From NCBI GenBank assembly GCA_903929765.1, contig CAIYVX010000022.1, forward strand, positions 1-41,461: DNA of 41,461 bases, written 5' to 3'. Below the pieces are notes generated by a model. It was not told the origin of the DNA. It did no database searches and was given only the letters and a program-made list of their open reading frames with translations. This document shows positions 1-41,461 of this stretch, piece by piece. The translations under genes and the position numbers were made by a program. Origin of the DNA: an uncultured Planctomycetia bacterium (GTDB taxonomy: Bacteria > Planctomycetota > Phycisphaerae > FEN-1346 > JAACEH01). Each line of letters opens with the position of its first letter. The first letter of the stretch is position 1.

Positions 1-8
1 CCCCTTTT

Positions 9-74
9 CAAGCAGAAGACGGCATACGAGATAATGAGCGGTGACTGGAGTTCAGACGTGTGCTCTTCCGATCT
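9..74 (+). other. Illumina sequencing adapter left at the contig end
   Basis: Bases 9-32 match the P7 flow-cell primer, 33-40 (AATGAGCG) look like an 8-base index, and 41-74 match the read-2 primer ending in GCTCTTCCGATCT. This is library-construction sequence, not genome. Its translations give well-known contaminant peptides such as GVQTCALPI on the plus strand and RKSTRLNSSH on the minus strand. Bases 1-8 before it cannot be trusted either. Confidence 0.98.
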
Positions 75-463
75 TGTTCCCCAAGAAATCTAGCAAGCGA
101 GTCCGCAATCCGGTGAGCGTCGCCGCCGGGATCCACAATCATGTAGAATCGCTGTCCCATGAGGGTCCGATTCTGTACCTCGCGGGATATCTCCTCCGCA
201 AAAAACCGGGCGCTCCCGACAGAATCCGAGAACCCAACCAAGACCACAGGCGGATTGCAGTTCTCCAAGGCGAGTTTGGCCAAAACCTTCGGATGACGTC
301 CTATGCTTCGAAAGCTGTAGCTCCCTGCGCGTTCGATGACTTCTGCCCGGCCGTTAACGGACACCGCTACGATTCGGCAAATCGACTCGCATTGTCGTCT
401 CAAAACTTCCGGCCAATTGCGGAGGTTGCATGTGAAGTATAGGGGCAGCCATGGTATGCACAT
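75..463 (-). CDS. Unknown protein, 3' end cut by adapter
   Basis: I do not recognise the family. The start at 463 is supported by an AAGGAG ribosome-binding site eight bases upstream, and a promoter-like pair lies further upstream at 518-546. About 130 genuine codons remain before the adapter begins at base 74; the residues after FLGEQ in an uncorrected translation are adapter-encoded. The protein has a hydrophobic strand near residue 73 (PPVVLVGFSDS) followed by a charged helix and a strand with FYMIVDPGG, suggesting a soluble alpha/beta fold, but no catalytic motif can be named. The true C-terminus is unknown. Confidence 0.55.
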
Positions 464-517
464 TCCTTGCTCTCCTTTTCAAAATCTACGATCCTTGAAC
501 GCCAGCAAAACCCGATG

Positions 518-546
518 CGTATACTGTTTTACCCCAAGTGGGTAAA
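518..546 (-). promoter_or_regulatory. Candidate promoter with overlapping palindrome
   Basis: On the minus strand TTTACC (546-541) and TATACG (523-518) are separated by exactly 17 bases, a reasonable sigma-70 type pair, about 55 bases before the start at 463. The -35 element is one arm of a perfect inverted repeat, TTTACCC-CAAGT-GGGTAAA (528-546), which could be an operator. No regulator can be assigned. Confidence 0.4.
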
Positions 547-720
547 TTTTTAAAATGAGCCATGTAGGCAGGGACTCTGAAAAGGGCGCAACTCAGGCTT
601 CGGTAAGTAGTTGCGTGTGCAAAGATTTATTTTGGGTGTCTGGCACGCCAAGGGCACAGATTGAGATTGGGCATCAGCGATTAAAGCACAATGTGAGACA
701 ATGTCGTGTCGTGGCGCGGC

Positions 721-1176
721 CTAAATGAAGATAAGCCAAACGAAGCCAGTGAGCGTAACTACGATACCGACTATGAGGCCAGCAGTCGCCAAGCCCTTTC
801 CACCGTAAACTTGCGGCTGTCTGTTGGCGTTTCGGAGGGCTAAGCCGCCGAAGATGATAGCCAAAGGCCCGAGGATGATACCCATGCACGCCAATACCCC
901 GACAAGGGAACACACAAGGGATGTTATAGCGAAGCCCTTCTTTAATGGAGGGGAGATAGGGCCTGTCATAGCAGGTGTCGGGGCCAGCGAAATGGTGATG
1001 TTTTGAGATTTATTGACGAAACGAGATGTGGCTTGCTCTTCCGGCGACACCAACTCCGTCTCGGTGGGCACTACAACCTGCATTCCACATTTTGAGCATT
1101 TGCCCTGGCACCCCGCCTTGTCGCTGGGTGCCTTCATGGCCGCTTGGCAGTGAGGGCATGTGAATTTAATTTCCAT
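721..1176 (-). CDS. Zinc-ribbon, DUF4190-like membrane protein
   Basis: A 151-residue protein. The N-terminus carries a zinc ribbon with two CxxC pairs (CPHC near residue 7 and CSKC near residue 27). A polar linker follows, then two long hydrophobic segments (about residues 80-113 and 127-150) with the glycine/alanine-rich pattern of DUF4190-type membrane proteins. The start at 1176 is preferred over one 45 bases upstream because GGAGG lies about six bases before it and the zinc-ribbon motif begins directly after. Such proteins are common in planctomycetes; no biochemical role is established. The ribbon probably faces the cytoplasm (inference). Confidence 0.75.
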   Translation of the reverse strand: MEIKFTCPHCQAAMKAPSDKAGCQGKCSKCGMQVVVPTETELVSPEEQATSRFVNKSQNITISLAPTPAMTGPISPPLKKGFAITSLVCSLVGVLACMGIILGPLAIIFGGLALRNANRQPQVYGGKGLATAGLIVGIVVTLTGFVWLIFI

Positions 1177-1319
1177 CGTTGCCTCCGATCTTTGATCGTG
1201 ATTGCCACCCTCCCATCCCACAAAACTGCCCCGGGGTCCTGGTGCGGCTTTGAAAGGGCTATGGAGAAAAAATACGGACGCGAGACATTGAAAGCAAGGG
1301 AAATCCGGCGGGTGGCATG

Positions 1320-2126
1320 TCAGCGGGGCAGGGCGGCCACCAATTCCTCAACATACCGGCCCACATGCTCGACCACTTCCGCCGCCGGCCGTCCGGCCAT
1401 CTCCTCGACGCGCCGCACGATCGCGCTGCCGACAATCACACCGTCCGCCACGGCCGCCACCGCGCGAACATGCTCCGGCCTGGAAATCCCGAACCCCACG
1501 CAGACCGGCACCCGCGCCGACTGCCGCAGTGCCGCCACGTGTTCCCCCACGTCCGTCGGCAGCGCCGTCCGTTCGCCGGTGATGCCCGAAACACAGATGT
1601 AATAGATGAACCCGGTCGCCCGCGCGGCAATTCGTGCCGCCCGCTCCGGCGGCGTGGTCGGGGCCACCAGCATGATCTGATCCAGCCCGCGCGCCGCCGC
1701 TTCCGGCGCCATCGCCTCCACTTCTTCCAGCGGCAGGTCAGGAATAATCAGCCCGTCGATCCCCGCCGCCTTCGCTTCGTCCAGAAACCGCGCCACGCCC
1801 CGCCGGGCCACCAGCGTGTAACTGCCCATCGCCGAAATCGGGATATGGCAATCGCGCCGCAAATGCTTCACCATCGCGAAAATGTCGTCCAGCTTCGTCC
1901 CCGCCGCCAAAGCCCGGTTAAACGAAGCCTGAATCGTCGGCCCGTCGGCCACGGGATCGGAGTAGGGCAGGCCCAACTCCACGTGCGTCGCCCCGCGTTT
2001 GGCCAGATCGCGAATCAAAGCCTCCGTCACCGCCAGGCTCGGATCGCCCGCCGTGACGAACGGCATAAACGCCTTGCGTCCCGCGGCCCGGAGTTGCGAA
2101 AATGTCTCATCGATGCGATTGGCCAT
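1320..2126 (-). CDS. trpA: Tryptophan synthase alpha chain
   Basis: TrpA cleaves indole-3-glycerol phosphate to indole and glyceraldehyde 3-phosphate and passes indole to TrpB. The 268-residue length is typical. The two catalytic acids sit where expected: Glu50 in HVELGLPYSDP and Asp61 in ADGP. The phosphate-binding end of the TIM barrel is seen as GFGIS and GVIVGSAIV. The usual MTYYNP-like segment near residue 100 reads MGSYTL here, a mild divergence. It follows trpB in the same direction after 55 bases, so the two are probably co-transcribed. No Shine-Dalgarno site is visible; a REP hairpin (2130-2158) ends only a few bases before the start codon. Other trp genes are not in the window. Confidence 0.95.
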   Translation of the reverse strand: MANRIDETFSQLRAAGRKAFMPFVTAGDPSLAVTEALIRDLAKRGATHVELGLPYSDPVADGPTIQASFNRALAAGTKLDDIFAMVKHLRRDCHIPISAMGSYTLVARRGVARFLDEAKAAGIDGLIIPDLPLEEVEAMAPEAAARGLDQIMLVAPTTPPERAARIAARATGFIYYICVSGITGERTALPTDVGEHVAALRQSARVPVCVGFGISRPEHVRAVAAVADGVIVGSAIVRRVEEMAGRPAAEVVEHVGRYVEELVAALPR

Positions 2127-2129
2127 AAT

Positions 2130-2158
2130 GTAGGGCGGATGCGTCGTTTGCAGCCGCC
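2130..2158 (+). repeat. REP hairpin, family 1, between trpB and trpA
   Basis: A GTAG head is followed by a hairpin with arms GGCGGATGC and GCAGCCGCC, matching the family-1 copies at 20647, 21344, 21472, 25494 and 27511. It fills the trpB-trpA gap and abuts the trpA start codon. Confidence 0.8.
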
Positions 2159-2181
2159 AAGTTAAACAGTTCTTCTTCCGA

Positions 2182-3381
2182 TTATTTCGCTGCCCCGCCA
2201 GTCAGCCTCGCCACCTCGACGCAATCCTTATCACCTCGCCCCGAAAGGTTCACGACGATGATCTTGTCCCGGCCCAACTGCGGCGCGAGTTTTTTCGCTT
2301 CGACCAGGGCATGGGCCGACTCGAGCGCCGGGATGATTCCCTCCAGCCGCGACAATTCGTAGAACATCGCCAGGGCTTCTTCGTCCGTGGCCATGGCGTA
2401 GCGCACGCGACCGGTGTCTTTCCAATAGGCATGTTCCGGTCCGACGCCGGGATAATCGAGGCCCGCCGAAACGCTGTGCACCGCCGCCGTCTGGCCCTCG
2501 GCGTCCTGGAGGACGTAGGTCATCATGCCGTGCAACACGCCGGGCTTGCCGGCCCCGAGCGTGGCCGAGTGTTTGCCTGACGCCAGGCCCAGACCGCCGG
2601 CCTCGACTCCCACCAGGGCCACGTCCGCCTCGTCGATGAACGGATAAAAAATTCCTGCCGCATTCGACCCGCCACCGACGCAGGCTGCGATCACGTCGGG
2701 CCACCGGCCTTCGGCGGCGCGGATTTGTTCGCGGACTTCGCGGCCGATGATCGACTGGAAATCGCGCACCATTTTCGGAAACGGTTCCGGCCCGACGGTC
2801 GAGCCGATGCAATAATGTGTGGTTTCCGCGCTGCCCATCCAATCCCGGAACGCCTCATTCGTCGCGTCCTTCAGGGTCTTCTGGCCGCTGGAGACCGACA
2901 CGACTCGCGAGCCCATCGCCTGCATCCGAAAGACGTTCAGTTCCTGTCGGCGGATGTCCTCGGCGCCCATGTAGACGTCGCACTCCAGCCCCAGCAGCGC
3001 CGCCGCCGTGGCCGTGGCCACGCCGTGTTGCCCGGCACCGGTCTCGGCGATGAGCCGCCGCTTGCCCATCCGCAGACAGAGCAGGGCCTGGCCCAGCGTG
3101 TTGTTGATCTTGTGCGCCCCGGTGTGGTTCAGGTCCTCGCGCTTCAGGTAAATCTTCGCCCCGCCCCAACTTTCCGTCGCCCGGCGGGCGAAATAGAGCG
3201 GGCTGGGCCGGCCGACGTAATTCCGGTAATAGTAATCGAGTTCCTCGTGAAACTTCGGATCGGCCTTGGCCTTCTCGTACGCCGCCGCCAACTGCCGGAT
3301 GGCGTACATCAGCGTTTCGGGCACGTACTGTCCGCCGTAAGGGCCGAACCGTCCGCGATTGTCGGGTACCTGGCTGAGCAC
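2182..3381 (-). CDS. trpB: Tryptophan synthase beta chain
   Basis: TrpB is the PLP enzyme that condenses indole with serine to make tryptophan. The protein has 399 residues, the normal size for the TrpB1 type. The PLP lysine is Lys91 in HTGAHKINN. The glycine-rich phosphate-binding loop appears as [10 protein letters not shown] near residue 235, and the ammonium/indole region [11 protein letters not shown] near residue 113 is intact. The start is a GTG at 3381 with the conserved N-terminal [15 protein letters not shown] immediately after it. It heads a trpB-trpA unit. A candidate promoter lies at 3437-3465 with a REP hairpin in the leader. Confidence 0.96.
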
Positions 3382-3403
3382 TGCGCCGCACCTCTATATT
3401 ATC

Positions 3404-3428
3404 GTAGGGGCAGAGCTTGTCTCTGCCC
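3404..3428 (+). repeat. REP hairpin, family 2
   Basis: A GTAG head precedes a perfect hairpin GGGCAGAG-CTTGT-CTCTGCCC. The identical 25 bases occur in the opposite orientation at 22948-22972. Here it lies in the untranslated leader expected for trpB. Confidence 0.8.
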
Positions 3429-3436
3429 TGGCGTTA

Positions 3437-3465
3437 AGGTTATGGCCTGACGACCGAGGCGTCAA
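3437..3465 (-). promoter_or_regulatory. Candidate trpB promoter
   Basis: On the minus strand TTGACG (3465-3460) is followed after 17 bases by TAACCT (3442-3437). The -10 match is weak, but the spacing and position, 56 bases before the trpB start, fit. Confidence 0.35.
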
Positions 3466-3582
3466 GGAAAAACGAGGAATTTGGGGTAACGCAATTCAAC
3501 TTGATTCCCCCGGGACGACCGATATGGTAAAATTCGCGTCTCAGGTTTTTCGCAACCGTTGGCCGGTCAAAGGAGGCGAGTT

Positions 3583-4812
3583 ATGACAGCGTTACGTCGG
3601 ATAGTGGCGGTTCTTCTGGCGGTAATTGTTCTGGCGTCGGCTGCCGCCCTGGTCCGGGCCGAGACCAACTGGACCACTTCCCTGAAGACGGCCGTCGCCC
3701 TGGCCAGGAAAAACAACAAACCCATTCTCATCGACTTCACCGGCAGCGATTGGTGCCCCTATTGCAAGAAGCTCCATGCCGAGGTCTTCGATAAGCCGGG
3801 CTTTGCCACCTGGGCCGCCGACAACGTCGTCCTGCTGGAATGCGATTTTCCGCGCGGCCAGCAACCCCCGAAGGAAATCAAGGATCAGAACGCCGAGCTG
3901 GCCAAGAAGTACACAATCCAGGGGTACCCGACGGTCGTCTTCATTGACGCCGAAGGCACCGAACTCGGACGCAGCGGTTATATCAACAACGGCGTCGGCG
4001 GCGAAGGCGTCTGGATTGACGCCGCCTCCCAAATTTTGAGAAATCGGCCCAAGCCGCCCAAGCCGCCGGAAGTCAAGTTTGCCGCCAGTCTGCCCGAGGC
4101 CCTCAAGGCCGCCCAGGACGCGGGCAAGCCGTTGCTCCTCGTGGCCACCTCATCCAAAAGCACCGCCGCCGACGCCCTGATCAAGAATCCCGATTTCATC
4201 AGAATCGCCAACGCCCGTACCGTCGCGGTGCTGCTGAAGTTGCCCCTGGCCGATGACAGTGACGAAGCCAAAGCCCACGACGGTCTGGTCAGGGATCTCA
4301 AGCTCTTCCCCGCGCAAGGTGTCGCCCTCATCGACGTTGCCGCAGGGAAAATTCAGTATCGCGCCGCTGGCCCGCTGCCCACGGCCGAGGTCCTGCTGCC
4401 CGAACTGAGAAAAGCCCTGCCGGCCCTGAAATACGACGGCAGTTGGCTCGAAGATTATGCCCTGGCCCAGGAGCTTTCCGCGCAGCTCAAACGCCCCATG
4501 CTTCTCGACTTCACCGGCAGCGACTGGTGCATCTGGTGCCACAAGCTCGACGGAGAAACTTTCTCCACCGACGCCTTCAAGAAGTTTGCCGCCGACAAGC
4601 TGATCCTCGTCAAGCTCGACTTCCCGCACCAAAAGCCGCAGTCCGACGCCCTCAAGCAGCAGAACGCCGAACTCAATGCCCAGTTCTCGATCCCGGGTTA
4701 TCCGACGGTTCTGCTTATCTATTCCGGAAAGACTCTCGCCCGATTGGGCTACCAGGAAGGCGGCCCTGACCCGTTCATCGCCGCCGTCAAAAAGGCCCTG
4801 CCCGGCAAATAG
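3583..4812 (+). CDS. Secreted protein with three thioredoxin folds
   Basis: A 409-residue exported protein. The start at 3583 follows an AAAGGAGG site at ideal spacing and opens a signal peptide ending near ALVRA. Three thioredoxin-like domains follow: residues about 28-148 with WCPYC after the strand ILIDFTGSD; residues about 155-285 with no CxxC (TSSKSTAADAL occupies the site); and residues about 290-409 with WCIWC after LLDFTGSD. Both active outer domains keep the cis-proline strand GYPTV. The likely role is periplasmic thiol-disulfide exchange or cytochrome/metal maturation, resembling DUF255/thioredoxin_7-type proteins. The middle domain probably serves a structural or binding role (inference). 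Confidence 0.85.
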   Translation: MTALRRIVAVLLAVIVLASAAALVRAETNWTTSLKTAVALARKNNKPILIDFTGSDWCPYCKKLHAEVFDKPGFATWAADNVVLLECDFPRGQQPPKEIKDQNAELAKKYTIQGYPTVVFIDAEGTELGRSGYINNGVGGEGVWIDAASQILRNRPKPPKPPEVKFAASLPEALKAAQDAGKPLLLVATSSKSTAADALIKNPDFIRIANARTVAVLLKLPLADDSDEAKAHDGLVRDLKLFPAQGVALIDVAAGKIQYRAAGPLPTAEVLLPELRKALPALKYDGSWLEDYALAQELSAQLKRPMLLDFTGSDWCIWCHKLDGETFSTDAFKKFAADKLILVKLDFPHQKPQSDALKQQNAELNAQFSIPGYPTVLLIYSGKTLARLGYQEGGPDPFIAAVKKALPGK

Positions 4813-4839
4813 CCCGGCGGACCATTGACAGACAGGGTG

Positions 4840-4866
4840 GCATGGTCCACGCTTGCGTGGCCATGC
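4840..4866. repeat. Strong hairpin between convergent genes
   Basis: GCATGG-T-CCACGC and GCGTGG-C-CATGC form a near-perfect 13-pair stem with a two-base loop. It lies between the stops of the thioredoxin-like gene and the acyl-CoA synthetase gene. No T-run follows on either strand, so it is more likely a dispersed repeat than a standard terminator. Confidence 0.5.
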
Positions 4867-4876
4867 GAAAAACTGG

Positions 4877-6406
4877 CTACTTCGTTTCTTCGCTGCTCAG
4901 GATTTTGTGCAGTTCCCGCTTCAGAATTGTTCCCAGGGCGTTGCGCGGCAACTTGTCGCAGACGATGAACCGCCGCGGAATCTTGAACGCCGCCATCCGT
5001 TCGCGGCAATATTCCCGCAAATCCTTCTGGGTCAGTTGGTGAAAGCGTCGGCCCAGCACGAAAGCCACCGGCGCCTCGCCGCGAGTTTCGTTGGCCACCC
5101 CGATCACCGCCGCCTCGGCCACCATCGGGTGGCTCAGCAGCACCGCTTCGATCTCGGCCGGCGAAACGTTCTCACCCGAAATGATGATGATTTCCTTCTT
5201 GCGGCCCCGAATGAACAGGTAGCCGTCGTTGTCAATCAGGCCGAGGTCGCCGGTCCGGAAAAATCCGTCGGTCGTGAGGGCTTCAGCCGTGCATTGCGGG
5301 TGGTTCAGGTACCCGGCCATGACGATTGGGCCGCGAACCACAATCTCCCCCTCGCCGTTTAGCCCGATGTCGCGGTCCGCCTGATCGACAATCCGCACCT
5401 CGACCCCCGGAATCGGCCGCCCCACCGACCCCGGCTTGTTGTTCCACGGCACGTTCAGCGAAATCACCGGGCTGGTTTCCGTCATGCCGTAACCGTTCAG
5501 CAGCGGCCGGCAGAAGACGTCGGCGAATCGCTCTTCCACGCCGCGCGGCAACACCTCGCCGCCCGAAACGCAGAGCCGCAGTTTGTTCCGGGTCGCCCAA
5601 CTCTGGTCGTGAGAACGCAACAACAGGTTGTACATCGACGGCACGGCCATCAGGATGGTGATGTTTTCGCGGACGCAGGTCTCGCCGATCTCGGACGGAA
5701 TGAACCGGTCCAGGTAATAGCACGACGCTCCGGTCACGGTCGGCGCCACCAACGTTCCCAGCAGGGCGAAGGCGTGGCTCATCGGCAGCACGCCGAGGTA
5801 GATGTCCTGTGCCGTCAGCCGGGCCATTTCCTGAACGCCGGCCACGTTCGAGAGCAGGTTGCGGTGTGTCAGGATGACGCCTTTGGGCTGGGCGTCGCTC
5901 CCGGCCGTATAGAGGATTGCCGCCGGACTGTCGGGCGTTAGCCCCGTCGGCTGCGGCGCTGGTTCAACCGCGTTCCAATCCACGTCTTCGATATAAACCC
6001 GATTGCCCACCGAGCCGTTCAGCAGGGCCGAGATCGACCGAGAAGTGATCACCGTGTCCACGTCCGAATCGGCCAGGGCGTATTGCAGATCGGCCGGCTT
6101 CAAAATTTGCGACATCGGAATCACCGCTCGTCCGGCCATCTGGCAACCGTAAAACGCGATGCCGAACGACGTACAGGTCGGCAGCAGGACGCCGACGCGC
6201 GGCCGTTGCGTCAAGCCGTTCAGCATCGTCGCCAGCCGCCTCGCCCGATCCACCAGTTGCGCGTAGCTGACCGACTGCCGTGAATCGGCCATCGCGATTT
6301 TGTCGGGATTCGCCGCGGCAGCTTCCAGCAGCCGGCTGACCAGTGTGGCCGGAGCGCCGCCGCTTTGTTTCGATTTATTCGCTTGTTTTGACGGTTTTGC
6401 CTTCAA
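4877..6406 (-). CDS. AMP-dependent acyl-CoA synthetase/ligase
   Basis: A 509-residue class I adenylate-forming enzyme that would activate a carboxylic acid as an acyl-adenylate and transfer it to CoA. The P-loop appears as YTAGSDAQPKGV near residue 165, an unusual version of YTSGTTGxPKG. The A5 motif is NGYGMTETSP, A7 is RTGDLG, A8 is GYLFIRGRKKEIIIISGENVSP, and the C-terminal catalytic lysine lies in LGTILKREL. The start appears to be TTG at 6406, with AGGAA seven bases upstream; no ATG occurs until about residue 39. Substrate cannot be read from sequence; medium/long fatty acids are the usual guess. It stands alone, divergent from the fumarase-like gene. Confidence 0.9.
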   Translation of the reverse strand: MKAKPSKQANKSKQSGGAPATLVSRLLEAAAANPDKIAMADSRQSVSYAQLVDRARRLATMLNGLTQRPRVGVLLPTCTSFGIAFYGCQMAGRAVIPMSQILKPADLQYALADSDVDTVITSRSISALLNGSVGNRVYIEDVDWNAVEPAPQPTGLTPDSPAAILYTAGSDAQPKGVILTHRNLLSNVAGVQEMARLTAQDIYLGVLPMSHAFALLGTLVAPTVTGASCYYLDRFIPSEIGETCVRENITILMAVPSMYNLLLRSHDQSWATRNKLRLCVSGGEVLPRGVEERFADVFCRPLLNGYGMTETSPVISLNVPWNNKPGSVGRPIPGVEVRIVDQADRDIGLNGEGEIVVRGPIVMAGYLNHPQCTAEALTTDGFFRTGDLGLIDNDGYLFIRGRKKEIIIISGENVSPAEIEAVLLSHPMVAEAAVIGVANETRGEAPVAFVLGRRFHQLTQKDLREYCRERMAAFKIPRRFIVCDKLPRNALGTILKRELHKILSSEETK

Positions 6407-6572
6407 TCCGAGGTTTCCTATGGAGATTTGCGACAGGTTCTTAACGCCATCTTAACAGTCACCCGGCAAAGAGGGATAGTGTACGGACTTGCAGAGCAAA
6501 ATCAAACGAAAAGCCTTTCTTAAACAGCTAGCGGGTCTTGCCTTGCGGTGGCCGGGAGATTATCTTCTCGTC

Positions 6573-7103
6573 ATGCCAACGCAACTTTTGCAACCTCCGC
6601 TGAAGGCGGACGTGGTGCGCAGCCTCGCGGCAGGAACCGAAGTGCGGATCACCGGCGTGATCTATGCGGCGCGTGATGCGGCGCATGCGCGGATGGTGAA
6701 GGCGCTGGAGGCTGGGGAGGCGCTGCCGTTTGACCTGCGGGGGGCGATTATATATTACGTCGGCCCGACGCCTGGCGGACCGGGCCAAGTGGTGGGGGCG
6801 GCTGGTCCGACGACGAGCGGGCGGATGGACGCCTATGCCCCGGCGCTGATCGAGCGGGGCCTGGCCGGGATGATCGGCAAGGGCGACCGTGACGCCGCTG
6901 TCGTCGAGGCGATGAAGAAGTACGGGGCGGTTTATTTCGCAGCGACGGGCGGGGCAGGGGCACTGCTGGGAAAGTGTATCACGAGTCAACGGATTCTGGC
7001 CTATGAGGATCTGGGGACCGAGGCTCTGCGGGAGTTGACGGTCGAGGACTTCCCGGCGGTGGTGGCCATCGACGCCGGGGGCGGGTCGCTGTATCGGCGA
7101 TAA
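6573..7103 (+). CDS. Fumarate hydratase/tartrate dehydratase beta-type subunit
   Basis: A 176-residue protein equal to the C-terminal (beta) domain of class I, iron-sulfur fumarase or L(+)-tartrate dehydratase. Signatures are the N-terminal VRSLAAGTEVRITGVIYAARDAAH, then YYVGPTPG, GPTTSGRMD, MIGKGD and YFAATGGAGALL. The start at 6573 is chosen because the family begins just before this region and the upstream extension looks like read-through. The enzyme needs an alpha subunit carrying the [4Fe-4S] cluster, which is not encoded nearby. It would therefore pair with a subunit encoded elsewhere or is an orphan. Confidence 0.85.
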   Translation: MPTQLLQPPLKADVVRSLAAGTEVRITGVIYAARDAAHARMVKALEAGEALPFDLRGAIIYYVGPTPGGPGQVVGAAGPTTSGRMDAYAPALIERGLAGMIGKGDRDAAVVEAMKKYGAVYFAATGGAGALLGKCITSQRILAYEDLGTEALRELTVEDFPAVVAIDAGGGSLYRR

Positions 7104-7121
7104 GGCGACATATATCATCAC

Positions 7122-7162
7122 AGCAAAAACAACAACAGCCTCCCCCGGCAGTGCTGGGGGCT
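7122..7162 (-). terminator. Candidate terminator of the YjbQ gene
   Basis: Read on the minus strand, a GC-rich stem (AGC plus CCC arms, 7162-7137) is followed by GTTGTTGTTTTTG. It sits downstream of the minus-strand gene ending at 7230 and also separates it from the convergent fumarase-like gene. Confidence 0.45.
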
Positions 7163-7229
7163 TCAAAAGAAACAGCGACACCCTCACCCGCCGCTCAGAA
7201 TGTCCAGAATCTGGGCCTGGTTGGTTGCG

Positions 7230-7643
7230 CTAATCTCCCAGCACTTTGATGATCAGGCGTTTGGCGCGTTGACCGTCGAACTCGGCGTAGAAGATTTCCT
7301 GCCAGGGGCCGAGGTCGAGTTTGCCGGCGGTGATGGGGACGAGCACCTGATGATGGACGAGGATGCTCTTGAGGTGCGAGTCGCCGTTGGTCTCGCCGGT
7401 GCGGTGATGGTGGTAGTCCTCGCGGAAGGGGGCCAACTGCTCGACCCAGGCGTCGAGGTCCTTGAGAATACCGGGTTCGTTGTCGTTGACGAAGACCCCG
7501 GCAGTGATGTGCATGGCCGAGACCAGGGCGAAGCCTTCGCGGACGCCGGAGGCTTTGGCGACGCGGGCCACGTCGTCGGTGATGCGGACGTAGGTGCGAT
7601 GCTCGGCGGTCTTGAAAGTCAGGTATTCGGTGGCGGATTTCAT
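7230..7643 (-). CDS. yjbQ: YjbQ/UPF0047 family protein
   Basis: A 137-residue member of the YjbQ (UPF0047) family. The conserved core is complete: [14 protein letters not shown] near residue 45, then [43 protein letters not shown]. The histidines and acidic residues probably bind a metal. Members have been linked to weak thiamine-phosphate synthase activity, but the physiological role is not settled. The gene is downstream of tRNA-Ser but separated from it by a terminator, so it should have its own promoter. Confidence 0.9.
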
Positions 7644-7741
7644 GGGTTATCCCTCGCTGGTCGGTTCTGTTCCGGCATTTCCCGGATGACGTTCGGCGGA
7701 CGCTCGTCGTCGGCAGTTTATCCGGCGGCGCGAGGTAACTC

Positions 7742-7783
7742 AAAAACAAAACGGGCACTTCCGGAGATTTCCGAAAGTGCCCG
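7742..7783 (-). terminator. Intrinsic terminator of tRNA-Ser
   Basis: On the minus strand a long stem with arms CGGGCACTT and AAGTGCCCG, plus an inner CGGA/TCCG extension, is followed directly by TTTTGTTTTT. It begins about ten bases after the tRNA 3' end. Confidence 0.85.
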
Positions 7784-7792
7784 GGTGAAGTC

Positions 7793-7886
7793 TGGCGGAG
7801 AGGCTGGGATTCGAACCCAGGGACAGGGTGATAACCCCGTCAACGGTTTAGCAAACCGTCGCTTTCGGCCGCTCAGCCACCTCTCC
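7793..7886 (-). tRNA. tRNA-Ser (anticodon GCT)
   Basis: The minus strand folds as a class II tRNA. The acceptor stem is GGAGAGG/CCTCTCC, the anticodon stem-loop is ACGGT-TTGCTAA-ACCGT with anticodon GCT (7852-7850), a long variable arm follows, and the T-loop is TTCGAAT. Discriminator G and an encoded CCA end the gene at 7793. It reads AGC/AGU codons. Confidence 0.97.
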
Positions 7887-7903
7887 GCGTGGACGGCGAA
7901 GAT

Positions 7904-7932
7904 ACTGTACCACCTGATTTTATCCGCGTCAA
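7904..7932 (-). promoter_or_regulatory. tRNA-Ser promoter
   Basis: TTGACG (7932-7927) and TACAGT (7909-7904) on the minus strand are 17 bases apart. Transcription would begin a few bases before the tRNA 5' end at 7886. Confidence 0.65.
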
Positions 7933-8211
7933 GGATAACTGCCCAGAAAGTATCCGCAACAACTCTTCTGATCTATCAACTCTTCTGCTCGACCAACTGT
8001 GCTGCTCTGAGGTTAGCAAAATCGGGCACCGCTGTTTGTTCGGCTGGGAAAGAACAAATTGACGACCTTCGTCTAACCACTTTCGACGCAAAATGCTCGT
8101 CCCCTCCCACATGAAAATTAAAAATTTATTTAACTCCGAGCCAAGTCCGGGAAACGCTCTGAGAGCAGCCTCGTCTATTTTTTCACAAGCAATGCTGGTT
8201 ATGCATAATCA

Positions 8212-8229
8212 CTGTGAAAGATTTCACTT
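8212..8229. promoter_or_regulatory. Rex operator
   Basis: CTGTGAAAGATTTCACTT matches the Rex consensus TTGTGAAATATTTCACAA at most positions and keeps both GTGAA/TTCAC cores. It overlaps the first bases of the -35 box at 8228. A second, perfect half-site TTCACAA lies at 8182-8188. Confidence 0.75.
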
Positions 8230-8256
8230 GACGAGGCTGCGGCAATAAGTAATAAT
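8228..8256 (+). promoter_or_regulatory. Promoter of the rex-hydrogenase operon
   Basis: TTGACG (8228-8233) and AATAAT (8251-8256) have exact 17-base spacing and each matches consensus at five of six positions. Bound Rex at 8212-8229 would block polymerase, giving derepression when NADH is high. Confidence 0.7.
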
Positions 8257-8265
8257 CTGGCCAAA

Positions 8266-8281
8266 CGAGAAATATTTCTCG
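8266..8281. promoter_or_regulatory. Perfect 16-bp palindrome in the rex leader
   Basis: CGAGAAATATTTCTCG is a perfect palindrome between the -10 box and the rex start at 8302. Its GAAATATTTC centre resembles the middle of a Rex site but lacks the outer TTGT/ACAA, so it may be a second operator or bind another regulator. Confidence 0.45.
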
Positions 8282-8301
8282 ATTACGGCGGGGGTTTAGG
8301 G

Positions 8302-8997
8302 ATGGTTACTAAATCTGGCGTTTCTCAGGCAACCTTGCGGCGACTCCCAATTTATCTCCATCTCCTCCGCCAGCGCCTGGCGGCGGGGGCCACAAATATT
8401 TCCTGTACCGACATCGCCAAAGAACTCGGCCTGGACCCGACCCAGGTTCGTAAGGATCTGGAGGCCGCTGGGAACGTCGGCAAGCCGCGCGTCGGCTCCA
8501 ACATTGTTGCCCTCATCAACGCGATCGAGGATTTTCTTGGCTGGAACCGGGTTAACGAAGCCTTTCTGGTCGGAGCGGGAAACCTGGGGACGGCGTTGCT
8601 CGGTTATGAGCGGCTGAAGAATTATGGCGTGCACATCATTGCGGCGTTTGATGCCGATCCGTTGAGGATTGGCACGGAGATTTATGGCCGCCCGGTGCTG
8701 CCGGTGGAGCGGTTGCCGGACCTGGTGGCCCGCATGCACGTTTTGATTGGGATCATCACGGTGCCGGGGGAGCAGGCCCAGGGCGTGGCGGATCTGATGG
8801 TCGCCGGGGGCATCCGGGCCATCTGGAACTTCGCCCCGGTCAGCCTGCGTTTGCCTATAAACATCATCGTCCACAACGAGGAACTGTATTACTCGTTGGC
8901 CAAGCTGTCACGGAGGCTGGCCGACGACATGAAGACGTCTCACCAGACAGAAGGAGGGGTAATTACCCATGACCACGATGCAAGCGCGATCGCCTGA
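8302..8997 (+). CDS. rex: Redox-sensing transcriptional repressor Rex
   Basis: Rex represses fermentative and hydrogenase genes until NADH displaces it from DNA. The 231-residue protein has an N-terminal winged helix (about residues 1-80; TDIAKELGLDPTQVRKDLEAAG is the recognition region) and a Rossmann domain with the nucleotide loop FLVGAGNLGTALLGY near residue 90. The C-terminal helix (YYSLAKLSRRL) would swap between subunits. The conserved NFAPV segment is present. It is the first gene of the operon whose promoter carries a Rex site, so autoregulation is expected. Its last 29 bases overlap the start of the next gene. Confidence 0.95.
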   Translation: MVTKSGVSQATLRRLPIYLHLLRQRLAAGATNISCTDIAKELGLDPTQVRKDLEAAGNVGKPRVGSNIVALINAIEDFLGWNRVNEAFLVGAGNLGTALLGYERLKNYGVHIIAAFDADPLRIGTEIYGRPVLPVERLPDLVARMHVLIGIITVPGEQAQGVADLMVAGGIRAIWNFAPVSLRLPINIIVHNEELYYSLAKLSRRLADDMKTSHQTEGGVITHDHDASAIA

Positions 8998-9481
8998 CCG
9001 GGCGGAGCAACTGGCGACGCTCCGGGCGATCCTGGAACGTCACGGGCGCCAGCCGGCGAAACTGATTCCGATTTTGCAGGCCGTGCAGGACGAGTACCGT
9101 TACCTGCCCGAGGAGGTGCTGAGCTATGTGGCCACGGCTTTGGGGCTGCCGCCGGCCCACGTCTACGGCGTGGCCACCTTCTACGCCTACTTTGCCCTGG
9201 AGCCTAAGGGCAAGTACGTCGTCCGCCTCTGTGACGGCACGGCCTGCCACGTCAAGAATTCACTGCCCATTCTCGATGCTCTGCGCGACCATTTGCAGGT
9301 GGACGAGGAGCACAAGACCACGGCGGACATGCAGTTCACCGTCGAGACGGTGGCTTGCCTGGGGGCTTGCGGGTTGGCACCGGTGGTGATGATTAACGGC
9401 CAGGTCCACAGTCGGATGACGCCGGAAGCGGCGGTGCAGTTGATCGAGGAAATTCGTAAGAGCGAACCGGCAGAGGCCTAA
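8969..9481 (+). CDS. hydC: NuoE-like [2Fe-2S] hydrogenase subunit (HydC/HndA type)
   Basis: A 170-residue thioredoxin-like [2Fe-2S] subunit of an NAD-linked [FeFe] hydrogenase. The N-terminal helical bundle (residues 10-75, ending YGVATFYAYF) is typical of the NuoE family. The four cluster cysteines are Cys88 and Cys93 (CDGTAC) and Cys130 and Cys134 (CLGAC). AAGGAGGGG precedes the ATG at 8969, which overlaps the end of rex, implying translational coupling. It passes electrons between the NuoF-like flavoprotein and the hydrogenase subunit. The gene symbol follows the Thermotoga-type naming and is by analogy. Confidence 0.93.
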   Translation: MTTMQARSPDRAEQLATLRAILERHGRQPAKLIPILQAVQDEYRYLPEEVLSYVATALGLPPAHVYGVATFYAYFALEPKGKYVVRLCDGTACHVKNSLPILDALRDHLQVDEEHKTTADMQFTVETVACLGACGLAPVVMINGQVHSRMTPEAAVQLIEEIRKSEPAEA

Positions 9482-9499
9482 TTACAAGGAGTTTTGAAG

Positions 9500-11386
9500 A
9501 TGGTGGCCAAGGATGTGCTGACAGAAGCGGAACCAAAGATACCCCACGTCGCGGGACGCCGGATCATCGTCTGCGCCGGGACCGGCTGCAAAGCTAACGG
9601 CTCGGAAGCCGTCTATGAGGCTTTTCTCGAAAGCATTGCCGCAGCCGGCGCCCAGGTCGCCGTCGAGTTCAAGTCCGAGGGTGGCGACGGGGAGGTCTCC
9701 GTTACCAGGAGCGGTTGCCAGGGCGTCTGCTCACAGGCGCCGCTCGTGACCATTCTTCCGGATACCGTGTTGTACATGCGTGTTCAGCCGAGCGACGTCG
9801 AGGAGATCGTGGCCAAGACGCTCGTGGCGGGACAGGTGGTTGAACGGTTGCTCTACCACCTCCCGGACACCGGCGCGGCCTGTCGTGGGGCCAAGGATAT
9901 TCCGTTTCTCAATCGTCAGACCCACGTGGTGCTGCGCGAGGTCGGGTACCTGGATCCGGAAAATCTTCAGGAGTATCTTCGCCTCGGCGGCTACGAGGCC
10001 GCGCGGAAAGCCTTCCTGCAGATGACGCCGGAAGGAATCTGTATTGAGGTCGCGCAGTCGGGCCTGCGCGGACGCGGGGGCGGCGGGTTTCCCACCGGGC
10101 GCAAGTGGGAGGCGGCCCGACAGCGGCCGAACGTCAAGAAGTACGTCATCTGCAACGCCGACGAGGGTGATCCCGGGGCGTTCATGAATTGCTCGGTCAT
10201 GGAAGGTAATCCGCACAGCGTCATCGAAGGCCTGCTGATTGCCGCACGGGCCATCGGAGCGGATGAAGCCTATGTTTATATTCGAGCGGAGTACCCGCTG
10301 GCGGTCAAACGGATGAAGCAGGCCGTGGCCGATGCCGAAGCGGCGGGGTTCCTGGGCGACAACGTCTTTGGCTCCGGCCTTCGCGTCCATTGCGAGTTGA
10401 AGGAAGGAGCCGGGGCGTTCGTCTGCGGCGAAGAAACGGCGATGATCGCCTCGGTCGAAGGCCAGCGCGGCATGCCGCGGCCCAAGCCGCCGTTTCCGGC
10501 CTACAGCGGCTTGTGGGGCAAGCCGACGGTGATCAACAACGTGGAAACGCTGGCCCAGGTGACGAGGATTATCCGTGACGGCCCGGCGGTCTTTCGCCAA
10601 GTTGGCACCCCGACCGCCCCGGGCACCAAAACTTTCTCCATCACCGGCCACGTGGCTAACACCGGCCTGATCGAAGTGCCGCTGGGCACGACGCTCGGGG
10701 AAGTCGTCTACGGCATCGGCGGCGGAGTGACCGACGACGCGGGCCGGCTGTCCAAGGACGGCTTCAAAGCCGTGCAAATCGGCGGTCCATCGGGCGGCTG
10801 CCTGACGCCGGACCATGTTAACCTGCCGCTCGACTACGACGCCCTTCGCGGAGTTGGGGCGATGGTCGGCTCTGGCGGGCTGGTGGTCATGAACCAGCAG
10901 ACCTGCATCGTCAGCATCGCCCGGTTCTTCCTGGATTTCACCCAGCGGGAGTCGTGCGGCAAGTGCGTGTTGTGTCGCGAGGGCACGCGTCAGATGCTCG
11001 CCTTGCTGGACGACATCATCGCAGGCCGGGCCGACGCGACGACGTTGCCGCTGCTGGAGAGCCTGGCCCATGCGGTGCAGAAAGGCTCGCTGTGCGGGTT
11101 GGGCAAGACGGCGCCGAATCCGGTGCTCTCGACGCTGCGTCACTTCCGCCCTGAGTACGAGGCTCACATCGTTCAGAAACGCTGTCCCGCGGGGCGGTGC
11201 AAGGCCCTGCGTAAGATAACTATTAACGAAACCAAATGTATTGGCTGCGGGGCCTGCCTGCACAAGTGCCCGGTGAATGCCATCAGCGGAGAGAAGAAGA
11301 AGCCGCACCGTATTAACCTGGTCGCCTGCATTAAGTGCGGCGCGTGCGCCGAAGCGTGCAAGTTCGCCGCCGTGGAAGGAGTCTGA
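9500..11386 (+). CDS. hydB: NuoF-like NADH-binding hydrogenase subunit (HydB/HndC type)
   Basis: A flavoprotein of 628 residues. An N-terminal thioredoxin-like [2Fe-2S] domain (CAGTGCKANGS near residue 25; CQGVC near residue 75) leads into the NuoF core with GLRGRGGGGFPTGRKWE (NADH/FMN loop, near 190) and NADEGDPGAFMN. Next comes the NuoF [4Fe-4S] motif ESCGKCVLCREGT (near 490), then a C-terminal pair of ferredoxin clusters (CIGCGACLHKCP and CIKCGACAEACK). The ATG at 9500 has AAGGAG eight bases upstream. This architecture is that of HydB of electron-bifurcating hydrogenases, which couple NADH and reduced ferredoxin to proton reduction; bifurcation itself is an inference from family. Confidence 0.95.
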   Translation: MVAKDVLTEAEPKIPHVAGRRIIVCAGTGCKANGSEAVYEAFLESIAAAGAQVAVEFKSEGGDGEVSVTRSGCQGVCSQAPLVTILPDTVLYMRVQPSDVEEIVAKTLVAGQVVERLLYHLPDTGAACRGAKDIPFLNRQTHVVLREVGYLDPENLQEYLRLGGYEAARKAFLQMTPEGICIEVAQSGLRGRGGGGFPTGRKWEAARQRPNVKKYVICNADEGDPGAFMNCSVMEGNPHSVIEGLLIAARAIGADEAYVYIRAEYPLAVKRMKQAVADAEAAGFLGDNVFGSGLRVHCELKEGAGAFVCGEETAMIASVEGQRGMPRPKPPFPAYSGLWGKPTVINNVETLAQVTRIIRDGPAVFRQVGTPTAPGTKTFSITGHVANTGLIEVPLGTTLGEVVYGIGGGVTDDAGRLSKDGFKAVQIGGPSGGCLTPDHVNLPLDYDALRGVGAMVGSGGLVVMNQQTCIVSIARFFLDFTQRESCGKCVLCREGTRQMLALLDDIIAGRADATTLPLLESLAHAVQKGSLCGLGKTAPNPVLSTLRHFRPEYEAHIVQKRCPAGRCKALRKITINETKCIGCGACLHKCPVNAISGEKKKPHRINLVACIKCGACAEACKFAAVEGV

Positions 11387-11389
11387 GCC

Positions 11390-13399
11390 GTGATAAAACC
11401 AGCCGTAGTGACGATAGACGGACGCGACGTGGCCATCGAAGGCGAGCGCAACCTGCTCGAACTGATCCGCAAGGCCCACGTGGAATTACCGACGTTTTGC
11501 TACCACTCGGAACTGAGCATTTACGGCGCCTGCCGCCTGTGCCTGGTGGACGTCGAGGGCCGTGGTATCATGGGCGCCTGTTCGACGCCGCCGGAGCCGG
11601 GCATGCGCATCAAGACCAGCACCGCGGAAATCCGGGAGATCCGGCGGATCACCATCGAGTTGCTCCTGGCCAACCACGACGGCCATTGCCCGACTTGCCC
11701 CAAGAGCGACAACTGCAAGCTCCAGGCCCTGGCCCGGCGGATGGGCATCGAGACGATCCGCTTCAAGCCGCGTCAGAAGCGGGTCGAGGTGGACAATTCT
11801 TCGTGCTCGCTGACGCGCGATCCGAACAAGTGCATCCTGTGCGGCGATTGTGTCCGGGTCTGCACCGAGATTCAGGGCATCGGGGCGATCAACTTCGCCC
11901 ATCGCGGCAGCCAGGCCGCCGTGGAACCGGCCTTCGGCAAGAAGCTCGGGGACGTGGAGTGCGTCAACTGCGGGCAGTGCGCCGCCTTTTGCCCGACGGG
12001 CGTGCTGACGCCGAAGTCCGAAATTCCCGCCGTCTGGCGGGCTTTTGAAGACCCGCGAAAGAAGGTCGTGGCCCAGGTGGCCCCGGCCGTGCGCGTGGCT
12101 CTGGGCGAATGCTTCGGCCTGCCGCCGGGCGAGGAAGTGACGGGGCGGTTGGTGGCCGCGCTGCGGGCCATCGGCTTTGCCGCAGTTTACGACACATCGT
12201 TTACGGCCGATCTGACCGTGATCGAAGAGGGCACGGAGTTCCTGCAACGGAAGACCAAGGGCGGAAAGCTGCCGATGTTCACGTCCTGCTGCCCGGCCTG
12301 GGTCAAGTTCGCGGAGCACAACTATCCTGAACTGCTGCCGAATCTCTCCAGTTGCCGGTCGCCGCAACAGATGTTCGGCTCGCTGGCCAAGGAGACCTTG
12401 CCGCAACAACTCGGCGTGGCCAAGGAAGACCTGGTGGTCGTCTCGATCATGCCCTGCACGGCGAAAAAATTTGAGGCGCGCCGGCCGGAGTTTACCCACG
12501 ACGGCGTGGCCGACGTGGACATCGTCCTGACGACGCAGGAGCTGGCCCGGATGATCGAGGAAGCGGGCTTGGATTTCAAAGCCCTCGAACCCGACAGCCT
12601 CGACATGCCCTTCGGGTTCTACACCGGGGCCGGGGTGATCTTCGGGGCTTCGGGCGGCGTGAGCGAAGCGGTGCTGCGTTTTGCGGCGGAGGCCCTGACC
12701 GGCAAGCCGCTGGCCAAGGTCGATTTCCTTCAGGTGCGTGGTGAAGGCGGCTTGCGCGAGGCCAGCGTGGTCATTGACGGGACGACCGTCAAAATCGCCA
12801 TGGTTCACGGGTTGGCCAACGCGCGGCACGTCGCCGAGCTGGTCAAGGCCGGCAAGGCCGATTACGACGTGATCGAGGTCATGGCCTGTCCCGGCGGCTG
12901 CATCGGCGGGGCCGGGCAGCCCATTGCCGGGAACGGTTTGGCCCGCAAGGCTCGGACCAAAGGCTTGTACGATGCGGACAAGCGGCTGCCGCTGCACAAA
13001 TCACAGGACAACCTGTTTGTCACACAGTCTTACCAGGAGCATCTGGGACCGGTCGGCGGCGAGCGGGCTCACAATTTGCTGCATACGCACTATCACAATC
13101 GCCGGCCGAGCGATGAGGGGGAACTACAGAAACATGAGACGCCGGCCGAGGTGCGCCTCCAGGTCAAGATTTGCGCCGGAACGGCCTGCCTGGTTCGTGG
13201 GGCGCAGAAGATTGCCCATGCCGTACGTGGCTACGTCGAAGAGCACAGCCTCCAGAACATGGTCGACGTTCGGATGATTTTCTGTTCGGAGAATTGTGGC
13301 AACGGTCCCACGGTGATGGTCGGCGACCGGGTCTTGCCGCGCTGCACGGTGGAGGAGGCCCGGCAGGCTTTGGACGAGGAGTTGGCCAATCACACGTGA
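11390..13399 (+). CDS. hydA: Catalytic [FeFe] hydrogenase, group A, with extra C-terminal [2Fe-2S] domain
   Basis: A 669-residue catalytic subunit, starting at GTG 11390 with GGAAGGAG upstream and only three bases after hydB. Order: plant-type [2Fe-2S] (Cys37, 48, 51), His/Cys [4Fe-4S] (HDGHCPTCPKSDNC), two ferredoxin clusters (CILCGDCVRVC, CVNCGQCAAFCP), then the H-cluster domain. All three signatures are intact: L1 TSCCPAW at 298, L2 MPCTAKKFE at 354, L3 MACPGGCIGGAGQP at 498. The proton-relay cysteine in TSCCP is present, so it should be active. After the small-subunit-like tail comes a thioredoxin-like [2Fe-2S] domain (CAGTAC near 595, CSENCGNGP near 635). The HydE/F/G maturases are not in the window. 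Confidence 0.96.
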   Translation: MIKPAVVTIDGRDVAIEGERNLLELIRKAHVELPTFCYHSELSIYGACRLCLVDVEGRGIMGACSTPPEPGMRIKTSTAEIREIRRITIELLLANHDGHCPTCPKSDNCKLQALARRMGIETIRFKPRQKRVEVDNSSCSLTRDPNKCILCGDCVRVCTEIQGIGAINFAHRGSQAAVEPAFGKKLGDVECVNCGQCAAFCPTGVLTPKSEIPAVWRAFEDPRKKVVAQVAPAVRVALGECFGLPPGEEVTGRLVAALRAIGFAAVYDTSFTADLTVIEEGTEFLQRKTKGGKLPMFTSCCPAWVKFAEHNYPELLPNLSSCRSPQQMFGSLAKETLPQQLGVAKEDLVVVSIMPCTAKKFEARRPEFTHDGVADVDIVLTTQELARMIEEAGLDFKALEPDSLDMPFGFYTGAGVIFGASGGVSEAVLRFAAEALTGKPLAKVDFLQVRGEGGLREASVVIDGTTVKIAMVHGLANARHVAELVKAGKADYDVIEVMACPGGCIGGAGQPIAGNGLARKARTKGLYDADKRLPLHKSQDNLFVTQSYQEHLGPVGGERAHNLLHTHYHNRRPSDEGELQKHETPAEVRLQVKICAGTACLVRGAQKIAHAVRGYVEEHSLQNMVDVRMIFCSENCGNGPTVMVGDRVLPRCTVEEARQALDEELANHT

Positions 13400-13433
13400 G
13401 CGGCCACGGAAGGTGAAACTTAAGGAGTAAACC

Positions 13434-15197
13434 ATGGATGTGGCGCCGCCAATTTATACCGAGCAGAACGAGTGCCAGGACTGTTTCAAGTGCGTGCGCG
13501 AGTGTCCGGTCAAGGCGATCAAGATCGGGAATTCCTGCGCCACCATTATTCAGGAATCCTGCCTGGCCTGCGGTCACTGTGTCGGCGTCTGTCCGAGCGG
13601 AGCCAAGCGCGTCCGCGATGATCTGGGAGTGGCGCAGCGTCTGCTGAAAACCCGTAATCAGGTGCTGGTCTCGCTGGCGCCGTCCTTTATCTCGGAGTTT
13701 CCCGGCGTTGAGCCGGCCGTGCTGGTCCGGGCGTTGAAACAACTGGGTTTCGCCGGCGTGTCGGAAACCGCCTTGGGTGCTCAGGAGGTTTCCGGCAGCG
13801 TGGCCGCGCTGATGCGCGAGGGGGCGCCGCGGCTCATCCTGTCATCGGCCTGTCCGGTGATCGTGGACTTTTTGCAGAAGTATCGGCCGGCCTACGCGGC
13901 GGCGCTGACGCCCATGGCCTCCCCGGTCCTGGCCCACTGCCGGATGTTGCGGTCGGTCTATGGTGCCGAAATCGGCATCGTCTTTGTGTCGCCGTGCATC
14001 GCCAAAAAACGCGAGGCCGATGCCTACCCGGACTTGCTGGACGTGGCGATCACGTTCGACGACCTGCATCGCTGGCTGGCCGAGCAGAAGATCGACTTGT
14101 CCGCCGTGAAAGCAAATTCGGAGGACCACTTCATTCCGGAACCGGCGGAGGAGGGGGGCTTGTATCCGATCGACGGCGGCATGTCGGCCAGTGTGAAGGC
14201 CGGGTGCCTGGCCACCGAAGCCCAGTGCATGGCCTTTTCCGGCATGGCCACGATTCAGAAGGCCCTCGACCAGATGGCCGACGCCCGGCTGGAGCAGTCG
14301 CTCTTTCTGGAGTTGCTGGCTTGCGAAGGCGGCTGCGTCAACGGCCCCAAGGCCGCTAGTCGCACGGCCACAGTCCTGAAACGCTCGCAGATCATCGGCT
14401 ATGCCCGGACAGATTTGGCCAAGTTGCCGCGCCCGGCCACGGCTCCGGTGCTGCCGCGCCGCCCCGTCGCTCCGATCGCGGTCCGCAATTATCCGGAAGG
14501 GCGAATCCGCGAGTGTCTCCGTTCCATCGGCAAGCAGACGGTCGAAGAGGAATTGAATTGCGGCGGCTGCGGTTACGACAACTGTCGTGAGTTCGCCAAG
14601 GCCCTGGTCGACGGCAAAGCCGAGAAGGTCATGTGCGTGACCTACATGCGCAAACTGGCCCAGAAAAAGGCCAACGCTCTGATGACGCGGACGCCCAACG
14701 GCGTGGTTATTGTCGATGCCGACCTGAAGATTATCGAGTGCAACGAGCCGTTTGCCCTGATGATGGGGGCGGAACTGAAAGCGGCCTTCCAGGCTCGGCC
14801 GGGGCTTGAAGGCACGCCTTTGCGCTCGGTCGCTCCGTTTCACAATCTTTTCCAGGCCGTACTCACCGAGGGCGAGGCGATTCTTAACCGCGACATCCGC
14901 TACAAACTTTCCGTCCTCCAGGCCTCGATTTTTTTGATTGAAGAACACCACGTGGTCTGCGGCATCTTCCAGGACATTACCCGACCGGCCGGGAAAGCCG
15001 AGCGGGTCATCGCTCAGGCCCAGCAGGTGATTCATAAGAACCTGACCACGGTTCAGCAGATCGCCTATCTGCTGGGCGAGAATGCCGCCGAGTCCGAGGT
15101 CACGCTCAATGCGATGATCGAGTCCTTCACCAAGACCGAAGAAACAGACGATCCTGACGACCGGCGGTCGGGGAGCGTGCCCCATGGCCAACGGTGA
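13434..15197 (+). CDS. Sensory-type [FeFe] hydrogenase with PAS domain
   Basis: A 587-residue protein. Two ferredoxin clusters open it (CQDCFKCVRECP and CLACGHCVGVCP, residues 15-55). A diverged H-cluster domain follows: L1 SSACP at 137-141, L2 SPCIAKKREAD at 186, L3 LACEGGCVNGP near 296. The cluster cysteines survive, but the proton-relay cysteine of TSCCP is Ala and the L2 Met is Ser, as in sensory HydS proteins. Then come a [4Fe-4S] motif NCGGCGYDNC near 376, a PAS domain (about 410-510) and a helical tail. No kinase or output domain is present; the downstream phosphatase overlaps it by 14 bases and is the likely output. This fits the group C sensory class. AAGGAG precedes the ATG. Confidence 0.9.
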   Translation: MDVAPPIYTEQNECQDCFKCVRECPVKAIKIGNSCATIIQESCLACGHCVGVCPSGAKRVRDDLGVAQRLLKTRNQVLVSLAPSFISEFPGVEPAVLVRALKQLGFAGVSETALGAQEVSGSVAALMREGAPRLILSSACPVIVDFLQKYRPAYAAALTPMASPVLAHCRMLRSVYGAEIGIVFVSPCIAKKREADAYPDLLDVAITFDDLHRWLAEQKIDLSAVKANSEDHFIPEPAEEGGLYPIDGGMSASVKAGCLATEAQCMAFSGMATIQKALDQMADARLEQSLFLELLACEGGCVNGPKAASRTATVLKRSQIIGYARTDLAKLPRPATAPVLPRRPVAPIAVRNYPEGRIRECLRSIGKQTVEEELNCGGCGYDNCREFAKALVDGKAEKVMCVTYMRKLAQKKANALMTRTPNGVVIVDADLKIIECNEPFALMMGAELKAAFQARPGLEGTPLRSVAPFHNLFQAVLTEGEAILNRDIRYKLSVLQASIFLIEEHHVVCGIFQDITRPAGKAERVIAQAQQVIHKNLTTVQQIAYLLGENAAESEVTLNAMIESFTKTEETDDPDDRRSGSVPHGQR

Positions 15198-16365
15198 GCA
15201 TTTTCTCGAAGTCGCCCACTGGCAGCACCGCAAGCACGGCCAGGTCGTGCCCGGCGACGTTTTCCTCAGCCGGCGCATCAAGGAAGAGGACCGCGTCATC
15301 TCGGTCCTATCCGACGGCCTGGGCAGCGGCATCAAAGCCAGCGTCCTGGCGACGCTGACCGCTACGATGGCCGCCAAGTTCATCGAAAACTACACCGATG
15401 TCAAGCAGACGGCGGAAGTCGTCCTTGACACCTTGCCGGTGTGCAGCGTGCGCAAGATCAGCTATTCGACCTTCACCATCGTTGACATCGATACCGCCGG
15501 CCACACCCGCGTGGTGGAACACGGCAATCCGACCTATGTTCTGCTGCGCAACGGGCGGGCTCTGGGCGTGCCGAAGCAGAACATCAAGCTCGATCGCTGG
15601 CACGACCGCGAAGTCTTCTTCTCGGAGTTTAACGCCGAAGTCGGCGACTATCTGCTGGTCTTTTCCGATGGCGTGACCCAGGCGGCCATCGGCTCGCGCG
15701 GCATGCCGATGGGCTGGGGGGTCGAGAATGTCGTTCGCTTTGCCGGCGATTTAGTCCGGCGGAAGACCGAAGTCTCGGCCAATGAATTGGCCCAGGCCCT
15801 GGCCGACGCCGCTCTGGCCCTGGATGATTTTGTGCCCAAAGACGACATTTCCGCGGCGGCGATCTACCTGCGCCAGCCCCGCCGGTTGCTGCTCCTGACC
15901 GGACCGCCCTTTGCCCGGGCCAAGGATCACGAACTGGCGGAACAACTGCGCACTTTTCCTGGCCGCAAGGTTATCTGCGGCGGAACTACGGCCAATATCG
16001 TCGGCCGGGAATGGGGTCGCCAGGTGGTCATGGCCCTTGATCCCTACGCGACCGCCGAACCGCCGATCTCACGTCTGGCGGGCGTCGACCTGATCACCGA
16101 GGGCACGCTGACGCTGGGCCGCCTGGCGGACGCGATGGAGAAAGGCTTCGTCCGCGAGCGCGCGCCGCGCAACGCGGTGGGCCTGCTCGCGGCCGAGTTG
16201 CTCGACAGCGATCTGATCCAGTTCGTCGTCGGCACGCGCATCAACGAGGCTCACCAGGATCCCGACATTCCGATGGAGTTGGAGATTCGCCGCCACCTGG
16301 TCGCCCGCATCGCCCGCGTCCTCGAACAGAAGTACTTGAAAGAAACACACACTAAGTATATTTGA
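15184..16365 (+). CDS. SpoIIE/PP2C-type serine phosphatase
   Basis: A 393-residue protein. Residues about 10-230 form a SpoIIE-type PP2C domain with metal-binding aspartates in LSDGLGSGIKAS (near 43), LLVFSDGVTQA (near 162) and DDISAAAIYL (near 222). The rest (about 235-393) is a conserved extension with a glycine-rich turn (VICGGTTANIVGREWG) of unknown function. The start codon lies inside the end of the sensory hydrogenase gene, so the two are translationally coupled and probably act as one signalling pair. The substrate is likely a phosphorylated anti-sigma-antagonist or similar protein, but none is encoded in the window. Confidence 0.88.
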   Translation: MANGEHFLEVAHWQHRKHGQVVPGDVFLSRRIKEEDRVISVLSDGLGSGIKASVLATLTATMAAKFIENYTDVKQTAEVVLDTLPVCSVRKISYSTFTIVDIDTAGHTRVVEHGNPTYVLLRNGRALGVPKQNIKLDRWHDREVFFSEFNAEVGDYLLVFSDGVTQAAIGSRGMPMGWGVENVVRFAGDLVRRKTEVSANELAQALADAALALDDFVPKDDISAAAIYLRQPRRLLLLTGPPFARAKDHELAEQLRTFPGRKVICGGTTANIVGREWGRQVVMALDPYATAEPPISRLAGVDLITEGTLTLGRLADAMEKGFVRERAPRNAVGLLAAELLDSDLIQFVVGTRINEAHQDPDIPMELEIRRHLVARIARVLEQKYLKETHTKYI

Positions 16366-16410
16366 AGTAGTCCGCCGATTGTCGCGACAAGTTGCGGGAG
16401 ATTGACGTAG

Positions 16411-16458
16411 AAGGGAAAAAAAGAAGGACGCTCCGGGTCAGGCGGGGCGTCCACCTTT
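16411..16458. terminator. Bidirectional terminator-like hairpin
   Basis: The stem GGACGC-T-CC/GG-G-GCGTCC (16426-16452) lies 60 bases after the phosphatase stop. On the plus strand only ACCTTTT follows; on the minus strand TTCTTTTTTTTCCC follows, so it is a stronger terminator in that direction. It most likely ends the hydrogenase operon. Confidence 0.55.
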
Positions 16459-16678
16459 TGCGGCCGCCAAACCTGGGTTGGTCCAGTGGGGCACGCGTCA
16501 AACATCTCGGACCGGTACCGCACCAACGCGGCACCCCCGATAGGGATAATGTACATTAAGTGTACCACAGTTCTTAGAAAATGCACGTCCTTGACTTGGT
16601 GAAAAAGAGGGTGCTGACAGGGTCATGGCAGCGGCGCATCCCCATGCGGGACAACAAGATAGAGATGGCGTTCAATTT

Positions 16679-16692
16679 TTGACAGGTTGTCA
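16679..16692. promoter_or_regulatory. Possible operator and -35 box of the GntR gene
   Basis: TGACA-GGT-TGTCA is a perfect inverted repeat and overlaps TTGACA, a consensus -35 box, about 120 bases before the regulator gene. The matching -10 box is weak, so the promoter is uncertain; autoregulation by the GntR protein is a guess. Confidence 0.3.
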
Positions 16693-16806
16693 GACCGGCA
16701 AAATTACTTGACCTGGCAAGCGCATTTTAGTAACTTGGACAACTATGCAGGCCAGAGGCACTAGGCCAGCAGGGCAGGTCAGGCAAAAGCATTCACAGGC
16801 GCAATT

Positions 16807-17931
16807 ATGACACGCAGGAAGATATCCGACCATCTTCTGCTGGCCTTCGCCAAGCGAATAGTCGAGGGCAGTTGGGGCGGCGACCAGGCGATCCCGCCGG
16901 CACGTGAACTGGCCAAGCAGTTCGGGGTGGCCCGGGCGACGATCGACGCGGTGGTGGGCGAGGCGGCGGCGGAGGGCCTGCTGGTGACCGAGGCGCGGCG
17001 CGGAACGCGCGTGGCCGCCGGAGCGGCGGGTCGGGCCAGAGAACTTCTGGATCGGATGGGGCGAACGCGGCGGGAGGTGCGGATCGCGATCCTGATGCCG
17101 GAGATGCGGGCGTGTTCCACACAAGATATTTCGCTGCGGCCCCTGGTCCAGCACCTGGCGGAGCAGGCCCACAAGCGGGGCTGGACGGTGGAGGCGGTCC
17201 TGTGGCCGGTGGCGGCGCAGGACTCGTTTCCGCGTCTGCTGGACGACCGGCGGTTTGACGGGGCGTTTTGCATCGTGGCCCGGCCGGAGCGGTTGATGCC
17301 GTTGTACTTCATGCGTCAGCGGAATTTTCCGGTGGTGGTCTACAATCACAAGGTGTTCGATCTGCCGCTGCCGACGGTGATGTTTGACGAATATGCGTCG
17401 GTTCAGGAACTGGGGCGGTTGCTGCATGCGCTGGGCCACCGGCGGATGTGCCTGCTGGCGGATCCGCTGGGGCCAGGGGATTTCGGGCACGGCCGGCAGG
17501 TGGCGGGCTGGCTGGACTTCTGCCGGGAGCAGGAGTTGCTGGGCGGGTGGGACGAGCCGGTTTACTTTCCGGGTCATCCTGATCCGCAATGCGCGATGCG
17601 GGCCTTCTTCCGGCGCAGACCGCTGCCGACGGCGGTGATTTTCGGTTCCGGTAGGCACCTGAACGCATTTATTCAAATGGGCGACATCGGGCTGCGGGTG
17701 CCGGAGGACTTGAGCGTGGCGGCGAGCCATTGTCTGGCGGACGAGGGTGCGGGAGGCCGGTACCCGCCGATCACCTGCACGCGTCCGAACCTGCGGCGGG
17801 TCGCGGAGTGCAGCATGGAACTTCTGGGTCGCATGATCGACGGGGAACCGTACCCGCCGCCGATCCGTCTGCCGTACGTGCTGGCGCAGAGCGAGTCAAT
17901 CGGACCGCCGCGCGTGGGGGAGATTGAATAG
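16807..17931 (+). CDS. GntR/LacI hybrid transcriptional regulator
   Basis: A 374-residue regulator. Residues 1-75 form a GntR winged helix (AIPPARELAKQFGVARATIDAVVGEAAAEGLL), and residues about 90-365 form a LacI-type periplasmic-binding fold (RIAILMPEM at 96, FDGAFCIVARPE, HRRMCLLAD, PTAVIFGSGRHLNAFIQMGDIGLRVPEDLSV). Such GntR-LacI hybrids (AraR-like) usually sense sugars and are numerous in planctomycetes and related phyla. No sugar genes lie beside it, so its target is unknown. It ends one base before the convergent nitroreductase gene. Confidence 0.88.
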   Translation: MTRRKISDHLLLAFAKRIVEGSWGGDQAIPPARELAKQFGVARATIDAVVGEAAAEGLLVTEARRGTRVAAGAAGRARELLDRMGRTRREVRIAILMPEMRACSTQDISLRPLVQHLAEQAHKRGWTVEAVLWPVAAQDSFPRLLDDRRFDGAFCIVARPERLMPLYFMRQRNFPVVVYNHKVFDLPLPTVMFDEYASVQELGRLLHALGHRRMCLLADPLGPGDFGHGRQVAGWLDFCREQELLGGWDEPVYFPGHPDPQCAMRAFFRRRPLPTAVIFGSGRHLNAFIQMGDIGLRVPEDLSVAASHCLADEGAGGRYPPITCTRPNLRRVAECSMELLGRMIDGEPYPPPIRLPYVLAQSESIGPPRVGEIE

Positions 17932-18429
17932 TTACATGAAGAGGTCGGCGGTGGTTTTTCTGGGGCGGGGGGCGGGGGTTTCTGCGGGATAGCCCAGCGG
18001 CAGGATGTGAACCGGCACGACATCGGGCGGCAGATCGAGGGCGGCGGCGACTTTTTTCGCTTCGAAGGCGCCGATCCAGCAGGTGCCGAGGCCCAGAGCG
18101 GTGGCGACCAAAGTCAGGTGATCGACGGCAATGGTGACGTCCACGGCGGCGCACTGGTAGCCGGAGCGCATGGTGCGTTTGGCGTCGGTGGTGCAGGCGA
18201 CGATGACGACTGGGGCGTCGGCGATGAAGGCCTGGTTGTTGCAGGGTTCGACGAGCTTTTTGCGGCGGGCGCTTTCGCGGACGACGATGAACTTCCAGTC
18301 CTGGCGGTTGTTGGCGCTGGGGGCCAGGCGGGCGGCTTCGAGGATCTGGGCCAGCTTGTCCTCCTCGACCGGGCGGGGCAGATAAGAGCGAATGCTGCGG
18401 CGAGTGCGAATGGCTTCGAGGACGTCCAT
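17932..18429 (-). CDS. Nitroreductase family flavoprotein
   Basis: A 165-residue FMN-binding oxidoreductase of the short nitroreductase family. RTRRSIRSYLPRPV near residue 8 is the FMN phosphate contact, APSANNRQDWKFIVV near 35 is the conserved core, and GLGTCWIGAF near 112 forms the second flavin contact. AAGGAG lies just before the ATG at 18429. The terminal PRKTTADLF is a common ending in this family. The physiological substrate is unknown. It is monocistronic and converges tail to tail with the GntR gene. Confidence 0.92.
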   Translation of the reverse strand: MDVLEAIRTRRSIRSYLPRPVEEDKLAQILEAARLAPSANNRQDWKFIVVRESARRKKLVEPCNNQAFIADAPVVIVACTTDAKRTMRSGYQCAAVDVTIAVDHLTLVATALGLGTCWIGAFEAKKVAAALDLPPDVVPVHILPLGYPAETPAPRPRKTTADLFM

Positions 18430-18502
18430 TGGGGTTCTCCTTTATTTGGGACAAGTGGAGTATAGCACAAGTGGGGGTGCGGGGACACACCAGTGCGGAT
18501 AG

Positions 18503-18530
18503 ACTTCAGACTTCAGTCTTCAGTCTTCAG
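18503..18530. repeat. Heptanucleotide tandem repeat
   Basis: Four consecutive 7-base units: ACTTCAG twice then TCTTCAG twice. It resembles the short tandem heptamers found between genes in several bacterial groups. Confidence 0.75.
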
Positions 18531-18589
18531 GCGCAGCAGAAGAAACAGCAACAACGGCTACGCCATGCGGAAGAACGGCAATTTATCAT

Positions 18590-18613
18590 GTCGGGTCTGT
18601 TGACCCGACCTAC
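18590..18613 (-). repeat. REP-like hairpin, family 3
   Basis: On the minus strand a GTAG head is followed by GTCGGGTC-AACA-GACCCGAC, a perfect hairpin. It shares the head, but not the stem sequence, with families 1 and 2. Confidence 0.65.
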
Positions 18614-18625
18614 ATAAAAGCAGCA

Positions 18626-18650
18626 CCCGGATGGTTATCGGGCGTTTTTT
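18626..18650 (+). terminator. Terminator-like hairpin without a clear gene
   Basis: CCCGGAT-GGTT-ATCGGG with one bulge is followed by CGTTTTTTC on the plus strand. No plus-strand gene precedes it, so it may end a small unannotated transcript or be fortuitous. Confidence 0.35.
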
Positions 18651-18776
18651 CTGAAGGCGGGGGGGCGGTCCGGTCGATTTGACGGATGCAGGACGACCCG
18701 AAGCGGGCCGGCGCGGAGCGCTGGCCCGACCAGGGGGTTCCTGTCATACCTCTGGCATTTCGAGGCAAGGACGCCC

Positions 18777-19679
18777 ATGATTCAACCCATCACCGCTTCC
18801 GGCATTGACGCCTTTTTGGATTACATTACGACCGAATGCGGGCTAAGCCCGAACACGACGCTGGCCTATCGCCGCGACCTGGTGAAGTTCGGGCGGTTCC
18901 TGGGCGACGAGCTGTTGCTGCTGCCGGAACGGGTGACGGCGAGCCGGATCGTGGATTTTCTGATGGCGGAGAAGCAGGCCGGAATGGCGGTGAGTTCGAT
19001 CAGCCGCAACCTGGTGGCGATCAAGATGTTTTTCCGGTTTCTGGTGCTGGAACAGCGGCTGGGGGAGGACGTGACGGCGACGCTGGAAAGTCCGCGGCTG
19101 TGGAATGTGCTGCCGATATTTCTGGACCGCGTGCAAGTGGAGCAACTGCTGGCGGCGCCGAACGAGCGGGGGCGGTTGGGCCTGCGGGACCGGGCGATTC
19201 TGGCGGTGATGTACGCCACGGGGACGCGGGCGAGCGAAGTGGTTAACCTGAAGGTGGGGGACGTAAATTTCGAGTATCAATATTTGCGTTGTTTCGGGAA
19301 GGGGTCGAAGGAGCGGATGGTGCCGCTGGCGCCGCGGGATTTGGCGGTGGTGCGGCTGTACCTGGATCAGGAGCGGCCGCGGCTGGCCCGGGGGCGGATG
19401 ACGCAATACGTTTTTCTGACCAAGAGCGGCAACTGCCTGACGCGGGAGAGCGTCTGGCGGATCGTGAAGAAGTATGCGGCGCAGGTGGGGCTGGCGGCGC
19501 GGGTTTCGCCGCACACGTTGCGGCACAGTTTTGCGACGCACCTGCTGTCGGGCGGGGCGGACCTGCGGAGCGTGCAGGAGATGTTAGGTCACGTGAACAT
19601 TGCGACGACGCAAATATACACGCACGTGGATAAGGATCGGCTGAAGGCGGTGCATAAACAGTTTCATCCCAGGGCGTAA
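18777..19679 (+). CDS. xerD: Tyrosine recombinase XerC/XerD
   Basis: A 300-residue site-specific recombinase, standard in length for chromosome-dimer-resolving XerC/D. The N-terminal SAM-like DNA-binding domain covers about residues 5-95. The catalytic set is complete: Arg151 (GTRASE), Lys near 175 (FGKGSKER), His246-Arg249 (HTLRH), His272 (LGHVNIATTQIY) and nucleophile Tyr281. It has no neighbouring phage genes, so a housekeeping role is more likely than an integrase role. XerD is preferred over XerC from overall resemblance only. A palindromic element begins 30 bases after its stop. Confidence 0.92.
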   Translation: MIQPITASGIDAFLDYITTECGLSPNTTLAYRRDLVKFGRFLGDELLLLPERVTASRIVDFLMAEKQAGMAVSSISRNLVAIKMFFRFLVLEQRLGEDVTATLESPRLWNVLPIFLDRVQVEQLLAAPNERGRLGLRDRAILAVMYATGTRASEVVNLKVGDVNFEYQYLRCFGKGSKERMVPLAPRDLAVVRLYLDQERPRLARGRMTQYVFLTKSGNCLTRESVWRIVKKYAAQVGLAARVSPHTLRHSFATHLLSGGADLRSVQEMLGHVNIATTQIYTHVDKDRLKAVHKQFHPRA

Positions 19680-19710
19680 TTCAAAGCAATTATCGATTGA
19701 ATGGTCATCT

Positions 19711-19895
19711 CCGGGTGCCACACTTTAAAGCCTCGGCGCAGCCGAGGCCAAAGTGTGTTCTTTGTTGTGTTCGGCCGCGCCCATCAGGAGTTTTGCGTTT
19801 CCAATGAGAGTTCCAGCCGGACGGGCGCGAGTTGGCGCAACAAAACACACACTTTGGCCCCGGAGAAACGCCGGGGCTTCAAAGTGTGGCACCCG
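19711..19895. repeat. 185-bp palindromic element after xerD
   Basis: The ends CCGGGTGCCACACTTT and AAAGTGTGGCACCCGG are perfect 16-base inverted repeats. Inside each end is a further hairpin (GCCTCGGC/GCCGAGGC on the left, GCCCCGG/CCGGGGC on the right) closed by CAAAGTGTG. The layout is that of a non-coding MITE-like repeat. A related but shorter copy lies at 27357-27403. Confidence 0.7.
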
Positions 19896-19922
19896 GATTC
19901 CCAATTGGACAATCAATAGCAA

Positions 19923-20615
19923 TTACGCCCAGCCTTCGGCGGCGAGGGCGTCGTGGAGTTCGTCGGGGTGGTGGCGGCAGCGGCATTCGAGGTGGCTGGA
20001 TTCGTAGTGGGCCTTGTTGTAGGGCCAGCCGGCGGCCATGCGGTTGCGTTCGTGAAGTTCGTGGAGGAGGACGTAGCCGCGCTCAATCTCCTCAATGTCG
20101 TCGTCGATCCAGACTTCGTCGTGCGGGACGTACTCGTAGACGAATTCGTGACCGCCGGCGGTGAAGTCGATGTCGAAGACGCTGCGCACGAGGCGGCCCT
20201 TGACGATCCAGACCTTGACGCCGGATTCGAGAGTTTTCCAGAGCCGCAGGTGGACCTGGGCGGGGTCGGGCAAGGCCCGGCCTTTGGTGGCGCGGCGGAT
20301 GTCGCCGGCTCGGCGGCGCTCGGAGCGTTCGGCGAGGTCGGCCAGGACGATGGCCTTATCATAGGTCATGCCGTGGGCCATGAGGCGATGTTCGACCAGA
20401 AGATGATCGACGAAAAAGGGGAGTTCGCCGGGATCGGCTTCGCGGTCGATCCAGAGTTCGTTTTCGGGGATGAAGGGGAAACGGTAGTGCTGGCCGAAGT
20501 TGGTGAACTCCTCGTCGATCTTGCCGCGAATGTAGGGGCCGTCGACGACCCAGACCTTGAGGTGGCCGCGCGGTTTGACCTGTTGGAGATATGGGGGTTT
20601 GAGTTTGGGGGGCAT
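19923..20615 (-). CDS. Unknown protein with tandem duplicated domain
   Basis: A 230-residue protein of unknown function. Two diverged copies of one domain are visible. Copy 1 (about residues 20-88): VWVVDG, then PENELWIDREADPGELPFFVDHLLVEHRLMAHGMTY. Copy 2 (about 132-208): VWIVKG, then PHDEVWIDDDIEEIERGYVLLHELHERNRMAAGWPY. The shared pattern is a strand ending WID, an acidic turn, then a helix with HxLxExxxM and G..Y..A. This recalls small phage and bacterial proteins with an HELxE metal-type helix, but HExxH is absent and no activity can be claimed. AAGGAG precedes the ATG at 20615. Confidence 0.65.
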   Translation of the reverse strand: MPPKLKPPYLQQVKPRGHLKVWVVDGPYIRGKIDEEFTNFGQHYRFPFIPENELWIDREADPGELPFFVDHLLVEHRLMAHGMTYDKAIVLADLAERSERRRAGDIRRATKGRALPDPAQVHLRLWKTLESGVKVWIVKGRLVRSVFDIDFTAGGHEFVYEYVPHDEVWIDDDIEEIERGYVLLHELHERNRMAAGWPYNKAHYESSHLECRCRHHPDELHDALAAEGWA

Positions 20616-20646
20616 GGGGAGGCTCCTTGTGTGCGGCGGTTGTTAT

Positions 20647-20785
20647 GTAGGGCGGTTGCGCTGTTTGCAGCCGCCAGAATAAAAGGAAGAAGTCCAGTTG
20701 GTCGTTGTTGTAGGTGATATTTAACGGTAGCAACAAAGGAAAAGCAACGCCCATCGGAAAACGGCATTTGACAGTGGCGGCTACA
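20647..20785. repeat. REP-ended mobile element, copy A
   Basis: Begins with a full family-1 REP (20647-20675: GTAG head, GGCGGTTGC/GCAGCCGCC stem) and continues through about 100 bases nearly identical to copy B (21344-21500). The right-hand REP is reduced to GGCGGCTACAT, as if its hairpin were deleted. It lies 20 bases downstream of the RAYT stop and is non-coding. Confidence 0.8.
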
Positions 20786-20804
20786 TAATAGCCCGTCATG
20801 ACGG

Positions 20805-21326
20805 TTACTCTTGCGGAAGGGTCCAATTCGCCAAAGTCGCCGGTTCGGCCTGGCCCCAATTGATATCATACTCGCCCATTTTGACAAACCGTTTGAAGGT
20901 TGAATAGGGCCAATCACGTGCGCGAGTCACATGACCGTGTTTGACCGGGTTCCAATGAATGTAATCGACGTGACGTTTGAGATCTTTTTCGTTGCGGACG
21001 CAATGTTCCCAAAAACGGGGTTGCCAGACTTCGTGGGGCGATTTGGTTTTTGGAGGAAGCCAGAGCCGGTCGAACCGCGATTTGATGAGTTGCCAGCGCG
21101 TCGAAAAATCAGCATCGCCCGGCGGAAGTTCCCAGACGCAATGGAGATGCTCCGGCAGCATAACCATAGCCGTAACTGTGAACGGACGCTTGCTTCTGAT
21201 TTCTCGGATGGCTTGGCTCAGACATTTTCGCGCCCGCGGCTCGGTGAGAAAAGGGCGGCGTTCGTAGGTCACAACCGTGAAGAAGAATGTTCCGCCAGGT
21301 TGAAGCCAGCGACGGTATTCGGGCAT
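20805..21326 (-). CDS. REP-associated tyrosine transposase (RAYT)
   Basis: A 173-residue Y1/HUH single-strand transposase of the IS200-like TnpA_REP family. The HUH pair is His60/His62 in MLPEHLHCVWELP, and the nucleophile is Tyr122 in DYIHWNPVKHG, followed by the family ending DWPYSTFKRFV and YDINW. The start at 21326 is preferred because a longer frame would be translated from the REP at 21344-21372. REP-ended elements lie on both sides (20647-20785 and 21344-21500). RAYTs nick and spread REP hairpins through GTAG-headed recognition; the same head is seen here. Confidence 0.92.
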   Translation of the reverse strand: MPEYRRWLQPGGTFFFTVVTYERRPFLTEPRARKCLSQAIREIRSKRPFTVTAMVMLPEHLHCVWELPPGDADFSTRWQLIKSRFDRLWLPPKTKSPHEVWQPRFWEHCVRNEKDLKRHVDYIHWNPVKHGHVTRARDWPYSTFKRFVKMGEYDINWGQAEPATLANWTLPQE

Positions 21327-21343
21327 GGTGGCGATGCTTTCAT

Positions 21344-21500
21344 GTAGGGCGGTTGCGCTGTTTGCAGCCGCCAAAATAAAAGGCATAAGTCCGATTGGTC
21401 GTTATCGTAGGCGGATATTTAACGACAACAAAAGAAAAAGCAACGCCAATCGGAAAACGGCATTTGACAGTGGCGGCTGCAAACGGCGCAACCGCCCTAC
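21344..21500. repeat. REP-ended MITE-like element, copy B
   Basis: A 157-bp non-coding element whose 30-base ends are inverted repeats with one mismatch. Each end is a complete family-1 REP: 21344-21372 on plus and 21472-21500 on minus, both with GTAG heads pointing outward. The 98-base interior is shared with copy A and, in part, with 27468-27535. It begins 17 bases upstream of the RAYT start codon. Confidence 0.88.
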
Positions 21501-21523
21501 ATGACGGCAACAGCCGCACAAGA

Positions 21524-22858
21524 TTATTTCGTCGCCGCAGGCTCCTTTGGCAAAATGGTGCCGTCGCCGGGCAGGCGGTCGATGCTGACGGGGAGGGTTT
21601 CGTCGAGGTCGAGGGGGTCGATGAAGAGGGAGCGGTAGCGGGTGGATTGCATGCGGCAGGAGAGGCGGTGCTTGGAGAATTCGGGATGGGTGACGATTTT
21701 TTTCCAGATGTCCCCGAGGCGGGCGTCGCGGACGTTGCCGAAACTGATGGGGTTGAAGTCGCAGGGGTTGATATCGCCGAAGCAGGTCATGTAGAACTGG
21801 CTGAAGGCGCCGAAACAGCCGCCGCCGTGCGGCGAGTTGGCGAAGGCCTGGGCGGTGACGCCGAAGGCCTGGTTGTCGGCGTTGTACTTTTCGGCCAGGA
21901 GGCGGACCTGTTCGATGTCCTTGCGGCCGAGGCGGAGGTCGGTGCGGTTGAGGAATTTGCCGGTGGGGACGCAATCGAAAATCGTGATTTCGTGGAAACC
22001 TTCGTCGCGGGCCATCTGGAGCAGGTGTTCGAGGCGGCCGTTGGCGACGTTGTCGTGGGTGGCGTAGGTGGAGACGCCGATCATTATTTCGGCTTGACGG
22101 GCGAGCTTGGCGGCGCCGAAGGCCTGGGCAAAAGTGCCGGGGCGGCGGCGGAATTCGTCGTGCTCGGATTCGATGTCGGAGTCGATGGAGACGTTCATGG
22201 AGCCGAGGCCGGCGTCCTTGAGCTTGCGGATTGTTTCATCGTTCAGGAACGCGCCGCAAGTGAAGATCATGACGTGGGCGAGATTTTTGTCGACGCGGGC
22301 GATCTGGTCGTAAAGGTCTTTGCGGGCCATCGGTTCGCCGCCGGTGAAGATCAGGGTGCAGACGCCGAGGTCGAGGGACTGATCGACCACGTCGGCGAGT
22401 TCTTCGGTCGAAAGCTGCTTGCCCTCTTTGGTGATGAAGCGGTCGGCGGAGCAGTGGATGCACTTGCAGGGGCATTGCGGCGTGACGGAGAGGGTGGCCG
22501 TGGCGGGTAGGACGTAGCCGAGGGCCTGGCTGCGCAGCTTGCGTTCGAAGGGGCGAAGGGCGGCGGGGCTGGGAGTGGGGGGGTTGTAGAGGTTGTACAT
22601 GAGCTTGCCGTCGATGGTGCCGATGACCTTCAGTTTGTTGATGACGGCGAGGAAGCGGTCGACCATGGGCTGCACCTGGGTTTTGGCCATGCCTTCGAGG
22701 GTGCAGGCGATTTTCTGGCCCGGGGCGACGGAGGTGGTCATGCGCAGGAGTTTGAGGCCCATCGGCCCGGTGACCTTCGTTTCGGTGACGGTGGGGGCGA
22801 CCTGGGTGGAGACGATTTTGACGTGTTTGAGCATTGCTTCTGGGAATCCGCTGATCAT
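21524..22858 (-). CDS. Radical SAM protein with N-terminal extension
   Basis: A 444-residue radical SAM enzyme. An N-terminal region (about 1-120) without known motif carries hydrophobic stretches. The [4Fe-4S]/SAM motif CPCKCIHC lies near residue 130, followed by the SAM-binding TGGEP near 170. A C-terminal cysteine group (CFGAFSQFYMTCFGDINPCDFNP, about 360-385) suggests a SPASM-like auxiliary cluster. The start at 22858 is chosen because AAGGAGG lies 11 bases upstream and inside the alternative longer frame. It stands alone, so the substrate is unknown; peptide or heme-like modification are common roles in such proteins. Confidence 0.85.
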   Translation of the reverse strand: MISGFPEAMLKHVKIVSTQVAPTVTETKVTGPMGLKLLRMTTSVAPGQKIACTLEGMAKTQVQPMVDRFLAVINKLKVIGTIDGKLMYNLYNPPTPSPAALRPFERKLRSQALGYVLPATATLSVTPQCPCKCIHCSADRFITKEGKQLSTEELADVVDQSLDLGVCTLIFTGGEPMARKDLYDQIARVDKNLAHVMIFTCGAFLNDETIRKLKDAGLGSMNVSIDSDIESEHDEFRRRPGTFAQAFGAAKLARQAEIMIGVSTYATHDNVANGRLEHLLQMARDEGFHEITIFDCVPTGKFLNRTDLRLGRKDIEQVRLLAEKYNADNQAFGVTAQAFANSPHGGGCFGAFSQFYMTCFGDINPCDFNPISFGNVRDARLGDIWKKIVTHPEFSKHRLSCRMQSTRYRSLFIDPLDLDETLPVSIDRLPGDGTILPKEPAATK

Positions 22859-22903
22859 CTGACGGTAAACCTCCTTCGACACAAAAAATCAGCAACAACA
22901 ACC

Positions 22904-22972
22904 GGACAGGGCAGAGCCCTGTCCCTACGAAAGAAACAGAAACGACAGGGCAGAGACAAGCTCTGCCCCTAC
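22904..22972 (-). repeat. Two REP hairpins, family 2
   Basis: On the minus strand two GTAG-headed hairpins are spaced 19 bases apart. 22948-22972 is identical to 3404-3428; 22904-22928 has stem GGACAGGGC/GCCCTGTCC. They lie between the radical SAM gene and lpxD. Confidence 0.75.
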
Positions 22973-23105
22973 GAAAGTATCAACAACGGCAAGATTAATG
23001 AGGTATCCTAGCGAAATGGGGGCGGGAAGTAAAGGTTGCTTTTGGCGGCTGAAAACCTATAATCGGCGGTTCGATGGGTGTAAAGGCCCGTTTGGAGAGA
23101 CCGGG

Positions 23106-24149
23106 GTGGGGAGAACAGTCGCAGAACTGGCCAGGATCATCGGCGGGACGGTCGAAGGTGACGGTTCGCGCGAGATTTTTGGCATCAAAGGGCTGAAAGA
23201 GGCCGGGGCGGGGGACGTGACCTTCCTGGCCAATCCGAAATATGCCCACCTGGCGGCCGGGACGGCAGCCGGGGCTATCGTGGTCGGGCCGAAGTTCAAG
23301 CTTGGAAACGAGGCCGGGCGGACGCTGATTCGGTGCGGCAACCCGGACGCGGCGTTTGCAAAAATAGCGGAACTTTTTGCGCCGCCGGCGCCGGAGGATA
23401 AGCCGGGCGTTCATCCGGCGGCGGTGGTGGACAAAAGTGCGAAGCTCGGGCCGGGCGTGAGCATCGGAGCCGCGGCCGTGGTCGAGGCCGAGGTGGAAAT
23501 CGGCGAGAAAACGGTGATTCGGGCGGGGTCGTACGTCGGGCGCGGAGTGAAGATCGGGCGGGAGTGCCTGATTTACCCGAACGTGACGGTCCGCGAAGCG
23601 ACGATCATCGGCGACCGGGTGATTCTGCATTCCGGGGCGGTGATCGGGGCGGACGGATTTGGATATTCGCCCAGCAATGGCCGCATGGTGAAGATACCGC
23701 AGATCGGCCGCGTGATTCTTGAGGACGACGTGGAGATCGGGGCGAACACGACGATTGACCGGGCGCGGTTCGACGCGACGGTGATCGGGCGCGGAGTGAA
23801 GATTGATAACCTGGTGCAGGTGGCGCATAACGTGCGAATCGGCGAGAACACGGTGATCGTGTCGCTGTGCGCGATTGCGGGCAGCACGACGCTGGGAAAG
23901 AATTGCCTGCTCGGCGGGCAGGTGGCCATCGACGGACATCTGACCATCGGCGACAACGTGATGATTGCGGCCAAGAGCGGCGTGACGAAGGACGTGGCGT
24001 CGGGAGCGGTGATCGGCGGATTTCCGGCGCAGGCTCAGCGAGACGAGTTGCGGCTGACGGCGGAGATGCGGAAACTGGTCGGAGCGGCGCGGCGGATTGA
24101 GCGGCTGGAGCAGTGGGTGGCGGAAGAGGAGCAGGCGGACGGAGAATAG
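23106..24149 (+). CDS. lpxD: UDP-3-O-acylglucosamine N-acyltransferase LpxD
   Basis: LpxD adds the N-linked acyl chain in the third step of lipid A synthesis. The N-terminal uridine-binding domain (about 1-100, TVAELARIIGG and DVTFLANPKY) is followed by a long left-handed beta-helix of hexapeptide repeats. The catalytic His is 241 in NLVQVAHNVRIG, close to E. coli His239. GTG at 23106 with GGAG eight bases before it gives a 347-residue product of normal size; the open frame upstream has no family similarity. It opens the lpx operon, with three bases to the next gene. Confidence 0.93.
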   Translation: MGRTVAELARIIGGTVEGDGSREIFGIKGLKEAGAGDVTFLANPKYAHLAAGTAAGAIVVGPKFKLGNEAGRTLIRCGNPDAAFAKIAELFAPPAPEDKPGVHPAAVVDKSAKLGPGVSIGAAAVVEAEVEIGEKTVIRAGSYVGRGVKIGRECLIYPNVTVREATIIGDRVILHSGAVIGADGFGYSPSNGRMVKIPQIGRVILEDDVEIGANTTIDRARFDATVIGRGVKIDNLVQVAHNVRIGENTVIVSLCAIAGSTTLGKNCLLGGQVAIDGHLTIGDNVMIAAKSGVTKDVASGAVIGGFPAQAQRDELRLTAEMRKLVGAARRIERLEQWVAEEEQADGE

Positions 24150-24152
24150 AGC

Positions 24153-25466
24153 GTGGCGCAGACGCGAAGCCAATATACTTTGCAGCGCGAGGCGGAACTG
24201 GAGGGGGCGGGCCTCTTTTCCAGCGAGCCGGTGACGGTGCGGTTCAAGCCGGCGCCGGCGAACACCGGCCTGGTGTTCTGCCGGCCGGATATCGATCCAA
24301 ACCTGCGGATTCCGGCGACGATCGAGCACGTCATTCCGGCGCTTCAGCGGACCAGCCTGGGTATGGGCCAAGTGCAGATTCACACGGCGGAGCATCTGCT
24401 GGCAGCGGTGGGCGGGCTGGGGCTGGACAATTTGATTGTGGAAATGAATGCCAGCGAGTTGCCGGCCTGCGACGGGAGCGCGGCGAGCTATGTGCGGCTG
24501 TTCGAGCAAGCGGGAATCGTGGCGCAGGACGCGCCGCGGCGGCTGTATGTGGTCAAGGAGCCGGTGATCGTGGAGGAGGGCGGGTCGATGGTGGCGGCGC
24601 TGCCGAATGATGAGGACGCGCTGTCGCTGATGTACCAGCTCGACTACGGCTCGGCGAGTCCGATTCAACCGCAGACGTTTGCGATCACGCTGAACCGGGA
24701 AACCTTCGCCCACGACGTGGCGGCGAGCCGCACGTTTATTCGGGACAACGAAATTGACCGTCTGCGGTCGCTGGGTTACGGGAAGCTGCTGACCTACGAG
24801 GACATCCTGGTGTTCGGCCCGGACGGGGTGATTCAGAATACGCTGCGCTTCCCGGACGAGCCGGTGCGGCACAAGATGCTGGACCTGATCGGCGACCTGA
24901 TGCTGCTGAACCGGGATTTGCGCGGGCGGATCGTGGCAGTGCGGAGCGGGCACAAGCTGAACCAGGCGCTGGTGCGGAAGCTGCGGGAGCGGATCGGCCT
25001 GGACGAGTCGCGCGGGCTGGCCGAGGCCCAGGCGTTGATGGACATCCGGCAGATTCAGAAGGTGTTGCCGCACCGGTACCCGATGCTGATGATCGACCGG
25101 ATCACGGAGATCATCGGGGACGAGCGGGTGGTGGGGATAAAGAATTGTACAATTAACGAATTGTTTTTCCAGGGGCACTATCCAGGGACGCCGATCATGC
25201 CGGGGGTGCTGATTGTGGAGGCGATGGCCCAGTTGGCGGGGGTGCTGCTGCTGCGGAAGCTGGAGGCGACTGGGCAGGTTTCGGTGCTGATCGGGATCGA
25301 CAAAGTGCGGCTGCGGCGTCCGGTGGTGCCGGGGGACCAGTTGCGGCTGGAGGCGTCGGTGGTGAAGGCGCAGCCGCGGCGGGCGCATGTGCGTTGCCAG
25401 GCCAGCGTGGACGGGGAGCCGGCGGGCGAGGCGGAGTTGAGATTCATGCTGATTGATGCGTCGTAA
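24153..25466 (+). CDS. lpxC: LpxC-FabZ bifunctional fusion
   Basis: Two enzymes in one 437-residue chain. Residues 1-290 are LpxC, the zinc deacetylase that commits lipid A synthesis: zinc ligands His81 (HTAEHLLA), His240 and Asp244 (RHKMLDLIGD), catalytic base His267 (RSGHKLN). Residues 296-437 are FabZ, the 3-hydroxyacyl-ACP dehydratase: LPHRYPMLMIDR, with catalytic His342 and Glu356 in GHYPGTPIMPGVLIVEAMAQ. The GTG start at 24153 lies three bases after lpxD. The fusion is known in Bacteroidetes and some planctomycetes and would balance hydroxyacyl-ACP use between lipid A and fatty acids. Confidence 0.95.
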   Translation: MAQTRSQYTLQREAELEGAGLFSSEPVTVRFKPAPANTGLVFCRPDIDPNLRIPATIEHVIPALQRTSLGMGQVQIHTAEHLLAAVGGLGLDNLIVEMNASELPACDGSAASYVRLFEQAGIVAQDAPRRLYVVKEPVIVEEGGSMVAALPNDEDALSLMYQLDYGSASPIQPQTFAITLNRETFAHDVAASRTFIRDNEIDRLRSLGYGKLLTYEDILVFGPDGVIQNTLRFPDEPVRHKMLDLIGDLMLLNRDLRGRIVAVRSGHKLNQALVRKLRERIGLDESRGLAEAQALMDIRQIQKVLPHRYPMLMIDRITEIIGDERVVGIKNCTINELFFQGHYPGTPIMPGVLIVEAMAQLAGVLLLRKLEATGQVSVLIGIDKVRLRRPVVPGDQLRLEASVVKAQPRRAHVRCQASVDGEPAGEAELRFMLIDAS

Positions 25467-25493
25467 ACAAGCGGAAGAAGAGCTTTTTATTTT

Positions 25494-25516
25494 GGCGGTT
25501 GTTACCAACCGCCCTA
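25494..25516 (-). repeat. REP hairpin, family 1, inside the lpx operon
   Basis: On the minus strand GTAGG leads a hairpin GGCGGTT-GGTAAC-AACCGCC, and the flanking AAAATAAAA matches the bases after the REP in copies A and B. It sits between lpxC-fabZ and lpxA. Confidence 0.75.
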
Positions 25517-25536
25517 CAAATGAAAGAATAGCAGGC

Positions 25537-26334
25537 ATGGCGATTCATCTGATGGCGATTGTCGACAAGAAGGCGGAGATCGATCCGAGCGTCGAGGTGG
25601 GACCGTTCTGCGTCATCGGGCCGGGGGTGCGCATCGGGCCGGGCTGCCGGATCGGGGAGCGGGTTTCGCTGAACGGTCGGGTGACGATCGGGGCGCGCAA
25701 CGTGATTCTGGCGGGGGCGTGTCTCGGGTTTGCGCCGCAGGATATCAAGTACGCCGATACTCCGACCGAGGTGCAGATCGGCGACGACAACATCATTCGG
25801 GAGTATGTTACGGTGCATCGCGGCACGGAGAAGGGCGGGGGCGTGACGCGGATCGGCAGCCGCAATTTTTTGATGGCCATGGCCCATGTGGCGCACGATT
25901 GCCAGATCGAGGACGACGTGCTGCTGGAGAACAACGTGCTGCTGGCGGGGCACATTCACGTGGAGCATCACGCCGTGGTGAGCGGCGGGGCGGCCATGCA
26001 CCACTTCACGACGGTGGGGTGCTTTTCGTTCGTGGGCGGGCTGACGCGAATCGTGCAGGACATTCCGCCGTACATGATCGTCGAGGGGCACCGGTCGCGC
26101 GTGCGCGGGGTGAACGTGGTGGGCCTGCGGCGCCACGGCGTGGCGGAAGAGACCATTACGGCGCTGGAGGAGGCTTACAGTCTGCTCTACCGCAAAGACC
26201 AGCCGCGCAGCCAGACGTTGCCGCAACTGGAAGCCCGGAGCAACCTGCCGGAGGAATTGCGGCACCTGATCGAAAGCCTGCGGCGGAGCGACCTGGGCCG
26301 GCACGGCCGGTACCGCGAGTCGCTGCGGAAGTGA
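25537..26334 (+). CDS. lpxA: UDP-N-acetylglucosamine O-acyltransferase LpxA
   Basis: LpxA transfers a hydroxyacyl chain from ACP to the 3-position of UDP-GlcNAc, the first lipid A step. The 265-residue length is standard. The protein is a hexapeptide beta-helix with the catalytic histidine in MAHVAHDCQIEDDV (His120, equivalent to E. coli His125) and the C-terminal helical region from about 190. The ATG at 25537 is chosen because the upstream part of the frame translates the REP at 25494-25516. The operon link to lpxD and lpxC-fabZ is clear. Confidence 0.94.
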   Translation: MAIHLMAIVDKKAEIDPSVEVGPFCVIGPGVRIGPGCRIGERVSLNGRVTIGARNVILAGACLGFAPQDIKYADTPTEVQIGDDNIIREYVTVHRGTEKGGGVTRIGSRNFLMAMAHVAHDCQIEDDVLLENNVLLAGHIHVEHHAVVSGGAAMHHFTTVGCFSFVGGLTRIVQDIPPYMIVEGHRSRVRGVNVVGLRRHGVAEETITALEEAYSLLYRKDQPRSQTLPQLEARSNLPEELRHLIESLRRSDLGRHGRYRESLRK

Positions 26335-26341
26335 GAACCCA

Positions 26342-27349
26342 ATGAACAAGCGAATTCGGATGGTGGTGATCGGCGCGGGCCGGATGGGCGGCTTTCATGC
26401 CAAGGCCTGCGCGGAACATCCGGAAGTGGAACTGGCGGCGGTGATCGACCAGGATCTGGGCCGGGCGGCGAAGATTGCAGCCGAGCTTGGCGTGGCGGCG
26501 TCGGCGACGATAGACGAAATTTCCGGCAAAATTGATGCGGCGGTGGTGGCGGTGCCGACGGTGGCGCACCTGGCGGTGGCCGGGCCGCTACTGGAGCGCG
26601 GGGTGGCTTGCCTGGTGGAGAAACCGCTGGCGGCGACGTCGGCGGAGGCCGGCGAGTTGGAGGCGGCGGCGAGTCGCGGGCGGACGGTGCTGCAGGTCGG
26701 TCATACGGAACGGTTCAACCCGGTGTTCACGGCGCTGGCGAAGTATGAATTGAAGCCGCGTTTCATCGAGACGGAGCGGCTGAGTCCGTGCCGGTTCCGG
26801 AGCATGGACGTGGGCGTGGTGATGGACATGATGATTCACGATCTGGACCTGGTGCTGTCGCTGGTGCGGCGCGAGGTGGAGAGCGTGGACGCGGTGGGGG
26901 TGGCGCTGCTGGGGGTGACGGAGGACATGGCCAACGCGCGGGTGCGGTTCGCCGGTGGTTGCGTGGCGGATTTTTCGGCGAGCCGGGCGGCGCTGAAGGT
27001 GGAGCGGCGGCTGCGGATCTACGGCGAGAACGCTTATGTGGCGGCGGACTTTAACGCCAAGCAGGCGGTGTTGATCCGGCCCAACGAGCGGCTGGCGAAG
27101 GTCCGGGCGGCGGCGCTGGAGCGCGGGCGGTTCGACGAAGCGGCGGTGGCCGGAGCGGAGTTTAAGGAACTGCTCGACATGGAGCCGATTGTCATCGACC
27201 AGCACGACGCCCTGCGGCAGCAATTGGCCAGCTTCCTGCGGGCGGTGCGCGGGGCAGGAGCGGTGGTGGTGACGGGCGAGGACGGGCGGCGGGCGGTGGA
27301 GTTGGCGGAACGGATTGTGGCGGAAATTGGGCGGGGGAAGGATGCCTGA
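26342..27349 (+). CDS. Gfo/Idh/MocA oxidoreductase, GnnA-like
   Basis: A 335-residue NAD(P)-dependent sugar oxidoreductase. The N-terminal Rossmann loop is VIGAGRMGGFHA (residues 9-20), the family EKP motif is LVEKPLA near residue 95, and the C-terminal domain carries MIHDLDLVL near 165. It starts seven bases after lpxA. In Acidithiobacillus and Leptospira, GnnA of this family oxidises UDP-GlcNAc at C3 before GnnB aminates it, giving amide-linked lipid A. The position after lpxA suggests a similar role, but no aminotransferase follows, so function remains inferred. A hairpin and a terminator follow. Confidence 0.88.
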   Translation: MNKRIRMVVIGAGRMGGFHAKACAEHPEVELAAVIDQDLGRAAKIAAELGVAASATIDEISGKIDAAVVAVPTVAHLAVAGPLLERGVACLVEKPLAATSAEAGELEAAASRGRTVLQVGHTERFNPVFTALAKYELKPRFIETERLSPCRFRSMDVGVVMDMMIHDLDLVLSLVRREVESVDAVGVALLGVTEDMANARVRFAGGCVADFSASRAALKVERRLRIYGENAYVAADFNAKQAVLIRPNERLAKVRAAALERGRFDEAAVAGAEFKELLDMEPIVIDQHDALRQQLASFLRAVRGAGAVVVTGEDGRRAVELAERIVAEIGRGKDA

Positions 27350-27356
27350 ACTTCGG

Positions 27357-27403
27357 CACACCCTGCCGGCGATAAAGCCGCCGGGACAAGGTGTGGCCCC
27401 CGG
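27357..27403. repeat. Palindromic repeat related to the xerD-side element
   Basis: Outer arms CACACC/GGTGTG and an inner GCCGGC/GCCG stem resemble one half of the 19711-19895 element, including the adjacent GGCCCCCGG. It begins eight bases after the oxidoreductase stop. Confidence 0.5.
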
Positions 27404-27426
27404 TTTCAAGTTTCGACAAAGAAACA

Positions 27427-27465
27427 GAGCGCGGCGGAAGGAGACTTCCGTCGCGCTCATTTCAT
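27427..27465 (+). terminator. Terminator of the lpx operon
   Basis: A 14-pair stem with one G-T wobble, GAGCGCGGCGGAAG-GAGA-CTTCCGTCGCGCTC (27427-27458), is followed by ATTTCATT. The stem is strong and the T-run modest. Confidence 0.6.
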
Positions 27466-27467
27466 TC

Positions 27468-27535
27468 AAACAAAAACGGCAACGCCAGGTTGAAAACTGC
27501 ATTTAACTATGGCGGTTGTCAAGCAACCGCCCTAC
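27468..27535. repeat. Partial REP element (right half)
   Basis: The right end is a minus-strand family-1 REP (27511-27535, GTAGG head, GGCGGTTG/CAACCGCC stem). The preceding 40 bases resemble the interior of copies A and B (CAACGCCA, GAAAAC, GCATTT). The left half is missing. Confidence 0.65.
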
Positions 27536-27550
27536 ACGACAGCGGCTGAG

Positions 27551-28159
27551 TTATTTCAGCGGCGCTCCGGCGGCTTTGTACTTGGCGTTCAAGCGAGCGG
27601 CCATGGTGTCGCTGATGTCGATCTTTGAGGAGTGGAAGAGGACGCGGCGCGAGTTGATGAGCGACTCGAGTTCCTGGACGTTACGGGCGGAGTCAAGCGG
27701 GACCGGGCCGATGTACTCGACGAGATCGACGCCGGTTTCCTGGCAGTAGAGGGAGATTTCGGCGAGGAGATCTTCGTAGCAGGCCTGGAGGCCGTCGCGG
27801 CGCTGGCGATCGAGCTTGTTCTGCTCGACTTCCTGGTAGACGCGGAGCTGGTACATTTTATCCCAGGTTTCCTGGTCGAGTTTCTGGTAATCGGAGGAGC
27901 CTTTTTTGAGGTCGCCGAGTTGCTTGAGCATCTGTTCGACGAGGTCGGCGCGGCGTTTGCCTTCCTCCTTGAAAGACTTGTCTTGTTTGTCGAGTCGGTC
28001 GCGCAGGTCGATGAGGCGTTTGTAAGTGGTCATGGCCTGGTGGATGTCGCAGACGGCGGCGCGGACGGGTTCGGCCCGTGGGGCGGACTCGTTGGCGCCG
28101 ACCAGGACGGCGGCCAGGACGACAACCGATAAAACTCCGATCCAATGTTTCGTTTTCAT
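27551..28159 (-). CDS. OmpH/Skp-like periplasmic chaperone
   Basis: A 202-residue OmpH-family protein. A signal peptide (residues 1-22, KHWIGVLSVVVLAAVLVGA) is followed by a short strand (RAAVCDIHQA), a long charged coiled coil (about 45-130, rich in K, R, E, Q) that would form the chaperone tentacles, and a final beta region (GVDLVEYIGP). It would hold unfolded outer-membrane proteins for the BAM machine. It lies 50 bases downstream of bamA in the same direction, the usual partnership. Confidence 0.85.
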   Translation of the reverse strand: MKTKHWIGVLSVVVLAAVLVGANESAPRAEPVRAAVCDIHQAMTTYKRLIDLRDRLDKQDKSFKEEGKRRADLVEQMLKQLGDLKKGSSDYQKLDQETWDKMYQLRVYQEVEQNKLDRQRRDGLQACYEDLLAEISLYCQETGVDLVEYIGPVPLDSARNVQELESLINSRRVLFHSSKIDISDTMAARLNAKYKAAGAPLK

Positions 28160-28209
28160 AAAGAGACCTCCATAAGCGTTAAGGCCAAAAACAGGAATAC
28201 GTTCCAGGA

Positions 28210-30555
28210 TTAGAAAGTCACGCCGATTGAGAAACTGACGAGTTGTGTCTGGTCGCCGGTGGCCTTGGCCAGCGGGAAGCCGAAGTCGAGGGAGATGGGA
28301 ATCGGGGCGCCGAAAATATCGAGGCTGAGGCGGACGCCGAAGCCGGCGGCGGCGCGGAAGGTGTGGAGGGAGATATCCTTTTCGACGTCGCCGACGTCGA
28401 GGAAAACGACGCCGCGGAGGCTCTTTCCATAGAGGGGGAACTCGTACTCGCTGGTGCCGACGACCATGAAGTCGCCGCCGATGGGCTGCTCGCGTTGGAC
28501 GGGACCGACGCCGCGATAGGCGAAGCCGCGCATGCTGCCCTGGCCGCCGGCATAGAAGCGTTCAAAGATCGGGGTGTTGGTGGTGGCGAGGGCGGTCTGG
28601 CCCTTGAGGCTGAAGACGCTGCGGCGACCGAGGACGTCTTCGGTGACGGTCCAATAGCGTCGGCCGTCGAGGAAGAATTTGGTGAAGGAATAGTCGCCGC
28701 CGAGGGCGCCGGCCTGTTCGAGGCCGACACCGGCGCGGCTGCCGGTGGTGGGGGCGAAGTAATTGTCGGTGGTGTTGCGCTCGAGGCGGAGGTTGATGGT
28801 GGTCAGGATGCTGCGGCCTTCGACCTTGAGGACGTCGTCGGGCGACCAGGGCTGGACGTTGGCGATGTCGATGGACTCGGCCTTGAGACCGACGGTGGCG
28901 GAAAGTTCGCGGGTCAGGGCTTTGGTGAGGGCGGCTTGCGTGGCCAGGCGCGATTCATTGTAGGACGTTGACCCATTGGTATCCCACTCGCGTTCGAAGT
29001 AGGAGATGGGGGTGACGTCGAAGCGGAGGTCGCGGTCGAGGAAATAGGGGTCGGACCAACTGACGGCGTACTGGGACTGCAAGGTGCCGGGCTGGGCGAC
29101 GAGGCGGGCGGTTTGGCCGGCGCCGCGGAAGGCGCCGGGGTCGTCCCAACTGCGCGGCCAGCGGGCGAGGTCGAAGTTTTTCTGGACCAGCGAGACGTTT
29201 CCGATCAGGCCCTGGTTACTGGAGACGCCGGCGCCAAGAATGAACTGGGTGGTCGGTTTTTCTTCGACGTTGACCAGGATGTTCTCGACGTTGGGGTCGG
29301 AGGTGGGGATGAAGCTGATGTCGGCCTGGGTGAAGAGTTCGCTCTGCATGAGGCGGTCCTGGGCCTTCTTGACGGCGGAGGCGTCGGCCACGTCCTCGGG
29401 CCGCAGGTCGAGGGCTCGGAGGATGACCTTGTCCTGGGTCAGGCGATTGCCGGTGATGGTGATTTCGCCGACGGTGATCTTGGATCCTTCCTGGACGTCA
29501 AAGACGAGGTCGACCTGGGCGGGCTGGCCGGTGAACTGGATTTTGGACTCGACGCGGCAGTGGACGTAGCCGATGCGGCCGTAGGCGTCCTTGAGATATT
29601 TTTCGTCGGCCTTGAGGGCTTCAAGGACGTAGGGCTTGCCGGGCTGGAGCTTGAGGTTTTGCTTGAGGTAGGCGGGGTCGAGAACGGCGACGCCATTGAC
29701 GGTCACATCGGCGACCTGGTAGCGCTGGCCCTCGCGGACGACGAACTCGACGGTGACTTTTTCGTGGGTCGAGTCGAAGAGGACGCGGCGGGCGACCTGG
29801 ACGTCGAGAAAGCCCTGGGCGGTGTAGTTGCTCTTGACCTTCTCAACGTCGGCGTCGAGATTCTCCTCGGAAAACTCGCCGGTGATGAAGGGCCAGAAGC
29901 GTTCGTGGGTGGTGATGTCCTTGCCGGCGTCGCCCTTGGCGAGGGAATCGTTGCCGACGTACCGAATTTTTCGGACGGTGACCTTGGGGCCTTCGGTGAT
30001 GGTGAAGCGGGCGACGGCGGATTTGTCGAGGAGGGCGCGGTCGAGTTCGACGGTGACGAAATAGTAACCGTCCTTCTTGTAATCGTCCTGAATGGTCCGG
30101 GCGGCTTCGAAGAGCTGCTGGCGGTCGAGGGCCATGCCGGGGGCCAGATGGGTTTTCTCCAGAAGTTTTTTCTCGGTGAAGTGCTTGGCGTTGACGAACT
30201 CGACCCGGTCGAGGATGGGCAATTCGGCGACATGGATGATCAGGCGGACGCCGCCCTCGACAGGCTTGGGGTCGATGACGACGTTCTCGAACTCGTGGAG
30301 CTTCAGGATATTCTTCAGGTCGTCGTTGGCGATGGCGGGTGAATAGATGGAGCCGGCCCGGAGTTTCATCTGGGCCAGGATTTCGCTGGAGTCGATGCGG
30401 TGATTGCCCTCGATGACCACGTCGACGACGCGGGCTTCGTTAACGGCGTTAACCGCTTCGGCGGCTCGGGCGCAGGGCAGGGGGGTGGCGACGGCCAGAG
30501 CCGCCAGAAGGATGGCCGCGATACTAACGCGATGGGTCATTCGTTGGTTTACCAT
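28210..30555 (-). CDS. bamA: Outer-membrane assembly factor BamA
   Basis: The 781-residue core of the BAM complex, which folds beta-barrels into the outer membrane. After a signal peptide (cleavage near ARAAEA) come about five POTRA domains (residues 40-410; e.g. VVIEGNHRIDSSEI, KIRYVGNDSL, VTVNGVAVLD, ITITGNRLTQDKVI) and a C-terminal 16-strand barrel (about 430-781). The conserved loop-6 motif is GGQGSMRGFAYRGVGP near residue 670, and the chain ends in Phe, the barrel signature. An alternative ATG lies five codons in; neither has a clear ribosome site. Downstream of dnaB by 77 bases and upstream of ompH. Confidence 0.95.
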   Translation of the reverse strand: MVNQRMTHRVSIAAILLAALAVATPLPCARAAEAVNAVNEARVVDVVIEGNHRIDSSEILAQMKLRAGSIYSPAIANDDLKNILKLHEFENVVIDPKPVEGGVRLIIHVAELPILDRVEFVNAKHFTEKKLLEKTHLAPGMALDRQQLFEAARTIQDDYKKDGYYFVTVELDRALLDKSAVARFTITEGPKVTVRKIRYVGNDSLAKGDAGKDITTHERFWPFITGEFSEENLDADVEKVKSNYTAQGFLDVQVARRVLFDSTHEKVTVEFVVREGQRYQVADVTVNGVAVLDPAYLKQNLKLQPGKPYVLEALKADEKYLKDAYGRIGYVHCRVESKIQFTGQPAQVDLVFDVQEGSKITVGEITITGNRLTQDKVILRALDLRPEDVADASAVKKAQDRLMQSELFTQADISFIPTSDPNVENILVNVEEKPTTQFILGAGVSSNQGLIGNVSLVQKNFDLARWPRSWDDPGAFRGAGQTARLVAQPGTLQSQYAVSWSDPYFLDRDLRFDVTPISYFEREWDTNGSTSYNESRLATQAALTKALTRELSATVGLKAESIDIANVQPWSPDDVLKVEGRSILTTINLRLERNTTDNYFAPTTGSRAGVGLEQAGALGGDYSFTKFFLDGRRYWTVTEDVLGRRSVFSLKGQTALATTNTPIFERFYAGGQGSMRGFAYRGVGPVQREQPIGGDFMVVGTSEYEFPLYGKSLRGVVFLDVGDVEKDISLHTFRAAAGFGVRLSLDIFGAPIPISLDFGFPLAKATGDQTQLVSFSIGVTF

Positions 30556-30632
30556 ATTCAGGGCGAAATTGTACTCAAGGCGACCGGAAAGTGCATTAAG
30601 AAAACGCTAAGAAAATGTTAAGCGACCAGGGG

Positions 30633-31991
30633 CTACTCGTGATGCAAGTCGGCCGGGACGAAGCGGACGTACTCCGGCTGGAAGTTGAGGAGCACTTCGC
30701 CGGTGGGGCCGTTGCGGTTCTTGGCGACGATCAGGGTGCTGTTGGCCCGCAAGCCCTGGTCCTGCATCTCCTTTTCGTCGAACCGGTGCAGGAGCAGCAC
30801 AACATCGGCATCCTGTTCGACGGCGCCGGATTCGCGGATGTCGCTGAGGCGGGGCTTGCGGTCGGCCCGTTCGACCTCGCGGTTGAGCTGGCTGAGGACG
30901 AGGACGGGGATTTTCAGTTCTCGGGCGAGGCTCTTGACGCCGCGCGAGATTTCGGCGACCTGGACCTGGCGGTTCTCGCCGCGCGGGGGCGTGAGCAACT
31001 GGAGATAGTCGATGATGACGAGTTGGATGTCGTGCTGGACCTTGAGTCGGCGGGCCTTGGCCCGGATGTTGAGTATGGTTTGCCCTGGATTGTCGTCGAT
31101 GTAGAGCGGGGCCGCGCCCAACTCCTTTGAGGCCGTCTGGACCTTTTCGATGGTTTCCGGGTCGGGGTTTTTCGAGAAGAGTCCGGCGTTGACGCCGGCG
31201 CGAGCCGAAAGCATGCGTTTGGCGATTTCCACGTTCCGCATTTCGAGCGAGAAGAATACGGTCGCCACCTTTGCTGTCGCGGCCACGTCTTCGGCGAAGT
31301 TCATGGCCAGAGCGGTCTTGCCCACGGAGGGTCGGGCGGCCAGGACGATCATCTCGCCGGGCTGGAAGCCGCCGAGGATGTCGTCGAGGAGGAAGTACCG
31401 CGTGGTCGCGATCCCGGTCATGCCGCCCTTGTCGCCGGCCTTACCGATTTCGTCCCAAGTCAGCTTCAGCACTTCATTGAGGCTGATCACCTGGCCAGTT
31501 GCTTTTTGCTCCGTGACTTTGAAGATCGATTCCTCGACCCGGTCGAGGAACTCCGTCGTCTCCTCGGCCTCGGCATAGGCGTCGCGAATCAGTTCGCCGG
31601 CGGCGCTGATGAAGGAGCGGAGCATGGCCTTGCTCTTGACGATGCGGGCGTAGCTCTCGGCGTTAGCCGCCGAGGGCACACTCTCGGCGAGTCGCCCAAT
31701 ATAGGCCGCGCCGCCAACTTCCTCGTGCCACCCGCGTTCCTTCAGGGCGTCATTCACGGTTGTCAGGTCTATCGGCACACGGGCGTCGTACATGGCGATC
31801 AGCACTTCGGCGATCTGGCGATGGACGGGCTGATAGAAATCGTCCGGTCGAACGATCAGCAGCACCTCGCCCACCCGCTGCTGGTCGAGCATCATGGCGC
31901 CGAGGAGGCTCATCTCGGCTTCGAGGCTGTGCGGGGGCACGCGCTCCAGCAAGGCTTCGGGCGAAGAGGATGAGGGTTTCTTTTTGGCCAT
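30633..31991 (-). CDS. dnaB: Replicative DNA helicase DnaB
   Basis: A 452-residue hexameric helicase that unwinds DNA at the replication fork. The N-terminal helical domain (about 15-120, PHSLEAEMSLLGAMM) is followed by the RecA-like ATPase: Walker A ARPSVGKTALAMN near 220, Walker B VIIDYLQLL near 325, and the R-finger region SQLNREVERR-like (SQLNREVERADRKP). The start at 31991 (MAKKKP) is chosen since the family begins just after it and the upstream frame lacks similarity. It leads the dnaB-bamA-ompH direction and is divergent from the GT9 gene. Confidence 0.95.
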   Translation of the reverse strand: MAKKKPSSSSPEALLERVPPHSLEAEMSLLGAMMLDQQRVGEVLLIVRPDDFYQPVHRQIAEVLIAMYDARVPIDLTTVNDALKERGWHEEVGGAAYIGRLAESVPSAANAESYARIVKSKAMLRSFISAAGELIRDAYAEAEETTEFLDRVEESIFKVTEQKATGQVISLNEVLKLTWDEIGKAGDKGGMTGIATTRYFLLDDILGGFQPGEMIVLAARPSVGKTALAMNFAEDVAATAKVATVFFSLEMRNVEIAKRMLSARAGVNAGLFSKNPDPETIEKVQTASKELGAAPLYIDDNPGQTILNIRAKARRLKVQHDIQLVIIDYLQLLTPPRGENRQVQVAEISRGVKSLARELKIPVLVLSQLNREVERADRKPRLSDIRESGAVEQDADVVLLLHRFDEKEMQDQGLRANSTLIVAKNRNGPTGEVLLNFQPEYVRFVPADLHHE

Positions 31992-32176
31992 GACGGGCGA
32001 CGGGTTTCCGAAGGTTCCGAACCGGGGGAGTATGATAACCAATTGCGTTGCGGAGTGAAGAGCAATCTTTCGCAGGTTGAACCATTTTTTTGCCACTTCC
32101 ACTGCCGGGGGGCGGCCCATATAATGCCCCGGTTCCGGTCGGCGACCATTATTCACCCGACGCGGCGCGATTCGCT

Positions 32177-33499
32177 ATGAAAACTTCGGCCAAGATATTT
32201 CTCGATCATGTGGTGGGCCTGCCGCTGACGCTGGCGGCGAATGCGGCGGCGCGGCTGCTGGGCTTTCTGCTGCGCCGCCCGCACGACCTGGGTCAGGCGG
32301 AGGTTCGGGAAATCGCGGTGGCCAAGTTCGCAGGGATGGGGAGCATGATCGAGGCGCTCCCGCTGCTGCGGTCGCTGAAGGCGCGGTTCCCGCAGGCCCG
32401 GATCAGTTTCGTCACCTCGGAGGGCTGCCGGGCGCTGGTCGAGCGGCTGCCTTATGTGGACGGGGGTTATTATGTCGATGATCGCGGGCTGTGGCGGCTG
32501 GGCGTGTCGGTGGTGCAGGCGCTGGTGGAGCTGAACCGCCATCCGCCGGATCTTTATTTCGACCTGGAAGTCTACTCACGCTTCGCCAGTTTAATGGCCA
32601 TCGGCAGCCGGGCCATGAACCGTTACGGCTTTTACCGTCACACGACGTGGTTCAAGGGCGGGCTGTACACCTACCTGGTTTTTTTCAATGCCCGGTATCC
32701 GATCCGTCAGGTTTACCTCCAGATGGGCCGCGCGGTCGGCGTGCCGGCGGAGTCGCCGGACCACCTGGAGCCGATCCGGGTTCGGCATGAGGATCGCGAA
32801 CGGTTGGCCGCACGGAAACTTCTGCCGCCGGCGGGGGAGGGGGGGCCGGCGCTGGTCGTGATCAACCCCAACGCCTCCGACCTGCTGCTGGAGCGGCGCT
32901 GGCCGGCGGACCATGTGGCGGAACTGATCGAAAAGCTGGCGCGGGCCGGGCGGAAGATCGTGCTGATCGGCTCGCCGAGCGAGGCGGCGCACGTGGCGAG
33001 CGTGCTGTCGCTGGTCGATCCGGAAATTCGTGCGGGGGTTATCAACACGGCGGGCCAGTTGAGCTTGGCGGAATTGTTTGCGGTGCTGGAGCGGGCCGAC
33101 GTGGTGGTCACTAACGACACGGGTCCGATGCACATGGCGGTCAGCCTGGGCCGGCGGACGGTCTGTCTGTTCGGTCCGGTCAGTCCGGGTCATTATGGTT
33201 TCCGGGAGTCGAACGTGGCGGTGCTGAACCATCCGGTCTATTGCAGCCCGTGCGTGCACGAGATCGAACAGCCGCCGTGCCAGGGCGAGAATGAATGTAT
33301 GCGGCTGATCCGGCCGGAGGAAGTGGTGGCGGAGGTGGAGCGGTTCCTGGGCGGCGCGGGTGAGGCGGCGCCGGGCGATGAGTACCGGGTTGTCTTTGCG
33401 CGCGAGCGGGACGGCCTGCCGCTGGGTCTGGTGCAGCGTGGCACGATGCGGCCGGGGGGACGGCTCCTGGTCGGACCGAAGGAAAAAACAACTCCATAA
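32177..33499 (+). CDS. GT9 (heptosyltransferase-like) glycosyltransferase
   Basis: A 440-residue family 9 glycosyltransferase, the family that adds heptose or similar sugars to lipopolysaccharide core from ADP-sugars. An N-terminal amphipathic/hydrophobic stretch (1-35) may dock to the membrane. The first Rossmann domain has VAKFAGMGSMIEALPLLRSLK; the second has NPNASDLLLERRWP and the nucleotide-sugar signature TNDTGPMHMAVSLGRRTVCLFGPVSPGHYG. A Cys-rich tail (YCSPCVHEIEQPPCQGENECM) is common in these proteins. The ATG at 32177 is chosen over an upstream TTG. The acceptor is unknown. Seven bases separate it from the next gene. Confidence 0.87.
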   Translation: MKTSAKIFLDHVVGLPLTLAANAAARLLGFLLRRPHDLGQAEVREIAVAKFAGMGSMIEALPLLRSLKARFPQARISFVTSEGCRALVERLPYVDGGYYVDDRGLWRLGVSVVQALVELNRHPPDLYFDLEVYSRFASLMAIGSRAMNRYGFYRHTTWFKGGLYTYLVFFNARYPIRQVYLQMGRAVGVPAESPDHLEPIRVRHEDRERLAARKLLPPAGEGGPALVVINPNASDLLLERRWPADHVAELIEKLARAGRKIVLIGSPSEAAHVASVLSLVDPEIRAGVINTAGQLSLAELFAVLERADVVVTNDTGPMHMAVSLGRRTVCLFGPVSPGHYGFRESNVAVLNHPVYCSPCVHEIEQPPCQGENECMRLIRPEEVVAEVERFLGGAGEAAPGDEYRVVFARERDGLPLGLVQRGTMRPGGRLLVGPKEKTTP

Positions 33500-33506
33500 G
33501 GAACTT

Positions 33507-34616
33507 ATGACCATGGTGCCTTGGCGTATGCGGCGCGGACAATTGTCGGTGGTGCTGCGGGCTCTGCGAGAAGGGCGGGCGGGGTGGCTGGCCCGGCAGA
33601 GTTGGAAATATATGAGATTGAAAGCGGCGTTGCGGCGCGGACAGACGGCACCGGTCTGCGGCCCGCTGATGGGGGCGCTGATCATTACCAATCGGTGCAA
33701 CCTGCGGTGCGCGATGTGCGATCTTTATGAACGGATCGAGAAACCGGAACTTTCGGCCGACCAGTGGCGACGGGTGATCGACGAAATGGCGGCCATCGGC
33801 ACGAGCGGGATCGGGATTTCCGGCGGCGAAGCTCTGCTGCATCCGCAGTGCAACGAGTTTATCGCCCGGATTCGCGGGCACGGCCTGCCGGCGACGCTCA
33901 ATACCAACGCCCTGTTGCTGGCGGACCAGGGGCGGGCGGAAGCGGTGGTGAAGGCGGATCCGACGAACGTGAACATTTCCATCGACGGGGCGACGGCGGC
34001 CACGCACGATAAGATTCGCGGACGCGAGGGGGCGCTGGAAATGGCGCTTCAGGGCATGAGGAACCTCGCGGCGGAGGCTCGCCGGGCGGGGTCCGGGATG
34101 ACCATCACGGCGGTCACGGTCGTGAACCGGCAGAACAAGGGCGAGGTGGCGGACATCGCCCGGCTGGCGGCGGCCAACGGAGCGCAGCAGATCGGCTTCA
34201 TGCCCTCGCATAACGTGGACCTGGCGCATCAGCGGTGCGTTGTGGCGGCCGATCCGGAAATGGTTGGCATCTCGAAGGCGGTTTTCGCCGCGATAGATCA
34301 GGTGCCGGAAATCCGTCTGGAGAATTCGACGGATTATGTCCGGGATTTCGACCTGGCCTATGCGGGTAAGGAATTTCCGCTGCCCTGCAACGCGGGGCAC
34401 ACGTCGCTGATGGTCGATAGCGGGGGCCGGGTTTATCCTTGCTGGACCTATTTCGAGATCGGCCGCGCCATCCCTGGCGCCAACATCAACCAGGGCGGGG
34501 GGCTGCGGGAAATCTGGCAAAGCGCGGAATATGCGGCGATGCGGGCGGAGACGGCGCGCTGCCGGATGTGCTACTGGAACTGCCAGGCGGAGTTGAACTA
34601 CCTGGTTCGCGGGTGA
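33507..34616 (+). CDS. Radical SAM/SPASM protein
   Basis: A 369-residue radical SAM enzyme. The SAM-cluster motif CNLRCAMC lies near residue 63, followed by SGGEAL near 108 and NISIDGATAATHD near 160. C-terminal cysteines (PCNAG, YPCWTYFE, CRMCYWNC) form a SPASM auxiliary-cluster domain. AAGGA lies five bases before the ATG at 33507. It is paired with the GT9 gene, seven bases upstream, suggesting a joint role in modifying a surface glycan or peptide; the reaction cannot be named. Confidence 0.87.
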   Translation: MTMVPWRMRRGQLSVVLRALREGRAGWLARQSWKYMRLKAALRRGQTAPVCGPLMGALIITNRCNLRCAMCDLYERIEKPELSADQWRRVIDEMAAIGTSGIGISGGEALLHPQCNEFIARIRGHGLPATLNTNALLLADQGRAEAVVKADPTNVNISIDGATAATHDKIRGREGALEMALQGMRNLAAEARRAGSGMTITAVTVVNRQNKGEVADIARLAAANGAQQIGFMPSHNVDLAHQRCVVAADPEMVGISKAVFAAIDQVPEIRLENSTDYVRDFDLAYAGKEFPLPCNAGHTSLMVDSGGRVYPCWTYFEIGRAIPGANINQGGGLREIWQSAEYAAMRAETARCRMCYWNCQAELNYLVRG

Positions 34617-34718
34617 AACCAACCGTCTGATTTTTTGACTTCCTGGCGATTATGGACTATGCCCGGCGGCGCGGTCTTCCCCAGCGCTGCGCAAGCCACC
34701 CTGCCGTTCAAGGCCGGG

Positions 34719-34758
34719 AAAAACCACGGCCCCTGGATCAGAAATCCGGGGCCGTGGT
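34719..34758 (-). terminator. Terminator of the PEP-CTERM gene
   Basis: On the minus strand an 11-pair perfect stem (ACCACGGCCCC/GGGGCCGTGGT, with an inner GGAT/ATCC) is followed by TTTTT. It lies 40 bases past the stop at 34799. Confidence 0.85.
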
Positions 34759-34798
34759 TAAAAGGATCGTTGCAGGTGCGCGCTCTACGTCAAGCCGG

Positions 34799-35512
34799 CT
34801 ACTTCGCGGCCTGCTTGCGGCGGGCGATCAGCCCGACCAGTCCCAAGCCCAGCAGAGCCATCGTCGCCGGTTCGGGGGTCGTCGGGGTGTAGTCGTAGAT
34901 GACGGTGCCGGTCATCGAAGCTTCGCCAGCAGTGGTCCGGCTCGTGGAGCCGCTGCCGCTCCCGTGTTCGGTCATAGTGCAGTAGTCGTATATTTGGGCA
35001 GACAAAGAAAAGACATCGGAGCCGGTAAACTCGTCCAGAACCGCCTGGTCCGTGTAGGTTATATCCGAAGTCCCCGTATCGCTCAATAAGCCCGAGGTGA
35101 CGTGCTGACCCGCAGCCAAGGGGGCGCCAACGGTGGCGAAGGTGAAGATTTGGCTATCTTTCTCGAACTGAGGAGAGTCAGCCCCAATGGGTCCATAATC
35201 ATCGGCGAAGAAAGAAATGTGTACCTTCGTGGTACCATACGTCGACCCGGTGCGGTTATTAGTCACCGTGATCGCGGCGGTATACCCCGAGGATAACAGG
35301 AGCTCAACACTGTTCAGCGTTCCCAGGGACGTGTCAAACTTTTGAAAGGTCAAGTTGCTGTCAATTGCGCCGGCCGTACCGCCGGTGGTGTTGATGGGGA
35401 CTGATGTTATCGGGGTTGACGTAACATAACTGACCAAATCCGCCCTGGCTACTCCAGCGTTCGCGGCCACAAAAACTCCCACCAAGAGCAAAAGAAGACC
35501 AATTCGAATCAT
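34799..35512 (-). CDS. PEP-CTERM sorted exported protein
   Basis: A 237-residue exported protein. The start at 35512 has AAGGGA at good spacing; a signal peptide covers residues 1-25 (cleavage near ARADL). The body is a beta-rich domain resembling the 'choice-of-anchor E' type (FQKFDTSLGTLNSVELLL near 55). The C-terminus is a complete PEP-CTERM sorting signal: TPEPATMALLGLGLVGLIARRKQ, with PEP motif, hydrophobic helix and basic end. An exosortase elsewhere would process it for surface display or release. Molecular role unknown. Confidence 0.92.
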   Translation of the reverse strand: MIRIGLLLLLVGVFVAANAGVARADLVSYVTSTPITSVPINTTGGTAGAIDSNLTFQKFDTSLGTLNSVELLLSSGYTAAITVTNNRTGSTYGTTKVHISFFADDYGPIGADSPQFEKDSQIFTFATVGAPLAAGQHVTSGLLSDTGTSDITYTDQAVLDEFTGSDVFSLSAQIYDYCTMTEHGSGSGSTSRTTAGEASMTGTVIYDYTPTTPEPATMALLGLGLVGLIARRKQAAK

Positions 35513-35638
35513 TTTTGTTTCCCTTTCCAAGTAGAAACTTCGCGTATTTACTTCGACAACCTACAACGCCATCAGGGCTACACGCCAAACAGCAGCACAC
35601 TCAAAAGGTTCGCAACATCCGTCCGACCTGAACCCGGT

Positions 35639-35756
35639 GGCCGCCTTTCCCGGCCAGCGAAAAAGAAGGAACAGTTCCCACGCACGCGGCTCAAACAGGC
35701 AGCGCGTGCGAGAAACCGTCCCCGGGTGCATTATCCGCATCTCTAAATAACCGGGC
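35639..35756. repeat. Palindromic repeat, copy 1 of 2
   Basis: Starts GGCCGCCTTTCCCGGCCA, includes a hairpin of CACGCACGC-type arms closing on GCGTGCGAGAAAC, and ends CCGGGTGCATTATCCGC...CCGGGC. It aligns throughout with copy 2 at 35950-36068 in the same orientation. Confidence 0.7.
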
Positions 35757-35949
35757 ACCCCTGCGCCTGGCTTGCAACATCCTAACTTGTCACAACTCCC
35801 TTTGACGGCCGCGCAACACAAAAGGCGAACCGTGATCCCCGCAACAGGGACCACCGCCCGCCTTCTCTAGGCGCCCTCCGGCGTCATTTCAGGCCAGCAT
35901 GTATCGCCAAGGCGATCCAAGGCTGACCACAACCAGACCAGAACCAGAT

Positions 35950-36068
35950 GGCCGCCTTGCCCGGCCATCGAAAAAAAAGGGACAGTCTCTAGGCACGCAG
36001 CTCAAACAGCCAGCGCGTGCCAAGAAACCGTCCCCGGGTGCATTACCCGCATCTCTTAAACACCGGGC
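35950..36068. repeat. Palindromic repeat, copy 2 of 2
   Basis: A direct, diverged copy of 35639-35756. The central hairpin is clearer here: GGGACAGTCTCTAGGCACGC pairs with GCGTGCC-AAGAAACCGTCCC. Non-coding. Confidence 0.7.
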
Positions 36069-36686
36069 CTCACCTCGCCCAGTGCTGCAACGCAAAGCGG
36101 CTCTTTCCAGCACTCCACCGGAACAGCCCCACCACTGGCTTAGTTCCTCTTACTACCATAACGTACTCCAAATTCCTGGCAAAAGCAAATAATTATGGGA
36201 AAATTTTTCCGATTCCGTCCAATTTTTCACAACAAGTATTTTCAGCAACTTACATTGTTGGTAATCCTGGAGATATTTTCGGTTCAGTCTGGCCTTTTCC
36301 ATAAGACTGGCGGACAAAGGTTTTCGCCCTTCACCGGTCAATCTGCTGCCTCTTGGAGGTTCTGCGGTGTCTCGCTGCGCCCGTGGCGACGGCGTCTGAT
36401 GGTGTGGACGTCAACGCCAAGCCGTCTCCGGCGCCGCCCGGTGCCGCAGGCAGGAAAAAGCCGCTCACCCGCATGTTTTTCACCTCGTTTTTTCGCCCAC
36501 AAACCTCGCCATTCCACTGCGCCCCTGAGTTTCTGCCCTTGAAGCTAATAATTTGCCAGTGGAGAAGCCCCCGGCCAAACGTAACCACTTATTTTATAAT
36601 CAGTTACAACCCATGCCCCACGTCTATGCAGCCCAAATTACTATTGCCCGGAAATGAAATTTTTCTCGAATAAATCTCTGAATTAT

Positions 36687-36715
36687 TTGACAATCCCTTG
36701 TTTATGGGGTACATC
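36687..36715 (+). promoter_or_regulatory. Weak candidate promoter of the giant gene
   Basis: A perfect TTGACA (36687-36692) is followed after 17 bases by TACATC, a poor -10 box. It lies in AT-rich DNA 230 bases before the start codon. Confidence 0.25.
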
Positions 36716-36942
36716 TATCTCAGACGGCTGGCGGTGAGCCTGCGCCCGTTCTGTTTTGTTCGTATCTTTCGGTCTGGCTTTGGCCCGACGGGTCGAGTCT
36801 GAAACGCAATTCGGGTGTCGTGATGCAGGAATTGGCACTTGCAGGACTACTCAAAATGAAGCGGCCCGCAACGGTTGCGGGGTTGAAGTCGAAATTGGTG
36901 TCCGGCTGGAGGCCTGTCATCTTTCTTTAAGGAGCGCTGGTC

Positions 36943-39900
36943 ATGAAGAGGAACGTAACGTTGATGGTGATGTTTGTCGCGCTGTTGGCGCTGGCCGGGA
37001 CGACACTGGGGCAGACCGTGCCGCTGGATATTTCCGGCGGCTTCAACATGAACGCCTGGGTCAGCCCGTCCATGGTCAACAATGCCGTGGCGCACTCCAA
37101 GAACATAGTGACCATGTATACCGGGGAGTCGAACGGTTACTCGCTTAACCTGACGACCGCCGGCAACAACCAGGTTGGCATAGGCGCCGTCACTACGTCC
37201 GCCGACGGCATCTCGTACGGCGGCACCTACCTGACCGGCGACCAGGGTACGCCGAGGAACGGCGTCCTGAACTCGACCGCCTATCCCGGCGGCGTTTACC
37301 ACGTCGCCTCGATCCTGGGCAACGCCACAATGCCCGCCGACTCGATCGACACGTACAACGCCGGAGTTAGCTGGGGGGGCCGAAGAACTGTGAATCTGTA
37401 TGTGGGTACGTGGGGGGGCTACTACTCGGACGTTAACCTCGTCCTGACGGCCGCCCGCACCGCTAAGGCCCAGATCTGGGCCTACTACAATGATGCCGAC
37501 CAAACCTCGATCAAGCTCTACGACTGGGGCACGACCAACGGTCCGACCATTGGCTCGCTCACCGGCTCGTTCTCGGGCTTCAACAACGTCTTTCGTAGCT
37601 CCTATTATTATTATGACGTCGGCATGTATTTCCGGAGCGCGGCGCCGAATTCAGACGGCAACGGCGGCGCCCTGATCAACCTCTACGAATTCTCCACGCC
37701 CCTGGCGCTGGATCCCACCAAGCTGCTCAATGAAATCCGGGTCACATATGTCGGCAGCACCGCTCCCGAACTGGCCGTCCTCGGCGCCACCGCTACTAGC
37801 GCGTCAGGACAAACCAACACGGTGACGGTGAACCAGGTGACCGGCGGCACGGTGGCGCTCTCCCCGAGCCAGGCTGGATATCCCAGCGGCGCACAGGTGA
37901 TAATCACGGTTACACCTGACAACGGGAACTATGCCTTCACCGGCTGGAACGTGACCGGCGGAACGATCGACCTCGACTACGAATGGTTCGACGAATACGC
38001 CAACACGACAACTGACTACCTGACCGTCAACGGCAACGTGACTCTGTCGGCCAACTTCTCCTCGGCGGGTGGTTATACCGTGACGGTCAACCCGACCACC
38101 GGCGGCACGGTCAACGTCTCGCCGAGCAATGCGTCCTATCCCGGCAACGCCAAGCCGACGATTACGGCCAACGCCGATCCGGGCCACTACTTCGTCAGTT
38201 GGAGCGTGACCGGCGGTTCGATCTCCGGCAACACCGGGACGGATACCCTCACCGTGCAAGACAACGTGACGTTGTCGGCCAGCTTCGGCACCTACTATAC
38301 CGTGACGATCAACGCGGCCTCGAGCGGCACGGGTACGGTCGTCCTGAATCCGGCCGGACCATACTACGTCCCCGGCACCACGGGGGTGACTGCCACGGCC
38401 ACGGCCAGCACCGGCTACTACTTCGTCAGTTGGGGTATCACCGGCGATACGTTCGCCGTGGGCAGCACCACCACGTCTCGGGTCACTCTGGCGGCCATTA
38501 ACAACGCCGTCTCTCTCGCGCCCAGCTTCGGCGTGGCCTACACCGTGACCACCGTGCCGTCCACCAACGGCTCGGTGACGATCATTGCCGGTCCGTACTT
38601 CGCCCCCGGCGCGACGGCGACGCTCGTCGCCACGCCCAGCGCCGGCTACGTCTTCAGCAGTTGGAACGTGACCGGCAACGGCACACCCAACGGGCAAACC
38701 GGCAATGACACCATTACCGTCAACAACAACCTGGTCATCTCGGCCAACTTCGTCCCCGCCAGCTATACGGTCAACGGGCAGACGGCCAACGGCGGCGGGA
38801 CAATCCAGTTGACCTCCAACGGTCCGTACTCTTTCGCCCAGGTCGTGGGCATTTCGGCTTCCACGGCCACCCCCGGCTATGCCTTCAACCATTGGGTGGT
38901 CACCGGGTCGTCGCAGTTGTCCAACTCGACCGCCGCAACCTCGTCGCTGACCGTCTACGGCAACTTCACCCTGACGGCGGTCTTCTACAACTTGAACGCC
39001 GTGCCGCTCAATATTTCCAGCGGCTTCAACATGAACGCCTGGTGCAGCCCGTCCATGGTCAACAATGCCTTTGCGCAGGGTGGGTACCCGAACCATACCA
39101 TCCAGACCGGGATGAATTACGACGAAGCACACGGCTACGCGCAGAACCTGAGGAACGACAACGGGAACGAGTGTGGCCTGGGCGCAGTCACGACGGTCGC
39201 CGATGGCGTCTCGTACAACGGCGGCTATTTGACCGGCAACCAGGGCACGCCGAGGAACGGCGTTCTGACGTCGGTAGCCGACGGTCGCGTCTATAACGTC
39301 GCCTCGATCCTGGGCAACGCCACAATGCCCGCCGACTCGATCGACATGCACAACGCCGCGGTCACCTGGAACGGCCAAAGAACGGTGACGCTGCCCGTGA
39401 CTGCGGGCTACTACTCGGACATCAACTTCGTCCTGGCGGCCGCCAGCGCCGCTAATTGCCAGATCTGGGCCGTCTACGCCGACACCACCTCGGCCAGGCT
39501 CTACGACTGGGGGGCGGCCACCGGTCCGAGCTTTGCCTCGTCCAGCGCCACGTCCGCGTACCCGGGCTTCAACACCGTCTTTCATAGCTCCCTATATTTT
39601 TATGACCAGGGCATGTATTTCCGGGGAGACGTGCAGGATCTGCTCAACCTCTACGAATTCTCCACACCCCTGACACTGGATTCCTCCAAGCCGCTCACGG
39701 GCATCGTGGTCAAAAATACCAGCGGCAACCCCGAACTGGCCGTCTTCGGTGCCACAGGCACACCGGCGACGGGCTACTCCGTGACGGTCAACCCGACCAC
39801 GGGCGGTTCGGTGTCCGTCACCCCGAGCCTGGCCGCATATCCAAGCGGCGTTCAGGTGGGGATCTCGTACACGACCAGCCCGAGCTATGCTTTCTCCGGC

Positions 39901-41461
39901 TGGAACGTGTCCGGCGGATCGATCTCCGGCAGCACCCTGACCGTCAACGGCAACGTGACCCTCTCGGCCAACTTCGTCGCGGCTTATACCATAACGGTCA
40001 ATCCGACCACCGGCGGCACAGCGACCGTGACGCCGAGCCTGGGCGGCTATCTCAACAACGCCACGGCGACGATCACGGCTTCGGCCAATCCGGGTTATTA
40101 CTTCGTCAGTTGGAGTGTGACCAACGGAAATGTCTCCGGCAACACCAACCCGGCCACCCTCACCGTGCAGGGCAACGTGACCCTGGCGGCCAACTTCAAC
40201 GCCTACAGCTATACCCCCACGACGCAGACCATCGGCGCCGGGACGGTCCAATTGACCTCCGCCGGTCCGTACTCCTACGGCCAGGTCGTGGGTCTCACCG
40301 CTGCGGCCAGCACCGGTTGGACGTTCAGCCATTGGCTCGTCACCGGAGCTTCGCAGTTGGCCGGCCCGACCTCAGCGACGACTTCTCTGACCGTGTATAG
40401 CAACTTCACCCTGACGGCCGTCTTCACTTCCGCGGCCCAGCCGATTGACATCTCCAGCGGGTTCAACATGGCCGCCATGGTCGGCCCGAAAATGGCTCAG
40501 CTCGCCGCCACGACCGGTCATTCAATTCCGTACCTGTTCGGCTATGAACCGCAGGGCTTTGCGAACAGCCTGGGCGGCAATACGGGCAATAGCCTGGTCT
40601 GCGACAGTTCGTCCAACGAGGCCGGGTCGAGTTACAACGGCGCTTATTTCACCGGACTGCAAGGCCTGCCCGAGAACGGCGTGCTGACGTCCAACGTGGA
40701 TGGCCGGACCTACTGCATGGCCTCGGTCAGCGGCAACGCCCTGTTGTCCGGCGACTGGACGGAGGCGGCCGTTCCGACGGGCAGCAACAATGTCAAATAC
40801 AACGCGGCAGTCATCGCCCAGCCCTGGGGCTACGACGCGACCTATCCACAGTCGGCGACCATGAACGTGACCCCCGGCAACTACGCGGACATCAACTTCG
40901 TCTTCACGGCCGGGGCCTGGCAGGGCGCCGCCTACATGCAGATCTGGGCCGTCTACTCCGACTCCCCCTCGACCAAGCTCTACGACTTCGGTGACCCCGG
41001 CGCCGGCTTCGCCGGCCCGAACCTCACGGATTCGACCACGGGGGTGGGCGACTTCACCACCCTTTACACGAGCCACCTGGTGTGGAACTTCGGCACGGGC
41101 GCCTACGGCGCTGTCAGGGGCGATACAGCTCCGCTGTCGCTCTATGAGTTTACCGTGCCGCGGCTCCTGGACTCCAGCAAAACCTTGACCGGCATCAAGA
41201 TCGTCGACGCCGCGGGCAGCACCAAGCCGTATCATTATCGCGAACTGGCCATCTTTGCCGCTTCGGTCAGTTCTTCGGGGACCGTGGAGCCGAATTACAC
41301 GCTTACCGTCAACCAGACCACCGGCGGCACGGTGACGGTCTCCCCGAGCACCGCGACGTACTCACTCGGCAGCACGCCGACGATTACGGCCCAGGCCAGC
41401 ACGGGCTACACTTTCCTCAGTTGGAACGTGACCAACGGCACTGTCATCGGCACAGGCAGCG
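36943..41461 (+). CDS. Giant secreted modular repeat protein, 3' end outside window
   Basis: An uninterrupted frame of 1,506 codons from ATG 36943 to the window end; I read every codon and found no stop. AAGGAG lies eight bases upstream. A signal peptide (1-24, ending TTLGQ) is followed by alternating modules. Domain A, about 250 residues, occurs three times (26-285, 687-940, 1166-1440) with fixed landmarks: PLDISGGFNMNAW, YLTGDQGTPRNGVL, VASILGNATMPADSID, LYEFSTPL and ELAVLGA. Between them lie InlB-like B repeats of 65-80 residues: five (291-686), three (945-1165), and a further run from 1451. These repeats show YTVTVNPTTGGTV and GYxFxSWNVTG. Domain A looks like a beta-sandwich, perhaps sugar-binding. 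Likely surface adhesin; anchor unseen. Confidence 0.88.
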   Translation, partial: MKRNVTLMVMFVALLALAGTTLGQTVPLDISGGFNMNAWVSPSMVNNAVAHSKNIVTMYTGESNGYSLNLTTAGNNQVGIGAVTTSADGISYGGTYLTGDQGTPRNGVLNSTAYPGGVYHVASILGNATMPADSIDTYNAGVSWGGRRTVNLYVGTWGGYYSDVNLVLTAARTAKAQIWAYYNDADQTSIKLYDWGTTNGPTIGSLTGSFSGFNNVFRSSYYYYDVGMYFRSAAPNSDGNGGALINLYEFSTPLALDPTKLLNEIRVTYVGSTAPELAVLGATATSASGQTNTVTVNQVTGGTVALSPSQAGYPSGAQVIITVTPDNGNYAFTGWNVTGGTIDLDYEWFDEYANTTTDYLTVNGNVTLSANFSSAGGYTVTVNPTTGGTVNVSPSNASYPGNAKPTITANADPGHYFVSWSVTGGSISGNTGTDTLTVQDNVTLSASFGTYYTVTINAASSGTGTVVLNPAGPYYVPGTTGVTATATASTGYYFVSWGITGDTFAVGSTTTSRVTLAAINNAVSLAPSFGVAYTVTTVPSTNGSVTIIAGPYFAPGATATLVATPSAGYVFSSWNVTGNGTPNGQTGNDTITVNNNLVISANFVPASYTVNGQTANGGGTIQLTSNGPYSFAQVVGISASTATPGYAFNHWVVTGSSQLSNSTAATSSLTVYGNFTLTAVFYNLNAVPLNISSGFNMNAWCSPSMVNNAFAQGGYPNHTIQTGMNYDEAHGYAQNLRNDNGNECGLGAVTTVADGVSYNGGYLTGNQGTPRNGVLTSVADGRVYNVASILGNATMPADSIDMHNAAVTWNGQRTVTLPVTAGYYSDINFVLAAASAANCQIWAVYADTTSARLYDWGAATGPSFASSSATSAYPGFNTVFHSSLYFYDQGMYFRGDVQDLLNLYEFSTPLTLDSSKPLTGIVVKNTSGNPELAVFGATGTPATGYSVTVNPTTGGSVSVTPSLAAYPSGVQVGISYTTSPSYAFSGWNVSGGSISGSTLTVNGNVTLSANFVAAYTITVNPTTGGTATVTPSLGGYLNNATATITASANPGYYFVSWSVTNGNVSGNTNPATLTVQGNVTLAANFNAYSYTPTTQTIGAGTVQLTSAGPYSYGQVVGLTAAASTGWTFSHWLVTGASQLAGPTSATTSLTVYSNFTLTAVFTSAAQPIDISSGFNMAAMVGPKMAQLAATTGHSIPYLFGYEPQGFANSLGGNTGNSLVCDSSSNEAGSSYNGAYFTGLQGLPENGVLTSNVDGRTYCMASVSGNALLSGDWTEAAVPTGSNNVKYNAAVIAQPWGYDATYPQSATMNVTPGNYADINFVFTAGAWQGAAYMQIWAVYSDSPSTKLYDFGDPGAGFAGPNLTDSTTGVGDFTTLYTSHLVWNFGTGAYGAVRGDTAPLSLYEFTVPRLLDSSKTLTGIKIVDAAGSTKPYHYRELAIFAASVSSSGTVEPNYTLTVNQTTGGTVTVSPSTATYSLGSTPTITAQASTGYTFLSWNVTNGTVIGTGS

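Follow-up and report, generated by a model that had tools for sequence, protein, structure and literature searches.

A tyrosine transposase gene between head-to-head GTAG hairpins: a probable REPtron in an uncultured planctomycete

How REPs spread, and which piece of DNA their RAYTs move, is the general question addressed by the locus described here, in which a transposase gene lies between two non-coding elements ending in GTAG hairpins. The window, meaning the whole stretch of DNA that was analysed, comprises the 41,461 nt of contig CAIYVX010000022.1 (assembly GCA_903929765.1); its source genome, G000, is an incomplete draft (96%, 3.83 Mb) of an uncultured Planctomycetia bacterium. The locus is best explained, with a probability of roughly 0.8, as a REPtron, in which a TnpAREP (RAYT) gene present in one copy stands between pairs of its own GTAG-tagged REPs, each pair joined head to head. 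This reading rests on the family and fold of the protein, the GTAG hairpins on both sides, 48 dispersed heads against 0 in a control, the same layout in relatives, the singlets found elsewhere in the genome and the lack of this head family (F1) in 60 relatives.

The transposase and its flanking elements

An earlier note on this DNA had described a complete Y1 transposase between two non-coding elements, here termed A and B, and this description holds, coordinates included. The features of the locus are the following.

20647-20797, unstranded: element A, a half-decayed doublet oriented like B
20647-20675, plus strand: left REP head of A, intact and identical to the left head of B
20775-20797, minus strand: right REP head of A, decayed (7 nt deleted; CGTC in place of CTAC)
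20808-21326, minus strand: RAYT/TnpAREP coding sequence, 173 aa, HUH motif H60/H62 and catalytic Y122 (basis: NF047646, invariant residues, 4ER8)
21336-21343, plus strand: conserved lead GCTTTCAT before the left GTAG of B
21344-21500, unstranded: element B, a head-to-head REP doublet of 157 bp, GTAG...CTAC
21344-21372, plus strand: left REP head of B (GTAG and hairpin), matching the head pattern
21373-21471, unstranded: interior of B, two facing REP tails and a short middle, the right tail being the genome-wide tail type 1
21472-21500, minus strand: right REP head of B (GTAG and hairpin), matching the head pattern
21501-21507, minus strand: counterpart lead CCGTCAT, ahead of the right GTAG of B

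The reading frame is intact, with its TAA stop at 20805-20807, and the protein scores 186.5 bits against the NCBIfam model for REP-associated tyrosine transposases (NF047646, cut-off 80). H60, H62 and Y122 are invariant across 22 relatives. A profile of the protein found a single PDB sequence (E 2e-62), namely 4ER8, the structure of E. coli TnpAREP with a REP hairpin bound, and this entry was also the best Foldseek match of the AlphaFold2 model (pLDDT 90.3; 47% identity, TM 0.81). Sequence and model together support the assignment of the protein as a RAYT/TnpAREP with intact HUH/Y1 residues and a predicted TnpAREP fold. The catalytic fold is common to IS200/IS605 elements, as Foldseek also matched the transposases of ISDra2 and IS608; however, the IS200/IS605 equivalog model NF033573 gives the protein only 22.4 bits, under its cut-off of 55, and the locus further differs from such elements in the inverted GTAG heads at its ends and in being single copy. 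No second gene of close kind occurs in the 3.83-Mb genome, in which the remaining Y1 genes are divergent. The relatives of the protein are largely from planctomycetes and gammaproteobacteria. The GC3 of its gene, 0.58, falls below the 0.77–0.86 of three neighbour genes, which suggests a foreign origin.

Both elements carry the common interior and REP ends that the earlier note had ascribed to them: A and B are direct repeats agreeing at 88% over 140 nt, with left heads identical at 29/29 positions. B is indeed a near-perfect 157-bp inverted repeat with GTAG at both ends, as its heads agree at 28/29 positions and its 64-nt arms at 51/64, and its single strand folds as one long hairpin of -59.6 kcal/mol (shuffles -23.3 +/- 2.9; z -12.5). 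It therefore has the short, non-coding form with terminal inverted repeats of a MITE, and the two inverted REPs in one hairpin of a REPIN or HH GTAG dimer (PMC3116915, PMC3733652), but at 157 bp it holds two long tails inside and is not dispersed. The right hairpin of A reads GGCGGCTACA-(7 nt deleted)-TAATAGCCCGTCATGACGG, compared to GGCGGCTGCAAACGGCGCAACCGCCCTACATGACGG in B; since the outer flank ATGACGG, common to the right ends of both elements, is still present in A, this element extends to about 20797. The right hairpin that A was said to have lost is thus damaged as claimed, yet degenerate and not cleanly missing. The interior of B, which the earlier note took as more than the usual short REP doublet, consists of two REP tails facing each other with some 20 nt besides, and doublets of like length adjoin other RAYTs (L095 and L157). 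B ends 17 nt upstream of the RAYT start codon, and A directly adjoins its stop codon; the heads at 20647-20675 (plus strand) and 21472-21500 (minus strand) bracket the gene in inverted orientation, GTAG outermost.

Dispersal of the F1 heads

Seven head types were named in this analysis, F1 being the head family of the window's RAYT. The F1 head pattern has 48 matches in the genome and none when reversed, thus the heads are not a product of chance. Exact GTAG is kept by 42 of the 48, and a simple codon model places 43 of them between genes; the model left the RAYT gene itself unscored, and its five calls inside a gene may be miscalls. When the 48 heads were read with 400 nt downstream, only the two of B had a convincing inverted partner. 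The 45 heads outside A and B are all singlets, consisting of one head and one tail, with no decayed partner detected within 400 nt, and the genome holds no copy of the full-length 157-bp doublet other than A and B. Where the earlier note asked for further genome copies starting at GTAG, the heads answer to this and the doublet does not; its pairing of a RAYT with cognate REPs is supported by dispersed GTAG hairpins of the expected anatomy, but B as an intact mobile MITE is not supported.

The singlets follow a layout of head, RYARTMAAA, a tail of type TGCCGTTTTCCG or GCTCTTCTTCCG, and then GCTTGSCGTTGCYG with a pyrimidine tract; one with a diverged tail lies within the window itself.

2130-2195, plus strand: dispersed F1 singlet, head at 2130-2158 followed by the diverged tail

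Conservation starts about 8–11 nt outside GTAG, as G-Y-Y-G-T-Y-A-T|GTAG, with positions -1, -2, -4 and -5 holding 1.1–1.9 bits; B carries this lead at either end. Two target-site explanations for the flanking bases were tried and set aside. The GTTGCYGTT that precedes GTAG does not covary within copies with the one that follows the tail, as a target duplication would (Fisher p 1.0), and TYAT as an IS608-like target site is contradicted by its presence at both B ends, just as AGYGAR flanks most ends of the RAYT units of another genome, G059, described below. Because of these two recurrences, the lead is more likely to be part of the element than a target site.

No match to the F1 family was found in 60 relatives, including the one genome of the same family, which fits a REP that is paired with this RAYT. 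The other Y1 genes of the genome were also considered as partners of the F1 heads and set aside, as different repeats occur in their flanks; inverted repeats of the types GGGTGCCACACTTT..., GGGTGGCATGGCGGC... and GGGTGGCATGGTCC... flank those at L234, L032 and L033, and a pair of the GGGTGCCACACTTT type also lies in the window at 19711-19899, between a XerC-like gene and the next gene.

In comparison to described REPtrons (E. coli TnpAREP, 4ER8; the RAYTs of PMC2817692), the locus has in common the HUH/Y1 protein, 47% identical to 4ER8 over the fold, the inverted GTAG heads on both sides, the irregular stem and the cognate heads dispersed between genes. It differs in that its singlets sit in a long conserved lead and tail context that is common to other head types, and in its copy number of 48 heads, where REPs usually number more than 100. 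This shortfall and the near absence of doublets weigh against the REPtron reading, as does the presence of other head types on the same lead and tail, by which the family would not be defined by this RAYT alone. Dominance of singlets is otherwise seen in only a few of the described GTAG families (14, 16 and 24).

What the transposase moves

E. coli TnpAREP binds single-stranded REP, though not its complement, and requires GTAG and a bulged stem, with cleavage at CT on the 5′ or 3′ side of the REP (PMC8266576). The F1 stem is likewise irregular, with a conserved W opposite G. By analogy with the E. coli enzyme, the RAYT would bind the single-stranded GTAG hairpin, cut beside it and join strands, thereby spreading heads. 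In this genome the accumulated product is one head with short constant surroundings (a lead of about 8–11 nt and a tail of about 30 nt), and doublets persist only at the transposase gene. Judging from the conserved bases beyond GTAG at either end of B, the cut may lie about 8–11 nt before GTAG; CT occurs within 12 nt before GTAG in 19/48 copies and within 31 nt after the head in 39/48. RAYT expression may in addition be restrained by the hairpin of B, which lies 17 nt upstream of the start codon. With one RAYT, a clean cognate family present almost only as singlets and a head separable from its context, it becomes testable here which piece a RAYT moves: head, singlet or doublet.

The flanks of relatives were surveyed by a mechanical scan of 104 related RAYT loci. 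The same GTAG head occurs on both sides, GTAG outermost, in 56 of these, and a doublet is present on at least one side in 42/104 and on both sides in 14/104. As doublets beside RAYTs are common in relatives, the arrangement of A and B appears to be that of an ordinary REPtron; RAYTs flanked by their REPs (PMC2817692) and head-to-head GTAG dimers (PMC3733652) have both been described previously. One relative, G059, carries three RAYT units (L085, L089 and L091) that are 92.6–93.9% identical over 676–685 bp in unrelated surroundings, with homology that starts 6–7 nt beyond the left GTAG and stops no more than about 8 nt past the right CTAC. These units appear to have moved whole, and such units can probably do so in general. 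REPtrons have been held not to transpose as a unit (PMC6006769), and the near-identical, head-bounded units of G059 speak against this claim.

The same could be supposed of the window's locus, in that the whole 854-bp unit from the left head of A to the right head of B would move as an IS-like RAYT transposon. The unit is bounded by GTAG and CTAC, and both the G059 units and the GC3 contrast of 0.58 with 0.77–0.86 would fit; however, the unit is single copy in its genome, two direct element copies exceed what one unit needs, and no empty site for the G059 units was found in the 60 relatives searched. Together with the published view of REPtrons as immobile units, this makes the proposal rather unlikely. 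Somewhat less credit still is given to B as a mobile MITE or REPIN that is itself the unit of dispersal, the singlets being doublets that lost one half. B does look like a perfect doublet, A displays how one head decays, and the singlets of P. fluorescens are regarded as defunct REPIN remnants (PMC3116915). No dispersed doublet was seen, however, among the 45 F1 heads or among the 38 copies read of a second head type, F2, and the singlets keep a well-conserved head, lead and tail without a trace of a decayed partner in the 400 nt scanned.

It is more doubtful again that A and B are hairpins, now immobile, which are kept for expression control of a domesticated RAYT. Their positions before the start codon and against the stop codon would suit such a function, and REP hairpins are thought capable of down-regulating RAYTs (PMC3733652). 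The same heads nevertheless occur at 45 other places, and in tail-selected copies they are better kept than their tails (0.028 vs 0.064 mismatches per site, as given below).

Heads, tails and other repeats

The lead and 30-nt tail of the dispersed units are common to F1 and at least six other hairpin types, with 54 genome occurrences of the tail and none of its control. Copies selected by the tail (n=56) carry F1 (23), F2 (17), F6 (6), F4 (3), F3 (2), F5 (2), F7 (1) or no head (2), a complementary stem being kept in each head type. The F2 head (GTAGGGTGGCTGCTTGCAGCCAC) has 71 copies in the genome. In tail-selected copies, heads are better conserved than tails for both F1 (0.028 vs 0.064 mismatches per site) and F2 (0.015 vs 0.057), and the tails of F1 copies intermingle completely with those of F2 copies (tail distance 3.48 between the two head types, 3.60 within; permutation p 0.91). 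Equal tail distances could be explained by a star-like burst from one master. A second tail type, however, occurs on F1, F2 (2 copies), F6 (1) and F7 (1), so that each of these four heads is carried by both tail types. As a one-master burst hardly explains this, some recombination between heads and tails seems to be needed, through either homologous recombination or the action of a RAYT.

The F2 head is also identical over 27 nt in G001, a genome of the same family, on other flanks. F2 with the following GCGG has 63 copies there (44 exact), stands upstream of a RAYT with 57% identity to that of the window, and was not accompanied by the G000 tail in any of the 24 copies read. The REP head GTAGGGTGGCTGCTTGCAGCCACGCGG has the same sequence in G000 (71 copies) and G001 (63; L084, L293-L322), which belong to different genera of one family, but its flanks differ between them; in G000 a partner RAYT for this head was not found. 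This is the most interesting lead to emerge, though drawn from short sequences in draft genomes.

Seven heads on one tail, four heads on both tails, the intermixed tails and the recurrence of F2 in G001 allow the tentative proposal that REP heads are exchangeable cassettes, in which RAYT-type strand exchange would swap the GTAG hairpin of about 25 nt on a scaffold particular to each genome, with lead GYYGTYAT and tail RYAATMAAATGCCG.... If so, one scaffold would carry many heads, and one head would sit on different scaffolds across genomes. We hold this possible but less likely than not; the mixed types may instead come from common recombination at short repeats, or from a few master copies that spread in successive bursts.

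Further repeats accompany these hairpins. Intergenic islands of successive short repeats, joined by the pyrimidine-rich TTTCTTCTTTTG and TTGCTGTTGCCGTT, are found genome-wide and in the window at 7142-7164 (minus strand). They comprise GTAG hairpins, GAAGCCCCCAGCANTGCTGGGGG, CACCCCTCTCCCTTGAGGGGAGAGGG, heptamer runs (CTGAAGT/CTGAGGT, CTTAAGC) and the AT-rich TTTTTAATTTTGCATTTTTAATT; GAAGCCCCCAGCANTGCTGGGGG has 145 matches per strand and, being near-palindromic, about 145 sites. Elsewhere in the genome, a Y1-like match (L037, contig C71) lies amid a different GTAG hairpin family, GTAGGGGCAGAGTTTATCTCTGCCC, and is apparently a second REPtron in G000.
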